Source: Pseudomonadota bacterium
Lineage (GTDB): Bacteria; Pseudomonadota; Gammaproteobacteria; Burkholderiales; Rhodocyclaceae
Assembly (NCBI GenBank): GCA_029776255.1
Contig: JAKOTN010000023.1
Span: 1-64,000 of the forward strand
Direction of reading: 5' to 3'
DNA: 64,000 nucleotides
Translations under genes and position numbers: made by a program
The notes under the pieces: model-generated
Told to the model about the DNA's origin: nothing
What the model saw: only the letters and a program-made list of their open reading frames with translations
The model's database searches: none
Shown: positions 1 to 64,000 of the stretch, piece by piece
Layout of the letters: each line of letters starts with the position of its first letter
Position numbering within the stretch: position 1 is the stretch's first letter

Positions 1-174
1 TACTTGAATCGGGACTTCAAAACCGAGTTGCGTTCCTCTGATCGCGCCACCAGCAAAAAAGCGTTGCTGCAAAAGGCGAGCCAATTCATGGAATTTCTCA
101 GCAAAACACCTGAACGGGTTATGGCTTATTTCAATCATTCGGCTGTCCAGTATGCCGCAAGTCAGACTATTTGA
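1..174 (+). pseudogene. IS630-family transposase, C-terminal part only (cut by window edge)
   Basis: An open frame enters from the left edge and stops with TGA at 172-174, giving 57 residues. The end, with a run like FMEFLSKTPERVMAYF followed by an HSAVQYAA-type tail, resembles the C-terminus of IS630/Tc1-mariner-type transposases, where the last helices after the DDE domain carry such a motif. None of the catalytic residues lie in the visible part. The rest of the element is outside the window, so whether it is intact cannot be judged. No terminal inverted repeat was identified in the 84 bases before the next gene. The family call rests on recall of the C-terminal pattern only. Confidence 0.55.
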
Positions 175-258
175 TTGCCGGGTTAATAAGACATCAGGCT
201 GTTCAGGCTGGAAAATACTAGGGCGCATGTCATGGGGCGGCGTGAGGAGTTTTGCGCG

Positions 259-951
259 TTATCGGCTGGTCGGCGTATCCGCCGTGGTGCCGGGCGGGCG
301 GCGCGGAGGGCAACCGGCCAACAGCGCGTGCAAGTCCACCAGACCGCTGATATGCAGACTGGCGTTGGCGGCGCAGGGTACGCCGGGTCGCAGGATCTGC
401 ACGGTGCGCATGCCCAGGCGGTTGCCAGCGGCGATTTCCGATTCGGCGCTGTCGCCGACGACGAGCACGTGCGCCGGATGCAGGTCGTGGTCACTCAGAA
501 TCCGCGCGAACAAGGCCTGTTTGCCTTGGCGGGCAGGTTCGTCGATGGCATCGATATGGATGCCGGTGAACATCGGCGTCAGGCCCAGGGCGTCGATCTT
601 GCTCTGCTGTAGAACGCGGAATCCGGAAGTGACGAGAAAGCGGGCGACCGGCAATTCCGGCAACGTCGCCAGATCGTCGTAGCCGCGCAACGGGGTGTCG
701 ACCCGCAGGCGCGCGAATTCCCGCCAGGCGGCGGCGCGCATGGCATCGGAAAAATCATGGCGATGTGCCACCCAATCGAGCGGATGTCGCCAAATGTCGG
801 CGAAGGCGGCTTGCAGGCGCGCTTCCGACAGGCGTCCGCGATTGACGGCCCGGATCGCCGCCAGCGCCGGCTCGACCAGCGCCGCGCCGATCTCGGCGGT
901 GGCGAGGAGGCAGTTGTCGAGGTCGAAGACAATCGCCTCGACAGCCGGCAT
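259..951 (-). CDS. HAD-superfamily hydrolase, probable pyrimidine 5'-nucleotidase type
   Basis: A 230-residue HAD phosphohydrolase. Motif I is FDLDNC, with nucleophile Asp10 and general acid Asp12; the usual Thr/Val after DxDx is Cys14, which is uncommon. Motif II is LVTSG, and motif IV is VVGDSAESE. The FDLDN opening and the overall length suit the YjjG/SDT1-like pyrimidine 5'-nucleotidase group, which removes phosphate from nucleoside monophosphates in the cytoplasm; the exact substrate is inference. The frame is open further upstream to 1035, but that would overlap the RND gene, so the ATG just before the first beta strand is preferred. It lies 26 bases after the RND stop and is probably co-transcribed with it. 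Confidence 0.75.
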   Translation of the reverse strand: MPAVEAIVFDLDNCLLATAEIGAALVEPALAAIRAVNRGRLSEARLQAAFADIWRHPLDWVAHRHDFSDAMRAAAWREFARLRVDTPLRGYDDLATLPELPVARFLVTSGFRVLQQSKIDALGLTPMFTGIHIDAIDEPARQGKQALFARILSDHDLHPAHVLVVGDSAESEIAAGNRLGMRTVQILRPGVPCAANASLHISGLVDLHALLAGCPPRRPPGTTADTPTSR

Positions 952-977
952 GGGCACGGTCAACGGGAGACGAGCGT

Positions 978-3900
978 TCAGCCGGCGACCGGGTCGCCAG
1001 CCGGTTTGGGCGGCTCGGGTTTGATCCGATACCACGCCGCGTACAGGGCTGGCAGAAACAACAGCGTCAGCAGCGTGGCGACGATCAGCCCGCCCATGAT
1101 CGCCACGGCCATCGGTCCCCAGAAGACGCTGCGCGTCAGCGGGATCATCGCCAGGATGGCGGCGGCGGCGGTGAGCATGATCGGCCGGAATCGACGCACG
1201 GTCGAGCCGACCACCGCTTCCCAGGCCGGTTTGCCGGCTTTTTCGTCCTGTTCGATCTGGTCGACCAGGATCACCGCGTTGCGCATGATCATCCCGGACA
1301 GCGCGATGACCCCGAGGTTGGCGACGAAGCCGAAGGGGACGTTGAAAACCAGCAAGGCCATCGCCACGCCGATCAAACCCAGCGGCGCGGTCAGCAACAC
1401 CAGCACCGTGCGACCGATGTTCTGTAGCTGAATCATCAGCAAGGTGACGACGCCGACCAGCATCAGCGGCATCACCGCCTTGATCGAATTTTCGCCCTTG
1501 GCCGATTCCTCGGTGGCGCCGCCGGCTTCGATAAGGAAGCCAGTCGGCAGGGTGGCACGCAGCGCGTCGAGTTGCGGATCGATCTGCGCGGTGACCACCG
1601 GTGCTTGAATGTCGTCGCGGATGTCGGCGCGCACGGTCACCGTCGGCAGGCGGTTGCGGCGCGCGATCACCCCGTCTTCAAGGCCGTAAGTGATTTTCGC
1701 CACTTGCGCCAGCGGCACGTAGCGGCCGCTGGCGGTGTGGATGTTGATGTCCGCCAGCGCCGACATGCGGGCGCGTTCGTCGCCGGCGGCGCGCGCCACC
1801 ACGTCGATCAATTGGTCGCCCTCGCGCATCTGCGTCACGCTGATGCCGGTAAGCATGGAATTGAGGTAGGCCGAGAGTTCTTGCGAACTGATGCCGAGCG
1901 CGCGCGCGCGATCCTGATCGATATCGATACGGATCGTCTTGCTCATTTCGTTCCAGTCGAAGTTGACGTCCTTGAGATGCGGATTGGCGCGCATCAATGT
2001 TGCCACTTCCGCCGCCACGCGTCGCAATTCGACGATGTTTTCGCCGGAAACCCGGAACAACACCGGAAAGCCCACCGGTGGCCCGTTTTCGAGACGCAGG
2101 ACGCGTGTGCGCAAGCCGCTCCAGGCCGCGTTGCCATCGGCGAACCGCTGTTCGAGGCGGTGCTTGAGATCCTCGCGAGCGGCGATGTCGTGGGTGGTGA
2201 TGACGAACTGCGCGAAGCTGTCGTTGAACAACTGTTGGTCGAGCGGCAGATAGAAGCGTGGGCTGCCGTTGCCGAGGTAGTTGGCGAAGTACTTGACCGA
2301 TTTCTTCATTTCCGGCTCGGCGAGCAGTTGCTCGACCCTGCTCGCCACCGTTTCGGTGGCTTTCAGCGACGCGCCGTTCGGCAACCACAAGTCGACCAGC
2401 AGTTCCGGGCGGCTGGAAGCCGGGAAAAACTGTTTCTGCACGCCGAGGCTCAGCGCCGCCATCGACGCCGCGAAGGCGAGCAGCGTGGCGGCGATGACCA
2501 GCCAGCGGCGCCGCAGACACCAGTCGATGGTCGCCCGCACGCGCCGGTAGAACGGCGTGCCGTAGGTATCGTCGCCGTGTCGCTGCGCTTTCAGACGCAG
2601 TTGTTCCGGATTGAGCACCAGATAGCCGAGATAGGGAGTAAACAGCACCGCCACCACCCACGACACCAGCAGCGCGATGCTCACCACCGCGAAAATCGAG
2701 AAAGTGTATTCGCCGGCGCCCGACCGGGCCAGACCGACGGGCATGAAGCCGATGGCGGTGATCAGCGTGCCGGTCAGCATCGGGAAGGCTGTCGAGGTAT
2801 ACGCGAAAGTCGCCGCGCGGAAGCGATCCCAGCCTTGTTCCATTTTGACGACCATCATTTCGACGGCGATGATCGCGTCGTCGACCAGCAGGCCCAGGGC
2901 GATGACCAGTGCTCCCAGCGAAATTCGTTGCAGGTCGATACCGAACACCAGCATCAGCAGGAAGGTCATCGCCAGCACCAGCGGAATCGACAAGGCGACC
3001 ACCGCGCCGGTGCGCATGCCGAGACTGAGAAAGGATACCGCCAGAACGATCAGCACCGCTTCGGCCAGCGATGAGACGAACAAATCCATCGATTGGCGGA
3101 CGATCGCCGGCTGATCGGCGACGACATGCAGGTCGATGCCCACCGGCAATGCGTGGCGCAGGCGCTCGGTTTCGGCGTGTAGACGGTTGCCGAGCTGGAT
3201 CACGTCGCCGCCCTTGTTCATGGCGATGCCCACGCCGACCGCGTCCTGCCCCTGCACGCGCATGCGCGGCGCCGGCGGGTCGGCGAAACCGCGGCGCACG
3301 CTGGCGATGTCACCCAGCCGAAACAGGCGGTCACCGGCCTGGATGCCGATTTCGCGGATGCTTTCCAGCGAGTCGAAGTCCCCGGAAACGCGAATCCGCA
3401 CCCGGTCGGAGGCCGTTTCGTAGAAACCGGCCGGCGTCATCGCATTCTGCTTCTGCAAGGCATCGAAGATGGTCAACGGATTCAGCCCCAGGGTGGCCAG
3501 TTTGGCGTCCGCGATCTCGATGTAGATTTTTTCGTCCTGCACGCCGATCAATTCCACTTTCTTGACGTCGGGCACTTGCCGCAGTTCGCGGGCGATGCGG
3601 TCGGCCTCGCGGCGCAGGGCCGCCAGATCGAAGCCATCGCCGGTCAGCGCGTAGATGTTGATGAAGGTGTCGCCGAACTCGTCGTTGAGCAGCGGGCCGA
3701 TCACGCCTTGCGGCAGCGTGTTGCGAATGTCGCCGACTTTCTTGCGAATCTGGTACCACGCCTCCGGCACTTCTTTTTTCGGCGTGTAATCTTTCAACAG
3801 CACGGTGATCAACGAATCGCCGGCCCGGGTCTGGGAGCGCACCACGTCCACCCATGGCACATCCTGTAGCCTTTTTTCGAGCCGTTCGGTGACCTGCAAC

Positions 3901-4088
3901 TCGACCTCGCGCGCCGTCGCGCCCGGCCAGAGCGTGCGAACGACCATCGCCTTGAAGGTGAAATCCGGGTCCTCGGCGCGGCCGAGCTTGAAATACGACA
4001 GCACGCCGGCGAGCATCAGCACGACGATCAGATAGCCCACCAGCGCGCGGTGGCGCAGCGCCCATTCGGACAGATTCAGCGATTTCAT
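978..4088 (-). CDS. RND efflux pump, inner-membrane permease subunit
   Basis: A 1036-residue resistance-nodulation-division transporter that would use the proton gradient to export substrates from the inner membrane or periplasm through a tripartite complex. The usual two-fold layout is visible: an N-terminal helix, a large periplasmic loop, a block of helices, a second loop near residues 560-870 and a second helix block. The GLLVDDAII segment near residue 403 matches the transmembrane-4 proton-relay aspartates. Full length for the family. It overlaps the adaptor gene by four bases (ATGA), so the two are translationally coupled. No outer-membrane factor gene is nearby, so a shared TolC-like channel is likely. 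Sequence style is closer to the VexF/MexK-like group than to AcrB, but the substrate cannot be told. Confidence 0.93.
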   Translation of the reverse strand: MKSLNLSEWALRHRALVGYLIVVLMLAGVLSYFKLGRAEDPDFTFKAMVVRTLWPGATAREVELQVTERLEKRLQDVPWVDVVRSQTRAGDSLITVLLKDYTPKKEVPEAWYQIRKKVGDIRNTLPQGVIGPLLNDEFGDTFINIYALTGDGFDLAALRREADRIARELRQVPDVKKVELIGVQDEKIYIEIADAKLATLGLNPLTIFDALQKQNAMTPAGFYETASDRVRIRVSGDFDSLESIREIGIQAGDRLFRLGDIASVRRGFADPPAPRMRVQGQDAVGVGIAMNKGGDVIQLGNRLHAETERLRHALPVGIDLHVVADQPAIVRQSMDLFVSSLAEAVLIVLAVSFLSLGMRTGAVVALSIPLVLAMTFLLMLVFGIDLQRISLGALVIALGLLVDDAIIAVEMMVVKMEQGWDRFRAATFAYTSTAFPMLTGTLITAIGFMPVGLARSGAGEYTFSIFAVVSIALLVSWVVAVLFTPYLGYLVLNPEQLRLKAQRHGDDTYGTPFYRRVRATIDWCLRRRWLVIAATLLAFAASMAALSLGVQKQFFPASSRPELLVDLWLPNGASLKATETVASRVEQLLAEPEMKKSVKYFANYLGNGSPRFYLPLDQQLFNDSFAQFVITTHDIAAREDLKHRLEQRFADGNAAWSGLRTRVLRLENGPPVGFPVLFRVSGENIVELRRVAAEVATLMRANPHLKDVNFDWNEMSKTIRIDIDQDRARALGISSQELSAYLNSMLTGISVTQMREGDQLIDVVARAAGDERARMSALADINIHTASGRYVPLAQVAKITYGLEDGVIARRNRLPTVTVRADIRDDIQAPVVTAQIDPQLDALRATLPTGFLIEAGGATEESAKGENSIKAVMPLMLVGVVTLLMIQLQNIGRTVLVLLTAPLGLIGVAMALLVFNVPFGFVANLGVIALSGMIMRNAVILVDQIEQDEKAGKPAWEAVVGSTVRRFRPIMLTAAAAILAMIPLTRSVFWGPMAVAIMGGLIVATLLTLLFLPALYAAWYRIKPEPPKPAGDPVAG

Positions 4089-5215
4089 GGCACGGCCGCC
4101 GTGGGTTTCTCGTCCGTCGTTCGCTCCGTCGGCGACGCGGGAACGGGCGATGGTGCCGCCAGCGGGTTGGTTTGTTCCACGGCTTGCACGCGCTCGCCGG
4201 CCGTCAGTTTATGAACGCCGGCAACGACGATGCGCTCGCCGGGCCGCGCGCCGCCGGCCAGGACGGCGGCGTTTTCCCGGTACGCGGCCACCGTCACTGG
4301 TCGCAAGGTCACGCGGCGGTCGCCGCCGACGACCCACAGCGCCGGATGCGCATCCTGCTGAAAGATCGCCGTCAGTGGCACGCGCACGCGTTGATCCCCG
4401 TCGGGCGACGAAAATCGCACGCTGGCGGTCATCCCGAGCAGCACTTTTGCATCGGGTTGGTTGATGGTCACGCGCGCGGCGAAGGTTCGCGTCACCGGGT
4501 CGGCCACCGGCGACAGTTCGCGCAGCGATCCCCGATAGCGCGCGTGATTATCGGCCCACAGGCTGATTTCGGCCGCTTTCAGCGCGCGCACGTCGGGCAT
4601 GCGCGATTCCGGAATGGCGATCGCCACTTCCATGGTGTCCGGTCGCGCCAGACGCATCACCGTTTGCCCGGCGCTCACCACTTGCCCGACTTCCGCCGAG
4701 ATCAGTCCGATGACCCCCGAATGTTCGGCGCGCAGCACGGTGTAGGAGGCCTGATTGCGGGCGAGATCGGTTTGCGCCAGTGCGCTCTTGAAACTGCTTT
4801 CACGCGCATCGAGGGCGGCGCGGCTGACGAAGTTTTTCGCATGCAGTTCGCGGTAACGCTGTTGCTCGGCGCGCGCCAGATCGAGTTGCGCCGTCGCCGC
4901 CGCGAGCGACAAGGCGGTGTCGCCGGGGTCCAGTCGCGCCAGCACGTCGCCGGCCTTGACCAGACGCCCGTTGTCGACCAGGCGGGCGCTGATCTTGCCT
5001 CCAACGCGGAAGGACAGCGGAATTTCGTGTCTGGAACGGACTTCACCGGAGTAGACCAGGGTTTCGTCGCCGGCACCGGCGGCAATCAACTGGGTCAAAA
5101 CCGGGCGGGCGGCGTCGGGCGCCGCCGCCTGTTTGCCGCAAGCGGTCAACGCCAAGAGTAGCGACAACCCGTGGATCCAACTCGCGCGGGCGAAAAACGC
5201 GCTTGCGGTAGTCAT
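4085..5215 (-). CDS. RND efflux periplasmic adaptor (membrane fusion) lipoprotein
   Basis: A 376-residue membrane fusion protein that would bridge the RND pump encoded just downstream to an outer-membrane channel. The N-terminus is a lipoprotein signal ending LTAC, with acylated Cys26. A lipoyl/barrel-sandwich half (PLSFRVGGKI, then GDVLARLDP) is followed by a short coiled-coil hairpin, the second lipoyl half (SGVIGLISAEVGQVV) and the beta-barrel domain. The reading frame extends 20 codons further upstream, but those codons are arginine-rich and the signal peptide starts cleanly at the chosen ATG. The C-terminal tail is rich in proline and threonine. First gene of a pair, coupled by ATGA overlap. 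Confidence 0.92.
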   Translation of the reverse strand: MTTASAFFARASWIHGLSLLLALTACGKQAAAPDAARPVLTQLIAAGAGDETLVYSGEVRSRHEIPLSFRVGGKISARLVDNGRLVKAGDVLARLDPGDTALSLAAATAQLDLARAEQQRYRELHAKNFVSRAALDARESSFKSALAQTDLARNQASYTVLRAEHSGVIGLISAEVGQVVSAGQTVMRLARPDTMEVAIAIPESRMPDVRALKAAEISLWADNHARYRGSLRELSPVADPVTRTFAARVTINQPDAKVLLGMTASVRFSSPDGDQRVRVPLTAIFQQDAHPALWVVGGDRRVTLRPVTVAAYRENAAVLAGGARPGERIVVAGVHKLTAGERVQAVEQTNPLAAPSPVPASPTERTTDEKPTAAVP

Positions 5216-5526
5216 GCTCGGCCTCCGGGCGGCAGGCCGTCTGAATCGACGCCGCGCCGGGGCCGCGCGCGCCAACGCCCCACCGATTTGTTTTCATTGA
5301 AGGAAAAATACTCCGCGGAGCAAGCCGGCGACCGATCCATGACAAACGGTTCACGGACGCCCCGCATCGTTGTTAATGTAAGCGGCGGCGGCGGATGCCG
5401 TCAATCGACGGGTGCCGTCTTCCGGTATTCGCCAGCGAACTTCAGGCGTGGAATAATGCCCAAGACGCGCCGGGAACCACTTGTCCCGACCGCTTTTCCA
5501 CACCTCACTTCAAACAAGGAATGCAC
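5216..5526. other. Intergenic region between divergent RND-adaptor and tpx genes
   Basis: A 311-base divergent promoter region. A clear Shine-Dalgarno run (AAGGA at about 5515-5519) stands before the tpx ATG at 5527. No strong sigma-70 promoter could be picked for either gene, although an AATAAT element lies near 5452. No open frame here looks coding; frames reading through are GC-rich shadows. Confidence 0.5.
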
Positions 5527-6030
5527 ATGACCAGCACAGTCACCCTTGGCGGCAATCCCTTCAACGTCAATGGCCAGTTTCCGCGAAAAGGACAAACGGC
5601 ACCCGCGTTTTCATTGGTCGGCAAGGACTTGGCCGACGTCACCCTCGCCAGCTTCGCCGGCCAGCGCAAGGTGTTGAACATCTTCCCCAGCGTGGATACG
5701 CCGACTTGCGCCACCTCGGTGCGGCAGTTCAACGCGCGAGCGAGCGCGCTGGCCAACACGGTGGTGCTGTGCATTTCCGCCGACCTGCCGTTCGCCCAGA
5801 GTCGTTTCTGCGGCGCCGAGGGGCTGGACAAGGTCGTCACGCTGTCGACCATGCGTGGCCGCGACTTCCTCGACGCTTACGGCGTCGCTCTGGCCAACGG
5901 CCCGCTGGCCGGTTTGGCCGCGCGCGCGGTGCTCGTCCTCGACGCCGACAACCGGGTCCTGCACAGCCAGTTGGTGGCGGAAATCAAGGACGAGCCGGAT
6001 TACGACGGCGTGATCGCGGCCCTGGCCTGA
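5527..6030 (+). CDS. tpx: Thiol peroxidase, 2-Cys peroxiredoxin of the Tpx type
   Basis: A 167-residue peroxiredoxin that reduces hydrogen peroxide and alkyl hydroperoxides using thioredoxin. The peroxidatic cysteine is Cys61 in the DTPTC motif, and the resolving cysteine is Cys95 in SRFC. Both fall at the positions known for E. coli Tpx, and the length is typical. The opening, with GGNPF and [12 protein letters not shown], is also characteristic. The frame is open 44 codons upstream, but the ATG at 5527 has a good AAGGA ribosome site seven bases before it. It is a single-gene unit, with the divergent RND pair upstream. Confidence 0.96.
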
Positions 6031-6114
6031 GCCTTCGACCACCTCACGCCGGCGCCGCGATAGCCAGCGGTAGCCGGTGGACATCGTTTTTTCATACCCA
6101 CCCGAACCCATTCC

Positions 6115-6939
6115 ATGTCCGACACTTCCGACGATTCGCCCGCCAAGCAGCGGCAAGGCATTCAATCCATCGAAATCGGCACCCGGCTGCTGCGGGCGCT
6201 GGCGGCCAACGGCCGTCCGATGATGCTGCGCGACATTGCCCATAATGCCGGCATGTCCGCGGCCAAGGCGCGCCGCTATCTGGTGAGTTTCATGCGCATG
6301 GGGCTGGTCGAGCAAAATGGGCTCAGCGGTCGTTACGATCTTGGCGAATTCGCTCTCGAACTCGGCTTGGCCAGTCTGGCGCGCCTCGACCCGGTGCGTC
6401 TGGCCGGGCCGGTGCTCGACGATCTCTGCGAACGCACCGGCGAAACGGTGGCGCTGGCGATGTGGGGCAATCGCGGTGTGACCTGCGTGCACTGGGTGGA
6501 AGCGGGCGGACCGATCACCGTCACCTTGCGCACCGGTGTCGTCCTGCCACTGACGGCGTCGGCGACCGGGCTGGCTTTTGCCGCCTTTTACCGCTCGCCG
6601 TATCTCAAGCGCATGCTCGACGCCGAAGTGCTGGCCGGCGCGGCGGCGCGCAAGACGCCCGTCGACGAGGCTTTCGCCGCCTTGGCCGAGCGTTTGACGG
6701 AAATCCGCCAGCGGGGCATCGCGCGCGCATCGGGTAGCATGACACCGGGCATCAACGGATTCAGCGCGCCGGTCTTCGACCATACCGGGCACATGGTCGC
6801 CGCGTTGACCTCGCTAGGCATCATCGGCACGTTCGATCTGGACTGGGACAGCGTCATGGCGCAAGGCACCCGCGAAGCGGCGGCGGTATTGTCGCGACGC
6901 CTGGGATACGGCGCGAGCGGCGAGATCGCGAGTGGCTGA
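6115..6939 (+). CDS. IclR-family transcriptional regulator
   Basis: A 274-residue regulator. The winged helix-turn-helix lies at about residues 20-85 (LRDIAHNAGMSAAKARRYL is the recognition part). The C-terminal IclR effector domain follows, with the typical ETVALAMW and LPLTASATGLAF segments. Such proteins usually control aromatic or organic acid catabolic genes, but no catabolic operon is adjacent, so the target is unknown. The stop overlaps the start of the small cysteine-cluster gene by eight bases, so the two are co-expressed. Confidence 0.92.
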   Translation: MSDTSDDSPAKQRQGIQSIEIGTRLLRALAANGRPMMLRDIAHNAGMSAAKARRYLVSFMRMGLVEQNGLSGRYDLGEFALELGLASLARLDPVRLAGPVLDDLCERTGETVALAMWGNRGVTCVHWVEAGGPITVTLRTGVVLPLTASATGLAFAAFYRSPYLKRMLDAEVLAGAAARKTPVDEAFAALAERLTEIRQRGIARASGSMTPGINGFSAPVFDHTGHMVAALTSLGIIGTFDLDWDSVMAQGTREAAAVLSRRLGYGASGEIASG

Positions 6940-7207
6940 GTGCCGGCCCGCCTGCGGTGCCTGCTGCATCGCGCCATCGATCAACACGCCGCTGCCCGGC
7001 CATCCGCGCGGGAAAGCGGCCGGCGAGCGTTGCGCGAATCTGGACGACGACCAACGCTGTCGTCTATGGCAGCGTCCCGACCGCCCCGTCTTTTGCGCGG
7101 GACTGCGACCCTCGACTGAAATGTGCGGCGAAAATCGGGCGCAGGCACTCACCTGGTTGTCGGCGCTGGAATTGGCCACCTGTCCCGAGCGCGCGGTGGG
7201 CCAATGA
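6932..7207 (+). CDS. YkgJ-family cysteine-cluster protein (putative Zn/Fe-binding)
   Basis: A 91-residue soluble protein with seven cysteines. The N-terminus has CGACC, followed by CANLD, QRCRLW, VFCAG and EMCG. This spacing is that of the YkgJ/UPF0153 family, thought to bind zinc or an iron-sulfur centre; the true role is not known. The start is GTG inside the IclR gene, an eight-base overlap that suggests translational coupling. Confidence 0.82.
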   Translation: MAECRPACGACCIAPSINTPLPGHPRGKAAGERCANLDDDQRCRLWQRPDRPVFCAGLRPSTEMCGENRAQALTWLSALELATCPERAVGQ

Positions 7208-7217
7208 ACGATCCGGG

Positions 7218-8453
7218 TTAAAGCGCGCGCGCCAGACAGGCGCGATAGCGCCCGTCAACCCGCCGGGCGAACCATTCAGTAGTCAATTGACGGCTGATTT
7301 TCGGGCTTTTCAGGTCGATACGCGGTAAAAGCTCGCGCGATCCTCGTTCGCCAGTTGCGTCGATCAAGGCGTATAATCGTTGATATAAAATGCTATTTTC
7401 AAATGCGATCGATTTTTCCAGTTTGAGATCGCGCAAAATCTCGGTTTCGCCAAGACCAAGGCGCGAACGGAGCGTCAGGATCGCACGCAGGGTGTCGCTG
7501 TTTTCACCAGTGGGCACGCCATCCTTGTAGCGCAGCAGATCGCCGTCCAGCGCCAGCGCCCGGCCGCTCAAGCGGCTGACGGCGTTTTGGAACGCGGCGT
7601 TGCGGCTGCTGTAACGGCCGGCGTTGAAATCGGCGAAGCGGTACAACATCTGGCTATAGTTGGTCGGGTAATCGAGCAGAAAAGCGGTGCCGAAGTAGAC
7701 GCCGCCCCGGCGCGTGAACACTTCGTTGCGGACGCTGCCCGGACGCTGGTAGGGGTAAGGTTTTTGGCGAATCTGCTCCTCGGCGAAATCGACGCCGACC
7801 TGCATCGGGCCGCCGGTGCGTACCGGGTTGTAGCCACTCAACAACAGTTTTCCTAGCGGCAACTCCGAGATCATGTCGTCGTAAAGGATATTGACCTGGT
7901 TTTCCGTGCGCAGGGCGTCGATGCGCGCCTTGTAACCGCGGCCGTCGGGTGAGGATTTTTGCAGGGCCAGATCGAGAACGATTTTCGGAACGCCGTATTT
8001 TTTCCGCCGTCTCTCGATTTCCTGCCAGACGATGCGCGACAGGCCGCTGACCGGCGGATCGGCTTGCCAGGTCGACTCCTGTTCGATGATCGCCATCGTC
8101 GCGCACAGGTTCTCGGGCAACAGGCGGAGGCGCAAGGCGGCAAACGCGGTGTGGATGTCGGTTGCCCAGGCGGCCCGGTTGCCGATCCCGGCAGGCAGGA
8201 GACGAAGGATCAGTTCGCGCCCTTCGCGTTCGCCGGGATTGGGCGCGGGAGTGGGCGTCGGTGGAACTGGAACCGCCGGCGGCGGCAGTGGCCGCACCGT
8301 TTGCGGCGGTGGCGTGGGTGTTGGCAACGACGGTGGTGCCGTGACCGGCGGTATGGGCCTTTGCGGTGCGGGAACCGGTCGCGACTCGTAGGCGCCGTCG
8401 CTGGCGCAACCGGCGACGACAGCGGTCAGCAGGATCAATTTAAGTTTAACCAT
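7218..8453 (-). CDS. DUF1615 lipoprotein, lytic-transglycosylase-like
   Basis: A 411-residue outer-envelope protein. The lipoprotein signal ends VVAGC, with Cys16. Residues from about 25 to 75 are a proline-rich tether with repeated PTP/PPP units. The remainder is the DUF1615 domain. The segment MAIIEQESTW looks like the catalytic-glutamate region of lytic transglycosylases, with GYNPVRTGGPMQVG in the place of their GLMQ motif, so peptidoglycan cleavage is a reasonable inference but is not proven for the family. An earlier ATG lies four codons upstream. Tail to tail with the gene at 6932 and 22 bases downstream of the gamma-glutamyltransferase stop, so the two envelope genes probably form one unit. 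Confidence 0.85.
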   Translation of the reverse strand: MVKLKLILLTAVVAGCASDGAYESRPVPAPQRPIPPVTAPPSLPTPTPPPQTVRPLPPPAVPVPPTPTPAPNPGEREGRELILRLLPAGIGNRAAWATDIHTAFAALRLRLLPENLCATMAIIEQESTWQADPPVSGLSRIVWQEIERRRKKYGVPKIVLDLALQKSSPDGRGYKARIDALRTENQVNILYDDMISELPLGKLLLSGYNPVRTGGPMQVGVDFAEEQIRQKPYPYQRPGSVRNEVFTRRGGVYFGTAFLLDYPTNYSQMLYRFADFNAGRYSSRNAAFQNAVSRLSGRALALDGDLLRYKDGVPTGENSDTLRAILTLRSRLGLGETEILRDLKLEKSIAFENSILYQRLYALIDATGERGSRELLPRIDLKSPKISRQLTTEWFARRVDGRYRACLARAL

Positions 8454-8475
8454 ATAATTTAACATTTAAATAATT

Positions 8476-10251
8476 TTATTCACCCACCACTTTGCCTTCC
8501 CGTCGAGGGTCGGCGCCGCCCATGTAGCCCGCCGGGTCCTTGCGGATCGCTTGCAGGCCGCTGTTGAGATCGACTTCCTTGATCTCATGGCCTCGCTGCC
8601 GTAGCGCGTCGACGACCGACGGCGCGAAGCGCCCGGCCTCAAGCAGGGTCGGACCGTTCACCGAGCCGAAGTTGGGCAGATCGATGGCTTGTTGCGGAGT
8701 CATTTGCCAGTTGAGCAGCGCATAAAGCAATTTCGCGGTGTAGTGGATGATCATCGCGCCGCCCGGCGAACCGCCGCTGAGCACCAGTTCTCCGCTATCC
8801 GCGTCGAAAACCAGTGTCGGACTCATCGACGAGCGCGGGCGCTTGCCCGGTTCGACGCGATTGGTTACCGGCAAGCCGGAGGCGTCTCTGGAGGCGAAGG
8901 AAAAATCGGTTAGCTCGTTATTGAGCAGAAAGCCATTGACCATTTGCCGCGATCCGAAGGCATCCTCGATGGTGGTGGTCATCGCCAGGGCGTTGCCGTA
9001 TCCATCGACGATGCTGACGTGGGAGGTGCCGTGTTCCGGCTGCTCGGCCATCGGCGCGTGCACCGTCCTTGCCGGCGCGGGCGAACCCGGCACGGCGGTT
9101 CGCATGCTTCGCGCGCCGATCAACCGCGCCCTGTCCGCCAGATAAACGGGATCGATCAGGGACCGCCAATCGCCGGCCGGCGGCGCGACGAAATCCGGAT
9201 CGCCCAGATACCGCGCCCGATCGGCGAAGGCCAGGCGGGCCGCTTCGCTGTAATAGTGCAGCCACGCCGGATCGGCAAAAGTCAGCGCCGGCGCTTCGGT
9301 GCGCTCGAGAATGCCGAGAATCTGGGCGATGGCGATTGCTCCGGAACTCGGCGGCGGGAAACCGCAGATCCGGTAGCGGCGCACCGGTTCGACATTTTTC
9401 GGCGTGTAATCGCTGCACATCGGCGCACGCCGTTTGGCCCGATAGTCGGCCATGTCGGCCATGCTCAAGGCGCCCGGATTGCCGACGTGCCCTCGCACCT
9501 TATCGACCACCGCCTGGGCGATCTCGCCGGTGTACAGCGCGCGAGCCCCCTCGTTGGCGATCCGGCGCAACACGGTTGCCAGTGCCGGGTTGCGGAGCCG
9601 CGTGCCAACCGCCGGTGGTTGCCCCTCGCGGTCGTAAAAATACGCGGCCGCCACCGGGTCCCGGCGCAAATGGGGATCGGTTTCCAGCAACACGCGCAGC
9701 CGCGCGCCGACCGGAAAGCCCTGTTCGGCGAGACGGATCGCCGGATCGAACAGGGTGGCCCAAGGCAGCTTGCCGTACTCGGCGTGCGCCATTTCCAGCA
9801 TCCGAACCGCTCCCGGCACGCCGACCGACCGACCGCCGGCCACCGCCTCGGAAAAGGCCATTGGTTTGCCGTCGGCACCGGTGAACAAGGATTCGCCGAC
9901 CGCCGCCGGCGCGGTCTCACGGCCATCGAAGGCCACGGTCCGGTGGCCGTCGAAGTGCAGCAGGAAAGCGCCGCCACCGATGCCGCTCGACTGCGGTTCG
10001 ACCAGCGTCAACACCATTTGCACCGCCACCGCCGCATCGGTCGCCGTGCCGCCGGCCTTGAGCATTTCCAGACCAGCGGCGCTGGCCAGCGGATGCGCCG
10101 TGGCCACGGCAAAGCGCTTTCCCTGCCAACCCGCCTGGACGGTGTGTCCGGACGGGCCTTCTGGCTGCCTTGTATCGGCCGACGGCGGCGGGAGCGTGCC
10201 GCAAGCCGCCGCCGACAGCGCGGCTAGTAGCGCAAGACCGAGCAATTTCAT
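8476..10251 (-). CDS. ggt: Gamma-glutamyltransferase / glutathione hydrolase, exported
   Basis: A 591-residue Ntn-hydrolase that cleaves or transfers the gamma-glutamyl group of glutathione in the periplasm. The precursor should self-cleave before Thr409 in the HGTSHVS motif, giving large and small subunits. The SGGSPGG oxyanion segment and the HPLASAAGLEML opening are also family hallmarks. The N-terminus is a signal peptide with Cys17, possibly a lipoprotein although the box (SAAAC) is imperfect. A longer frame to 10389 adds 46 residues without signal-like character; the ATG at 10251 has a weak GGAA site. Symbol by family; orthology to E. coli Ggt is likely. Confidence 0.93.
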   Translation of the reverse strand: MKLLGLALLAALSAAACGTLPPPSADTRQPEGPSGHTVQAGWQGKRFAVATAHPLASAAGLEMLKAGGTATDAAVAVQMVLTLVEPQSSGIGGGAFLLHFDGHRTVAFDGRETAPAAVGESLFTGADGKPMAFSEAVAGGRSVGVPGAVRMLEMAHAEYGKLPWATLFDPAIRLAEQGFPVGARLRVLLETDPHLRRDPVAAAYFYDREGQPPAVGTRLRNPALATVLRRIANEGARALYTGEIAQAVVDKVRGHVGNPGALSMADMADYRAKRRAPMCSDYTPKNVEPVRRYRICGFPPPSSGAIAIAQILGILERTEAPALTFADPAWLHYYSEAARLAFADRARYLGDPDFVAPPAGDWRSLIDPVYLADRARLIGARSMRTAVPGSPAPARTVHAPMAEQPEHGTSHVSIVDGYGNALAMTTTIEDAFGSRQMVNGFLLNNELTDFSFASRDASGLPVTNRVEPGKRPRSSMSPTLVFDADSGELVLSGGSPGGAMIIHYTAKLLYALLNWQMTPQQAIDLPNFGSVNGPTLLEAGRFAPSVVDALRQRGHEIKEVDLNSGLQAIRKDPAGYMGGADPRREGKVVGE

Positions 10252-10605
10252 GGCGATTCCGAGGATTGGGCGTTTCGGTGCCCGACAGTTCCTTTGTCTC
10301 ACTCTCGGCGCGCGGGCGTCAAGAGGGCAAAGCGCTGCGAGAGCACTTGTCGTTACACATGCATTAATTAGTGAACCTTGATTCACCAACCCCGCCGAGT
10401 CGCCTATCGGTTACCACTTTGCCTGTTCTTGGCGGGCGGGCCAAGCCCCCAGGCGGGGGTCGAAAGACGTTTCGACTGGCGCCCTTGACGCGGCCGGCGA
10501 GCGCTTCGACACAGGGCAAGGGACGAATAATGCAAACAGATCGCCAGGGTACCGACGACCGGCATCGGTGCTAGAATCAAACATCTTTGTATTCGTTTCG
10601 CCGCC
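10252..10605. other. Divergent intergenic region between ggt and nadC
   Basis: A region of 354 bases without a convincing gene. It contains an inverted repeat GTGAA-6 nt-TTCAC at 10371-10386 beside an AT-rich patch (ATTAATTA), which could be an operator or promoter for ggt. A GC-rich hairpin (CCCCC/GGGGG arms) lies near 10450. A TAGAAT box at 10572-10577, 29 bases before the nadC ATG, is a candidate -10 element, without a good -35 partner. Confidence 0.4.
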
Positions 10606-11463
10606 ATGAACCCAACTGCTCTCCTCGACGCTGAAATCGAGCGCAATGTGACCGCCGCGCTTGCCGAAGATGTCGGTGGTGGCGATCTCACCGCGCAACT
10701 GGTCCCATCGGGCGTATGGAGCCGGGCGGTGGTCGTCGCACGCGAGAACGCGATACTTTGCGGTAGCGCCTGGTTCGAGCGCTGCTTTGCGCGGCTTGAT
10801 CCGGAAATCATCCTGGACTGGACAGCCGCCGACGGCGAGCGCATCGTTCCCGATCAGGTACTTTGCCGCATCGAAGGACCTGCCCGCGCGCTGTTGACCG
10901 GCGAGCGTAGCGCGCTCAATTTCCTCCAGTTGTTGTCGGGTGTCGCCACCAAGGCACGTCAGTTCGTCGACCGAGTCGCGGGAACGAAGGCACGGATCGT
11001 CGATACGCGCAAGACCGTTCCAGGTCTGCGCCTGGCCCAAAAGTACGCTGTGACGTGTGGCGGTGGCGCCAATCATCGACTCGGGCTTTACGATGGCATT
11101 CTGATCAAGGAGAATCACATCGTGGCCGCGGGCAGCATTGGAGCGGCAATGATCGCGGCCAGGCAGGTGGCGGACAAGGCGGCTGGCGATTGTCAATTCA
11201 TTCAGGTGGAAGTCGAAACCGCCATGGAGTTGCACGAGGCGCTTGCCGCTGGCGCGAAGATGATACTGCTCGACAACATGAGCCTTGATCAAATGCGAGA
11301 AGCCGTGGCGATCACCGCCGGTCGTGCCGTGCTTGAAGCGTCCGGAAACGTCAGCCTCGATACCGTGCGCGCCATTGCCGATACCGGTGTTGATCGCATC
11401 TCGATCGGCGGTCTGACCAAGGATGTGCGGGCTCTTGATTTGTCGATGCGTTTTCAGGGTTAG
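10606..11463 (+). CDS. nadC: Nicotinate-nucleotide pyrophosphorylase (carboxylating)
   Basis: A 285-residue quinolinate phosphoribosyltransferase. It converts quinolinate and PRPP to nicotinate mononucleotide in de novo NAD synthesis. Family motifs are in order: the EDVGGGDLT opening, GERSALNFLQLLSGVAT, DTRKTVPGLR, KYAVTCGGGANHRLGLYDGI, IKENHI, VEVET and the closing DRISIGGLTKD. Length is normal. nadA and nadB are not adjacent. The coding start is well fixed by the conserved N-terminus. Confidence 0.97.
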   Translation: MNPTALLDAEIERNVTAALAEDVGGGDLTAQLVPSGVWSRAVVVARENAILCGSAWFERCFARLDPEIILDWTAADGERIVPDQVLCRIEGPARALLTGERSALNFLQLLSGVATKARQFVDRVAGTKARIVDTRKTVPGLRLAQKYAVTCGGGANHRLGLYDGILIKENHIVAAGSIGAAMIAARQVADKAAGDCQFIQVEVETAMELHEALAAGAKMILLDNMSLDQMREAVAITAGRAVLEASGNVSLDTVRAIADTGVDRISIGGLTKDVRALDLSMRFQG

Positions 11464-12055
11464 GCGTTTTAGCGATAGAGTCTCTTGCAGCGAGAGATGA
11501 AAACGCTGCGGTCTTGCCAGAGTATTCACGTGCACCACCACGCTTTGAAGAGCCACCTGCTGAAGCACTAAAACGAATCGGCCAGAGCCGAGCGCGCAAG
11601 GCGGAGAATCTGTTCAGATCGAGAAGACGAAGGGGCGCCCAATGCTATTTGCGTTGTTTTATGTTGTGGCTATTACAATTCTGATTTTGCATTTCACCGG
11701 ATTTCTGGCGCGGCACAACCTTGAGTGGTTGGTTCTGGTGCTCGCGGCGGCCGTCTTTCCTGCGGTCATTTATCTATAGATCATTGTTTTAATTGTATTT
11801 ATTGATGAGTTCTTTCCGGCGGCGAGAATCGCGGATACCGACCATGCAACACAAAACAAAGAGGAAAGTTTAATAATCTCCGCCGGTAAAGGGGCGCCGG
11901 CGGCGGCCAGTGTCGCTCCCAGCCCGTCGGAATCGAAGCATCCCGTCGTTTGTGCGCCAAGGGTTTTTTCTTCGTTGGTGAGTGCGTACTGGTGCGGCCA
12001 TTACATAATCTAGCGTTGTATCCCTGTTCAATTAACGTCACAGTGGAAGGTTGCC
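11464..12055. other. Intergenic region nadC to FecR gene
   Basis: A region of 592 bases. It holds the possible 45-residue membrane ORF (11642-11779). Before it, one frame from 11460 to about 11684 has coding-like composition (acidic and proline-rich, then arginine-rich) but no start codon and no recognised family; it may be a gene remnant. From 11780 to 12055 nothing coding is seen; this part presumably holds the promoter of the FecR-OmpA-caspase operon, but no confident -35/-10 pair was found. Confidence 0.4.
11642..11779 (+). CDS. Possible 45-residue membrane protein
   Basis: A short frame from ATG 11642 to TAG 11777-11779, preceded by AAGGGG at about 11630. The product is almost wholly hydrophobic, with two likely membrane helices (residues 2-18 and 28-45) joined by a short ARHNLEW turn. 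Such two-helix mini-proteins are often missed. There is no homology recognised, and the frame could be fortuitous in an AT-richer stretch, so this is only a candidate. Confidence 0.35.
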   Translation: MLFALFYVVAITILILHFTGFLARHNLEWLVLVLAAAVFPAVIYL

Positions 12056-12550
12056 ATGGACCGAACAAGAAGACACCGGAACATCCTGTCGGTGATCGCG
12101 AGTGGAGCATGTTGTCTGGCGGCAATTGGCGCCGCAGCGGTTTTCGCGGCGGAACCCGCGCCGGTGACAGGCAATGCCTGGGAAGCCCAGATCAAGGTTT
12201 CGCGCGGTGTGGTCAGCATCGATCGCGGTGGTCAGCAGTATCCTGGCGTCGTCGGCGCGCGTCTCAAGGAAAAGGATGTCATCCAGACCGGGGGCAACGG
12301 ATCGGTCGGTATCATGTTCAATGATAACTCGACGCTTTCGCTTGGGCCGGATGCCGAGGTCGTGCTGCAGCGCTACGCTTACGATTCGACGACCTACATG
12401 GGTGCTTTCGATGCGTATATCAAGCGAGGGACCGTTTCGGTACAAGCCGGCAACATCGCCAAGCAATCGCCGGGCGCGATGCGCATGATGACGCCAAAGG
12501 CCGAGCTCACCGGCACCGCCAAGAATTACGTTGTCAGCGTAGGGGAATGA
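12056..12550 (+). CDS. FecR-domain periplasmic protein
   Basis: A 164-residue exported protein. A signal peptide occupies roughly residues 1-32 (hydrophobic core, cleavage probably near FAA-EPAP). The rest is a compact FecR domain: VSRGVVSIDRGG, then GARLKEKDVIQTGGNGSVGIMFNDNSTLSLGPDAEVVL, a pattern known from FecR/LysM-type envelope proteins where it forms a small beta structure. It lacks the N-terminal anti-sigma part of true FecR, so it is not an iron-citrate regulator. First gene of a four-gene operon: only three bases separate its stop from the next start. Confidence 0.85.
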   Translation: MDRTRRHRNILSVIASGACCLAAIGAAAVFAAEPAPVTGNAWEAQIKVSRGVVSIDRGGQQYPGVVGARLKEKDVIQTGGNGSVGIMFNDNSTLSLGPDAEVVLQRYAYDSTTYMGAFDAYIKRGTVSVQAGNIAKQSPGAMRMMTPKAELTGTAKNYVVSVGE

Positions 12551-12553
12551 GTA

Positions 12554-13144
12554 ATGAATAGGGTATCGATCGCAATCGCACTGCTTCTGACGGCTTCGGC
12601 TTGCGCCAATCGCGACAATTACGTACTGCTGCCCGACCGGGGCGGTCAATCCGGAACACTCAGCGTCAAGGCCAAGGAAGGCGGTCATCAAATCAAACTC
12701 GAGCAACCGTATCAGACCGCGCGCTCGACTTCAGGTGGCTATGAACAGGGGAGCACCAACGCACAGGACGTACAGCGACGCTATGGTGCCGCTCTCGATG
12801 CGTCGCCACCGGAGCCATCGCGATTCGTATTGTATTTCCTTGAGGGGAGCGACGAATTAACACCGGCCTCCAAGCGGGATCTCGAGGCGATTCTGGCGGA
12901 AATCAAGGCGCGACCGGTACCCGATATCGTTGTTGTCGGTCACACCGACCGTGTCGGCAGTGTTGCCGATAACGACCGGCTCGCCTTGCGCCGCGCGGAG
13001 TCTTTCAGAAAGCGTTTGGTTCAGCAAGGCATCGCCGACGACACGATTCAGACGGCTGGCCGCGGCGAGCGCGAGCCGTTGGTTAACACCGCCGACGAGG
13101 TTGCCGAGCCACGTAACCGCAGGATCGAAATTCTCGTCCGTTAG
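12554..13144 (+). CDS. OmpA-domain lipoprotein (peptidoglycan-binding)
   Basis: A 196-residue protein with an apparent lipoprotein signal ending at Cys17 (LTASAC). A variable region of about 70 residues is followed by a C-terminal OmpA-like domain, with VGHTDRVGSVADND and RAESFRKRL, the peptidoglycan-binding signature seen in Pal and OmpA. It would sit at the envelope with the domain clasping the cell wall. The start has a strong AGGGG site eight bases upstream that lies within the end of the FecR gene. The next gene begins 26 bases after the stop. Confidence 0.88.
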   Translation: MNRVSIAIALLLTASACANRDNYVLLPDRGGQSGTLSVKAKEGGHQIKLEQPYQTARSTSGGYEQGSTNAQDVQRRYGAALDASPPEPSRFVLYFLEGSDELTPASKRDLEAILAEIKARPVPDIVVVGHTDRVGSVADNDRLALRRAESFRKRLVQQGIADDTIQTAGRGEREPLVNTADEVAEPRNRRIEILVR

Positions 13145-13170
13145 TGGGTTGTTGCCGGGGAGGGCGAAAC

Positions 13171-16170
13171 ATGGTCGGAAAATCGATCCGGGCGTTTTTG
13201 TTGTGCGCTTCGGCGCTCTGTCTCGGGTTGGCGGGAAAGGCTGGCGCCCAACTTCCCTCCGAGCCGACCCTGAAAATCGAGGCGGGCGCGCATCTGTCCC
13301 TGGTCACGCGTGTCAGCAGCGACGCACAAGGCCGCTGGATTCTGACCGCTTCGGAGGACAAGACCGCCCGCGTCTGGGAGGCGTCGACGGGCAAGCTGCT
13401 CTCGGTTTTACGACCGCCGATCGGCACCGAAAGCGTTGGGGCGCTGTATGCCGCCGCGCTGTCGCCTGACGGCAGGCAAGTCGCTCTCGGCGGCAACGCC
13501 GCTTTCGATGGTCGGACCCATTCGCTCTATCTTTTCGACCGTGCCAGTGGCCGTTTACCGCCGAAAAGCACGCTGTCGGGTTTGGAGGCGCCGTTGACGC
13601 AACTGGCCTGGTCGAAAGACAGCCAGCTTGTCGCTCTTGGTCTGCGTCAATCGGGCCTGCGTGTTTTTCAGCGAAACCTCGGCTTTGTCGGTAGCGATCC
13701 GGAGTATAACGAAGCCATTTACGGGGCGGATTTCGCTGCCGATGGACGCTTGGTCACGTGTAGTCTGGATGGCAGCGTCCGCCTTTATCGCGTCGACCGC
13801 AAGGGGTTGACCCGCACGGCGAGAAAGCAAATGGTGAGCGGCCGACCGTATTCGGTGGCTTTTTCACCGGATGGCATGTCGATCGCGGTCGGCTATCAAG
13901 ACGCCGGAACAGTGGATGTGCTGGATGCCGCGACGTTGGCGCTCCGCTACTCGACACCCTCGGTCAGTAAGGAAGGCAATCTCGGACGGGTGGCTTGGAG
14001 CAGCGACGGTCGCCAATTGTTCGCCGCCGGTACCGCCGTCAGCAACGGCCGTTTCCCGGTATTCGCCTTCGCCGACGCCGGTCGCGGTTCGGCGCGTGAA
14101 TTGAACAGTTTCGGGAATATCGTCACCGCTCTGGCGCCGTGGCGAGACGGGGTAGTGGCGGCCAGTGCCGAACCGTCGTGGGCGAGCTTTGACGGCGGGG
14201 GCAAACGGTATCTTTTCGCCCGTGCCACCACCGCCGATTTTCGCGATGCGGAGGAAAAATTCAGAGTCTCCGCCGACGCGATGCGGGTTTCCTTCCCACT
14301 CACCCGAGGTGGCGACGCGCTCGTTTTCGATTTGACCAAGGGCGATGTCCGACCCTACGCCTCCGACGCCAAGGTCGAGCCTCCTCGCCAGCCGGGTTGG
14401 AGCGGCGGTCCTAGCAACTGGAAAAACTCGGCCACACCCAAGGCGGGTTCGCGGCAACTTCAACTCCGTCCCGGAGAGATTTCGCGAAGCGTCGCCCTGT
14501 CTCCTGACAAGCAACGTTTTGTTCTGGGGACGGAGTGGTTCGTTCGGGCTTTCGACGCCGACGGCAATCCGCTTTGGGAACAGAGAACGCCGGCCGCCGC
14601 CTGGGCAATCAATATCTCCAGCGACGGCCGCTGGGCTCTGGCCGCGCTCGGCGATGGCACCGTGCGCTGGTATCGTATGCAGGATGGACGCGAGCAGTTA
14701 TCGCTGTTCGTCCATGCGGATGGCAAGCGCTGGATCATCTGGTCGCCTTCCGGCTATTACGATACTTCGCTGGACGGCGAGGATCTGGTTGGCTGGCATC
14801 TCAATCGCGGCATGAACCAGGCGTCGGATTTCTTTTCGGTTGGTCGTTTTCGTGATCGCTTTTATCGGCCGGAGATCATTCAGGGCATCGTGCGTACCGC
14901 CGATGAGGGAGCCGCTGTTCGACAGGTACAAGCGGCTGTTGCGGCGCTGGACGTGTCGGAGCCGACAGCCAAATCCGTGCCGGCCGTCGTTAAACAAGCC
15001 GGGCCGGCGCCGAAGGTGTCGATGACGTCTTCCGTCCTCACCGAAAAGCCGGCTGTCGCGACCGTTCTGCCGCCGGTGATTGAGTTGCTGTCCGACGGGC
15101 AGCTGGAGAGTTCGGCTAGCACGATTCCCGTGCGCTTCGCCTTGCGGAGCCCGGCTGACGCACCCGTTAGCGAAGTCAAGGTGCGTGTCAACGACAAGCT
15201 GGTTCGCTCCCTGGATACAAGAATCTTGCGCGGTACGCGAGGCGACGGCCATGAAGTTCAGGTTGCGGTGCCGCCGGTCGATAGTGAGATTCGCCTGTTC
15301 GCGGCAAACAAGAACGGCAAATCGGAGCCAGTAACGGTCAGCATTCGGCGAAATGCGGTTTCCGCCAAGCTTCCTGACACCCGTTTTGAGACTCTTTACC
15401 TGTTAATCATCGGTGTCAGCAAGTATCCTGAGGATTGGAAGCTTGAACTTGCCGAGAAAGATGCCCGCGATTTCAATTTTCACATGGTGAGGCAGGCGGG
15501 GAAACTTTACGGTACGGCTGTGCCGCGTTTACTGATCAACGAGCAGGCCAGCCGCGAAAAAGTTCTGGAAGGGTTGCGTTGGTTACGCGAAAGTGTTGGT
15601 GAGAAGGATGCGGGAGTGGTGTTCATCGCGGGTCATGGAGACCGGGTTGGAGCGGCGTACTATTTCATTCCAGGGGATGCTGAAGTTCTGCCCGCGCGTT
15701 CGGATTTCAAGAGCGCGAGCGAGTTCGATACATGGAAAATAAAGAATGCTCCCAAAAAATGGGTGCCTGGCGAGGAAATTTCGCGCACCTTGCTTGGCTT
15801 GAAAGGACGCTCGGCTTTCTTCATCGATACCTGCCACTCAGGAATCAACGCACGTCCGGGGCAATCGACCAATCCGGATTTGACCAAGGCGCTCAATGAA
15901 ATCAATGAGGAACGAGGTGTCATCGTTTTCGCGTCTTCCACAGGCAGGGAACTTTCACAGGAAGACCCCGCCTGGGGTAACGGTGCATTTACCAAGGCGA
16001 TTATCGAGGGTATTCGTGGTGGCGCCGACTTTAAAAAGGATGGCTTGATTCGTCCGTCCACCTTGCAGAGCTATGTCACCGACCGGGTCATGGAATTGAC
16101 CAAGAAAGAGCAGCGCCCCGTGATTTTCACCGTCGGGATTGATGACCCGATTGCCGTCAAAGGTCAATAG
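13171..16170 (+). CDS. Exported WD40-repeat protein with C-terminal caspase-fold (C14) peptidase domain
   Basis: A 999-residue protein. Residues 1-26 form a signal peptide ending AGA-Q. A beta-propeller of WD40-like repeats follows over about residues 30-530 (for example ILTASEDKTARVWEASTG and ALAALGDGTVRWY), ending in the SPSGYYDTSLDGEDLVGWHLNRG module that is common between propeller and caspase parts in bacterial proteins. An Ig-like segment lies near 640-720. The caspase fold starts near residue 745 (LLIIGVSKYP) and has both catalytic residues: His822 in AGHGD and Cys888 in DTCHSG. The ATG at 13171 is chosen for its GGGGAGGG site; a GTG at 13144 is an alternative. Bacterial relatives usually cleave after basic residues, but the substrate here is unknown. 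Confidence 0.9.
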   Translation: MVGKSIRAFLLCASALCLGLAGKAGAQLPSEPTLKIEAGAHLSLVTRVSSDAQGRWILTASEDKTARVWEASTGKLLSVLRPPIGTESVGALYAAALSPDGRQVALGGNAAFDGRTHSLYLFDRASGRLPPKSTLSGLEAPLTQLAWSKDSQLVALGLRQSGLRVFQRNLGFVGSDPEYNEAIYGADFAADGRLVTCSLDGSVRLYRVDRKGLTRTARKQMVSGRPYSVAFSPDGMSIAVGYQDAGTVDVLDAATLALRYSTPSVSKEGNLGRVAWSSDGRQLFAAGTAVSNGRFPVFAFADAGRGSARELNSFGNIVTALAPWRDGVVAASAEPSWASFDGGGKRYLFARATTADFRDAEEKFRVSADAMRVSFPLTRGGDALVFDLTKGDVRPYASDAKVEPPRQPGWSGGPSNWKNSATPKAGSRQLQLRPGEISRSVALSPDKQRFVLGTEWFVRAFDADGNPLWEQRTPAAAWAINISSDGRWALAALGDGTVRWYRMQDGREQLSLFVHADGKRWIIWSPSGYYDTSLDGEDLVGWHLNRGMNQASDFFSVGRFRDRFYRPEIIQGIVRTADEGAAVRQVQAAVAALDVSEPTAKSVPAVVKQAGPAPKVSMTSSVLTEKPAVATVLPPVIELLSDGQLESSASTIPVRFALRSPADAPVSEVKVRVNDKLVRSLDTRILRGTRGDGHEVQVAVPPVDSEIRLFAANKNGKSEPVTVSIRRNAVSAKLPDTRFETLYLLIIGVSKYPEDWKLELAEKDARDFNFHMVRQAGKLYGTAVPRLLINEQASREKVLEGLRWLRESVGEKDAGVVFIAGHGDRVGAAYYFIPGDAEVLPARSDFKSASEFDTWKIKNAPKKWVPGEEISRTLLGLKGRSAFFIDTCHSGINARPGQSTNPDLTKALNEINEERGVIVFASSTGRELSQEDPAWGNGAFTKAIIEGIRGGADFKKDGLIRPSTLQSYVTDRVMELTKKEQRPVIFTVGIDDPIAVKGQ

Positions 16171-16191
16171 TTTTTTTGGAAGGTTTTTGAG

Positions 16192-16869
16192 ATGACCGAA
16201 AACAATTTGAATCCGCGTTGGAGTGCCGTGGCGTTGTCCAGCATCATCTTGTTCAGCGCGTGCGCGACCAATCCGGATGGTTCGATCAAAATGGACAATC
16301 GCGCGACCGGTGCTTTAATAGGAGCCGGAGCGGGATGTGTGCTGGCAACCGCCGCGGGCAAGAATTGTCTGGCCGGCGCGGCGATAGGCGCGACCGTCGG
16401 TTTTCTGGTGGGATGGTACTTCGAATCGAAAAAAGTGGCTGACGCCAATCAGGTCAATGCCGAATACAAACGAAAAGGCCAGGTCATTCCCAAAACCGAA
16501 ATCAAGCCGGTAAAAGTCGATACCGTGATCAAGCCTGGCGTTCCGGAACGCGACGGGCAGCGTGAAGTGCAGGTGACCTCGAATACCGATTTGATCGGTT
16601 ATGGGGATAAAGCTCCGGAAATGAGCCAAAAATACGCGATATACGACGAAAACAACAAACTTGTCGACGAAAAGACCGAACGGATGGCGGCAGTAGACGG
16701 CGCGGGTCGTTACGAAAGCAATTCGAAATTCAAATTGCCGGCGTCGGCCAAGGGAAAAAAATACACCGTCAAAACGACGGTTCTGGCCGACAACAAGGCT
16801 TATAAGGAAAGCTCTTACAAAGTTTCGTTTACCGATCAGGGACCCTTCCTCGTGGCACTGGCGAATTGA
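16192..16869 (+). CDS. Glycine-zipper lipoprotein of unknown function
   Basis: A 225-residue protein. A lipoprotein-like signal ends FSAC (Cys24). Residues about 39-75 are a glycine-zipper hairpin (ALIGAGAGCVLATAAG, then AAIGATVGFLVGWYF), which can insert into or span a membrane. The remainder is hydrophilic and lysine-rich, with a probable beta domain near the C-terminus. Codon use is AT-richer than in neighbouring genes. It starts 21 bases after the caspase gene and is followed by a strong terminator, so it is the last gene of the operon. No function is known to me. Confidence 0.75.
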   Translation: MTENNLNPRWSAVALSSIILFSACATNPDGSIKMDNRATGALIGAGAGCVLATAAGKNCLAGAAIGATVGFLVGWYFESKKVADANQVNAEYKRKGQVIPKTEIKPVKVDTVIKPGVPERDGQREVQVTSNTDLIGYGDKAPEMSQKYAIYDENNKLVDEKTERMAAVDGAGRYESNSKFKLPASAKGKKYTVKTTVLADNKAYKESSYKVSFTDQGPFLVALAN

Positions 16870-16892
16870 TGCCGCCAAATGACGAAAAAGCT

Positions 16893-16925
16893 GGCCGGAC
16901 AAGATGGTCCGGCCATTTTCTTTCC
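16893..16925 (+). terminator. Rho-independent terminator of the FecR-OmpA-caspase operon
   Basis: A perfect 8-bp stem, GGCCGGAC (16893-16900) with GTCCGGCC (16907-16914), and a 6-base loop, followed by ATTTTCTTT. It lies 23 bases after the stop of the lipoprotein gene. Confidence 0.85.
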
Positions 16926-17074
16926 CCTGTTGGTTAATTACGTCGGCGAGCCGGGCGGAGTGAAGCGGTTATGACGCCAAACCTTGAGTGGCGAGCAAAA
17001 GACAGTGGTCAAATACTCGTCAATCCGCGCGGTCGCGGATGACGGGGGCACGGGGCGATACCGTGCCTGTCGTT

Positions 17075-17695
17075 TTATTCTGAACGGGGAGCAACCGTTT
17101 GCGCGGGACGCAAATGCAATGCCTCACCCTTGGCAACCGGCGTCGTTGTAGGGCTGTTGCTGCCTTTGGTTTTCGGCTGAATGATCGCGCGCGCGCGCGT
17201 CTGCGCGGTAGCCCCTGCCGTTTTGGCGGTACCGCTACCCGCGTTGACCACATATTGTTCGTTCAGGGAATCGTAGGAAATGAAGGGTCCGCGGGCTTCA
17301 TCAAGCCCACTTTTGACCCAGGCACGAATGTAAAAATCGGTTTTCTCGCTACGGGCATCGTGTTCGATGCGCTCTGCCTCGCCTTCGACGTAGTCGTCAC
17401 GACCGTCGCGCTTTTGCTTGAAGCGTGCCAGGCCATTGGCACCGCCGGTGGCAACCCCTTTCTGAAAGCCATCGGCGTCCTGCGTTACCACTAAATGGCT
17501 GGTGCGTATTTCCGTCGTTCCTTGGGTTAGCACAACGTTGCCGTCGAGAATTTTCACCTTTTTAATATCGTCAATACTCATCCGATCGGCCTCAAGGTGA
17601 ATCGGCTTTTCACGGTCGGCGCGTTCCGCTTGGACAGATATCGAAAATACCAGCAGCAAGCTGCTTGCACAGACGCGATAGATGATTTTTCTCAT
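17075..17695 (-). CDS. lptA: LPS transport periplasmic protein LptA
   Basis: A 206-residue periplasmic bridge protein of the Lpt machine, which carries lipopolysaccharide from the inner to the outer membrane. The signal peptide ends near SVQA. The OstA-type repeat is clear: PIHLEADRMSIDD, then LDGNVVLTQGTTEIRTSHLVV. The C-terminal tail is long and polar. Start chosen at MRKIIYR; twelve extra upstream codons overlap lptC. It starts four bases past the lptC stop. lptB, which often follows, is absent here. Downstream, a GGCACGG/CCGTGCC hairpin (17047-17067) without a U tract on this strand may help end transcription. Confidence 0.92.
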   Translation of the reverse strand: MRKIIYRVCASSLLLVFSISVQAERADREKPIHLEADRMSIDDIKKVKILDGNVVLTQGTTEIRTSHLVVTQDADGFQKGVATGGANGLARFKQKRDGRDDYVEGEAERIEHDARSEKTDFYIRAWVKSGLDEARGPFISYDSLNEQYVVNAGSGTAKTAGATAQTRARAIIQPKTKGSNSPTTTPVAKGEALHLRPAQTVAPRSE

Positions 17696-17699
17696 GGGC

Positions 17700-18287
17700 C
17701 TATTTTTTCTTCCTGCCAAACCGGCTTTCAAGTTCGCCTGTTACCTGAGACTCTAATAAATAGGTCTGCAATTTGTTATCCACCTGCATTCCTACACCGC
17801 GCAGCACGGAGTTGTCTTGAGTGATTACTACTTTGCTTTTGGTGAAAGCTTGTTCGGGATCCGATAGCACCGTCAAATCTGGCGATTCGACCAACAGTTC
17901 TCCCGATTTGTCGTTCGCCGCCCGTCGCACTTCAACTTTTTCGAGCAAGTCGACCCGCTCTCCCTTGCTGCTTAGATGCCCATGATTCGCGCTGACGGTA
18001 ACTGGCGGGCGTGTCGGGTGTAACAGCAGAAGCCGCGGTTGAATCAGATCGGTGGCGTCGTCGTCGGGGTAGTGACGAATTTCCTTGGCGTGCAAAGTGT
18101 ATTGCAGGGTTCCGGTGGTGTTGAGTTTGTGCAAAATGGCGTCGTTTACGATGTAGTCTGGGTCGTGGCGCTTCTTGCCATCGTGGCGATCACTCGGCAC
18201 CTCGGTGGCGTATCGTAGCCAAAAGGTGAGAGCCGCCAGAGCCAACAGTATTCCAAGCGGTAGAAAAGCGGTATTTCCTTGTTTCAT
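17700..18287 (-). CDS. lptC: LPS export ABC transporter periplasmic protein LptC
   Basis: A 195-residue bitopic protein. One N-terminal helix (residues about 8-24) anchors a periplasmic domain that receives lipopolysaccharide from LptBFG and passes it to LptA. Family features are DYIVNDA near residue 45, LHAKEIRHYPDDDATDL, and the beta-jellyroll segments up to VGMQVDNKLQTYLLESQV, which also ends many homologues. The ATG at 18287 precedes the signal anchor; the 41 upstream codons are arginine-rich and unlikely. Placed between kdsD and lptA, as in many betaproteobacteria. Confidence 0.92.
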   Translation of the reverse strand: MKQGNTAFLPLGILLALAALTFWLRYATEVPSDRHDGKKRHDPDYIVNDAILHKLNTTGTLQYTLHAKEIRHYPDDDATDLIQPRLLLLHPTRPPVTVSANHGHLSSKGERVDLLEKVEVRRAANDKSGELLVESPDLTVLSDPEQAFTKSKVVITQDNSVLRGVGMQVDNKLQTYLLESQVTGELESRFGRKKK

Positions 18288-18342
18288 TGTCGAAACGAGC
18301 GCCGATTCGCGATTGCGACGAGACCTTGGCTTCCGATCGGCA

Positions 18343-19317
18343 TCAGATGACCTTTGCCTTGAACAAGTCGTGCATGTTGAGCGCCCCAACCACAAGACCA
18401 TCTTCATCAATCACTGGTAGTTGATTGATTTTATGTTGTTCCATCATTTCGACCGCTTCAATGGCGAGCCGGTTGGGTGTGATGGCGCGAGGTTTGCAGC
18501 CCATGATGTCGGCGGCGTGAAGTTTCCGCAAATCAAAATCTCCAGCGAAGGCGCGACGCAAGTCGCCATCCGTAACGATGCCGAGCAAATGTCGTTCCGG
18601 ACTCACCACCACGGTCATGCCGATGCCGCCGCGAGAAATTTCGAGAATGGCATCGGCGACCGGGGTTTCCGGAGAGACTTTTGGAATCGTTTCTCCTGAA
18701 CGCATGACATCACGCACGTGCGTCAACAAGCGGCGCCCGAGTCGGCCACCTGGGTGCGAACGGGCGAAATCGTCGCGGCTGAAACCGCGCGCGTCTAGCA
18801 AGGCGACGGCCAAGGCATCGCCAAGCGCCAGCGCCGCGGTGGTGCTGGCTGTCGGCGCCAGATTCAGTGGACATGCTTCCTGCGCGACCGCGGCGTCGAG
18901 GTGGATATCCGCTGCAAGGGCCAGCGACGACCGCCGGTTGCCGGTCATGGCGATCAGCTTGGCGCCCTGCCGTTTGATGATCGGCACGATGGTCAGCAAT
19001 TCGGCGGCTTCGCCCGAATTGGAGAGCGCTATCAAAATGTCCTCGCGCGTGATCATTCCCAGATCGCCGTGGCTGGCCTCGGCCGGGTGAACAAAATAGG
19101 CCGGTGTTCCAGTGCTGGCCAATGTCGAGGCGATCTTGCGGCCGACATGCCCGGATTTACCCATGCCGCTGACGATCACTCGGCCGCGACAATCGAGAAT
19201 GAACCGCAATGCCTCGATAAAGTCACCATTGATGCGGTCACGCAAGGCCAGAATCGCGTCGGCTTCGATGCGCAACACCTGGCGAGCCAGTTCGAGAGTA
19301 TGGGCGGAAGACGGCAC
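18343..19317 (-). CDS. kdsD: D-arabinose 5-phosphate isomerase (KdsD/KpsF type)
   Basis: A 324-residue enzyme that makes D-arabinose 5-phosphate from D-ribulose 5-phosphate, the first step of KDO synthesis for lipopolysaccharide. The N-terminal SIS domain carries VSGMGKSGHVGRKIAST and the HPAEASHGDLGMI loop; two CBS domains follow (DVMRSG onwards, and ADIMGCKPRAI onwards). No ATG lies near the expected start, so the GTG at 19317 is chosen: it leaves about 12 residues before the first conserved helix, as in homologues. It heads the kdsD-lptC-lptA unit. Confidence 0.92.
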   Translation of the reverse strand: MPSSAHTLELARQVLRIEADAILALRDRINGDFIEALRFILDCRGRVIVSGMGKSGHVGRKIASTLASTGTPAYFVHPAEASHGDLGMITREDILIALSNSGEAAELLTIVPIIKRQGAKLIAMTGNRRSSLALAADIHLDAAVAQEACPLNLAPTASTTAALALGDALAVALLDARGFSRDDFARSHPGGRLGRRLLTHVRDVMRSGETIPKVSPETPVADAILEISRGGIGMTVVVSPERHLLGIVTDGDLRRAFAGDFDLRKLHAADIMGCKPRAITPNRLAIEAVEMMEQHKINQLPVIDEDGLVVGALNMHDLFKAKVI

Positions 19318-19495
19318 GATGAATTGGAGATACGACGGAAGACGGGGAGAATATAGCAGAACGCCCCGACTGACTACACCGGCCAGAGTCCCGCGACTTC
19401 GACAACGATCACTCGTATGGAAGTCGGCAGAACCGGCGCGGTGAAACGATCCGATGAGCGACGACGCAGCGTTTTTGTTTTGCTTGACGGGGCGC

Positions 19496-20197
19496 TCAGT
19501 TGGCGACACAGACGGTGTAAGTCAAACCGTCGACGATACTCGCGGTCGCGGTCGCCGCTGTGTCGCGCGCCGAACCGGACAGTACCGCCTGCACCGATCC
19601 ACCGGCGGTGTTGCCGTCATCCATGGCGGTGTCGATCTGCCTGACGTAACGCCCGAGGATGCCGTCCGAACAAACGAAAAAGGTGCCGCGCATGCCGGAG
19701 ATATAAGGCGCTGCTGCGCCCGCCGCGCTGATGCCGCTTTCGATGCCGATCAACCCTCCATCGGCATTGCGCGGCAGGTAGTTGGCATCGTTAACCGATA
19801 GCGGACCGGTCGCCAGGTTGGCCAATCGGACATGCTGCCAGAAAACAAAGGTTTCGCTAGTCACCGCATTGGCATTCCACGCGCCATCGATGCGGCCATT
19901 GTTTTGCGCGCAAAGACCGGCGGCGGCCGGAGTACATGCCTTCGCGGTATTGGCCGGCGGGAAGGCCGCATCCAGTTGCGCCTGCGTCTGATCGCCTGGC
20001 AAGGCCCGGAAACGGTCTTGAAAGCCATAGACCACCGTGGATACCGTGCGGAAATCACCGATCATGTTCTTGACCTTGGCGCTGTTGATCAACTCCTGTC
20101 CCTTGAGCACCCCCCCCAGCAGCAGGCCAATGATGACGAGTACAATCGCGATCTCAACCAGCGTAAAGCCCGACTGTTGTCTGTTCAATTGGTTCAC
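19496..20197 (-). CDS. Type IV prepilin-like protein (orphan pseudopilin)
   Basis: A 233-residue secreted subunit. The prepilin peptidase site is SG-FTLVEIAIVLVIIGLLLGG with Glu at +5 of the mature chain, so it would be processed by PilD and methylated on Phe. The mature part is about 220 residues, longer than many minor pilins, and has four cysteines that could form disulphides. The start is a GTG with a GGAG ribosome site six bases upstream; a longer ATG frame to 20263 adds 22 residues. No pilus or type II secretion genes are nearby, so its partner machine is unknown. Confidence 0.85.
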   Translation of the reverse strand: MNQLNRQQSGFTLVEIAIVLVIIGLLLGGVLKGQELINSAKVKNMIGDFRTVSTVVYGFQDRFRALPGDQTQAQLDAAFPPANTAKACTPAAAGLCAQNNGRIDGAWNANAVTSETFVFWQHVRLANLATGPLSVNDANYLPRNADGGLIGIESGISAAGAAAPYISGMRGTFFVCSDGILGRYVRQIDTAMDDGNTAGGSVQAVLSGSARDTAATATASIVDGLTYTVCVAN

Positions 20198-20376
20198 TTC
20201 GTTCTCCAAGCGGTGTCGAAAATCTTGTACTCGAAGAAGCACGTTTTGTGCCAGAAAAATCACACTAATTCGGTGTCAGCGGCGTCCGCGCCTGTCCAAT
20301 TCCCGACACTATCGTCGGGAATTGGACTATTCCTCTGCTTGTCGCACCACTCCGCGTGGTCTGCCGGAGTGACGGC

Positions 20377-22101
20377 ATGACGCTTCTTGGACGCCTGGCG
20401 GTCGTCTTGCGTAGCCGCCAACGTTGGCTGCTGATTGCCATGCTGATGTTTTTGCATTTGGCGTTGTTGGCCGGTGCCGAAACCGCGATCAGCCTGTACT
20501 GCTGGCTGGTCAATCTCGGGTTGTTCATTCTTTGGCAGCCGTTCTATTACGCCGAGCGACGGGTCGATCTCGGTGGGCTGGTGGTGATCGCGCTGGTGCT
20601 TGGTGCCGGTATTGCTTTGTACGACTGGTGGCTGCTGATCCTTTGGGTGATCGTCCTGGCCGCACTGGTTGGCGGACGTGTGATGTTCATTGATCATTTG
20701 CCGACGCGAATCGTTTACTTAAATGCCTTTGCTTATCTTTTAACCGCCCTTCTTTTTCGGCTGGTACCCCAGGTGATGCCGGCGGCGACCCTGGGCGCGC
20801 CACTGCTGGATCGCGTATTCGCTTACGGCATGCCGGTTTTTTTCGTGGTGATGTGGCTGCTACCGACTTCGCCGGAAGATGACAAACCCGTTCGCACCGA
20901 AGGGGCGATGCTCGACTTGTTTTACAGCATTTTCATTTTTCTGCTGGTCGCCGTTCTTTTTCTCGGCAGTCTGGCTTTCATGCTGTTGCAACAGGCTGAT
21001 TATTTCGTGGCGGTTCTGAACACGTTGATCGCCGTGGCGGTGTCCCTGCTGTTGATCGGGTGGACCTGGAACACCCACCCTGGCTTCACCGGTATCGGAG
21101 TTTTCTTCTCGCGCTATCTGCTAACCATCGGTCTGCCCTTTGAAAAATGGCTGCACCGACTGACGGCGATGGCCGCTAGGGAAAGCGACCCCGAAGTGTT
21201 TCTCTCGCACGCACTTCACGATTTGCTCAATCTGCCGTGGATCGAAGGAGGGACTTGGCGAGCCGGTGTGCTTCGAGGCTCTTTTGGCCGAGCATCGAAA
21301 TTTCGCCAGGATTTTCCCGGCCAGCCGTTGATTCTCAGTCTGCACACGCAACATAAGCTTAGCCCGGCTCTGGTTTGGCATTTCCACCTGCTGGCGCAGT
21401 TGGCCAATGAACACTACGTTGCCAAATTGCGGGCGCGCGAGTTGCAACAAGTCAGCTATTTGCGCGCGGTTCACGAAACCGGCGCTCGTTTGACGCATGA
21501 TGTGAAAAACCTCTTGCAGTCCTTGAACAATCTTTGTTATCTCGCACAAACCATCAGCAGCCATGACAGCGAACGCGTTGAAGCTCTCCTGCAACGGCAA
21601 TTGCCCCAAATCACCTTGCGGTTGCAGCAAACCCTCGCGAAACTGCAAAAACCGGAAGTCGAAAAGGGCGGTTTTTCGCCGGCGGCGCTTTGGTGGACAA
21701 CTTTGCGGCAGCGCTACATCGACACGCCGATTGATTTCGCCGCCGTGGAAATCGACGCCAACGTGTCGCTACCGACAGTGTTGTTCGATAGCGTTGCCGA
21801 TAACCTCCTGCATAACGCCCTACTAAAAAAACAAACGGAAAACCACCTGCGGATCGCGATCCGCATCGCGGCGGACGCCTCCATATTAAGCGTCAGCGAT
21901 ACCGGTAGTCCGCTGGGAGACACGTTGGCGCACGCGTTATTTCACGGACCCGTGTCGTCCGAAAATGGATTGGGAATCGGCCTTTATCACGCCTATCAAC
22001 AGGCCGAACGTCATGGCTACGCATTGCGTTTGGCTGCCAACAACCCCGGTCAGGTGTGTTTCGAGTTGCGCCGGCGCGAAAAAGTCGTCGCCTCCAGCTA
22101 G
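20377..22101 (+). CDS. Membrane sensor histidine kinase
   Basis: A 574-residue protein. About the first 240 residues hold a run of membrane helices (probably seven or eight) with no recognised sensor domain. A cytoplasmic linker follows. The phospho-acceptor His374 is in LTHDVKNLLQSLNNL, an H-box of the HDxKN type. The ATPase part has a weak N box (NLLHNALLKK), G1 (SDTGSPLG) and G2 (ENGLGIGLYHA). No response regulator is adjacent. The stop overlaps the stop of the adenylate cyclase on the other strand by four bases. The start at 20377 is preferred to an in-frame GTG at 20356. Confidence 0.85.
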   Translation: MTLLGRLAVVLRSRQRWLLIAMLMFLHLALLAGAETAISLYCWLVNLGLFILWQPFYYAERRVDLGGLVVIALVLGAGIALYDWWLLILWVIVLAALVGGRVMFIDHLPTRIVYLNAFAYLLTALLFRLVPQVMPAATLGAPLLDRVFAYGMPVFFVVMWLLPTSPEDDKPVRTEGAMLDLFYSIFIFLLVAVLFLGSLAFMLLQQADYFVAVLNTLIAVAVSLLLIGWTWNTHPGFTGIGVFFSRYLLTIGLPFEKWLHRLTAMAARESDPEVFLSHALHDLLNLPWIEGGTWRAGVLRGSFGRASKFRQDFPGQPLILSLHTQHKLSPALVWHFHLLAQLANEHYVAKLRARELQQVSYLRAVHETGARLTHDVKNLLQSLNNLCYLAQTISSHDSERVEALLQRQLPQITLRLQQTLAKLQKPEVEKGGFSPAALWWTTLRQRYIDTPIDFAAVEIDANVSLPTVLFDSVADNLLHNALLKKQTENHLRIAIRIAADASILSVSDTGSPLGDTLAHALFHGPVSSENGLGIGLYHAYQQAERHGYALRLAANNPGQVCFELRRREKVVASS

Positions 22102-23387
22102 ATCGGAGTGGAGTGGCCGTCACGCCGGCCGACCAAGCGGTGAACGACCATATTTCCCTTGCCTTTGAGGTGAATGGTCTGTGGTGCCTGGAACTCAAAT
22201 CGGGAGCACAGACGCCGGTAACTCCGCTCGTCGACCTGAACCATGCCCGGAACGCCTTCCGTGGTAATCCGGCTGGCGATATTGACGGTGTCGCCCCAGA
22301 GGTCGTAGATGAATTTCTTCGTGCCAACCACGCCCGCGACCACCGGCCCGGTTCCGATACCGATGCGGACATCGAGGTGCATCTCGTTGATATTGAAATC
22401 GTGGTGCAGCAAGCTGCACATTTCCAACGCCATCTCGGCCAACGATTCGGTATAGTCGCCTTCGGTGTCGTTCAAGCCACCCGCGACCATGTAGGCATCG
22501 CCGATGGTTTTTATTTTTTCCAGGCCATATTTTCCGGCAAGCTCGTCGAAGCAGGAGAATATCTTGTTCAGCATGGCAAAAACCTGTTTTGGAGAAAGAC
22601 CCTCTGCGACTCTGGTGAAATTCACGATGTCGGCAAACATCACGGAAACCTCGGCAAAACCGTCGACGATGGGCTGATTGCTGTTTTTCAAGCGTTCGGC
22701 GATTGGCGCGGGGAGAATATTCAGCAACAGTCTTTCCGAACGGCCCTGTTCGATTTGCAACAGGCGGTGCGCATCCTGCAATCGCTCCTGGGCTTTATGT
22801 TTCTCATTATCGGAATAGCGCAAAAGCAAGTAGACGATGGTCGAAACAGCGATGAAGTTGAGAGCGAAAAAAAATGCCGAGGTTTGCGGTGACACCTTTT
22901 GCGGCTGAACGACGATGGTGTCGGCCAGGTAATAATCGAAGGCGCCGGAAACCGTGGTGAGAAAAACGTAAGCAAAAAACCAAGCTCCCGATTCTCGCGG
23001 GCCGATAAATAAAACCGCGCCGATTGGCGCCAGGAGTGCCCAGAGGCTGATGCCGCTGGATGTGATGAAACTGCCGATACTCCATTGCGCCACGAAAGGC
23101 GTAAACAAAAACAACGACAACTGCAAAACCCTAAACACATTAAAATCAAGGGTTTTAAGGTAAATTAGTAAGTTGCCAACAAGTAGGAGCTGCAACAGAA
23201 ATGGTAGATTCGACGAGAATCGTGGGCCGAGTTGCCAATAAATCAGCAACCAGACCATTGACGCCAGGCAAATCAGGCCGGTGGCGAAAACAAGTAGCGA
23301 CTTTTGCAGGCGCAACTCTTCGGAATCCGACGGCGATATCCCGGCATTGCGTAGCCGATCGACAAAGGTCGGCGTGACGACAGTCAT
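22098..23387 (-). CDS. Membrane class III adenylate cyclase
   Basis: A 429-residue protein. The N-terminal 200 residues contain about six membrane helices, followed by a short coiled linker (ERLQDAHRLLQIEQGRSERLLLNILP) and a class III cyclase domain at about 240-415. Metal-binding aspartates are in MFADIVNFT and in GDAYMVAGG. The base-selecting pair is Lys (EKIKTIGDAY) and Asp (YDLWGDTVNIASR), as in ATP-specific enzymes, so the product should be cAMP. The fold around residues 20-200 is not a HAMP or CHASE domain I can name. Convergent with the histidine kinase gene. Confidence 0.9.
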   Translation of the reverse strand: MTVVTPTFVDRLRNAGISPSDSEELRLQKSLLVFATGLICLASMVWLLIYWQLGPRFSSNLPFLLQLLLVGNLLIYLKTLDFNVFRVLQLSLFLFTPFVAQWSIGSFITSSGISLWALLAPIGAVLFIGPRESGAWFFAYVFLTTVSGAFDYYLADTIVVQPQKVSPQTSAFFFALNFIAVSTIVYLLLRYSDNEKHKAQERLQDAHRLLQIEQGRSERLLLNILPAPIAERLKNSNQPIVDGFAEVSVMFADIVNFTRVAEGLSPKQVFAMLNKIFSCFDELAGKYGLEKIKTIGDAYMVAGGLNDTEGDYTESLAEMALEMCSLLHHDFNINEMHLDVRIGIGTGPVVAGVVGTKKFIYDLWGDTVNIASRITTEGVPGMVQVDERSYRRLCSRFEFQAPQTIHLKGKGNMVVHRLVGRRDGHSTPI

Positions 23388-23651
23388 CGGTGGTTAAGTG
23401 AGTAGAACGAAAGCATAGCGTTATTGGACCCTAAACCGTCGGCAGGGTCAATCCGGCGACTTCTGACCGCGGTGGGCGTCGATGGATTCCGTGGCCGAAA
23501 GCGAATGAAAACGAATTTTTCCGACAAGCGAACGTCGATCTTCTTTGCCAACGAAGCAGGCCGTGCGGAATGACATATTGTTTCACGCCCGCGCCTAGGT
23601 TCACCACGCGCCAGAAGGGAATCCGCCTTGTCGCCATAGAGCTTTCGTTCC

Positions 23652-23680
23652 TATACAAGGCAGTATTTTTCCCGTAGAAT
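23652..23680 (+). promoter_or_regulatory. Predicted sigma-70 promoter of the arg cluster
   Basis: TATACA (23652-23657), a 17-base spacer and TAGAAT (23675-23680). The -35 box matches consensus in four of six positions and the -10 box in five of six. Transcription would start near 23687, giving a leader of about 130 bases before argD. Confidence 0.5.
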
Positions 23681-23763
23681 CCTTGCTTTGTCACCCGGTG
23701 AGTCCGTCTGTTGGCGACCCATCGAGGCGTTCCGCGATTGAAATTGGAACGCAGAGCGTAATC

Positions 23764-23781
23764 CGGCGGCGCAAGCCGCCG
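23764..23781 (+). promoter_or_regulatory. Leader hairpin before argD, possible attenuator
   Basis: A 7-bp GC stem, CGGCGGC (23764-23770) with GCCGCCG (23775-23781), closed by a GCAA tetraloop and followed by TTTCAGTTTAAAA. It lies 33 bases before the argD ATG, within the transcribed leader if the predicted promoter is right. The U tract is broken, so termination would be weak. Confidence 0.4.
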
Positions 23782-23814
23782 TTTCAGTTTAAAAGCCTCC
23801 GCAATGGGTGATCC

Positions 23815-24990
23815 ATGTCTCATGTGATGAATACCTACGATCGCTTGCCGATTGCTTTCAGCCATGGTGACGGCAGTTGGCTCACCGACACCGATGGCAA
23901 ATGTTATCTCGATGCTTTAGCGGGAATCGCCGTATCCACGTTGGGGCACAATCACCCGGCTTTGGTCGCTGCCTTGGCGGCGCAAGCGCAGCGGCTGTTG
24001 CATGTTTCGAACCTTTACCGCATTCCGCAACAGGAGCAACTGGCCGAAAAGCTGGCCGCGCTGGCGGGAATGGACGAAGTCTTTTTTTGCAATTCGGGCT
24101 GCGAAGCCAACGAAGCGGCAATTAAGCTGGCCCGATATTTTGGGCATCGACGGGATGTCGACAGCCCGGTGATCGTGGTCATGGAGAAGGCATTCCACGG
24201 CCGCACCATGGCCACGCTGTCGGCTACGGGCAACCGCAAGGCGCAGGCGGGCTTCGAGCCGCTGCTGCCGGGTTTTGTCCGTGTTCCTTATAACGACCTC
24301 GACGCGATCCGCGCCGTTGCCAGACACAACAAGAACATCGTCGCCGTGATGCTGGAGATTGTCCAGGGCGAGGGCGGGGTCAATATCGCCGATGGCGATT
24401 TTCAGCGTGGGCTGCGCCAATTGTGCGATGAACACGACTGGCTGATGATTTGCGACGAAGTCCAGTGCGGCATGGGTCGCACCGGCACCTGGTTCGCCTT
24501 CCAGCATGCGGGCATTCATCCCGATGTGGTTACGCTGGCCAAGGGATTGGGTGGCGGCGTTCCCATCGGCGCATGCTTGGTTGGAGGTCGGGCCACGGGT
24601 TTGTTCACGCCCGGTAACCATGGCTCCACGTTCGGTGGCAACCCCTTGGCTACCGCTGCCGCGTTGACGACCATCGGGGTCGTCGAAAAGGACAGGTTGA
24701 TCGACAGCGCGGTGCTTGTCGGCAAAATCGTTCGCCAGGGGTTGCGGGAAGGATTGGCCGACTGTGCGGGTGTGGTCGATATTCGCGGGCGGGGCCTGAT
24801 GATTGGAGTTGAACTGGATCGACCGTGTGGCGAACTGGTCACCCGAGCCCTCAAGATCGGCCTGCTGATCAATGTCACCGCGGACAAGGTCGTGCGCCTG
24901 TTGCCACCACTAATCTTCAGTGCCGACGACGCGCGAGAGCTGGTGTCGCGCCTTACAAAGCTGATTCGCGACTTTCTCGCCGCCCAATAG
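23815..24990 (+). CDS. argD: Acetylornithine aminotransferase
   Basis: A 391-residue class III PLP aminotransferase of arginine synthesis; it transfers an amino group from glutamate to N-acetylglutamate semialdehyde. Motifs are FCNSGCEANEAAIKLAR, AFHGRTMATLSATG, the PLP-phosphate region with CDEVQCGMGRTG, and the Schiff-base lysine in TLAKGLGGGVPIGA. The C-terminus KVVRLLPPLIFS is typical. It is nine bases upstream of argF and shares its transcript. E. coli-type ArgD enzymes also act on succinyldiaminopimelate in lysine synthesis. Confidence 0.96.
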   Translation: MSHVMNTYDRLPIAFSHGDGSWLTDTDGKCYLDALAGIAVSTLGHNHPALVAALAAQAQRLLHVSNLYRIPQQEQLAEKLAALAGMDEVFFCNSGCEANEAAIKLARYFGHRRDVDSPVIVVMEKAFHGRTMATLSATGNRKAQAGFEPLLPGFVRVPYNDLDAIRAVARHNKNIVAVMLEIVQGEGGVNIADGDFQRGLRQLCDEHDWLMICDEVQCGMGRTGTWFAFQHAGIHPDVVTLAKGLGGGVPIGACLVGGRATGLFTPGNHGSTFGGNPLATAAALTTIGVVEKDRLIDSAVLVGKIVRQGLREGLADCAGVVDIRGRGLMIGVELDRPCGELVTRALKIGLLINVTADKVVRLLPPLIFSADDARELVSRLTKLIRDFLAAQ

Positions 24991-24999
24991 GGAGTTGTC

Positions 25000-25950
25000 A
25001 TGGACAGCGTCAAACATTTTCTGCAGTTCAAGGATTTTTCGCGAGCGCAGTTCGATTACCTTTTTGCGCGCGCCGCGTGGATCAAGGCGCAGTTCAAGGC
25101 TTATCGGAAATATTGGCCGCTCAGTGATCGTACGCTGGTGATGATCTTCGAAAAAGCAAGCACCCGCACACGCTTGTCGTTCGAGGCCGGCATGCAGCAG
25201 CTTGGCGGCTCGGCGATCTATCTCAACAGTCGTGACTCGCAACTCCAGCGAGGCGAGTCCGTCGAGGATGCGGCGCAAGTGATATCGCGAATGAGCGACG
25301 TGGTGATGATCCGCACCTTCGAGCAGGCGCTCATTGAGCGTTTTGCCGCCAACTCGCGCGTGCCGGTCATCAATGGTCTGACCAATGAGTACCATCCGTG
25401 TCAAATCGTTGCCGATATCTTCACTTTCATCGAGCATCGCGGTCCGATTCAAGGCAAAACCGTGGCCTGGATCGGCGATTCGAACAATGTCTGCAACACT
25501 TGGCTTCAAGCCGCCGAGGTCCTTGATTTCAAGGTGCATGTTTCCACCCCGCCAGGCTACGAGGTCGAACCGGCGCGCGCCGGTCTGCGGAGCGCTTTGC
25601 ATTACGAGGAATTTTCCGACCCTCTTGAAGCGACGCGCAACAGCGACCTGGTGACCACCGATGTGTGGACATCGATGGGCTTCGAGGCAGAGAACGAGGA
25701 GCGGCGCCGCGACTTCGCCGACTGGCAGGTCGGCCCGGATATGATGCGCGTCGCCAGACCACGGGCGCTGTTCATGCACTGCCTGCCGGTGCATCGCGGC
25801 GAGGAAGTCGCCGCCGCCGTCATCGACGGACCGCAAAGTGTGGTCTGGGACGAAGCCGAAAACCGCATGCATACCCAGAAAGCCTTGCTGGAGTATCTCC
25901 TGCTTGGTCATGTCGATGTTTCCAGCGATGTCGCGAAATCTGATTCGTGA
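25000..25950 (+). CDS. argF: Ornithine carbamoyltransferase
   Basis: A 316-residue cytoplasmic enzyme that joins carbamoyl phosphate and ornithine to form citrulline. The carbamoyl-phosphate site is STRTRLSFEAG; the ornithine loop is visible as HCLPVHRGEEV near the C-terminus, with HPCQIVADIFT in between. Length is normal for the anabolic enzyme. It lies between argD (nine bases before) and argG (38 bases after). Confidence 0.97.
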   Translation: MDSVKHFLQFKDFSRAQFDYLFARAAWIKAQFKAYRKYWPLSDRTLVMIFEKASTRTRLSFEAGMQQLGGSAIYLNSRDSQLQRGESVEDAAQVISRMSDVVMIRTFEQALIERFAANSRVPVINGLTNEYHPCQIVADIFTFIEHRGPIQGKTVAWIGDSNNVCNTWLQAAEVLDFKVHVSTPPGYEVEPARAGLRSALHYEEFSDPLEATRNSDLVTTDVWTSMGFEAENEERRRDFADWQVGPDMMRVARPRALFMHCLPVHRGEEVAAAVIDGPQSVVWDEAENRMHTQKALLEYLLLGHVDVSSDVAKSDS

Positions 25951-25988
25951 TTGTCGCGATTGATCCGTAAATTGGTGCAGGAATAAAC

Positions 25989-27218
25989 ATGAGTAACATT
26001 CGTAAAGCCGTGCTCGCCTATTCGGGCGGTTTGGACACCTCGGTTATTCTTAAATGGCTTCAGGACACGTATCGCTGCGAAGTGGTGACTTTTACCGCCG
26101 ACCTCGGACAAGGCGACGAGCTCGAGGCGGCGCGTCCGAAAGCGCTCAAGTTCGGCATCGCGCCTGAAAACATTTTCATCGACGATCTCCGCGAGGAATT
26201 CGTCCGTGATTTCGTTTTTCCGATGTTCCGCGCCAACACCGTCTATGAAGGCGAATATTTACTCGGCACCTCGATCGCGCGGCCGTTGATCGCCAAAAGA
26301 ATGATCGAAATCGTTAATCTGACCGGTGCCGATGCCGTCTCGCACGGCGCCACCGGCAAGGGCAACGATCAGGTGCGTTTCGAACTGGGCGCCTATGCGC
26401 TCAAGCCGGGTATCAAGATCATCGCTCCCTGGCGGGAGTGGGATTTGCTGTCGCGTGAAAAGCTGCTGTCTTACGCCGAGCAGCACGGTATTCCGGTCGA
26501 GATGAAACACAAACAGGGGGGATCGCCATACTCGATGGATGCCAATCTGCTACACATCAGCTACGAAGGTCGCCACCTCGAAGATCCGGCCGCCGAAGCC
26601 GAGGAGTCGATGTGGCGCTGGACGGTCTCGCCGGAGGCCGCGCCCGACGCGGCCGAGTATGTTGATCTGGAATTCGAGAAAGGCGATCTGGTGGCCATCA
26701 ACGGCCAGCGTATGCCGGCCCACGAATTGCTGGCGTTGCTGAACCGCCTGGGTGGCAAGCACGGTGTCGGGCGTATCGATCTTGTCGAAAACCGCTATGT
26801 CGGGATGAAGTCGCGCGGCTGCTATGAAACACCTGGCGGCACGATCCTGTTGCCGGCGCATCGGGCGATTGAGTCGATCACCCTCGACCGCGAGGTCGCG
26901 CACCTCAAGGACGACTTGATGCCGCGCTACGCCAGCCTGATTTACAACGGTTATTGGTGGAGTCCGGAGCGAGTCGCCTTGCAAACGCTGATCGATCACA
27001 CGCAACAAGTGGTGAACGGCTGGGTGCGCGTCAAACTCTATAAGGGCAACGTCATCGTCGTCGGCCGTGACTCGAAGAGCGACTCGCTGTTCGACTCGAC
27101 CATCGCCACGTTCGAGGACGATGCCGGCGCTTACGATCAGAAGGACGCGGCTGGCTTCATCAAGCTCAACGCCTTGCGCATGCGTATCGCCGCCAACCTC
27201 GCCCAGCGCAAGATCTGA
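25989..27218 (+). CDS. argG: Argininosuccinate synthase
   Basis: A 409-residue enzyme that condenses citrulline and aspartate with ATP to argininosuccinate. The P-loop-like pyrophosphatase motif is [15 protein letters not shown] at the N-terminus, followed by [13 protein letters not shown] and the [12 protein letters not shown]-type region (here [12 protein letters not shown]). Typical length for the type 1 enzyme found in betaproteobacteria. Third gene of the arg cluster; argH is not in the window. Confidence 0.97.
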
Positions 27219-27237
27219 ACACGGGGAAACGTCCTAA

Positions 27238-27447
27238 ATGTTCGGGCTAACCGAAGAACAGATTTCCGACTTCGGCACGACTTTCGGGATCGGCGCCTTC
27301 ATTCTGTTCATGCTGTTCATCATCGGTGAAATTGCCTGGAAATCGAAAGCGGGCAAAACCGGCACCATTGTCCTGTTCTTCGTTTTGTCGTTCGGCATGG
27401 TTGGCTTCATCGCCAAGACAATCATGCAAAAATTCATGGGGATGTAA
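27238..27447 (+). CDS. DUF2788 small membrane protein
   Basis: A 69-residue protein with two membrane helices (about residues 16-33 and 42-60) and a short positively charged loop (KSKAGKTG) that would face the cytoplasm. The opening FGLTEEQISDFGTTFGIG is the DUF2788 pattern known in beta- and gammaproteobacteria. Function unknown. It lies between argG (19 bases after its stop) and ppnP (three bases before), probably one transcript. Confidence 0.85.
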   Translation: MFGLTEEQISDFGTTFGIGAFILFMLFIIGEIAWKSKAGKTGTIVLFFVLSFGMVGFIAKTIMQKFMGM

Positions 27448-27450
27448 ATC

Positions 27451-27762
27451 ATGTCGCAATTCGATACCGTCAGCGTCGTCAAGCGAGCCAATGTTTATTT
27501 CGACGGCAAGTGCGTCAGTCACACCGTGCTGCTGGCCGACGGCACAAAAAAAACGATTGGCGTGATTTTGCCGTCTACCCTGACCTTCAACACTGGCGTG
27601 CCGGAAGTGATGGAAGGCGTCGGCGGGTGGTGCCGCGTTCGCCAAGCCGGCGAAAGCGGGTGGACTCGCTACGGCGAAGGCGAATCTTTTGCCGTCGCGG
27701 CCAATTCGTCGTTTGAAATCGCCTGCGACGACGCGTATCACTACGTTTGCCACTTCGGCTAG
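27451..27762 (+). CDS. ppnP: Pyrimidine/purine nucleoside phosphorylase PpnP (DUF1255)
   Basis: A 103-residue small cupin. The E. coli homologue (YaiE/PpnP) splits nucleosides with phosphate to a base and ribose 1-phosphate, with wide substrate range. Family segments are the opening [45 protein letters not shown] and the closing [12 protein letters not shown]. Full length. It follows the DUF2788 gene by three bases. Confidence 0.92.
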
Positions 27763-27835
27763 AGCGAGTCCAGCCGCCTCTCTGCCGTCACGCGCCGATT
27801 TTCCCGAGCAATCCTCTAACCGGACGCCCGCAACA

Positions 27836-28330
27836 ATGCCTTCATTCGATTTTTCTTCAGAAGCCGACATGGCCGCGCTGCACAATGCGATCGACGTGGC
27901 CAAGCGGGCCATCGACAACCGCTACGATTTCAAGGGGACTTCCGCCAAAGTCGAGTTGAACGAAAAGGATAAACTGATCGTCATTCACGGCGACTCCGAT
28001 TTTCAACTCGATCAGATAAAGGATCTGCTTTTTCCAGCGATGGAGAAAAAAGAAAAGGAGAGCACCAAACGGCTGGACCATCAACCGGTGCAGCGCGTCT
28101 CTGGCAACAAGGTCAAGCAGGAACTCAAGATCAAGATCGGCATCGAATCGGAGTTAGCCAAGAAAATCGTCAAGCTGATCAAGGATTCCAGGCTCAAGGT
28201 CCAAGCCTCTATCCAAGGCGATGCCGTGCGCGTCAGCGGCGCCAAACGGGATGAACTGCAAGCCTGCATCGCCATGGTGACCAAGGCAATTTCCGACTTT
28301 CCGATCAAGTACGGCAACTTTCGCGACTGA
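27836..28330 (+). CDS. YajQ-family nucleotide-binding protein
   Basis: A 164-residue soluble protein of the YajQ/UPF0234 family, made of two ferredoxin-like halves. Recognised by the start PSFDFSSEADMAALHNAID, by NRYDFKGTSAKVEL, and by the end FPIKYGNFRD. A Xanthomonas member binds cyclic di-GMP, but other members bind other nucleotides, so the ligand here is open. The ATG at 27836 is fixed by the conserved N-terminus; the frame upstream overlaps ppnP. Confidence 0.93.
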   Translation: MPSFDFSSEADMAALHNAIDVAKRAIDNRYDFKGTSAKVELNEKDKLIVIHGDSDFQLDQIKDLLFPAMEKKEKESTKRLDHQPVQRVSGNKVKQELKIKIGIESELAKKIVKLIKDSRLKVQASIQGDAVRVSGAKRDELQACIAMVTKAISDFPIKYGNFRD

Positions 28331-28564
28331 TCGCAGCGACGATTGGCGAATCCCTTCGCCGTCGCCATCCTTGCTGCAAGACCCTATGCCGTGCTAGCGT
28401 GGGTGGCTGTCTTTTTGACCGCCTTGTCCGCCAGCGCACCAGAAAAGTGCTCATCAATGATTTGCCGTTGCGAGTTCCGAGCGTGAGGGCGCTTTCGTTC
28501 ACTTTGTTCCATTTGATGCCATTTCCGTGGTGTCGTTCTAGTTTTTGTTGGCAAGGTCTTCATT

Positions 28565-31500
28565 TTGCATAAGCTCGTCGATGATGCGGAAACGCCGCGC
28601 AAGACCGACCTCGGCGTTCTCTCGTGGACCGAGGAATTGCGCCGGGTCAGTGCGGCGGTCAGCAAAAAAAATCGTCAGGCGCCGATCGGGCGTCAGCAAC
28701 TGTTCTATCTTTTGCACTGGACCAGCGACGAACAAGGTTTCGGTGTCACGGTACGCAAGGGCCGCGATCCGGAAAATGGCGAGGATCTGTGGAGTCTCGA
28801 CCGCGCGCTGAGCAAGCCCCAGCGTTTCATTGGTGACGAAGATCGCCCGATCCTGCGTTTGTTGTGGGCCGAGCGCGCTTACGATACCGGCCTGCGCGCT
28901 TTTGGCCTTGGCCCGAAGCACGGTAGCGATGTGCTTCACCTTTTGGCACAAACGGGACGCTTGTGTCGAAAGGATGATTTTTCCTTTCTTGCTTTTGCCA
29001 CTCCACGGCCTGCCACTCTCGCCTGGCGCGATAGCACCGAAGGCCGTCAGCGTCCGGTCCTGCTGTCCGAGCCACCCGCGACCCTGGTCGTTCCGCTACC
29101 TGCCCCCTGGTATATCGATCTCGAAAAACACCAGATCGGTTTCTTGGAGGTAAGGGGCAACCCCGCCGTTGTCGCGCGCTTGTTCTCCATGCCGCCATTG
29201 TCGCCAATCGCCGCCGCTTTGGTTGACGAGGCATTGGCTGAAGCGAGCGGTGACCAACCGCCCTTGCCCGCCGATGCGACGCAGCCGGCGCTGCGCCGCA
29301 TCGTCGCCGAACCGCGTCCGCTGTTGCGTTTGCAAACACTTCACACCCACGGCAACCGCAATTGGCGCGACTACGGCAGCAGTTATGGCGGTGGCCCATT
29401 CGACGTTGTTTTGCCGGTATTTTGCTACGACGATGTCGAACTCATCCCTGACGATATGCGTGACTTCGCGATCATGGAAGGCGGGGAAATGGTCCGCGTG
29501 GAGCGTCGACGAGAACTCGAAGACCGCCTGATGGCCGAGCTGGCGGCCTGCGATTTGGAAAAAATTCCAGGTTATGTCTTGCAGACATTCGGCCGGCCAC
29601 CGGACAATGCCTACGGGTTGGCGACGGAAGACTCTTGGCCGGATTTTGTCCGTGACGAGTTGCCGCATTTGCGCAACGCGGGCTGGCAGGTCGATTACGC
29701 CGACGATTTCCGTCATCGGCAGCTTGAAATCGACGCTTGGGACGCCGACCTCATCGAGGTCGACAACGGCTGGTTCGATCTTGACATGGGAATCATCGTC
29801 GAAGGCCAGCGCGTTCCGCTGGCACCGTTGCTGGCCGGACTTTTCCGGCGCGACGGGCGCTGGCTGGATGCCGCGTTGCTGGCGCGGATTCCGGATGGCG
29901 AAATGATTGACCTGATTTCGCCCAGCGGTCCACGTATTCGCGCGCCGGCAGGTCGCCTGAAAGTTCTCGCGGCAACCTTGATCGATCTCTTTGACGGATT
30001 TTCAGGCGGCACGACCCTGCGTCTTTCCCGTTTCGACGCTCCCCGACTGGCAGAGCTCAACGACAGCAATCGTTGGCGTTTTTGTGGGCAGGACGACGTG
30101 CTGACCATGGCCAATCGCTTGAGCGCCGCGCAAGGCATCAGTCACATTGAGCCACCGACGGGATTGGGGCTGGAATTGCGACATTACCAGACCGAGGGTC
30201 TGGCATGGCTACAGTTTTTGCGCGAACAAAATCTTGCCGGCATCCTTGCCGACGACATGGGGCTGGGAAAAACGGCGCAGACCTTGGCGCACCTTCTGCT
30301 GGAGAAGGAAGGCGGGCGTTTGGATCGTCCTGCCCTGATCGTCCTTCCGACGTCGCTGATCTTCAACTGGAAAAACGAAGCCGCCCGTTTTGCGCCGGGG
30401 CTGTCCATCCTCTCGCTGCACGGCCCGGAGCGAAAGTCTCGGTTTTCGGATATATCAAAACACGATGTCGTTTTGACCACTTATCCTTTGTTGTGGCGCG
30501 ATGCGGCCGAGTTGACCAGCCACGCCTATCATCTGTTGATTCTCGATGAGGCGCAAACCGTCAAAAATGCCCGCAGCCAAGGCGCTGAAGTGGTGCGGCG
30601 GATCAACTCCCGCCATCGCCTGTGTCTGACCGGCACGCCACTGGAAAACCATCTTGGCGAGTTGTGGAGCCAATTCGATTTTTTGCTGCCGGGTTTTCTG
30701 GGTAACCACCACAATTTCACAAGATACTGGCGGGCACCGATCGAAAAACAAGGCGACGCCCAACGGCGCGATTTGCTGGCGCGCCGAGTCCGGCCGTTCA
30801 TCCTTCGCCGCAGAAAGGAGGAGGTCGCTCGAGAGCTGCCGCCAAAAACGATCATCGTCCGCAAAGTGGAGCTCGTTGGCAGCCAGCGCGATTTGTACGA
30901 AACCGTGCGCGTGGCGATGGATGTAAAAGTCCGCGAGGAAATCGCCAGCAAAGGGTTCAATCGTAGCCAGATTGTCATCCTCGATGCCTTGCTCAAGCTT
31001 CGCCAGGTGTGCTGTGACCCGCGACTGGTCAAGGCCAAGGCGGCGCAGAAGGTCAAGGAACGCGCCAAACTCGAACTATTGATGACCATGCTGCCCGAAC
31101 AAGTCGAGGAAGGGCGTCGAATTCTGCTCTTTTCGCAGTTCACCAGCATGCTGGAACTGATTGAAAGAGAGCTCAAGTCAGCCGGGTTGGGGTATGTCTT
31201 GCTGACCGGCGACACTCGCGACCGCGAAGAGCAGGTGCGCCGTTTTCAGACCGGCGAAGTGCCGATTTTCCTGATCAGCTTGAAAACCGGCGGTGTCGGC
31301 CTCAACCTGACGGCGGCAGATACCGTTATCCATTACGATCCCTGGTGGAATCCAGCCGCCGAGAATCAGGCCACCGATCGTGCGCACCGCCTCGGGCAAG
31401 ACAAACCGGTATTTGTCTATAAACTGATTGTCGCCGGCAGCATAGAAGAGAAAATCATCGCATTGCAAGAACGGAAAGCCGAACTTGCCGCACACATTCT

Positions 31501-31576
31501 CTCCGCGGACACCGGTATCGACGCCAAATTCGGCACCGAAGACATTGCCGCGCTATTCGCGCCCCTACCCAGCTAA
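28565..31576 (+). CDS. SNF2-family DEAD/DEAH-box helicase, N-terminally short
   Basis: A 1003-residue Swi2/Snf2 ATPase, probably a nucleic-acid translocase. Walker A is DDMGLGKTAQT (about residue 565), the DEAQ box is LILDEAQ (about 660), helicase motif III is LTGTPLENHLGELWSQFDFL, motif V is SLKTGGVGLNLTAAD and motif VI is DRAHRLGQ (about 937). The N-terminal 500 residues are the bacterial SNF2-associated domain. Relatives usually start with a SWIM zinc finger (CxC...CxH) of about 130 residues; none is present here. The start is a TTG at 28565, with a stop 50 bases upstream in the same frame and no good ribosome site, so the N-terminus may have been lost. Confidence 0.85.
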   Translation: MHKLVDDAETPRKTDLGVLSWTEELRRVSAAVSKKNRQAPIGRQQLFYLLHWTSDEQGFGVTVRKGRDPENGEDLWSLDRALSKPQRFIGDEDRPILRLLWAERAYDTGLRAFGLGPKHGSDVLHLLAQTGRLCRKDDFSFLAFATPRPATLAWRDSTEGRQRPVLLSEPPATLVVPLPAPWYIDLEKHQIGFLEVRGNPAVVARLFSMPPLSPIAAALVDEALAEASGDQPPLPADATQPALRRIVAEPRPLLRLQTLHTHGNRNWRDYGSSYGGGPFDVVLPVFCYDDVELIPDDMRDFAIMEGGEMVRVERRRELEDRLMAELAACDLEKIPGYVLQTFGRPPDNAYGLATEDSWPDFVRDELPHLRNAGWQVDYADDFRHRQLEIDAWDADLIEVDNGWFDLDMGIIVEGQRVPLAPLLAGLFRRDGRWLDAALLARIPDGEMIDLISPSGPRIRAPAGRLKVLAATLIDLFDGFSGGTTLRLSRFDAPRLAELNDSNRWRFCGQDDVLTMANRLSAAQGISHIEPPTGLGLELRHYQTEGLAWLQFLREQNLAGILADDMGLGKTAQTLAHLLLEKEGGRLDRPALIVLPTSLIFNWKNEAARFAPGLSILSLHGPERKSRFSDISKHDVVLTTYPLLWRDAAELTSHAYHLLILDEAQTVKNARSQGAEVVRRINSRHRLCLTGTPLENHLGELWSQFDFLLPGFLGNHHNFTRYWRAPIEKQGDAQRRDLLARRVRPFILRRRKEEVARELPPKTIIVRKVELVGSQRDLYETVRVAMDVKVREEIASKGFNRSQIVILDALLKLRQVCCDPRLVKAKAAQKVKERAKLELLMTMLPEQVEEGRRILLFSQFTSMLELIERELKSAGLGYVLLTGDTRDREEQVRRFQTGEVPIFLISLKTGGVGLNLTAADTVIHYDPWWNPAAENQATDRAHRLGQDKPVFVYKLIVAGSIEEKIIALQERKAELAAHILSADTGIDAKFGTEDIAALFAPLPS

Positions 31577-32206
31577 AGACGGCTCCGGCGGGCACCAATC
31601 GTAACGCGCCAAGAGTTCAATCGCTTGGCGACGCTCCTCCCCTCGGCAAGCGTGCGATTTGGCAGACATCAAAAAACACGTCATTTATATTAAATTTGTT
31701 AATGCAAAAATCGAGAGTGTAAACGCGTATTTTTAGTGACCGGCGCCGTGGCGGCATCGGTCCACGCCATTTTAGCAACGATAGAAAATTCCAAAAATCA
31801 GAACCCGGTTGCGGTAGAAGTGCTCACAAAGTAAACTATTCCGCTGTTTTTCTTATATTTTTTTGTGGACTGTTAAATCAATGGCAAAAAAATGCCACCT
31901 AAACCTGGCATACGGCTCACCAGGTTCCGGTACGAAGGAGCGAGGCGCTGGGGCGTTTTCGGTGCTGAGAAGCCGTGGAATCCGTCAGATGTTTTCCTCG
32001 TTAGCCAATTGATTTTTTTTGGCAATCCGCTTTTGATTAGCGCGTTTACGGACTTTTACCACAGGTCGTTGGCATCGAGTTGCCTACACTGAAAGCTCGC
32101 CGCGTGCGAATCGATAATGCGTCGGCGGCAACAACCCAGCTCGTGGCTCTTCAAACAAACGCCTACACGATCTGGGGCGAAACCTGCAACGGAGGGTGAG
32201 AGCGTC
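31577..32206. other. Long AT-rich intergenic region with overlapping hairpins
   Basis: A gap of 630 bases. About 31675-31880 is strongly AT-rich compared with the rest of the window. At 31881-31926 three pairings compete: TGGCA (31882-31886) with TGCCA (31893-31897); ATGCCA (31892-31897) with TGGCAT (31906-31911); and AACCTGG (31902-31908) with CCAGGTT (31920-31926). A 66-codon frame at 31892-32092 has no family character. This is probably the promoter and leader of the gene at 32207. Confidence 0.5.
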
Positions 32207-33832
32207 GTGACACCACATTTGTCTACGATACACGCGGCAACATCACAGGATGCGGCCTTGGGGCAGCCCAGCGTCTTGGAAAGCGATCTGCTGCATTCGT
32301 TTCAACAACTGAACATTGACTCGATCAGTGCGTTGCTGGTCAATCTTGGCACTCTGGAATTCGAGGCGGCCTGGGCGGTTACCCATACTGGCGCCATTCG
32401 GCGCGAACTTCCCGAATGGTCCGTTGACAGCCAGTTTCCCGGGATGGTGACCACCATTTCACGTATCGCCTTGGCACCGCCGGAGGAAATGCTCGCGCAG
32501 TGCAGGAGTCCACGGCATTGGGTTTTTGCTTGGCGCCTCGATGACACGCATGTCGCGGTGGCCGAAACGTATTTCCGTTCCGACCGCGACGACATGAGCC
32601 ACACCGACAAGACGTTGTTGCGCATCTTGTGCGGCGTGAATTTGCGCGCCAAGGGCATCGACGCGGCGGCTGCGGTGGCAACGCAAACACAGGCGAAAAC
32701 GACCGCTGAAACTCACCGCACTTCCGAACCTTCCGGCAGTCAAATCAGTCGTCAATACGCCGTACGGTTCGAGATCCCGGCGACAGCCGAAACGGTGACC
32801 AACCCGAGCCAGCCAGCCGCACCACCGGCACCACCGGCACCACCGGCACCCGTTTCGCCACTTCCGTCAATTCGGACCACCAAACTAGACGATGAAGCGG
32901 ATATGGAGGTTCCTTTAGTTGAATCACCCATACGTTCGGGTACGGTGGCTCCACCGGTGGCAAACGTCGACGCTTGGCCGGCGAGCGCTTACGCAAGCCG
33001 AAAGACGATAGCCATTCCTCTTGGCCATGAGCCTCTGCCATACGTTAAACCGACAGATGTCGAGAGGTCGGCTCATGTTCCCCGCAGCGGGATGCCAGAA
33101 GCCAAAATGCGCCGCCCCGCCCTCGCGGAGACCCCGCCAAACGCGTCGGCATCGAAACGGCGGAGTAGCACGCGCAAAGGAGGCCACGGTGCGGCGGTCG
33201 GCAAGCCGTCTCGTCAGCGTGACCGACGAGAACTTCCGCGCGCGGACTCGGAAAGCATGGATTGGCCATTGGGGCAGGTAAAGCTATCGTTGATTTCTAC
33301 CCTGGGGTTAGCGTTGACCCTGGTTTGCACGCTACTCGGGTTGTGGGTGGCGGCCGTGGCGGTTCCCGACACCACGGCCGCGTACCGCCCCGATATCGAG
33401 CGGCGCCGGATGATCAGCGACCAGACCATGGTTCGCGACCTATCGGCAGCCTTGGCCACCGGCGATCACGGCAACGTGCAGGCCGCGCTGTCCTCGTTTT
33501 CGTCGCTCGGTTATTTTGAAAGCGCCTTGGTCAGTGACCCGCAATTGCGGGTGATCGCGCTGGCCGGCACGGATACCGGTTTGCATCTCGGAGACAGCTT
33601 GCCCGCAGAAATAAAGCAGTACGATCGTTCGATCGATTTGATTCATGGATCGGGAAAAGATGGGCAATTGCTGCTGCTTAAAGAACCCACGCTGGAAAGC
33701 ACCGCCAACAAGTTGAAATCAATCCGAATCGCCGCAGCGAGTGCCGGCGGTGCCTCATTCACCGTTACGCTGCTGATTTTATTGCGTCTCCTGCGCGGCT
33801 TCATCGCCCGCTTGTTCCTTCGCGGCCGATAA
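32207..33832 (+). CDS. Unrecognised two-helix membrane protein
   Basis: A 541-residue protein that I cannot place in a family. Residues 1-160 look like a folded soluble domain (QQLNIDSISALLVNLGTLEF..., HWVFAWRLDDTHVAVAETYF). Residues about 160-355 are low-complexity and proline/arginine-rich, including APPAPPAPPAP. A membrane helix at about 362-385 is followed by a periplasmic region of about 125 residues (QTMVRDLSAALATGDHGNVQAALSSF at its start) and a second helix at about 513-535. This is the shape of a receptor without an output domain. The GTG at 32207 has GGAGGG ten bases before it; an ATG at 32117 would add 30 residues without a ribosome site. Confidence 0.75.
   Translation: MTPHLSTIHAATSQDAALGQPSVLESDLLHSFQQLNIDSISALLVNLGTLEFEAAWAVTHTGAIRRELPEWSVDSQFPGMVTTISRIALAPPEEMLAQCRSPRHWVFAWRLDDTHVAVAETYFRSDRDDMSHTDKTLLRILCGVNLRAKGIDAAAAVATQTQAKTTAETHRTSEPSGSQISRQYAVRFEIPATAETVTNPSQPAAPPAPPAPPAPVSPLPSIRTTKLDDEADMEVPLVESPIRSGTVAPPVANVDAWPASAYASRKTIAIPLGHEPLPYVKPTDVERSAHVPRSGMPEAKMRRPALAETPPNASASKRRSSTRKGGHGAAVGKPSRQRDRRELPRADSESMDWPLGQVKLSLISTLGLALTLVCTLLGLWVAAVAVPDTTAAYRPDIERRRMISDQTMVRDLSAALATGDHGNVQAALSSFSSLGYFESALVSDPQLRVIALAGTDTGLHLGDSLPAEIKQYDRSIDLIHGSGKDGQLLLLKEPTLESTANKLKSIRIAAASAGGASFTVTLLILLRLLRGFIARLFLRGR
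32821..32847 (+). repeat. Triplicated 9-bp repeat coding APP units
   Basis: Three perfect copies of ACCACCGGC in tandem, read in frame as a proline/alanine linker of the unrecognised membrane protein. Such repeats can vary in number by slippage. Confidence 0.9.
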
Positions 33833-33867
33833 ATCCGTCGATCGGTGCTCAGGCGGCACGATGAATA

Positions 33868-34458
33868 TCAATCCGCCTGGAACAACTCCGGGTGCTTCCC
33901 CTTGAACGGCGCGTAAAAAGCTTTGATGGTCGCCATGTCGCGTTCGATATCGCCAGTCGGCCAAAAAACAGGTCCCAATCCGCAACATTTGCGACTGAAA
34001 TCGATATAGGCCATGACAATTGGCACTTCCGCGCCGAGCGCGATGTAATAAAAGCCCGTTCTCCAGCGGCGCGTGCATCCGCGAGTTCCCTCGGGCGATA
34101 TCACCAGTTGTAGAGGGCTGTCCGCCGCCTTGATCGCTGTCACCGAAGCGGCGACAAGTTGCGTCGATTGTTCGCGATTCACCGGCATGCCTCCCAACCA
34201 CATCATCAAGCCACGAAGCGGCGGTCGGAAAATCGCCTGCTTGCCCATCCAGTAGACGCGAAGCCGCAATACGAAAGCCGCCATCAACAAATACGGCAGG
34301 TCCCAGTTGCTGGTATGTGGCGCGGCGATCATCACGCACTTCGGTGAATTTTTCGGCAATTGGCCTTCGATTCGCCAGCCGGTCAAGTGAAGAACGGTCA
34401 GCGACGCGACCCGTAACAGGGCGCTGACCAGCGGGTTATGGAAAATCGTACGATGCAT
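33868..34458 (-). CDS. 1-acylglycerol-3-phosphate acyltransferase-like protein (PlsC family)
   Basis: A 196-residue acyltransferase. The catalytic HX4D box is present as APHTSNWD near residue 46, and the acceptor-phosphate motif as SPEGTR. Hydrophobic stretches on either side suggest peripheral or membrane attachment at the inner membrane. Shorter than PlsC (about 240) and like the stand-alone acyltransferases of unknown acceptor. The ATG at 34458 starts the conserved region; an earlier ATG at 34527 is possible. Convergent with the membrane protein gene at 32207. Confidence 0.82.
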   Translation of the reverse strand: MHRTIFHNPLVSALLRVASLTVLHLTGWRIEGQLPKNSPKCVMIAAPHTSNWDLPYLLMAAFVLRLRVYWMGKQAIFRPPLRGLMMWLGGMPVNREQSTQLVAASVTAIKAADSPLQLVISPEGTRGCTRRWRTGFYYIALGAEVPIVMAYIDFSRKCCGLGPVFWPTGDIERDMATIKAFYAPFKGKHPELFQAD

Positions 34459-34690
34459 GTTTTTTACACGTGATGAGTGATGCGGCGGTCCTGAATCAAG
34501 CGGTGGTCGCATCTGGCAATACAACAACGCGACAACGAACGAGCGCCGGAATTATCGCCTGATAGACCCCGTCGTGTCGCCGGAATCCGAAGCCGAATCA
34601 GTTGGCGGAGCGCCAATGGGGTCGCGAAAGCGACACGGTGGCCATTTTCCGATTACCATCCAAGCTTTATTGCCACTGCCGGAGTTGATG

Positions 34691-34924
34691 ATGGATGCCG
34701 AATGGGTGCTGGCGACCTTGAGCGATGCCATGGAGGCGCTGGAGAGCGCGGTCGCCGAGTTGGAGTCCGACCCGGAGTCGCTTGACGAGCGGCTACCGGA
34801 ACTGCTGCCGGCGATTTATGCCAAACTCAACTACGCGTGGAATAGCCGCGAATTGGGGCCCGCGGCATTGGAACAAATCGACCACGACCGACTGGTTGCC
34901 TTTCCGCGGGATTTGCCGTTCTGA
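34691..34924 (+). CDS. Small acidic helical protein, unknown function
   Basis: A 77-residue protein, mainly helical and acidic (LSDAMEALESAVAELESDPESLDERLPELLPAIYAKLNYA is broken here: see residues 9-48). It ends DHDRLVAFPRDLPF. The start has GGAG seven bases upstream of the second of two adjacent ATGs. The MOSC gene begins 43 bases after its stop, so they are likely co-transcribed. Its frame is also open further upstream to 34574, but that part has no coding look. No family recognised. Confidence 0.65.
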   Translation: MDAEWVLATLSDAMEALESAVAELESDPESLDERLPELLPAIYAKLNYAWNSRELGPAALEQIDHDRLVAFPRDLPF

Positions 34925-34967
34925 GCGCCGAAGGCGATCGTCGGCCGCGGCTTCCGAGACCGAATCC

Positions 34968-35636
34968 GTGAGCACCTTGCTGTTTCGCGGTGAGTTGCGG
35001 CGCATCGACGAGCACGGGCAGTGGACCGGTATTTACAAACAGCCGGTTGACGAACCGATCCGTATTGGCTTCTCCGGGTTGGACGGTGACCGCCAAGCCG
35101 ACCGGCGTGTGCACGGCGGCCTGGAAAAAGCGGTGCATTTTTACCCGGTCGACCATTACCGTTATCTGGCGACGCGTTTCCCGGCCATCGCCGAGCAATT
35201 GGTCGCCGGCAGCATCGGCGAGAATCTTTCAGCGGGCGACCTCGACGAAAAAACGGTTTTCATCGGCGATATTTTTCGTCTTGGCGGCGTCCGACTGCAA
35301 GTCACGCAACCGCGTAGCCCCTGCTGGAAGATCGACGCTCGTTATGGTTTTGACGGACTGGCGCAAGCGATCGCCACGACGGGCGTCACCGGCTGGTATT
35401 TCAGGGTGCTGGACGAGGGCATGGTCGATCCCGGAGACGAATTGCGGCGGGTCGAACGTTTGCCGGACGCCATTTCCCTGGCGGAGTCATGGCAGGTGTG
35501 GCGGGAACATCGTCCCGAAACGCGGCGCCTCGAACGCCTGTTGGCGGCTCCCGGCCTGACCGACGGATGGCGAGAAAAAGTGCGCAATCGCCTGCTTTGG
35601 CTAGTCGGCAAGCAAGCGGACGATCCGTCTGTTTGA
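34968..35636 (+). CDS. MOSC-domain protein, YiiM-like
   Basis: A 222-residue protein. The MOSC domain (molybdenum cofactor sulfurase C-terminal type) is recognised by the GDRQADRRVHGGLEKAVHFYP segment, FPA...IGENLS and the conserved cysteine in QPRSPCWKID. A C-terminal helical extension follows, as in E. coli YiiM, which helps detoxify N-hydroxylated bases with molybdenum cofactor. The start is a GTG at 34968, chosen because the conserved domain begins at once (TLLFRGELRRI). Confidence 0.88.
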   Translation: MSTLLFRGELRRIDEHGQWTGIYKQPVDEPIRIGFSGLDGDRQADRRVHGGLEKAVHFYPVDHYRYLATRFPAIAEQLVAGSIGENLSAGDLDEKTVFIGDIFRLGGVRLQVTQPRSPCWKIDARYGFDGLAQAIATTGVTGWYFRVLDEGMVDPGDELRRVERLPDAISLAESWQVWREHRPETRRLERLLAAPGLTDGWREKVRNRLLWLVGKQADDPSV

Positions 35637-35679
35637 CCGATTCTCGACCTCACGATCAACAATTGAACTGTTCTGGCCC

Positions 35680-36897
35680 ATGCTCTGGCTGAAACTTTTC
35701 CTGCCCTTCGCCGGCGCTTATTTTCTTTCGTATCTCTATCGCACTGTCAATGCGGTGATCGGACCGGTGCTCAGCACGGAAATGGCGCTAGGCGCCGGTA
35801 GCCTTGGTCTGTTGACCGGCGCGTACTTTTTGGCTTTTGCCGCCGCACAATTGCCGCTCGGCGTGTTGCTCGACCGTTTTGGCGCTCGCCGGGTCGAATC
35901 CGGTCTGCTGCTGATCGCCGCGGGCGGTGCGGCTGTTTTCGGTCTTGGACAGAGTGTCGGCGAACTGGCCATTGGCCGAGGTTTGATCGGTCTTGGCGTT
36001 TCAGCCTGTCTGATGGCCGCCTTCAAAGCGTTTTCGCTGTGGTTTCCGGTGGATCGGCAAGCGTCGTTGACGGGCTGGATCATGACTTCCGGCGGATTGG
36101 GCGCCTTGGCCGCCAGCAGGCCGCTTGAATTCGCGCTGTCTTTTGCTGGTTGGCGGGAAATTTTCTTCACCCTGGCGGTGCTGACCGTCCTGGTGGCGAT
36201 TTGGCTTTTCCTGAGCGTGCCGGAACGCGAAGAACAGCATCGGCCGGAGGCCATGGCGGCGCAATGGGCTGGCGTGCGCGAAGTTTTTTGCAGCGCGCAT
36301 TTCTGGCGCTTTGTTCCCTTGGGAGTGACGCTGATTGGAGGCTTCATGGCGGTGCAAAGCTTGTGGTCGGTCTCGTGGCTGATGAACGTGAATTCTTTCA
36401 CTCGCTCCGTCGCCGCCGATCACATCGCCGGCATGAGCGTGGCGATGCTGCTTGCTTATGTGCTGATTGGTTTGCTGGCCACCCGTCTGGCAAGCCGCGG
36501 TCTGACACCGGTCAAACTGCTTGGTGGCGGGCTGGTGCTGGCGCTCCTGACCGCCGCCACAATCGCGTTGGAGGTTAGCGAACACACATATGGCTTATGG
36601 ATTGCTTACGGCGCCTTTTCGAGTTTTGGCACGCTGGCGTATTCACAGGCGGCGGCGGGTTTTCCGGTGACCCTGTCCGGCCGTGCCAACACCGCTTTCA
36701 ATTTGATGGTCTTCGTCGGCGCGTTCGGTATTCAATGGGGTCTCGGGGGGCTCATCGATGCCCTGGAGAAGCATGGCGCAAGCATCGCGGTCGCCCATCG
36801 GCACGCCTTTTTGCTGCTGCTGGCCGTGCAATCGGCGTCTTTGGCGTGGTTTTTCATCGCCGGCCGGCGTGGCCGTGCGCTTCGCGCTCAGCGGTAA
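35680..36897 (+). CDS. MFS transporter
   Basis: A 405-residue major facilitator with twelve predicted helices. The first loop has LLDRFGARRVESG, the family's G-x-x-x-D-R-x-G-x-R motif between helices 2 and 3. The substrate is not evident; the style resembles the nitrate/nitrite-porter-like or organic-anion uniporters of betaproteobacteria, but I would not go further. Starts 43 bases after the MOSC gene and ends convergently, overlapping the YfiM-like gene by ten bases. Confidence 0.9.
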   Translation: MLWLKLFLPFAGAYFLSYLYRTVNAVIGPVLSTEMALGAGSLGLLTGAYFLAFAAAQLPLGVLLDRFGARRVESGLLLIAAGGAAVFGLGQSVGELAIGRGLIGLGVSACLMAAFKAFSLWFPVDRQASLTGWIMTSGGLGALAASRPLEFALSFAGWREIFFTLAVLTVLVAIWLFLSVPEREEQHRPEAMAAQWAGVREVFCSAHFWRFVPLGVTLIGGFMAVQSLWSVSWLMNVNSFTRSVAADHIAGMSVAMLLAYVLIGLLATRLASRGLTPVKLLGGGLVLALLTAATIALEVSEHTYGLWIAYGAFSSFGTLAYSQAAAGFPVTLSGRANTAFNLMVFVGAFGIQWGLGGLIDALEKHGASIAVAHRHAFLLLLAVQSASLAWFFIAGRRGRALRAQR

Positions 36898-38198
36898 AGC
36901 GGCAACGCCGATAAACGGCGTTCGATTTCTTCGCTCAGGCGCTGGAACGCCGGATCCTTCCGGTTGTGAAAGCGGCGCGTCATTTCCTTTTCCGAGAGCG
37001 ATTCGGGCAGATCGGCCAGGACCGGCGCCAGATCGTCTTCCGTCAAGCCACCGGTGAGCGCTTCGTTCAGGCGTGCCGGTTCATCGACCACCAGTTGACC
37101 GAAGCGCGTGCCGGCGCGGTCCGCCGCGAGGTCGGCAAAAGAAAAGCCGCTGCCGTCGCGCGAATCGACGATTTCCTTGTACAAGCCGATGGCGTTGGCC
37201 ACGGGCTCGCCCGCCCATGCCGCCAAGGCCGCGGAAATGCCGAAATGCTGCGCGCTATCGTGGCGATCGCGTAGCGTCGGCAATACCGAACGCGGGCGCG
37301 GCCACGGCCCGATGTCCGGCAACATCGCTCCGAGATCTTTTTCCGCCAGAAAAACCGCTAGTACCAGCAAAGTGGCGCGTCGCTGCCGAGTCGAGCCGTC
37401 GAGTTGCGTTAATAGCGGCGTCAGCAGGTTCGTCAAGGGCAACCGGGTCCGGGTCGCGTAGTGATCCAGCAGACCCGCCAGCGCATACCGCGCCGCCCTG
37501 ATCGCCGCCACGTCCTCAGGGGCGAACGCCAGCAAACGGGCGCGTTCGAGTAGACTTGTTTCCCAGATGTAATCGATCTCGACTGTCGCGCGACCCGGTT
37601 CGAATGCTATCCGCCGGACGGCCTGACGAGCGATCCGCCATTGATCCGCCACGCCGGCGGATTCCATCGCCGCGGCTACCAGCCATTCGACGACCGCTGG
37701 CGGAACGGGCAACCAGCCGATCGAAGCGGCCGCGATACGGGGTTCCCCCGCGGCTTCCCGCAACGACGCCCGCAAGTTGAGATAGCGGGCCAACGGTAAA
37801 CTCAGGGTCAAACGAACTTCGGCGCTGTCTTCGGCGATGAGGAAGGCGCCACGGCCATTCGCGCCACGACTGGCGAGATAATTGACGCCCTCGTCGATCA
37901 GGGCGGCGGGAATACTGGCCGTGCGTTCGTCGCCATCGTGCAGACGACGTGGGTCGTTACGGTTCAATAGGCGTTTGGCCTCGGCGATCGACTGGGGAGA
38001 GATACTTTCATCGCGGCGAACCAGGGGCGAACCGTCCAGCGTCGAGGCGAACACCAGGGCGGTGACGAACAGGCAGAGCAGCGCCAGCTTCGTCAGGCGG
38101 AAAAAAAGACATTTCAAGACGGTGTGTCGATTCCGGCTCGGCCGGTCGCCGACCCGCGCGACTGTTGTTGCGCGATAGGTGGCACGGTCGACGATCAA
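36888..38198 (-). CDS. Membrane-anchored protein with YfiM-like C-terminal motif
   Basis: A 436-residue protein, not recognised as a whole. One hydrophobic segment (about residues 34-51) can act as a signal anchor, so the rest should be periplasmic. The C-terminal part holds HFGISAALAAWAGE, IGLYKEIVDSRDGSGFSFADLAADRAG, very like the core of E. coli YfiM (HF...A...KE.wDSR..GSGwSwkDL..D.aG). The middle is helical and arginine-rich. The TTG at 38198 overlaps the ppx TGA by four bases (TTGA), which suits coupled translation; a second TTG at 38117 would start right at the anchor and is a real alternative. Confidence 0.7.
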   Translation of the reverse strand: MIVDRATYRATTVARVGDRPSRNRHTVLKCLFFRLTKLALLCLFVTALVFASTLDGSPLVRRDESISPQSIAEAKRLLNRNDPRRLHDGDERTASIPAALIDEGVNYLASRGANGRGAFLIAEDSAEVRLTLSLPLARYLNLRASLREAAGEPRIAAASIGWLPVPPAVVEWLVAAAMESAGVADQWRIARQAVRRIAFEPGRATVEIDYIWETSLLERARLLAFAPEDVAAIRAARYALAGLLDHYATRTRLPLTNLLTPLLTQLDGSTRQRRATLLVLAVFLAEKDLGAMLPDIGPWPRPRSVLPTLRDRHDSAQHFGISAALAAWAGEPVANAIGLYKEIVDSRDGSGFSFADLAADRAGTRFGQLVVDEPARLNEALTGGLTEDDLAPVLADLPESLSEKEMTRRFHNRKDPAFQRLSEEIERRLSALPLYR

Positions 38199-39697
38199 GC
38201 GACGGTCAAACGCAATTCAAATCCGGCTTTATGCAAAAATCGGGCTTCCGCCTCGAGGTCGGCGCTGGTCAAGGGATGTTCGTCCAGCCAACCGGCCGGG
38301 AAGCCGAGGCGCAGACGGTGTCGATCCGCCCGCGCGGCGATGGTTGGCAATGGGTCCCTGCCACGACCGCGATGCAACACGACCGCCAGACGCAACAGGA
38401 CGCACAATTTAGCCGCCACGGTTTGCCAATCAGCGCTGACATCGGCAAAAGCCTTCGCGGGCAGCGACTTGCGGTGATAACGCACCAGCGCCGACAGTAG
38501 GTATTGATCGTCTCTGGAATACCCCGGCAGATCGGAATGTTGCAGCACGTAGGCACCGTGCTTGTGATACTGGTCGTGTGTCAGCAATAAACCGATTTCA
38601 TGCAGGCGGGCGGCACGCTCCAGTACGTGCGGCGTTTCGTCGCCGGCCAGATGCCACGTCCCCTTTATTTGATCCCATAAATTCAACGCGGTGGTGCTGA
38701 CGCGCTTGGCTTGGGTTTCGTCGAGGCCAAAGCGCCGGGTCACCTCGGCAATCGTACGGTCGCGAACATCTTCGTGGCGAATGCGGCCAAGCAAGTCGTA
38801 AACCAGGCCCTCGCGCAATGCGCCTTCGGATACTTCCATCTGCTCGATCGCCAACGCCTCGCAAATGCCGTGCAACACCGCGAAACCACCGACGAAAACC
38901 CGTGCGCGCGCCGGCTCGATCTGCCAGCGCCAGGCGATGCCCGCCGTATCGCCTTCCCTCAGCAACTCTTCGCGCAGACGGCGTAGCGATGGCAGCGTGA
39001 TTCCTTCGCGACTCCAACCTTCCCCGACAACGATGTCCCGAATCGCCTTGATCGAACCGGAGGCACCGGTGACCGTCTGCCAGCCGCTGGCCAGATAGTC
39101 CTGCCGCAGTGGCTCCAGTTGGAGGTTGACCAGCAAATCGGCATCCCGCAGGCGTTTTTCCGTCACGCGACCGTCGGCGAATTGGGCGCGGCTCATGCTG
39201 ACACAGCCCATGCGCAGGCTGGCCAAGTGTCGCGGATCGAAGCCCTGTCCGACGATCAATTCGGTACTGCCGCCACCGATATCGATCACCAGTCGTTGGC
39301 CGGGAATATCGGCGACGCTGTGCGCCACACCAAGGTAGATCAGGCGCGCTTCCTCTTGGCCGCTAACGATTTCCACCCGGTGTCCGAGAACTTTTTCGGC
39401 GCGCGCGACGAACTCGGCGCTGTTGCGCGCCTGACGCAAGGTGTTGGTGCCGACGATGCGCAGGCGATTCGCTGGAATGTGGCGCAAGCGCTGGCCAAAA
39501 CGGGCCAGACATTCAAGCGCCCGTTGTTGTGACTCCGCTGACAGGCGATTGTGGCTGTCCAGTCCGTCGGCGAGTTGCACCATGTCGCGCAAGCGGTCGA
39601 GCACTTGCACGTGACCGTCGCCGATACGGGCGACGATCATGTGAAAACTGTTGGAGCCAAGATCGATGGCGGCTACGAAATGGTCTGACAAGATCAC
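38195..39697 (-). CDS. ppx: Exopolyphosphatase (Ppx/GppA family)
   Basis: A 500-residue actin-fold phosphatase that trims phosphate from inorganic polyphosphate. The N-terminal phosphate loop is AAIDLGSNSFHMIVA, the second is VIDIGGGSTELIVG, with EEARLIYLGVAHS between them. A C-terminal HD-type helical domain follows (LHEIGLLLTHDQYHKHGAYVL), as in full-length Ppx. GppA activity on pppGpp cannot be excluded. The start is a GTG at 39697; a TTG at 39691 sits eight bases after a GGAGA site and may be the true start. Confidence 0.92.
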   Translation of the reverse strand: MILSDHFVAAIDLGSNSFHMIVARIGDGHVQVLDRLRDMVQLADGLDSHNRLSAESQQRALECLARFGQRLRHIPANRLRIVGTNTLRQARNSAEFVARAEKVLGHRVEIVSGQEEARLIYLGVAHSVADIPGQRLVIDIGGGSTELIVGQGFDPRHLASLRMGCVSMSRAQFADGRVTEKRLRDADLLVNLQLEPLRQDYLASGWQTVTGASGSIKAIRDIVVGEGWSREGITLPSLRRLREELLREGDTAGIAWRWQIEPARARVFVGGFAVLHGICEALAIEQMEVSEGALREGLVYDLLGRIRHEDVRDRTIAEVTRRFGLDETQAKRVSTTALNLWDQIKGTWHLAGDETPHVLERAARLHEIGLLLTHDQYHKHGAYVLQHSDLPGYSRDDQYLLSALVRYHRKSLPAKAFADVSADWQTVAAKLCVLLRLAVVLHRGRGRDPLPTIAARADRHRLRLGFPAGWLDEHPLTSADLEAEARFLHKAGFELRLTVA

Positions 39698-39824
39698 GCT
39701 CTCCGGAAAATTGTGGCGGCGACTTTATAGACAAACGATAGTCGACGTTGGCGACGAAATCCGTTAAATCGGCCACGAATCATGGGTTGATGAGAATGTT
39801 TGATCGCTGCGTGGCCAGGAAATT

Positions 39825-41843
39825 CTAAAATTCCAGCGGATCGACTTCTAAATGCCAACGCAGGTGCGACGGTGTCCTGATTTCATCGAGCCGATTCAAG
39901 CGGTTGGCGAGGAAATGCTGCAAGGCGCGTCGCGACGGCGATTCGATCAACAGTTGCGCGCGTTCGAGGCTTGCCCGTCGCGACAGGCGCATCGGCACCG
40001 GGTCATAAAAAGTGATGTGCCGATCGCTCTCCGGCAACCAGCAGGCGCGCGCGGAATTCAGGAAAGCCAGCGCGTCGGCCATGGCGTTGGCCTCGGCGCG
40101 CAACATCGCCTGGTGGGCGTAGGGCGGGAACCCGGCCTGTCGCCGTTCGACGAGTTGCGTGGCGGCGAAGGCCGGGTAATCGTGCCGCGCCAGCGCGTCA
40201 TACAACGGATGGTCGGGAAACTGGGTCTGAATCAGCACTTCGCCAGGAAAGCGGTGGCGACCCGCGCGGCCGGCCACCTGCATCAACTGCGCGAACAGAC
40301 GTTCCGGCGCGCGCCAATCGGCGGCGAAAAGCGCCGCGTCGGGTGCGATCGCGCCAACCAAGGTCAATTTCGGGAAATCGTGGCCCTTGGCCAGCATTTG
40401 CGTGCCGACCAGAATATCGACGTCTCCACCGTGAATGCGGGCGACCAGCGAATCCCATTGCTTGCGGCTGCCGGCTGAATCGCGATCGATCCGCAAGATG
40501 CGGGCTTGCGGGAAACGTTTGCCAAGAATTGCCTCTAGACGTTGTGTGCCGCGACCAAAAGCGCTGAGATCCTGATTGCCGCACGTCGGGCAAGCCGGCG
40601 GGACGCCCGCCTCATGGCCGCAGTGATGGCAACGCAACCGGCGATCGGCCAGATGCAAGACCAGGTTCGCGGCACAACGACGACATCGCGAGGTCCAGCC
40701 ACAGGCGGCGCAAGCGAGTACCGGCGCGTAGCCGCGGCGATTGAGAAACAGCAGGCTTTGCTCGCCGCGACTCAAGCGCTCCTCGACCGCTTGCAACAAG
40801 GGGTCGGTCAGCCCGTCCAGCGCTTTGTTGACGCGGGTGTCGATACGCCGGACGGTCGGCAGGCCGGCACCTGGCACCGCGCGATTGTGCAACGTCAGCA
40901 AGCGATAGCGTTCGCGGCCACCGTTTGCGCCGGCATTGGCCCAGGTTTCGAGAGAGGGGGTCGCCGAACCGAGGACGATCGGCACATCGCACACCCGCGC
41001 GCGAAAAACGGCCAGGTCGCGCGCCGAGTAGCGAATGCCATCCTGCTGCTTGAACGAGGCATCGTGTTCTTCGTCGACGATCACCAGCCCGAGTGCCGGC
41101 ATCGGCGTGAACACCGCCAGACGCGTTCCAAGCACGATTCGCGCCTCGCCTCCAATGGCCGACCGCCAGGCACGGCTGCGCGCCGCATTGCCCAACTCGC
41201 TGTGAAGACTGACCAGGCCGACGTCGGGAAAACGCGCCGCGACGCGTGCCTCGAGCTGTGGTGTTAGATTGATTTCCGGCACCAGCAGCAGCGCTTGTCT
41301 TCCCGCCGCCAGCGCGTGTTCGACCAGGCGCAAGTACACCTCGGTCTTGCCGCTACCGGTGACACCGTGGAGTAGGTAGGCGTTGTAGGCGGCGCCGTGC
41401 TCGGCGATTGTCGCCACGGCGGCGTGTTGTTCAGGCGTGAGCGGTGGCGGCGTTTGCACCACGGCGCCATCATTCACCTTTTGACGACGACGGGCTTTCG
41501 GCGGTGCGAGCGCGCGCAAGCCAGCCGGCAAGGTCGACAACATCACTTGCCCAAGCGGCGCATGGTAATAGTCGGCGCAAAACCCGGTCAGATGGAACCA
41601 GTCCGGTGGTAAAGGCGGCTCGTCACGCAGTACGCCGTCGATGCATCTCAGTTGATCGACGGGAACGTCGGTTTCGGTTATCAGATCGACGACGATGCCG
41701 ATTTTTTGCTGCCTGCCAAAAGGCACCCGCACACGATAGCCGCGATCGGCGAGCGACAACGTTTCGCCCTGGGGTGCCAGATAATCGAAGAGGCGGCGCA
41801 GCGGCAGATCCAAGGCCACGCGGGCAATCAATGGGTTGGGCAT
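39825..41843 (-). CDS. priA: Primosomal protein N', replication restart helicase PriA
   Basis: A 672-residue DNA helicase that reloads the replisome at stalled forks. After the N-terminal DNA-binding region (VALDLPLRRLFDYLAP), Walker A is GVTGSGKTEVYL, the DEEH box is VDEEHDASFKQQDGIRY, and the eight-cysteine zinc region runs CAACGWTSRCRRC then CHHCGHEAG and CPTCGNQ. C-terminal helicase motifs include GTQMLAKGHDFP and QVAGRAGR. Seven codons before the chosen ATG are dropped because MPNPLIARVAL is the conserved start. A DnaA-box pair lies in the upstream region. Confidence 0.96.
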   Translation of the reverse strand: MPNPLIARVALDLPLRRLFDYLAPQGETLSLADRGYRVRVPFGRQQKIGIVVDLITETDVPVDQLRCIDGVLRDEPPLPPDWFHLTGFCADYYHAPLGQVMLSTLPAGLRALAPPKARRRQKVNDGAVVQTPPPLTPEQHAAVATIAEHGAAYNAYLLHGVTGSGKTEVYLRLVEHALAAGRQALLLVPEINLTPQLEARVAARFPDVGLVSLHSELGNAARSRAWRSAIGGEARIVLGTRLAVFTPMPALGLVIVDEEHDASFKQQDGIRYSARDLAVFRARVCDVPIVLGSATPSLETWANAGANGGRERYRLLTLHNRAVPGAGLPTVRRIDTRVNKALDGLTDPLLQAVEERLSRGEQSLLFLNRRGYAPVLACAACGWTSRCRRCAANLVLHLADRRLRCHHCGHEAGVPPACPTCGNQDLSAFGRGTQRLEAILGKRFPQARILRIDRDSAGSRKQWDSLVARIHGGDVDILVGTQMLAKGHDFPKLTLVGAIAPDAALFAADWRAPERLFAQLMQVAGRAGRHRFPGEVLIQTQFPDHPLYDALARHDYPAFAATQLVERRQAGFPPYAHQAMLRAEANAMADALAFLNSARACWLPESDRHITFYDPVPMRLSRRASLERAQLLIESPSRRALQHFLANRLNRLDEIRTPSHLRWHLEVDPLEF

Positions 41844-42175
41844 TTTTTCGTGAAAGCGGGTCAAAACCAGCCGGAGGCGAAATTATTTACCGGACAAAGC
41901 TCGCGCCAGTTCTGGCAATGCCGGGTAAGACTCTCTGTTTTAAGTGCTTTCCCGACCATGCACAATTGTTGTGGATAACTCTGTGGATCAAGCTATCGAA
42001 TCGCCTTTAAACGCCCGCCACACAAGGGTTTAAGACGCTTCGCCGGAAAAATAGGCAATTCAAAATGCGCTATAAATCCATGAGTTATTCATATCGGGCT
42101 GATTCTTAAAGTTCTTTCGCAATCACGCCGTCCTTGACCTTGTTTCTGTGAACAAGTCAAGCGGTAAAACGCGAC
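41844..42175. other. Intergenic region between hemE stop and priA start, with DnaA boxes
   Basis: A region of 332 bases, AT-richer than its neighbours, with no coding frame of note. It contains the DnaA-box pair at 41970-41990, an AT patch near 42072-42098 and presumably the priA promoter. No further DnaA boxes were seen, so it is not a convincing chromosome origin. Confidence 0.55.
41970..41990 (-). promoter_or_regulatory. Pair of DnaA boxes upstream of priA
   Basis: On the minus strand, TGATCCACA (41982-41990) and TTATCCACA (41970-41978) follow each other with three bases between. The second is a perfect consensus DnaA box; the first differs by one base. They lie about 130-150 bases upstream of the priA start. 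Confidence 0.75.
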
Positions 42176-43252
42176 TCACGGCGCTGTTTTCCGAATTGCC
42201 CGACCGTGTTCGCGAACGGCGTCGACCAGCGCCCGCACGTTTTCCGGTGGAGTGAATTGGGAAATACCATGCCCAAGGTTGAATACCAGCCCTGTCTGAT
42301 CCGCCCCGTGGCTGTCGAGCACTTTTCGTGCTTCCGTGGCGACGATGTCGGGCGAGGCGAAAAGAACGCCAGGATCGAGATTCCCTTGCAGGGCAACGCG
42401 TTGCCCAACCCGCCGCCGCGCTTCGCCGATGTCGATGGTCCAGTCGACACCGATGGCATCGCAGCCGCTATCGGCTATCGACTCCAACCACAGCCCGCCG
42501 CCCTTGGTGAACACAATGGACGGAATCCGCTCGCCGTTTTTTTCGCGCGTCAGATTGGCGACGATGCGCTGCATGTAGGATAACGAGAATTCTCGGTAGG
42601 CGGCGGCTGACAAGGAGCCTCCCCAGGAATCGAAGAGCATCACCGCTTGCGCGCCAGAGTCGATCTGCGCGTTCAAGTAGGCGGTGACCGCGTCGGCGGT
42701 CACCGACAAAATACGGTGCAGCAAATCCGGCCGGTCGTAGAGCATGCGTTTGATGTGGCGGTAGTCGTTGCTTGCGCCGCCTTCGACCATATAACACGCC
42801 AAGGTGTAGGGACTGCCGGAAAAGCCTATCAGCGGCACTGAATTGTTCAGCGCGCGCCGGATTTCGGCGACGGCATCCATCACGTACCGGAGATGATCCC
42901 AGGGGCCGGGCGCCGTTAGGCCGCGTATTGCCCATTCCTCGCGCAAGGGCCGCTCGAATCGCGGTCCTTCGCCCTCGGTGAAATAGAGTCCGAGACCCAT
43001 GGCGTCAGGGACGGTCAGAATGTCTGAAAACAGGATCGCCGCGTCGAGATCGTAGCGGGCCAGCGGTTGCAGGGTCACTTCGCAGGCCAGCGCGGGATTC
43101 TTGCATAATTGCAAAAAGCTGCCGGCGCGGCGGCGCGTTTCGCAGTATTCCGGCAAATAGCGACCCGCCTGTCGCATCAGCCAGATCGGTGTGTGGTCGG
43201 TTGGCTGTCGGAGCAGGGCGCGCAGAAAACTGTCGTTGGTCGGTCGGGTCAC
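42176..43252 (-). CDS. hemE: Uroporphyrinogen decarboxylase
   Basis: A 358-residue heme-pathway enzyme that turns uroporphyrinogen III into coproporphyrinogen III. Signatures are [15 protein letters not shown] near the N-terminus, [17 protein letters not shown], and the closing [16 protein letters not shown]. The start is a GTG at 43252, fixed by the typical [12 protein letters not shown] opening. Upstream of priA on the same strand but separated by the 332-base gap. Confidence 0.97.
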
Positions 43253-43438
43253 GGTTGTTCACTCCGCTGGCGAGAAATAGTGCCGGAAGGCGCCGATTAT
43301 CCGCCTTTCCTGGCAATCTGCGCCAGAAAGCCGGCGTCGACACCACCCTCAGGGTAAGATTTCTAGGTGGTCAATCCGTATCGGGGAGGTGCATACCCCG
43401 GTCTGGAAATCGCCAACATCCGGCAACCCGATGAGCGG

Positions 43439-44695
43439 TCAATCCCTGTCGTCACCACGGCGACCAATGTTGAGTCCAAGCTGCCGCAATTTGCGATACA
43501 AATGTGTGCGCTCCAGGCCGGTCTTTTCCGCCAAGCGGGTCATGTTACCGCGCTCTCCATGCAGGTGGTATTGGAAGTAAAGTCGTTCGAAAGCCTCGCG
43601 CGCGTCGCGCAGCGGTTGTTCGAAAAAGACGTTCGGCAATAGCGCGGCGGCATCGCCGGCATCCGTTTGCAGGGTCCTGGCCACATCGTCGGCGCTGATT
43701 TCCTCCTCCAGGGCGGACAGACCGAGGTTTTTCACGGTGGTCAGCAGTTCAGCCCATTCGCCTTGCCAGCGATGCAGGCGGAGTGCGTTCTGGGCGCCAC
43801 TGGAGAAGCGGCGCAGGGGAACTTCGCCGCGTTCGGCGAGATCGGCGAGTAGCATCGAGGCGATCTCGGGTACATCGTCCGGGTGGCCGGAAATTTGCGG
43901 TAGGGCGACCCAGACTTCGCTGATCCGGGCGATCAATTGCGCGTCCCAGCCCATTTCCGTCAAGCCGGACAGTGGCCGTGACGAAGCGGCGATCAGTTGC
44001 AGATTGTGTCTTTCGAGTCTTTCGAGCGCGAAAACGAGATTCATCTGCTGTAGCTTGCCAAGCTGCGCCAGATCGGCGATGAAGGCGACGCCGCCACTAG
44101 CGCCTTGGAGCATTTCCTGCGTCAGGGGCGCGCTGGAACTGGACAAATCCAGCCATGGCGCGCGATGCGGCTGTAGTGTTCGCGCGCAGATTTCCGCCAT
44201 GCCGCCCGACGCGTTCTTGAGCAACAGCACCGATGTTTTTGCCGCGGCCTGTTCGAGACGCCGTTTGAGGTCCTTGAGCAACGGTGAGCGAATGAAAGCG
44301 TCAAGCGTCAACGGTTTTTTCTGGAGCAGCGTTTCGTGCTTGAGCGCTTTTTTGACCGTTGCCAGCAGTTTTTGCAGGGCGATCGGTTTTTCGAGAAAAT
44401 CGGTGGCGCCGATGCGCGTGGCCTCGACCGCCGAATCGATGGTTCCGTGCCCGGACATCATTACCACCGGCATGGTGAGTTGACCGCCGGCCGACCATTC
44501 CTTGAGCAAGGAAATGCCGTCGGTATCGGGCATCCAGATGTCGAGAAGCACCAGATCGGGGCGTCGTTCCGCTCTTTGTCTGCGCGCAGCCGCGGCATTT
44601 TCAGCCAGCCAGACCGAGTGTCCCTCGTCGGCAAGGATTTCGGAGAGCAATTCCCGGATGCCCATTTCATCATCGACGATCAGTATTTGCGCCAT
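43439..44695 (-). CDS. ntrX: NtrX-type response regulator with degenerate central domain
   Basis: A 418-residue regulator, partner of the NtrY kinase three bases upstream. The receiver domain is intact: Asp8/Asp9, phospho-acceptor Asp52 in LLDIWMPDTDG, and Lys in EKPIAL. The central region, where a sigma-54 ATPase should be, keeps the rough layout but lacks Walker A (GETGTGKE is replaced by LKNASGGM) and the GAFTGA loop, so it should neither hydrolyse ATP nor contact sigma-54. The C-terminus is a Fis-type helix-turn-helix (MTRLAEKTGLERTHLYRKLRQLG). The ATG at 44695 is used; the longer upstream frame runs into ntrY. Confidence 0.9.
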   Translation of the reverse strand: MAQILIVDDEMGIRELLSEILADEGHSVWLAENAAAARRQRAERRPDLVLLDIWMPDTDGISLLKEWSAGGQLTMPVVMMSGHGTIDSAVEATRIGATDFLEKPIALQKLLATVKKALKHETLLQKKPLTLDAFIRSPLLKDLKRRLEQAAAKTSVLLLKNASGGMAEICARTLQPHRAPWLDLSSSSAPLTQEMLQGASGGVAFIADLAQLGKLQQMNLVFALERLERHNLQLIAASSRPLSGLTEMGWDAQLIARISEVWVALPQISGHPDDVPEIASMLLADLAERGEVPLRRFSSGAQNALRLHRWQGEWAELLTTVKNLGLSALEEEISADDVARTLQTDAGDAAALLPNVFFEQPLRDAREAFERLYFQYHLHGERGNMTRLAEKTGLERTHLYRKLRQLGLNIGRRGDDRD

Positions 44696-44697
44696 GC

Positions 44698-46854
44698 TCA
44701 GATCTCGGTAGGTAAGTTGTTGCTCGAATGCCGCCGGGGAACCGGTACGACGGCGAGCGGCAGCTTGATGCTGACCTTGGCGCCCACCGGTTGGCGGTTG
44801 TTGATCTTGATGAGGCCATGATGTTCGTCGACGATCTTCTTGACGATCGCCAAACCCAAACCGGTGCCGCGGGCCTTGGTGGTGACATAGGGTTCGAAAA
44901 CGCGTGCCAGCAGTTCGGGAGGAAAGCCAGGGCCACTGTCGGTGACCAGCAGTTCCGCCATGTTGTCGCTGCGGCGCGTGGCAATGCCGATGCACGGCGA
45001 GGCGACAGCCTCTTGCGCATCTTCGGCGTTACGTAGCAGATTGTGGATGATCTGCCGCAACTGAGTGGCGTCGCCCCATACCGGCGGCAGGCGGGGCGCC
45101 AGTTTGATGTCAATGGTGGCGGCCGAGGTTTCGTACAGTCCGAGGACTTCGCTCACCAGCGCGTTCAAATCGACGGCGTTTAGATCCGGTGCCGGCAATC
45201 GGGCGTAGTCACTGAAGTCGTTGACCATGCGTTTCATCGCCTGCACCTGGGCAATGATCGTCTGGGTGGCCCGGGCAAGCATTTCCGCGTCGGCATCGTC
45301 GAGCCGGTCGGCGAGTTTCATCTGCAAGCGTTCGGCCGACAGTTGGATCGGCGTCAGCGGATTCTTGATTTCATGCGCCAGTCGTCTGGCGACTTCGCCC
45401 CAGGCGGCACTGCGTTGGGCGGCGATCAGGCGGGTGACGTCGTCGAAGACCACCACATAGCCGCCATGCGAGCCGGTCGGCAAGGGGGTGCCGCGCAGCA
45501 GGAGCGTTTGCGGCAACCCGCCAGGGTGGTCGAGTTCGATCTGTTCCTGCCATTCGGCGCTTTCATGTTCGGCAAAAGCCCGACGAATGGCCTGGCCGAG
45601 AATCTGCTGACGCGGCCAAAGCTCGGCGGCTTGACCGAGCAGTTCCCGAAAATCGTCGGCCAGAATGCTCAGCGCGCCTTCGTTGACCGTTCGCAAGATG
45701 AAACTGCGGTCGAAAACCATGACGCCGGCGGAGAGGTTGGCGAGAATCGATTCGAGATACGCCCGGGCCGCTTCCAGTTCGGCGCGATGGCGTTCGTTGT
45801 CGCGCCGCGCCTCATTGAGCTGGCTGGTCATCTGCTTGAACGAACGGGTCAGCACGCCGAGTTCGTCGCTGCTATAGACGGCTTGCCGTGGCGTGTAGTC
45901 ACCGGAGGCCACCGCTTGCGTTCCTTCGGCAAGAATCGACAGCGGTGCCGAGAAACGGCGGGCCAGCACGAAGGCAAGTGCGATGGCGGCGAACAAGGCC
46001 AGCAGGACGGTCAGCGTCAGGGTCATCGCGTAGATGCGCGTCAGCCCTTCGCGGCCCAGCGAAAGCTCCTGATAGTCGGCATAAACCGTTTGCACGCTGT
46101 CGGCGTTGAGAGCCAAACTACTGGGAACCGGGTCGATCAATTGCAGGATGCGCGTTTCGATGCCCAACCCCGGCGGCGATACCGTGACCAGGACACGCAG
46201 CGTCAAATCCTTTTCCCCGCTGCTTTCGATCACCGCCAGACGGCGTTCGCTGCGCGCGCGACGCAGCTGTTCGGCCGTCGGCTGCGACGGCAACAAGGTG
46301 GACAGTTCTCCGGTCGCGCTGGCTAGCAACAAGCCCTTGCTGGAAAAAAGCGCGGCGGATTGCACGCCGTTCAATTCCCGCAGCCGGTTGAGTTCAAGCC
46401 GTCGTTGTCCCTCGGGACGTTCGGCCAGTTCCATCGACATCGCTTGCGCCTTGGCGAGCAGATCCGCGAGCAGGGAATCCAGGGCGCTACGGCCGAGGTT
46501 GAGGCCGGCTTCGAGGGCTTTCTCGACGCGTACATCGAACCAGGTCTCGATACTTTTGGTGACGAATTGCACCGACACCGCGTAAATCAACACGCCGGGC
46601 ACGACGGCCATCAAGCCGAACATCAACATCAGACGTAATTTGAGACGCGAACCAAAAACCTTGGCGCGGTGTTCGCGCCACAGCGCGCGCAATTGCCAGG
46701 CGATCAGTGCCAGCAGGGACAAGGCGACGATGGCGTTCAGTCCCAGCAGCCACGGGTAGTGGCGGGCGAATAAAGCGGTATTGGCGCTGGCCGAGGCCAG
46801 CAGGAACAACAAGATGCCGCCAAACGACGCCGCGGCAACGATCAGTGTTTTCAT
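44698..46854 (-). CDS. ntrY: NtrY-type nitrogen/redox sensor histidine kinase
   Basis: A 718-residue membrane kinase. Two helices lie in the first 55 residues and another near 75-95; a periplasmic domain follows, then a helix near 280-302, a HAMP domain, a PAS domain and the kinase core. The phospho-acceptor is His494 in RRLAHEIKNPLTPIQLSAERL, the exact NtrY box. ATP-binding motifs are NLLRNAEDA, DSGPGFP and GTGLGLAIVKKI. It overlaps the DUF4390 gene by four bases. Such kinases answer nitrogen or oxygen status in several bacteria. Confidence 0.95.
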   Translation of the reverse strand: MKTLIVAAASFGGILLFLLASASANTALFARHYPWLLGLNAIVALSLLALIAWQLRALWREHRAKVFGSRLKLRLMLMFGLMAVVPGVLIYAVSVQFVTKSIETWFDVRVEKALEAGLNLGRSALDSLLADLLAKAQAMSMELAERPEGQRRLELNRLRELNGVQSAALFSSKGLLLASATGELSTLLPSQPTAEQLRRARSERRLAVIESSGEKDLTLRVLVTVSPPGLGIETRILQLIDPVPSSLALNADSVQTVYADYQELSLGREGLTRIYAMTLTLTVLLALFAAIALAFVLARRFSAPLSILAEGTQAVASGDYTPRQAVYSSDELGVLTRSFKQMTSQLNEARRDNERHRAELEAARAYLESILANLSAGVMVFDRSFILRTVNEGALSILADDFRELLGQAAELWPRQQILGQAIRRAFAEHESAEWQEQIELDHPGGLPQTLLLRGTPLPTGSHGGYVVVFDDVTRLIAAQRSAAWGEVARRLAHEIKNPLTPIQLSAERLQMKLADRLDDADAEMLARATQTIIAQVQAMKRMVNDFSDYARLPAPDLNAVDLNALVSEVLGLYETSAATIDIKLAPRLPPVWGDATQLRQIIHNLLRNAEDAQEAVASPCIGIATRRSDNMAELLVTDSGPGFPPELLARVFEPYVTTKARGTGLGLAIVKKIVDEHHGLIKINNRQPVGAKVSIKLPLAVVPVPRRHSSNNLPTEI

Positions 46855-47447
46855 TTACCGTCGCCGGAAACCGATCCCGCGTCGCCAGGCGTGAACGTCC
46901 AGCGCGCCCATTCGGCGGAAAGGTTCCAGTCGCGGTTGGCCAGCGCGTTAACCTGGAAAGTTTTCGGCATCTGCGAGAGATCCAGGCGCATCCGCACCGC
47001 GGCGAAATAGCTCTGGTCGTTCCTCAGCGCGCCCTTGTCGAGCACCTGCCAGTTGCGCACGCGCGAGAGAATGCGCAAGGCGTCGTCAAGCGTGGGAAAT
47101 GTCTGGTGCAGGGCGCCCCTCGATAAGCGGTATTGCCGCGTCAGGGCATGATAGGAGAGCTGAAACGACTGGCTGCGGCTGATTACCTGTTCGTCCAGCC
47201 AGTACCAGCGTGAGCGAGTGAGTTCGAAGTCGACCACGAAATACAGGGGAACGCCCTTGGCAATGGCTTCTTCGAGACGGGCGTTAAGGGTGAAATCAAA
47301 ATCGGCTGCGAGAACATAACCCTCGTCACCGGCGGTCAAGTGCGGGTTGCGGACGCTGATGTCGGCCGCCGTTGCCGCCGCCGAACCAAACAGCAACAAC
47401 AGCAGACCGACTAACCGGACACTAAGAAGTTTTCTCCAGCAAGGCAT
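46851..47447 (-). CDS. DUF4390 exported protein
   Basis: A 198-residue protein. The signal peptide (LVGLLLLLFGSAAATAA) is followed by the DUF4390 domain, seen as VLAADFDFTLNARLEEAIAKGVPLYFVVDFELTRSRWYW and RQYRLSRGALHQTFPTLDDAL. Commonly located between rsmB and ntrY in betaproteobacteria, as here, so a link to the NtrYX system is likely but unproven. The start overlaps the rsmB end by 26 bases; ATG 47447 is used, with another at 47462. Confidence 0.88.
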   Translation of the reverse strand: MPCWRKLLSVRLVGLLLLLFGSAAATAADISVRNPHLTAGDEGYVLAADFDFTLNARLEEAIAKGVPLYFVVDFELTRSRWYWLDEQVISRSQSFQLSYHALTRQYRLSRGALHQTFPTLDDALRILSRVRNWQVLDKGALRNDQSYFAAVRMRLDLSQMPKTFQVNALANRDWNLSAEWARWTFTPGDAGSVSGDGK

Positions 47448-48738
47448 AGAAAAATCCGTCATGGTGAGCAAGAGGCAGAAGCGACTGTTTTTCGAGCAAA
47501 CGGGCGTTCGTCCAGCGGAAGAGAAAAGCGTCGACCTGGGCACCATTTTCTTCGGGAAAGACCGAGCAGGTGGCGTACAACAGTCGCCCACCGGTTTTAA
47601 GCACCGGCCAGAGTTGGTCAAGAATTTCACTTTGCAGAAGCGAGAACCGCCGGATGTCGCTCTCCCGCCGCAGGTATTTGCCGTCGGGGTGGCGCCGGAC
47701 GACACCGCTGGCGGAACAGGGAACGTCGGCAAGAATGGCGTCGAAGGGCTGTCCGTCCCACCACCGCGCGGTGTCACGACAGTCGGCGACAACGACCGCC
47801 GCCGACAAGCCGAGACGCTGCAAGTTTTCGTCGATGCGCTGGGCGCGTTTGCCGTCGACGTCCAGCGCCACCAACCGAATTTCCGCGGTTTCCAGCAGGT
47901 GCGCGGCCTTGCCGCCGGGCGCGGCGCACGCATCGAGAATTCGCTCTCCGGACACCGGACCGAGAAGATGCGCGGCGCGTTGAGCGCCGGCGTCCTGCAC
48001 GGAGACCAGTCCATCGGCAAAGCCCGGCAGACTGTCGACGCCAACCGGTTTGGCCAGAAGCAGGGCGTCTCCGTCGAGACGTCTTGCCGGCAATTCCGCC
48101 GCCCGCAAGCGGGCGAAATAGTCGTCTACGGTCCCACGGCGGCGATTGACGCGCAAACACATCGGTGGCGGCGTGTTTCCGGCGGCAAGAATCTCACGCC
48201 AGCTTTCCGGATACGCTCGCCGCAGGCGCGAAATCCACCACTGGGGGTGCCGGTACGTGGCTTCGTCGCTGTCTTGCATAGCCGCGTGCAGCGCGTCGCG
48301 CTGTCGCAGATAATTGCGCAGCAGCGCGTTAATCAGACCTTTGAACGTGCCGTTCGCGAGTTCGCCAGCGGCGACAACGGCTTGATCGACCACCGTGTGC
48401 GGCGAGTCAGGGCGCGTTCGTAGTCGATACAAGGCCACCAGTAACAACGCCTCGGTTTCCGGATGCGGCAGGGGACGCTCCAGCAGGCGGGAGAGAATGA
48501 ATTCGCCGCAGCCAAAATCGCGCAAGGTGCCGTAGGCCGCGTCCCGTGCCGCTGCGCGTGCCGCGGGCGTTTCGTTGCGGAGGGCGGTGCCGAGAACCGC
48601 GGTCAGGCTTTGTCCGGCGCGGACGCCGGCGACCGCGCTTGCCGCCAGCAGCAAACTCCGCGCCAGCGAATCCGGCGGCAATCCGGCGGTTGACCGCGCG
48701 CGCGCGTCGGAATGGGCCTCTCTGGGTACGCGGCGCAT
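47422..48738 (-). CDS. rsmB: 16S rRNA (cytosine(967)-C5)-methyltransferase
   Basis: A 438-residue SAM-dependent methyltransferase of the small ribosomal subunit RNA. An N-terminal NusB-like helical domain precedes the catalytic domain. SAM motif I is ERILDACAAPGGKAAHLLE, and the two functional cysteines are in VPCSASGV and YATCSVFPEENG. Length is normal. The frame is open 41 codons further, but the ATG at 48738 is a natural start before the NusB-like part. In relatives fmt stands directly upstream; here a nuclease gene lies between. Confidence 0.94.
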   Translation of the reverse strand: MRRVPREAHSDARARSTAGLPPDSLARSLLLAASAVAGVRAGQSLTAVLGTALRNETPAARAAARDAAYGTLRDFGCGEFILSRLLERPLPHPETEALLLVALYRLRTRPDSPHTVVDQAVVAAGELANGTFKGLINALLRNYLRQRDALHAAMQDSDEATYRHPQWWISRLRRAYPESWREILAAGNTPPPMCLRVNRRRGTVDDYFARLRAAELPARRLDGDALLLAKPVGVDSLPGFADGLVSVQDAGAQRAAHLLGPVSGERILDACAAPGGKAAHLLETAEIRLVALDVDGKRAQRIDENLQRLGLSAAVVVADCRDTARWWDGQPFDAILADVPCSASGVVRRHPDGKYLRRESDIRRFSLLQSEILDQLWPVLKTGGRLLYATCSVFPEENGAQVDAFLFRWTNARLLEKQSLLPLAHHDGFFYALLEKTS

Positions 48739-48916
48739 GCGCGACGACGAAAGTGACGATGACACGGCCGGGTGTATTCCTGTCGACAGAGCGGCGAGTT
48801 TAGCACGATGCCGAACCGTGGCGAGCGCGACGATTGGCGACCATAATCCGTCTGCCGACAAGCGATCGATAAAGATCGCACACGATGCCTGCTGACAATA
48901 TCCTGGAGTCGAGACG

Positions 48917-49891
48917 ATGTTTGGTCCTCCGTTTTACTCGCCCTTCCACCCGCTATTCAGGTTGATGTTATTGACGTTTTTGGCGTTTTCAGGGCTTCCA
49001 GCGTTCGCCTGGAACACCGCCGGTCATCGGCTGGTGGCCACCATCGCCTGGGAGTGCCTGGACAGCGACACTCGCTCGACAGTCGCCGACATTCTGCGCC
49101 AGCACCCCGATCACGCGTCATGGCAGGCGCGCGGTGGCACCGAGCCGGGGCTGACGGCATTTCTTGCCGCGTCCACCTGGCCGGACGACATTCGGAAGGA
49201 TCCCCGTTTTTATAACGCGGGCGAAGAGCAGCCGACCGTGCTGGTAGCCGGTTTCCCGGACATGGAGCGGCGGCGACACTGGCACTACGTCGATCATCCA
49301 ATCGGTCTCGTCACTGGCGATACTTCCACGGGAACCCTCGATCGCCAATTGCCACGGTTGATCCACACGCTTGGTTCTCGGCAGGCGGCGGCGAATGAAC
49401 GCGCCTACGCATTGCCGTGGCTGATCCATCTGCTTGGCGACGCCCATCAGCCACTGCACACCGCCAGTCGATACGATGCCGACGGGCGTGGCGATCGCGG
49501 TGGTAATGAGTTGGCGATCGTCAATCCGTTTGATCCGCAAAGCCCGGTGACCAATTTGCACCGCTATTGGGACAGCCTGCCTGGGCCACCATGGTTGCGC
49601 GACGCACGTCTGGAATCGATTGCCAAGGCATTGATGGCGAGCTATCCACCGCCACTTATCGGCACGCCGCGACACTGGTTGGCCGAAAGTCGACGAATCG
49701 CCGAGAACGACGCCTACCCGTTCAACGATGCTGTTGTGCCGACGATAAGCGCCGCGTTCCATCAGCGCGCGTCGGAAATCGCGCGCCGTCGGATCGCCGA
49801 TGCCGGCTACCGGCTCGCGGAATTGCTGCAACGCTTGCTGTCGCACGACGGCTCCGATCACGCATGCGTCGCGGTAAAAGTCGTGCCGTAG
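48917..49891 (+). CDS. S1/P1-type single-strand nuclease, exported
   Basis: A 324-residue zinc enzyme that would hydrolyse single-stranded DNA or RNA and release 3' phosphates in the periplasm or outside. The signal peptide cleaves after AFA, leaving Trp32 as the mature N-terminus, which is a zinc ligand in P1 nuclease. The other zinc-ligand segments follow in order: GHRLVA, WPDD, HWHYVDHP, HLLGDAHQPLH, DRGGN, LHRYWD. Length is typical. GGAG stands ten bases before the ATG. It runs against its neighbours rsmB and fmt. Confidence 0.93.
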   Translation: MFGPPFYSPFHPLFRLMLLTFLAFSGLPAFAWNTAGHRLVATIAWECLDSDTRSTVADILRQHPDHASWQARGGTEPGLTAFLAASTWPDDIRKDPRFYNAGEEQPTVLVAGFPDMERRRHWHYVDHPIGLVTGDTSTGTLDRQLPRLIHTLGSRQAAANERAYALPWLIHLLGDAHQPLHTASRYDADGRGDRGGNELAIVNPFDPQSPVTNLHRYWDSLPGPPWLRDARLESIAKALMASYPPPLIGTPRHWLAESRRIAENDAYPFNDAVVPTISAAFHQRASEIARRRIADAGYRLAELLQRLLSHDGSDHACVAVKVVP

Positions 49892-49991
49892 CCCGCCCGT
49901 TGTTGCTTTCCGGAGCAGGCCGCGACGAGATGGGCGTGCCCTTGTTTCACGTGAAACATCCGGGAGTCGTGCCAATCGCGACGGGGGAGGG

Positions 49992-50924
49992 TCAGGAGGA
50001 CGGCAGCTGACAGATCGTGCCTGGTGGAATCGGATTTCCGGCAAGAAATTGCGCCGCGGATATCCGTTTGCCGCCGGGGCGTTGCAGTTCCATCAAACGC
50101 AAGGCGCCCTCGCCGCAAGCGACAACGAAACCCTCGCGATCAGCGCGCACGATCATTCCGGGAGGGCCGTTGACTTCCGCAGTCAGCACGTCGGCGCGCC
50201 AGACCTTGAGCGGCTTGTCGTCGAGGAGCAATGTCGCACCGGGGAAGGGATTGAACGCCCGAACCTGTCGTTCGATCTGTCTGGCCGTCGAGCGCCAGTC
50301 GAGCCGCGCCTCGGCCTTTTCGATCTTGGCCGCGTAAGTGATTCCGACGATCGCCTGCGGTGTTGCCGGCAAGGGCAATCTCACCAGCGTGTCGACGATC
50401 AGCCTGGCGCCCAAAACCGCCAATTTGTCGTGCAGCGATGCCGCGGTGTCGTCGCTGGCAATCGGCAGGCTATCGGATAACAGCAGCGGACCGGTGTCGA
50501 GGCCGGCGGCCATTTGCATGACACAAATGCCGGTCACCTCATCGCCAGCGAGCAGTGCCCGTTGGATTGGCGCGGCGCCTCGCCAACGCGGCAGCAGGGA
50601 CGCGTGAATATTGATGCCGCCAAAACGCGGCATGTCGAGCACCGCTTGCGGCAGGATCAGGCCGTAGGCCGCCACCACCAGCACCTCGGCCGCGGCGGCA
50701 CGCAGCCTGGCTTGCGCGTCGGCGTCCCTTAGTGTCGGCGGCTGGAAGACGTCGATTGCCGCCGTCATCGCCAGCCGCTTGACCGGTGAAGGCTGCAGCG
50801 CCAGGCCGCGTCCGGCGGCGCGATCCGGCTGGGTCAGCACGAGTGCGACATCATGCCCGGCGTCGATGATCGCCTGCAAGGCGACGGCGGCGAACTCCGG
50901 CGTGCCGGCGAAAGCCACTCTCAT
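49992..50924 (-). CDS. fmt: Methionyl-tRNA formyltransferase
   Basis: A 310-residue enzyme that formylates Met-tRNA for translation start. It has the [16 protein letters not shown] opening, the [16 protein letters not shown] box with the NIHAS catalytic Asn and His before it, and [12 protein letters not shown] near the C-terminal tRNA-binding domain. The ATG at 50924 overlaps the def stop by four bases (ATGA), the standard def-fmt coupling. Confidence 0.97.
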
Positions 50925-51424
50925 GCGGTGATTCGCGCCTGCTTGGCGAGCTTGTTCTTGATCCGCACCTGTTTCAACTGCGACAGGTGCTCGACGAAGA
51001 CCCGGCCCTGCAAATGGTCGATTTCGTGTTGCAGGCAAACCGCGAGCAAGCCGTCGGCGGCAATCATCTGGCTTTCACCATCGAGGTCGAGAAAGCGAAC
51101 GACAACGTGCGCCGCCCGTTCAACCTTATCGTAGATTCCAGGAACCGACAGGCATCCTTCTTCGCCCACTTGCTGGCCGTCCATCTCGACGATTTCGGGG
51201 TTCACCAAAGTCAGCAGTTGATCTTTCGTTTCCGACGCGTCGACGACGATGACTCGCCGATGAACATCCACCTGTGTCGCGGCAAGCCCAATCCCAGGGG
51301 CTTCGTACATGGTTTCGGCCATGTCGCTCGCCAGGCGACGGATCGAGTCGTCAATCGAGTCGACACGCGCGGCGACCTTTTTCAAGCGCGGATCGGGAAA
51401 GCGGAGTATGGGTAATAAAGACAT
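50921..51424 (-). CDS. def: Peptide deformylase
   Basis: A 167-residue metalloenzyme that removes the N-terminal formyl group from new proteins. The three motifs are [19 protein letters not shown] (metal-binding Cys) and QHEIDHLQG (HExxH metal ligands and base). The chosen ATG gives the typical [15 protein letters not shown] start; the nine upstream codons are less likely. Upstream partner of fmt. Confidence 0.97.
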
Positions 51425-51652
51425 ATAAAGCTTGATCAAAGAATTAACCACGTGCAGAATCTAACGTAGTATCTTGAAATTGCCGACCCCTTCGAACGGG
51501 CCGTGTGATGCCGTCGGCAACCAGCCCGGCCCCCAATTCAACGGGGCACACAACCGGGCAGCTGGGTAAAGCCCGGCATCGCGCTCCACCCGGCAAGGCG
51601 TACCAAGCGAACAGCTTCGCGCTCGGGCAACCGCTCCTACGAGGATAACACG

Positions 51653-52669
51653 ATGATCCGCATTATGTCCGCCTTCATTCTGGCCATGCTGAGCGCGCTG
51701 TGCGCCGCCGCCGACCCGGATATTCAACTGGCCGACGGCGCCCCGGGGCGCCACGTCGTGTTGCCGGGCGACACCCTGTGGGGGTTGTCCACCACGTTTC
51801 TCAAGGACCCTTGGCGGTGGTCGGAAATCTGGCAAATGAATCGAGAACAGATCCGAAGCCCGCACCGTATTTATCCTGGCGATGTCATCCTTCTCGAGCG
51901 CGACCTACAGGGCCGGCCGCGGCTGCGACTGCAAAGCGCCAAACTGGCGCCGCAAGTCCATGTCGAGAAAAATCCGCAAGCCATCCCGACGATCGCGCCG
52001 AACGTCATCCGCCCCTTCCTTTCCGAGCCGCTGATCGTCGAAGCCGACAGTCTCGATCGCTCCGCGCGCATCGTCGCCGCGCAGGAGGACCGGGTGAATC
52101 TGGGCAACGGCGACAGGGCCTACGTGATCGGTGCGGAACCCGCCACCGAGAATTGGCAGGTGTTCCGCAACGGCAAACCGCTGCTCGACCCGGTTAACAA
52201 GGAGGTGCTCGGTTATGAAGCCTTCTATCTGGGAACGGCCAAGCAACGCCAGCCCGGCGAACCGGCAACCTTCGAAATCATATCGGCGAAGGAGGAAATC
52301 AGCCGCGGCGACCGACTCGTCCCCGCTGTCCGTCCAACGCTGATTGCGTATGCGCCCCATAAGCCCGACGCCGTGATCGAGGGGAGGGTTCTCTCGGTCT
52401 ATGGTGGCGTTGGCGTCGGTGGTCAGGGGTCGGTGGTGGCGATCAACCGCGGGACCAGGGACGGCCTGGAAATCGGCCATGTCCTCACCCTGGAACGTAA
52501 CCGCGTCGTCGTGCAGCGGGATGAAAACGACCAAAAGGAATCCGTGATCATTCCACCGCATCGCGGCGGCTATCTGTTCATATTCCGGACCTTCGAACGT
52601 ATCTCCTACGCGTTGGTCGCGACGGCTGAAGGCGTAGTCGAGGTGAACGATTTCGTGCGCACCCCTTAG
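51653..52669 (+). CDS. LysM-domain exported protein
   Basis: A 338-residue protein. The signal peptide (ILAMLSALCAAA) is followed by a LysM peptidoglycan-binding domain at about 32-82 (HVVLPGDTLWGLSTTFLKDPWRWSEIWQMN). The rest has no named domain; it is beta-rich and is conserved next to dprA in beta- and gammaproteobacteria. Start with GAGGATAAC ahead of the ATG. The dprA gene begins two bases after its stop. Role in the cell wall is inferred from LysM only. Confidence 0.9.
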   Translation: MIRIMSAFILAMLSALCAAADPDIQLADGAPGRHVVLPGDTLWGLSTTFLKDPWRWSEIWQMNREQIRSPHRIYPGDVILLERDLQGRPRLRLQSAKLAPQVHVEKNPQAIPTIAPNVIRPFLSEPLIVEADSLDRSARIVAAQEDRVNLGNGDRAYVIGAEPATENWQVFRNGKPLLDPVNKEVLGYEAFYLGTAKQRQPGEPATFEIISAKEEISRGDRLVPAVRPTLIAYAPHKPDAVIEGRVLSVYGGVGVGGQGSVVAINRGTRDGLEIGHVLTLERNRVVVQRDENDQKESVIIPPHRGGYLFIFRTFERISYALVATAEGVVEVNDFVRTP

Positions 52670-52671
52670 CG

Positions 52672-53760
52672 ATGACCGTGCCCGGTTCGCTCGTCGACTG
52701 GCTACGGTTTACCCTGATTCCAGGCATCGGTGGCGAGACGCAACGTAAGTTGCTGACGGCCTTTGGACTTCCAGAGGCCGTTTTCGCTGCCGGAACCGAG
52801 GCGTTGTCCCAAACGATCGGCAACAAGGCGGCTCGTCTGCTGCACGCGGCGGACAATCGCCCTGCCGTCGAACGGGCCTTGGCCTGGGCGGCAAGCCCTG
52901 GTCATCGCATCGTCTGTCTGGCCGACGCCGACTATCCTCGATCATTGCTGCAGATTCCCGATCCTCCGACGTTGCTTTACGTTGTCGGCCGCGTTGAACT
53001 CCTCAATCAAACGGCGGTAGCCGTGGTCGGCAGCCGTAATCCGACGGCGCAAGGCATCCAGAATGCCGAGCGTTTCGCCAGTTCCTTGACGCAAGCCGGA
53101 CTGTCGATCACCAGTGGTTTGGCGCTCGGCATCGACGCGGCGGCACACCGGGGAGCGCTGACCGCCACCGGCGACACCGTGGCCTTCATCGGCACCGGCA
53201 TTGACCGGATGTATCCGGCCGCCAACCATTCGCTGGCTCGGGAAATTGCCTTGCGTGGCGCCATCGTCTCCGAATTTCCATTGGGCACGCCCCCGGCCGC
53301 CGCCAATTTTCCAAGGCGAAATCGCCTGATTTCAGGTCTTTCCCGTGGCGTACTGGTTGTCGAGGCGACAGTCGAGAGCGGATCCCTGATTTCAGCCCGG
53401 CTTGCCGCCGAGCAGGGACGGGAGGTATTCGCCATTCCTGGCTCGATACATTCGCCGCAGTCGCGCGGGTGCCACAAGCTGATCAAACAAGGCGCGAAAC
53501 TGGTGGAAACGGTGGAAGATGTGCTCGATGAACTGAGCTGGACCGTGGCGCCGCCCGGACCGGAAAGCGCGGCGGACCAACCGGAAGAAGCGAACGCCTT
53601 GTTGCAAGCGCTGGGTTTCGACCCGTGCAGCCTTGACGAACTGGTCGGTCGCAGCGGCTTGACGACCGATGTCGTTTCCGTGATGCTCCTGCACCTGGAA
53701 CTGGATGGCCGGGTCGCAACGCTCCCGGGCGGACGCTACCAGCGGATAGTCCTCGCTTGA
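52672..53760 (+). CDS. dprA: DNA-processing protein DprA
   Basis: A 362-residue protein that loads RecA on incoming single-stranded DNA during natural transformation. The Rossmann-like core is clear: AVVGSRNPTAQG, SGLALGIDAAAHRGAL, GTGIDRMYPAANHSLA, FPLGTPP, FPRRNRLISGLSRGVLVVEA and the conserved end EVFAIPGSIHSPQSRGCHKLIKQGA. A C-terminal winged-helix domain is present (about 300-360). It does not prove that the cell is competent, since the gene is widespread. Confidence 0.97.
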   Translation: MTVPGSLVDWLRFTLIPGIGGETQRKLLTAFGLPEAVFAAGTEALSQTIGNKAARLLHAADNRPAVERALAWAASPGHRIVCLADADYPRSLLQIPDPPTLLYVVGRVELLNQTAVAVVGSRNPTAQGIQNAERFASSLTQAGLSITSGLALGIDAAAHRGALTATGDTVAFIGTGIDRMYPAANHSLAREIALRGAIVSEFPLGTPPAAANFPRRNRLISGLSRGVLVVEATVESGSLISARLAAEQGREVFAIPGSIHSPQSRGCHKLIKQGAKLVETVEDVLDELSWTVAPPGPESAADQPEEANALLQALGFDPCSLDELVGRSGLTTDVVSVMLLHLELDGRVATLPGGRYQRIVLA

Positions 53761-53772
53761 GAAACCCTGCCG

Positions 53773-54222
53773 ATGATCGATATTCTTGTCTATTTGTTTG
53801 AAAACTACGCGACTCTTGGCGCTCGCCCAAAAACCCGAACCCTGCGGCGAAAACTGAGCGCCGTCGGTTTCGAGGACGAAGCGATCGCTGTCGCCCTGCA
53901 ATGGCTGGATGGCTTGCATGCCGCGCCGGCGATCGATCTTCCCGATGCGAGTCGCGCGTTGCGTATTTACCATCCGGACGAGCAAGACAAACTCGGCCTC
54001 GACGGTCTGGCGTTCATCGCCTTTCTCGAAACCAGCAACGTCCTTTCCCCCGCGCTGCGGGAACTGGCCGTCGAACGGGCGATGATTCTTGCCGACGAGC
54101 CGATGCCGCTGGCCAAATTCAAGATAATCGTGCTGATGGTGCTGTGGAGCCGCGAACAGTCTCTCGATCCGCTGATCGTCGCCGAACTCCTCGACGACGG
54201 CGATGCGCGTCGCCTGCACTGA
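53773..54222 (+). CDS. smg: Smg family protein (DUF494)
   Basis: A 149-residue protein of the Smg family. Its gene follows dprA in many beta- and gammaproteobacteria, and here begins 12 bases after dprA. The start MIDILVYLFENYA and the end KIIVLMVLWSREQSLDPLIVAELL are typical. It is helical and acidic. Function is unclear; no catalytic residues can be named. Confidence 0.93.
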   Translation: MIDILVYLFENYATLGARPKTRTLRRKLSAVGFEDEAIAVALQWLDGLHAAPAIDLPDASRALRIYHPDEQDKLGLDGLAFIAFLETSNVLSPALRELAVERAMILADEPMPLAKFKIIVLMVLWSREQSLDPLIVAELLDDGDARRLH

Positions 54223-54329
54223 ATCAGAACCCGCCACACGGCATTCTCCGGCCCGTTTGGCGAGGGCTTCGGCATGTTCACGCGGTGGCGGCGACCGAGC
54301 GTTCGTCATGAGCGAACAGCCCTCCTTGC

Positions 54330-54359
54330 TTGCCAAGCTCCGTGAAGTCCTTTTATCAT
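54330..54359 (+). promoter_or_regulatory. Predicted sigma-70 promoter of topB
   Basis: TTGCCA (54330-54335), an 18-base spacer and TATCAT (54354-54359). Each box matches consensus in five of six positions. It stands 84 bases before the topB start, so topB may be transcribed apart from LysM-dprA-smg. Confidence 0.55.
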
Positions 54360-54442
54360 GGCCCGCTTCTTGAGTTCGCACGGCCGCTTTCGCATCGTTC
54401 GCGCCCTCTCTTTCGCCAATTTCCCTGGCTGACCAAGACCCC

Positions 54443-57055
54443 ATGAGCAAGAAATTGATCATCACCGAGAAGCCGTCCGTTGCCGCCGACCTTGCGCGCG
54501 CGCTGGGGGGCTTCACGCGCTTTGACGACTACTTCGAGAGCGACGATTACGTTCTCTCCTCGGCCGTCGGCCATCTGCTCGAACTGGCGTGTCCCGAAGA
54601 GTACGAAGTCAAGCGCGGCAAGTGGTCTTTCGCCCATTTGCCGGTGATTCCGCCGCATTTCGCCCTGCAGCCGATCGCCAAGACCGAAACGCGCCTGAAA
54701 TTGCTGGTCCGCCTGATCAAGCGCAAGGATGTCGCCAGCCTGGTCAACGCCTGCGACGCCGGCCGCGAAGGGGAACTGATCTTCAATTACATCGTCCAGC
54801 ATGCCAAGACCAACAAGGCGGTCGAGCGCCTGTGGCTGCAATCGATGACGCCACAGGCGATACGCGACGGCTTCCTGCGCCTGCGCAAGGGCAGCGACAT
54901 GCACGGTCTTGGCGATGCCGCCGTTTGTCGTTCCGAATCCGATTGGCTGGTGGGCATCAACGGTACGCGGGCAATGACCGCCTTCAATTCCAAGACCGGC
55001 GGTTTCCATTTGACCACCGTTGGGCGGGTGCAGACGCCGACGCTGGCGTTGATCGTCGACCGCGAAGACCGCATCCGCGAATTCAAGCCGCGCGCCTACT
55101 GGGAACTCGAAGGCGTTTTCAATTGCGCCGCCGGCGACTACCGCGGCAAGTGGTTCGACGAAAAATTCAAGGGCAAGGACGAGGACGAACACGCTCGCGC
55201 CGACCGCCTGTGGGACCAGGCGCGGGCAGACGTCCTGCGGCGGAAATGCCTCGGCAAGGCGGGCGAGGTCAGCGAAGAATCGAAAGCCTCGACCCAACTA
55301 TCGCCCTTGCTGTACGACCTCACCAGCTTGCAACGTGAAGCCAATAGTCGTTTCGGCTTCTCGGCCAAGGCGACGCTGGGATTGGCGCAAGCGCTTTACG
55401 AAAAACACAAGGTGCTGACCTACCCGCGTACCGATTCGCGGGCGCTGCCGGAGGACTATCTGCCGACGGTGAGCAGCACGCTGCTCATGCTGACCGGCGA
55501 GGGCGCCGGCAAAGGCCACGACGAGGCCACATTGGCGCGATACGCCCCGTTTGCCCAGCGAATTCTCGACCAGCACTGGGTGACGCCGAACAAACGCATC
55601 TTCAACGACGCCAAGGTTTCCGACCACTTCGCGATCATCCCTACCCTACAGCCGCCCAAGCAGTTGTCGGAATCCGAAGCCAAGCTCTACGACCTGGTCG
55701 TCAAGCGTTTCCTGGCCGTATTTTTCCCGGCGGCGGAATATCTGATCACCACGCGCATCACTCGCGTCGAGAACGAGCCCTTCAAGACCGAAGGCAAAGT
55801 GCTGGTCAATCCGGGTTGGTTGGCCGTTTACGGCCGCGAAGGGCAGGAGGGCGAGGAAGGTAATCTGGTCGCCGTCCAATCGGGGGAAATGGTTCATACG
55901 GAAGATGTCGTCCTCGGTGCGCACCAGACACGTCCGCCCGCCCGCTACTCGGAAGCCAGTTTGCTGACCGCCATGGAAGGCGCCGGCAAAACCATGGACG
56001 ACGAGGAATTGCGCTCGGCAATGGCCGGGCGCGGCCTCGGTACGCCGGCGACACGCGCGCAAATCATCGAGAACCTGCTCGCCGAACAATATCTATTTCG
56101 CGAGGGCCGTGAGCTGCAGCCCACCGCCAAGGCGTTTTCCTTGATGACCCTGCTCAACGGGCTCGGCATTCCGGAATTGACCGCTCCCGAATTGACCGGC
56201 GAATGGGAGTGGAAGCTTGCGCGCATGGAGCGCGGCGAGATGTCGCGCAGCGAGTTCATGACCGAGATCGCGGCCATGACCCAGCGCATCGTCGAGCGCG
56301 CCAAAAGCTACGACAGCGACACCATTCCCGGCGATTTCGGCGAATTGGCGACGCCGTGCCCGAAATGCGCGGGCCTGATCAAGGAAACCTACAAAAAATT
56401 CCAATGCCAGGCCTGCGACTTCGCGTTGTGGAAGATCGTTGCCGGCCGGCAGTTCGAAGCCAAGGAAATCGAGGCGTTGCTGACCGAGCGCAAGGTCGGG
56501 CCGCTGAGCGGTTTCCGCAACAAAATGGGGCGACCATTCACCGCCATGATCAAGCTGAACGCCGACAATGCGCCGGAGTTCGATTTCGGACAAGGCGCCG
56601 TTGGCGACGACGGCGTGCCGGAAGAAGTGGACTTTTCGCGGAGCCAGGCGCTTGGCGATTGCCCCAAATGCGGCGCGCGCGTCTTCGAGCACGGGTTGGC
56701 TTATGTTTGCGAGAAATCGCAGGGTGCCGGCAAGCGTTGCGACTTCCGGTCGGGAAAGATGATTCTGCAACAGGCGATCGAGCCCGAGCAGATGCAAAAG
56801 TTGCTCAGCACCGGCCGTACCGACTTGCTACGCAATTTCGTTTCAGCGCGCACCCGCCGCAAGTTTTCGGCGTTCCTGGTGCGCGGTACCGACGGCAAGG
56901 TCGGCTTCGAATTCGAGAAGCGCGAACCCAAGGCGCCAACGCCAAAAACCAAAACCGCGCCCACCGAAGCAGCGGCCGCATCGCCAGCCGGGGCTCCGTC
57001 AGCGCCGGCAGGCGCTTCCGGTCCGCCGAGATCCCGCAAAAAAGCCGCTAGCTAA
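54443..57055 (+). CDS. topB: DNA topoisomerase III
   Basis: An 870-residue type IA topoisomerase that decatenates DNA. The Toprim domain opens LIITEKPSVAADLARALGG, with CDAGREGELIF further on. The catalytic Tyr327 is in TYPRTDSRALP. The C-terminal part has cysteine clusters (CPKCAGLIKE...CQACDF and CPKCGAR...CEKSQG...CDF) and an alanine/proline/lysine-rich tail (PTPKTKTAPTEAAAAS). This is the long betaproteobacterial form, larger than E. coli TopB (653). Confidence 0.97.
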   Translation: MSKKLIITEKPSVAADLARALGGFTRFDDYFESDDYVLSSAVGHLLELACPEEYEVKRGKWSFAHLPVIPPHFALQPIAKTETRLKLLVRLIKRKDVASLVNACDAGREGELIFNYIVQHAKTNKAVERLWLQSMTPQAIRDGFLRLRKGSDMHGLGDAAVCRSESDWLVGINGTRAMTAFNSKTGGFHLTTVGRVQTPTLALIVDREDRIREFKPRAYWELEGVFNCAAGDYRGKWFDEKFKGKDEDEHARADRLWDQARADVLRRKCLGKAGEVSEESKASTQLSPLLYDLTSLQREANSRFGFSAKATLGLAQALYEKHKVLTYPRTDSRALPEDYLPTVSSTLLMLTGEGAGKGHDEATLARYAPFAQRILDQHWVTPNKRIFNDAKVSDHFAIIPTLQPPKQLSESEAKLYDLVVKRFLAVFFPAAEYLITTRITRVENEPFKTEGKVLVNPGWLAVYGREGQEGEEGNLVAVQSGEMVHTEDVVLGAHQTRPPARYSEASLLTAMEGAGKTMDDEELRSAMAGRGLGTPATRAQIIENLLAEQYLFREGRELQPTAKAFSLMTLLNGLGIPELTAPELTGEWEWKLARMERGEMSRSEFMTEIAAMTQRIVERAKSYDSDTIPGDFGELATPCPKCAGLIKETYKKFQCQACDFALWKIVAGRQFEAKEIEALLTERKVGPLSGFRNKMGRPFTAMIKLNADNAPEFDFGQGAVGDDGVPEEVDFSRSQALGDCPKCGARVFEHGLAYVCEKSQGAGKRCDFRSGKMILQQAIEPEQMQKLLSTGRTDLLRNFVSARTRRKFSAFLVRGTDGKVGFEFEKREPKAPTPKTKTAPTEAAAASPAGAPSAPAGASGPPRSRKKAAS

Positions 57056-57091
57056 ACGGCGCTCCCGAGACTCGACGCACACGTCGGCGAT

Positions 57092-57119
57092 AAAAGGCTG
57101 CCTGAAAGGCAGCCTTTTT
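57092..57119. terminator. Strong bidirectional rho-independent terminator
   Basis: A perfect 12-bp stem (57092-57103 with 57107-57118) with a GAA loop, an A run on the 5' side and a T run on the 3' side, so it can stop transcription from topB on one strand and oxyR on the other. Confidence 0.92.
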
Positions 57120-57179
57120 GTTTCACGTGAAACAGAGACTCTCTGGCGAGGCTTTGAGAGCCGGCCGGGTCGCATGCGA

Positions 57180-58091
57180 CTAACGCGTCGTGACACCGGG
57201 CGGCGGCGCATCGAGAATCGCCGCGCGCAACACATCGATGGCCTGCGGGCGTGGAAATGTGGCTCGCCAGGCAATCACCACCTCGCGCATGGGCGATGGG
57301 TCGCTGAAACGGCGAAACTGCAACAGCGGCTCGTTTCGCGGCCACGACGCGGCAGCCGAGGCCGGCACCACCGAAATGCCCGCGCCGCTCGCCACCATGT
57401 AGCGCACCGTTTCCAACGAACTGCCCTCGAGCGCGCCTTCGGTGCCGCCCGGCGCCGCCAATTGCGGGCAGGCTTGCACCACCTGATCGCGAAAACAGTT
57501 GCCATTGCCCAGCAACAACAGATTTTCGGCGGCCACTTGCGCCGGCTCGACGACGGTTTTCATCGCCAGCGGGTGCCCCTCCGGCATCGCCACGCAAAAA
57601 GGCTCTTCGTAAACCACCCGTGAGACGACTCCCGGTTCGGCGAACGGCAGGGCGACCACGATCACGTCCAGCTCGCCGCGCCTGAGTTGCAACGCGAGAT
57701 TGACGGTGAAGTTTTCCTGAAGGTAAAGCGGCATCTTCGGCGCGCGCGCGTTCAGGGCCGGAATCAGGCGCGGCAGTAGATACGGGGCGATGGTGTAGAT
57801 CACGCCAAGGCGCAGCGGCCCGAGCAGTGGGTCCTTGCCCTGGGCGGCGATTTCCTTCAGCTTGCCGGCCTCCTCCAGCACCCGTTCCGCCTGTTGGGCG
57901 ATCTGTTCGCCAATTGTCGTCAGACGTACTTCCGCCGACGAGCGCTCGAACAAGGTGACGCCGTAGCGTTGTTCCACCTTTTTCAAAGCCACCGACAATG
58001 TTGGCTGACTGACATTGCATTTGGCGGCCGCGTGACCGAAATGCCGCTCGCGCGCCAGACTAACGATGTAGCGCAACTCGGTCAGTGTCAC
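57180..58091 (-). CDS. oxyR: LysR-family peroxide-sensing regulator OxyR
   Basis: A 303-residue LysR regulator. The N-terminal helix-turn-helix includes HFGHAAAKCNVSQPTLSVALKKVE. The effector domain has Cys199 and Cys208 in GNCFRDQVVQACP, the exact positions that form the peroxide-sensing disulphide in E. coli OxyR. It would control antioxidant genes such as katG and ahpC; none is adjacent, but tpx is about 52 kb away in the window. The next gene upstream, a DsrE protein, ends 16 bases before its start. Confidence 0.93.
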   Translation of the reverse strand: MTLTELRYIVSLARERHFGHAAAKCNVSQPTLSVALKKVEQRYGVTLFERSSAEVRLTTIGEQIAQQAERVLEEAGKLKEIAAQGKDPLLGPLRLGVIYTIAPYLLPRLIPALNARAPKMPLYLQENFTVNLALQLRRGELDVIVVALPFAEPGVVSRVVYEEPFCVAMPEGHPLAMKTVVEPAQVAAENLLLLGNGNCFRDQVVQACPQLAAPGGTEGALEGSSLETVRYMVASGAGISVVPASAAASWPRNEPLLQFRRFSDPSPMREVVIAWRATFPRPQAIDVLRAAILDAPPPGVTTR

Positions 58092-58107
58092 CGGCCTGCC
58101 TCTCGAA

Positions 58108-58464
58108 TCAGAAGGTAATGACCTGGTCGGCGTGCGAGGTCCACGCCGCGAGGTCGGCTAGCGTGGCGATTTCGACGCCGTCGATCAAGGGCAGATCGGC
58201 CACCCCGCGCGCCAGAGCGCAAGTGCGGCAGAGGCGAATCGCCGCGCCGGACTCGACCAGCTGTTCGATCATCGCCTGCAAACTGCCGCTTCCCTCGGCA
58301 ACGGCTTGATTCGGCAAGCCCACCGTCACCGCGTCCGACATCATGAACACGGCCAATTCGATCCGCTCCTCGCGCGCCAGCAGCGCGGTGGCCAAACGCA
58401 AGGCGCTCAACATCCGCTCGCTGCCGTAAGCCGGTGCGTGCACGATCATCAGTATTTTTTTCAT
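58108..58464 (-). CDS. DsrE/DsrF-family sulfur-relay-like protein
   Basis: A 118-residue protein with the DsrE fold: KKILMIVHAPAYGSERMLSALRLATALL, then FMMSDAVTVGL. A CxxC motif (LCRTCALARG) lies near residue 79, a place where family members carry active cysteines. DsrE proteins carry persulfide sulfur or act in thiol redox; the role here is not known. The ATG at 58464 has AAGGA seven bases before it. Co-directional and closely spaced with oxyR, so probably one transcript. Confidence 0.85.
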   Translation of the reverse strand: MKKILMIVHAPAYGSERMLSALRLATALLAREERIELAVFMMSDAVTVGLPNQAVAEGSGSLQAMIEQLVESGAAIRLCRTCALARGVADLPLIDGVEIATLADLAAWTSHADQVITF

Positions 58465-58514
58465 TGCCATCCTTCGAGAAAAATTTCAAGAATCGACTGG
58501 CCGTTCGCCGTTTT

Positions 58515-59222
58515 TCAACGACGCCACGCCAATTGCGCCAGGTCGGCGGCCTCCAGCCACCTCCATTGTCCCACCGCCAAATCGGTCGGCAAGGCGAAAT
58601 CGCCGATCGCCGAACGGTGCAGGCCTTCCACCCGGTTGCCGGCGGCGGCGACCATGCGTTTCACCAGGTGATATTTGCCGAGCGTCACCGTCAGACGCAT
58701 CTGTCGTTCGCCGAGCCGCACGCACGCCGCCGCCCGAATCGGCCGCGGCTCGTCGTGCAGGTCGACGCCCGACAACAGGGCGGCGACTTGCGCTTCGTCG
58801 ACCGGGTGACGGGTCGTCACCTCATACATCTTGGCGACTTGTTTCTTCGGCGAGGTATAGGTGTGGATGAAGCGGCCGTCGTCGGTCAACAACAGCAAGC
58901 CGGTGGTATCGACGTCCAGGCGACCGACCGCCTGCACGTTTCGCGTCCGCAGCGGTTGCGGCAGCAGGGTGTAAATCGCCGGGTAATGCGACGGCCGTTG
59001 CGAACACTCGTAGCCCGCCGGCTTGTGCAGTGCCAGATAAACGAAATCGCGATAAGACCACGCAGCGTTGTCCACCGTGAAACGCAGGCCGGCCGGATCG
59101 ATGTCGGCGAAGGGGTCGTCGCACACCTGGCCGCCGATGGCGACACGGCCCTGGGCCACCAGCGAACGGCATTCCGCCTTGCTGCCGAAACCTTGCGACC
59201 TGAGCAAACGTTCAAGTTCCAT
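58515..59222 (-). CDS. rsuA: 16S rRNA pseudouridine synthase (RsuA type)
   Basis: A 235-residue pseudouridine synthase. An S4 domain (LERLLRSQGFGSKAECRSLVAQGRV) is followed by the catalytic domain, with the active-site aspartate in AVGRLDVDTTGLLLLTDDG and KYHLVKRMVAAAGNRVEGLHR nearer the end. By length and motif it suits RsuA, which modifies U516 of 16S rRNA; RluB/RluE-type action on 23S rRNA is possible. Start ATG at 59222; another ATG at 59231 is close. Confidence 0.88.
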   Translation of the reverse strand: MELERLLRSQGFGSKAECRSLVAQGRVAIGGQVCDDPFADIDPAGLRFTVDNAAWSYRDFVYLALHKPAGYECSQRPSHYPAIYTLLPQPLRTRNVQAVGRLDVDTTGLLLLTDDGRFIHTYTSPKKQVAKMYEVTTRHPVDEAQVAALLSGVDLHDEPRPIRAAACVRLGERQMRLTVTLGKYHLVKRMVAAAGNRVEGLHRSAIGDFALPTDLAVGQWRWLEAADLAQLAWRR

Positions 59223-59359
59223 CGCCACCAACCCCTTTTATCCATCCCTCTTATATGGCGCTTGCCCGCCGGGAGCGCGCCGACGCGGAAAAATTTTCGC
59301 TACCCTTGGCGCAGGTGCAACAATAGGCATCATCGCCAACGACTTCAAGGACACCGTCC

Positions 59360-59704
59360 ATGCTGGTCAAATTCATTTCGAGCACCTCTGGTCAAATCAT
59401 GATGTTTTCGCCGGTCGCACGCCAACTGCTGGAAATTCTCGGCAAGGATTGCGACGCGCGCGGCGTCTTTACCACTGAGCAATTGCCGGACGCCATTCGT
59501 CGGTTGCGGCAGGCCAGCGCCACGCCCGACAATCAGGCGCAGGCCAGCCCGCCGGCCGGGAGCGAAGCGGAGGGCGGCGATTCCGGCGAACCGCCTGTCG
59601 GACTCGGCCAGCGCGCTTTCCCGATGATCGAACTATTCGAGCGAACGCTGGCCGACGAAGGCTACGTGCTTTGGGAAGCTCCCGGTTCTTTCGGTGAGCG
59701 CTGA
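59360..59704 (+). CDS. DUF1840 protein
   Basis: A 114-residue soluble protein of the DUF1840 family, found in betaproteobacteria. The opening MLVKFISSTSGQIMMF and the closing FPMIELFERTLADEGYVLWEAP are the conserved blocks; the middle (residues about 55-80) is a variable linker rich in proline, glycine and acidic residues. Function unknown. Its last eleven bases overlap the amidase start. Confidence 0.88.
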   Translation: MLVKFISSTSGQIMMFSPVARQLLEILGKDCDARGVFTTEQLPDAIRRLRQASATPDNQAQASPPAGSEAEGGDSGEPPVGLGQRAFPMIELFERTLADEGYVLWEAPGSFGER

Positions 59705-60446
59705 GGCGCACGGGCGGTTCGCCGGTTGGCGGCCAGCGTTCCGCGTGCTCGCGTCTTGGTCGGCCATCGCGTCGCTCGGGGCTTTCCGCCCTGCCGGCGC
59801 GACCGAAGTGGCCGTCGATGTCGGCCACACCCTGACCGACCGCGGTGCCGTCAGCGCGCGCGGCAAGTACGAGTACGATTTCAACGCCGTGCTGGCGCGT
59901 CGTCTGGCCAGCGAATTGCAGGCACGCGGACTCGCCGTCCGGCCGATCAATTTCGACGGCCGGATCGAAAGCCTGGTTGCCCGCCCGCAACAGGCCATCG
60001 GCAGCGATTTCTTCATTGCCGTGCATCACGACTCCGTGCAGCCGCATCTCCTGCAAAAATGGGAGTGGCAAGGCGTGCCGCGGACCTACAGCGACGACCA
60101 CGCCGGTTTTGCCCTCTTCGTCTCGCACGAAAACCCCGATCCGGCCACCAGCCTGCGGTGCGCATCGGCGATAGGTGCGCATTTGCGGCGAAACGGCTTC
60201 GTCCCGGCCACCCATCATTCCGACCCCTCGTCGATAAAACCCCGCCAGCCCGCCGACGCCGAGAACGCTGTCTACTACTACGACAAACTGGTCGTCCTCT
60301 ACAAAACGACCCTGCCGGCGGTGTTGTTCGAGGCTGGCGTGATCAAGAATCGCGACGAGGAATTGTTGCTCGACAACCCCGGCTACCAGGCGCGAATGGC
60401 CGACGCCATCGCCACCGGCCTCGCCGCCTGCCTGTACGTCCGTTGA
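59694..60446 (+). CDS. N-acetylmuramoyl-L-alanine amidase (Amidase_3)
   Basis: A 250-residue cell-wall amidase. The signal peptide is at about 10-36 (cleavage near AGAT). Zinc-binding and catalytic segments of the AmiC-like fold follow: DVGHTLTDRGAVSARGKYEYDFN, AVHHDSV and LFEAGVIKN near the C-terminus. In homologues the segments read DPGHGG, SIHAN and VE-GF, so this is a diverged member. It would cut the stem peptide from peptidoglycan in the periplasm. Start at GTG 59694, inside the DUF1840 gene. Confidence 0.87.
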   Translation: MSAEAHGRFAGWRPAFRVLASWSAIASLGAFRPAGATEVAVDVGHTLTDRGAVSARGKYEYDFNAVLARRLASELQARGLAVRPINFDGRIESLVARPQQAIGSDFFIAVHHDSVQPHLLQKWEWQGVPRTYSDDHAGFALFVSHENPDPATSLRCASAIGAHLRRNGFVPATHHSDPSSIKPRQPADAENAVYYYDKLVVLYKTTLPAVLFEAGVIKNRDEELLLDNPGYQARMADAIATGLAACLYVR

Positions 60447-60494
60447 GCGACGGCAAGGTATCATTGCGGCCTTGTCGCGCCTGAGGCCGCCTTG

Positions 60495-61640
60495 ATGAAT
60501 CCTTTCTCCCCCAAACCTGCCGTCGGACGAAAAGCGCGTATCGCGGGACTGGCGTTGACGGTGGCGGTCTTGACGGCTTTGGCGGTTGCCGCCCTCGTGT
60601 TCAGCCGCGCGCCGGCGCCATCGCCGGAGAGTGAAAAAACCGCCGGCAAGCCGGCGCTGACCGTCACGCTGATTACCCCGCGAACGCTGGACTGGCCGCG
60701 GATCCTGCCGGCCAACGGGAACGTCGTCGCCTGGCAAGAGGCGATCATCGGGCCGGAAATCGGCAATTTCCGATTGACCGAGGTCGACGTCCAGGTCGGC
60801 GACCGCGTGCGCAAGGGCCAGATCCTCGCCCGGATCGACAGCGAGAGCGTCGCCAGCGAACTGGCGGAAGCAATCGCCTCTGTGAACGAATTGCAGGCCA
60901 GTGCCGCCGAAGCGACGAGCAACGCCGACCGCGCCCGCGAATTGCGGGCGCAAGGTTTCTACAGCTCGCAGCTCAACACTCAGTACCAGACCGCCGCGCA
61001 CACCGCCAACGCCCGCCTGGCGGCGGCGGAGGCGCGCCGCCGCGGCGTCGAATTGAAGTTGAGCAAGACCAGCGTGCGCGCGCCGGATGACGGGGTGATC
61101 TCCGCGCGCAGCGCCACCGTCGGTTCGCTCACCCAGCCGGGACAAGAGCTGTTCCGGCTGATTCGCGGCGGACGTCTCGAATGGCGGGCCGAAATCGCCT
61201 CCGCCGATCTCGCCGTCGTCCAGCCCGGTTTCGTTGCCGTCCTCGCCGCGCCCGACGGACAGACGGTCAGGGGCCGGGTGCGCGCCGTCGCGCCGAGTGT
61301 CGACCCGCAAACGCGAAACGGCCTGGTCTACGTCGATCTGCCGGCCGGCGCGCCGATAAACGCCGGCATGTTCGCCCGCGGCGAATTCGAGCTGGGCCGG
61401 CGACCGGCGCTCACCCTGCCGCAATCCGCCGTCGTTTCGCGCGAAGGTTTTGCCAGTGTCTTCCGCCTCGCGCCGGGCGACCGCGTGACTCAAACCAAGG
61501 TGACGCTGGGCCGGCGTCAGGGCGAACGCATCGAGATCGTCGCCGGCCTGCCGGCGGACGCGCGCGTCGTCGAAACCGGCGCGGCATTCCTGGCCGACGG
61601 CGACACGGTGAAGGTCGTCGAGCGCGGCGCCACGCCATGA
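60495..61640 (+). CDS. RND efflux periplasmic adaptor subunit
   Basis: A 381-residue membrane fusion protein. One N-terminal helix (about 14-38) anchors it. The barrel-sandwich domain is seen in EAIIGPEIGNFRLTEVDVQVGDRVRKGQILARID; a helical hairpin with LRAQGFYSSQ follows, then SVRAPDDGVISARSATVGSL and the beta-barrel. Similar to the MexE/MdtA group. The ATG at 60495 is chosen, with a TTG just before it. It overlaps the pump gene by four bases (ATGA), and the two form a second RND system unrelated in position to the one at 978-5215. Confidence 0.93.
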   Translation: MNPFSPKPAVGRKARIAGLALTVAVLTALAVAALVFSRAPAPSPESEKTAGKPALTVTLITPRTLDWPRILPANGNVVAWQEAIIGPEIGNFRLTEVDVQVGDRVRKGQILARIDSESVASELAEAIASVNELQASAAEATSNADRARELRAQGFYSSQLNTQYQTAAHTANARLAAAEARRRGVELKLSKTSVRAPDDGVISARSATVGSLTQPGQELFRLIRGGRLEWRAEIASADLAVVQPGFVAVLAAPDGQTVRGRVRAVAPSVDPQTRNGLVYVDLPAGAPINAGMFARGEFELGRRPALTLPQSAVVSREGFASVFRLAPGDRVTQTKVTLGRRQGERIEIVAGLPADARVVETGAAFLADGDTVKVVERGATP

Positions 61641-64000
61641 TCAACGTCTCCTCCTGGTCGATCCGCAATCCGACCCCGGCCATCCTGTTGTTCGTCCTGC
61701 TGAGCCTGCTCGGCGCGCTCGCTTTCCGGGCGATGAAAATCCAGCAGTTCATGGATATCGAACTGCCGACGGTGACGGTGACCGCCTCGCTGCCGGGCGC
61801 CGCGCCGGCGCAGATGGAAACCGATGTGGCGCGCAAGATTGAAAATTCGGTGGCCACCGTGCAAGGCATCAAGCACATCTACAGCAAGGTGCAGGACGGC
61901 ACGGCCATCGTCACCGTCGAATTCCGTCTGGAAAAACCCGTCCAGGAAGCCGTGGACGACGTTCGCGACGCCGTGGCGCGCATCCGCTCCGACCTGCCCG
62001 GCGATCTCAAGGACCCGGTGATCGGCCGCATCACGCTCTCCGGCGCGCCGATCCTCACCTACACCATCGCTTCCGGCCGCATGGACGACGAGGCGCTATC
62101 GTGGTTCGTCGACAACACCGTCGCCAAGACCCTGCTGGCCGTTCGCGGTGTCGGCGCCGTGGCGCGGGTCGGCGGCGTCAGCCGCGAAGTGCGTGTCGAA
62201 CTCGATCCGGCCCGGCTGTTGGCCTTGCAAGCCACCGCCGCCGACATTTCACGGCAATTGCGCCAAGTGCAACAAGAAGCCGCCGGCGGCCGCGCCGACA
62301 TCGGCGGTGTCGAGCAGTCGGTGCGGACCATCGCCACCGTCCGGAGCGCCGCCGAACTGGCGGCCATGGACATCGTGCTCGGCGACGGTCGCCGGATTCG
62401 CCTGGATCGGGTGGCGACGGTCAGCGATAACGTCGCCGAGCAGCGCTCGGCCGCATTGCTCAACGGCAAGCCGGTGGTCGGTTTCGAAATCACCCGCAGC
62501 CGTGGCGCCGGCGAGGTCGAAGTGGCGACGCTGGTACGCGAGGCGCTCGCCAGGCTGCAAAGCGAGCATCCGGACATCGCGATCACCGAAGCCTTCAATT
62601 TCGTCGACCCCGTCGAGGAAAATTTCGTCGGCTCGATGTCGCTGCTGATCGAAGGCGCGATTCTGGCGGTCATCGTCGTCTGGCTCTTTCTACGCGACTG
62701 GCGGGCAACCCTCGTCTCGGCCACCGCCCTGCCGCTGTCGATCGTCCCCGCCTTCGCCGCGATGCACCTGATGGGTTTCACCCTCAACGTGGTGACGCTG
62801 TTGTCGCTGTCGCTGGTGGTCGGCATTCTGGTCGACGACGCCATCGTCGAAATCGAAAACATCATCCGCCACCTGCGCATGGGCAAGACGCCCTATCAGG
62901 CGGCGATGGAAGCCGCCGACGAAATCGGTCTGGCGGTGATCGCCACCACCTTCACCCTGATCGCCGTTTTTCTGCCCACCGCCTTCATGAGCGGCGTGCC
63001 CGGAAAATTCTTCGTCCAGTTCGGCTGGACCGCCGCCATCGCCGTTTTTTTCTCACTGGTCGTCGCCCGCATGCTGACGCCGATGATGGCCGCGTATCTC
63101 CTGAAGCCGCCCAAGGTCGAAACGTCCACGCCGCGTTGGCTGACCCTCTACACCGTCGCGGTGAGCGCTTGCCTGCGCCATCGCGCCGTGACCCTGTTGG
63201 CCGCCGGCGCCTTTTTCGTCGGCTCCTTCGCGCTGGTGCCTCTGCTGGCCAAGGGATTTCTGCCGCCCGACGACGTGTCGCAGACCCAAGTCTATCTGGC
63301 GCTGGCGCCCGGCAGCACCTTCGACGACACCCGGGCCGTCGCCGAGCGCGCGCGCGCCATCGTCGAAAAGAATCCGCGGGTGACGATGGTCTATACGGCG
63401 ATCGGCGGCGGCGCCGCCGGCAGCGACCCTTTCGCCCCGCGCGACGCCTCCGAAGTGCGCAAGGCGACGCTGACGCTCACCCTGACGCCGCGCGGCCAAC
63501 GGCGCGGCCAGACCAAGGCGGCCATCGAACGGGAACTGCGCGCCGCCCTGGGGGACTTGCCCGGCGTGCAGGTCAAGGTCGGCCTCGGCGGCTCGAACGA
63601 AAAATACATCCTCGTCCTCGCTGGCGAGGACGGTGAGGTGCTGGCCTCGCACGCGCGCCAGGTGGAGCGCGAACTGCGTGGCATTCCCGGCATCGGAGGT
63701 GTCGTCAGCAGCGCCAGTCTGGTTCGTCCGGAACTGGTGGTGCGGCCCGATTTCGCGCGCATGGCCGATCTGGGCGTCACGTCGGCGCAAATCGCCGAAA
63801 CCCTGCGCATCGCCACCGCCGGCGATTACGATCAGGGTCTGGCCAAGCTGAATCTCGCCCAGCGGCAGGTGCCGATCGTGGTGATGCTGCCCGCCGCCGC
63901 CCGCCGGGACCTGGGTCTGCTCGAACGCTTGAGCGTTCCCGGCAAGCGAGGCCCGGTGCCGATCACCAATGTCGCCGCCTTGAGCTTCGCCGGTGGCCCG
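61637..64000 (+). CDS. RND efflux pump permease subunit, cut by window edge
   Basis: The frame runs from ATG 61637 to the right edge without a stop: 788 residues of an expected 1020 or so. The N-terminal helix and first periplasmic loop (MKIQQFMDIELPTVTVTASLPGAAP) are typical of the heavy-metal- or drug-type RND group. The transmembrane-4 aspartates are in VGILVDDAIVEIEN at about 392-405. The second half begins at about 510. It is the pump partner of the adaptor gene immediately upstream. Confidence 0.93.
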   Translation, partial: MINVSSWSIRNPTPAILLFVLLSLLGALAFRAMKIQQFMDIELPTVTVTASLPGAAPAQMETDVARKIENSVATVQGIKHIYSKVQDGTAIVTVEFRLEKPVQEAVDDVRDAVARIRSDLPGDLKDPVIGRITLSGAPILTYTIASGRMDDEALSWFVDNTVAKTLLAVRGVGAVARVGGVSREVRVELDPARLLALQATAADISRQLRQVQQEAAGGRADIGGVEQSVRTIATVRSAAELAAMDIVLGDGRRIRLDRVATVSDNVAEQRSAALLNGKPVVGFEITRSRGAGEVEVATLVREALARLQSEHPDIAITEAFNFVDPVEENFVGSMSLLIEGAILAVIVVWLFLRDWRATLVSATALPLSIVPAFAAMHLMGFTLNVVTLLSLSLVVGILVDDAIVEIENIIRHLRMGKTPYQAAMEAADEIGLAVIATTFTLIAVFLPTAFMSGVPGKFFVQFGWTAAIAVFFSLVVARMLTPMMAAYLLKPPKVETSTPRWLTLYTVAVSACLRHRAVTLLAAGAFFVGSFALVPLLAKGFLPPDDVSQTQVYLALAPGSTFDDTRAVAERARAIVEKNPRVTMVYTAIGGGAAGSDPFAPRDASEVRKATLTLTLTPRGQRRGQTKAAIERELRAALGDLPGVQVKVGLGGSNEKYILVLAGEDGEVLASHARQVERELRGIPGIGGVVSSASLVRPELVVRPDFARMADLGVTSAQIAETLRIATAGDYDQGLAKLNLAQRQVPIVVMLPAAARRDLGLLERLSVPGKRGPVPITNVAALSFAGGP

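Follow-up and report, generated by a model that had tools for sequence, protein, structure and literature searches.

A conserved four-gene operon encoding an exported WD40-caspase relative in Rhodocyclaceae, and its co-occurrence with a second cluster of exported proteins

Results

The window analysed here is a stretch of 64,000 nucleotides from a wastewater member of the Rhodocyclaceae (assembly GCA_029776255.1, contig JAKOTN010000023.1, positions 1 to 64,000). Four consecutive genes on its forward strand encode a FecR-domain protein of 164 amino acids with a signal-like N-terminus (12056..12550), an OmpA-domain lipoprotein of 196 amino acids with a lipobox judged by eye (12554..13144), an exported WD40-caspase of 999 amino acids (13171..16170) and a glycine-zipper lipoprotein of 225 amino acids with a conserved C-terminal domain (16192..16869). 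The gaps between them are 3, 26 and 21 bases if the caspase is taken to start at the ATG at 13171; an alternative GTG start, 27 bases 5' of the ATG, would give a protein of 1008 amino acids and a one-base overlap with the OmpA stop codon. A single strong terminator-like hairpin serves the operon, with a 9-pair stem followed by a run of T's (16892..16915, forward strand, listed on the reverse strand as well). The open reading frames and the hairpin scan thus agree with the layout of four genes and one terminator given by an earlier, sequence-only reading of this DNA, although the terminator scan is weak by itself because it returned 20 such sites in 9 kb against 11.5 in shuffled sequences. The promoter scan of the same 9 kb gave a single promoter-like site, a count below that of shuffled sequences, and no site ahead of the FecR gene. 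A shared promoter motif at that position was considered and dropped, the alignment of five sequences containing no convincing block. Elsewhere in the window, positions 22101-23387 of the reverse strand encode a protein with an adenylate/guanylate cyclase catalytic domain.

Each partner of the caspase clears its Pfam threshold. The FecR-domain protein matches Pfam FecR at 7.9e-06 (26.7 bits against a cut-off of 24) and is 52-78% identical across 10 aligned operons. The OmpA lipoprotein matches Pfam OmpA at 6.3e-20, with 48-76% identity in 10 rows, and Asp132 and Arg147 of its OmpA domain, which we take to be the peptidoglycan-binding positions, are invariant in all 10. Judged from these residues it is a plausible wall anchor, and in this respect the wall-anchored proteolysis put forward by the sequence-only reading keeps its anchor, while the proteolysis itself is a prediction. 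The zipper protein matches Gly-zipper_Omp just above threshold (1.3e-05, 25.4 bits against 25), its lipobox Cys24 is invariant in 17/17 rows, and a profile search of the PDB returned one OmpA-family chain (0.005).

As had been claimed, all four products are predicted to leave the cytoplasm: export signals judged by eye are present on each, with lipoboxes on the OmpA and zipper proteins and an A-x-A site ahead of the WD40 region of the caspase. A crude scan gave a hydrophobic stretch of 11 residues near the N-terminus, with a mean Kyte-Doolittle value of at least 1.7, for 50 of 52 WD40-caspase rows; the other two, L076 and L094, were lower. The accompanying statement that known metacaspases are mostly cytoplasmic was too strong, as the accessible text of a 2012 survey lists 46 metacaspases with an N-terminal helix that is possibly a signal peptide, and its section 13 counts OmpA genes in 14 of the 217 operons with a metacaspase (PMC3501461).

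The caspase gene encodes three regions, all on the forward strand. A WD40 beta-propeller with a short helical tail (approximately residues 33-595, 13267..14955) is defined by the strands of a predicted structure and by a Pfam WD40 match above cut-off (2.1e-20); a beta-rich domain, seen as strands in the model, links the propeller to the caspase (approximately residues 634-728, 15070..15354); and a caspase-type domain follows (approximately residues 739-987, 15385..16131). The model has a mean pLDDT of 84.5 and a pTM of 0.72, and in it His822 (15634..15636, in FIAGHGDR) comes after the strand 814-820 and Cys888 (15832..15834, in FIDTCHSG) after the strand 880-886. The positions given for this dyad by the sequence-only reading were correct. 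Both residues are invariant in 58/58 aligned relatives, as are Asp764 (15460..15462) and Asp886 (15826..15828), two acids that we propose line the S1 pocket. Some caspases had appeared to be without the His or Cys motif, a result discarded when the regular expression proved too strict and the alignment placed both residues in all 58.

The caspase-type assignment rests on a profile-profile link together with the dyad, and not on Pfam. Peptidase_C14 is absent among the matches listed for the full-length protein (25 of 26 Pfam families), and when the last 429 residues were searched separately it was again absent, the sole match up to an E-value of 1 being CHAT (0.16). The NCBIfam caspase model matches the window protein at 4.7e-10 with 39 bits, well under its cut-off of 140 bits. 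By hhalign, the window caspase domain aligns with a small caspase of locus L080 at 98.6%, His and Cys included, and the topology of the model agrees; this small caspase also lies in locus L144, from the genome of L080, where it matches Peptidase_C14 at 1.8e-28. As regards membership of C14, therefore, the His-Cys dyad sits in a p20-like fold and the score stays below the Pfam Peptidase_C14 cut-off.

In a trypanosome metacaspase, D95 and D211 bind basic substrates, according to the available text of PMC8283722. We infer from the motifs that Asp764 and Asp886 correspond to these two residues. As they are invariant and acids are expected in a pocket for a basic P1 residue, the enzyme is predicted to cleave after Arg or Lys, and we consider it probable both that it has this specificity and that this exported caspase relative is active. 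A decayed-looking paralogue is present in the window genome (L034:4877-6610, G000:C83), where a frame of 577 residues joins pieces resembling the OmpA lipoprotein and the caspase linker but lacks the segment bearing His and Cys.

The sequence-only reading had staked its case on the four genes recurring together in other genomes, and they do. In a tree of 58 WD40-caspases, built by a quick method, the window protein falls within a clade of 25 (SH-aLRT support 100). The glycine-zipper gene lies directly downstream of the caspase in 24 of these 25, the exception being L057 (Rhodocyclus purpureus), where the contig ends about 400 bases past the caspase. All four genes are found in 13/25 (the window, L055, L056, L059, L063, L066, L068, L080, L098, L138, L139, L141 and L142), and a fragment of the OmpA gene remains at L067. 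Since the identical order recurs in several genera, it is conserved beyond chance. Overlaps of 4 bases join FecR to OmpA in five of the seven operons measured and OmpA to the caspase in three of six scored, the frame starts having been set mechanically in both counts. In 11 further rows of the tree (groups of 9 and 2) a different OmpA-domain lipoprotein is encoded directly upstream of the caspase, so exported WD40-caspases are recurrently paired with anchors of the OmpA type. The zipper gene is rare across the whole order: at 1e-10 it was found in 3/250 genomes, and two of these matches are weak. Two variant loci were noted. At L039 (G007:C59), a contig of 4 kb bears a further FecR-OmpA-caspase copy that is truncated, a duplicate or an assembly mixture, in a genome whose intact copy lies elsewhere. 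In a Dechloromonas MAG (L098:3587-5627), the four-gene operon is immediately preceded by two additional genes, one FecR-like by eye and one for a glycine-zipper protein.

In three genomes of the same genus as the window, a second cluster sits upstream of the operon. It is a run of exported genes encoding a peptidoglycan-binding/DUF4384 protein, a protein with an HExxH motif, a second OmpA protein, small repeat proteins and small proteins without known domains. The HExxH protein has about 300 residues, and its motif and a downstream Glu are invariant in 9/9 rows, by which it is a predicted zinc peptidase. It has no meaningful match in Pfam, the PDB or NCBIfam, the best (0.0016) of four matches in the PDB profile search being an implausible recombinase. 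The HExxH genes of three genomes had been taken for pseudogenes with internal stops, a view that was rejected because complete frames of 296 amino acids are present. DUF4384 is fused to caspases in cyanobacteria, according to the accessible part of PMC7475262, and 7 of 20 further HExxH loci hold another caspase-domain gene. The motif RxRAxxxR occurs 18 times in 28 copies of the second protein of the cluster (shuffled mean 0.5, highest 3); it was set aside as substrate evidence, a stricter form being missing from 17 of 26 distinct proteins.

The small repeat proteins carry the pattern A-x-G-x-x-N-x-A-x-N. Its core, GxxNxA, was counted 112 times in 76 such proteins, against a mean of 14 and a highest count of 26 in shuffled sequences, and 11 of 64 distinct proteins are without it. 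Membership of the curli family was considered and rejected: no genome of 199 had a Curlin_rpt match at an E-value of 0.01, the E. coli control being positive, and CsgG scores for the DUF4384 protein fell under cut-off. These were E-values of 0.098 and 0.2 against Pfam CsgG; the HfaB comparison (0.0086) was likewise under cut-off, hhalign against CsgG gave 4.6% and 0.1%, and a PDB profile search for this protein gave no matches. The weak alignment spans the CsgG domain, always under cut-off, and the DUF4384 protein may be CsgG-like. By analogy, the second cluster may work like a curli or HfaB system, without being filed as a member. A separate gene of the CsgG family, above the Pfam cut-off, is present in the window genome (L154, G000:C22:17948-18481) on a contig other than that of the second cluster.

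Co-occurrence of the two sets was assessed in 395 genomes of the family, with the zipper gene standing for the operon and the HExxH gene for the second cluster. The zipper gene was found in 18 genomes, the HExxH gene in 31 and both in 13. Thus the HExxH gene is present in 13/18 genomes with the zipper gene and in 18/377 without it (Fisher 1.9e-12), and counted by genus in 7/9 against 7/59 (p 1e-4); as related genomes are not independent and kinship was handled to the genus level, these p values serve as guides. Among the genomes that gave no match, some are incomplete (G423, G478 and G602, for instance, at 80-86%). The second cluster can be inherited independently of the operon, 18 of the 31 HExxH genomes having no zipper gene. 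Within the carriers, the HExxH gene accompanied the full operon in 11/11 genomes and the caspase-zipper pair by itself in 1/5 (p 0.0027), a comparison that leaves out G396 (a zipper-like gene with no adjoining caspase) and G410 (a contig end) and in which several of the five caspase-zipper genomes are incomplete.

Physical linkage was also recurrent. Of the 13 genomes with both halves, 7 have them within 15 kb of each other, for which the chance under random placement in 4 Mb is below 1% each. They are co-linear in G007, G020, G351 and G395, forming in G351 a single run of 13 genes whose order is the same in G395, and convergent in G339, G573 and G593. The three convergent genomes have an extra caspase gene upstream of FecR, preceded in G573 and G339 by genes for a hydrolase-like lipoprotein and a barrel protein; Pfam was the basis for these at L144 only (Autotransporter 2.6e-09, the hydrolase under cut-off), and L141 was judged by eye. 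At L144:1219-4984 and L141:10741-13864, a small Peptidase_C14 caspase, the hydrolase-like lipoprotein and the barrel protein stand beside the second cluster. In the window genome the second cluster has intact frames and lies on a different contig (C57).

One explanation for these data is that both halves are inherited together as lifestyle genes of Rhodocyclaceae that form biofilms or granules, with no direct functional link. The halves are apart in the window genome and in five more of the 13, and the genomes are related, as this explanation would have it. Against it, seven of the 13 are physically linked in two orientations, and FecR-OmpA bridges both sets, since it comes after the second cluster in G004, where the 15 kb examined contain no caspase-zipper pair. 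We regard a purely lifestyle-based association as unlikely.

Discussion

Roles of bacterial caspase relatives are usually framed around stress and cell death. In related bacteria the operon described here tends to be found together with a second exported set, and in many cases the two are joined, which points to proteolysis at the cell envelope rather than to cell death. This linked cluster was not visible to the earlier reader, and it changes the likely function of the operon. Starting from the export signals, the intact dyad, the conserved operon, its co-occurrence and the repeated physical linkage, all of them read from sequence, we tentatively favour envelope proteolysis in the service of the second cluster, whose exported proteins would be assembled, matured or checked for quality with its help, as a reading with a real, if less than even, chance of being right. 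A WD40-propeller caspase-type protease would be exported to the periplasm, where its neighbours would be the FecR-domain protein and two lipoproteins, one of the OmpA type and bound to peptidoglycan, the other with a glycine zipper. It would cut, probably after Arg or Lys, and would serve the exported proteins of the co-inherited cluster, which comprises the small secreted repeat proteins, a peptidoglycan-binding/DUF4384 protein that is maybe CsgG-like, the HExxH protein as a predicted zinc peptidase, and another OmpA protein. In this scheme we infer protease activity, basic-P1 specificity, a physical complex, the substrates and the role in surface assembly.

The sequence-only reading had proposed a different function, in envelope damage, defence or a contact-dependent system; its operon, export signals, dyad and gene order have held, and this function has found no clear backing. 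In such a defence or self-killing scheme a triggered caspase would damage the envelope, with the zipper lipoprotein as a pore. Some bacterial caspases do act in stress or death, as stated in the accessible text of PMC3501461, and the small caspase of L144, a neighbour of the operon there, matches a PADLOC caspase model at 4.7e-12. The window proteins, however, have weak or generic matches in PADLOC (OmpA to ZorB at 1.3e-08, the caspase at 0.0021), and no toxin- or immunity-like gene was recognised adjoining the operon in the gene maps. The zipper gene is tied to the caspase in 24/25, yet the pore role is drawn from the glycine zipper by itself. We consider this scheme improbable.

Another possibility is an envelope stress or damage sensor, in which FecR, OmpA or the zipper protein senses strain on the wall or membrane and switches on the caspase, which then cuts an envelope regulator. 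FecR-domain proteins are often parts of signalling, and the operon does bring wall- or membrane-anchored partners together with a protease and a WD40 scaffold. Against this, the gene maps contain no recurring sigma or anti-sigma factor, sensor kinase or regulator as a neighbour, and the neighbours that do recur are structural-looking exported proteins; the sensor is thus given a low probability. General degradation of periplasmic or extracellular protein for nutrition would also employ an exported protease, and extracellular degradation of protein by Betaproteobacteria, through their metacaspases, is speculated on in passing in the available text of PMC4933709. The fixed operon with its lipoprotein partners and the co-inherited cluster suggest dedicated substrates instead, and nutrition is very doubtful as an explanation.

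Returning to envelope proteolysis in the service of the second cluster, a more specific version of it is that a CsgG/HfaB-like, wall-binding outer-membrane channel secretes the GxxNxA repeat proteins, that the orthocaspase and the zincin mature or police them, and that the OmpA and FecR proteins tie the apparatus to peptidoglycan. We hold this version to be somewhat unlikely. If true, it would constitute a system of envelope export and assembly, so far undescribed, in Rhodocyclaceae and their relatives, and a bacterial caspase with surface assembly, not death, as its job. A conserved operon, an exported protease, defined partners and candidate co-inherited substrates together make one bacterial caspase relative testable, both in relatives that are in culture and for Accumulibacter.

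Accumulibacter is a granule-forming genus of phosphorus-removing sludge. The accessible part of PMC4933709 names it as one of the ten genera with the most metacaspase genes, and the word caspase is absent from the main text of two papers on the secretome and matrix of Accumulibacter (PMC12019908, PMC12016536). The gene set was not described among the matches listed by a literature search that covered few subscription papers.

Among known systems, the closest to the window protein are the bacterial orthocaspases and metacaspases, which share the caspase-type domain and the His-Cys dyad and include forms containing WD40; in the survey text available, WD40 is the Pfam domain most often found beside the caspase domain, in 10.9% of sequences (PMC3501461). 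The present protein differs from known orthocaspases in its signal peptide, its two lipoprotein partners and its fixed four-gene operon, and its caspase domain is missed by the Pfam C14 model. It resembles the metacaspase operons with OmpA of the same survey in having an OmpA-domain gene inside the caspase operon, and section 13 of that survey names neither the FecR-OmpA-caspase-zipper order nor a second cluster. Lipoproteins of the YiaD type are a further point of likeness, as the YiaD model matches the OmpA and zipper proteins alike, under its cut-off; here the glycine zipper and the OmpA domain are on separate proteins encoded on either side of the caspase gene. Finally, like curli (type VIII) secretion and HfaB, the second cluster encodes a weakly CsgG/HfaB-like protein beside small secreted repeat proteins, and the GxxN spacing of these resembles the curlin repeat, given in the available text of PMC3521004 as X6QXGX2NX10. 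In contrast to curli, Ala usually takes the place of Gln in the repeat (85 of 90 motifs), and proteases have been added to the set.
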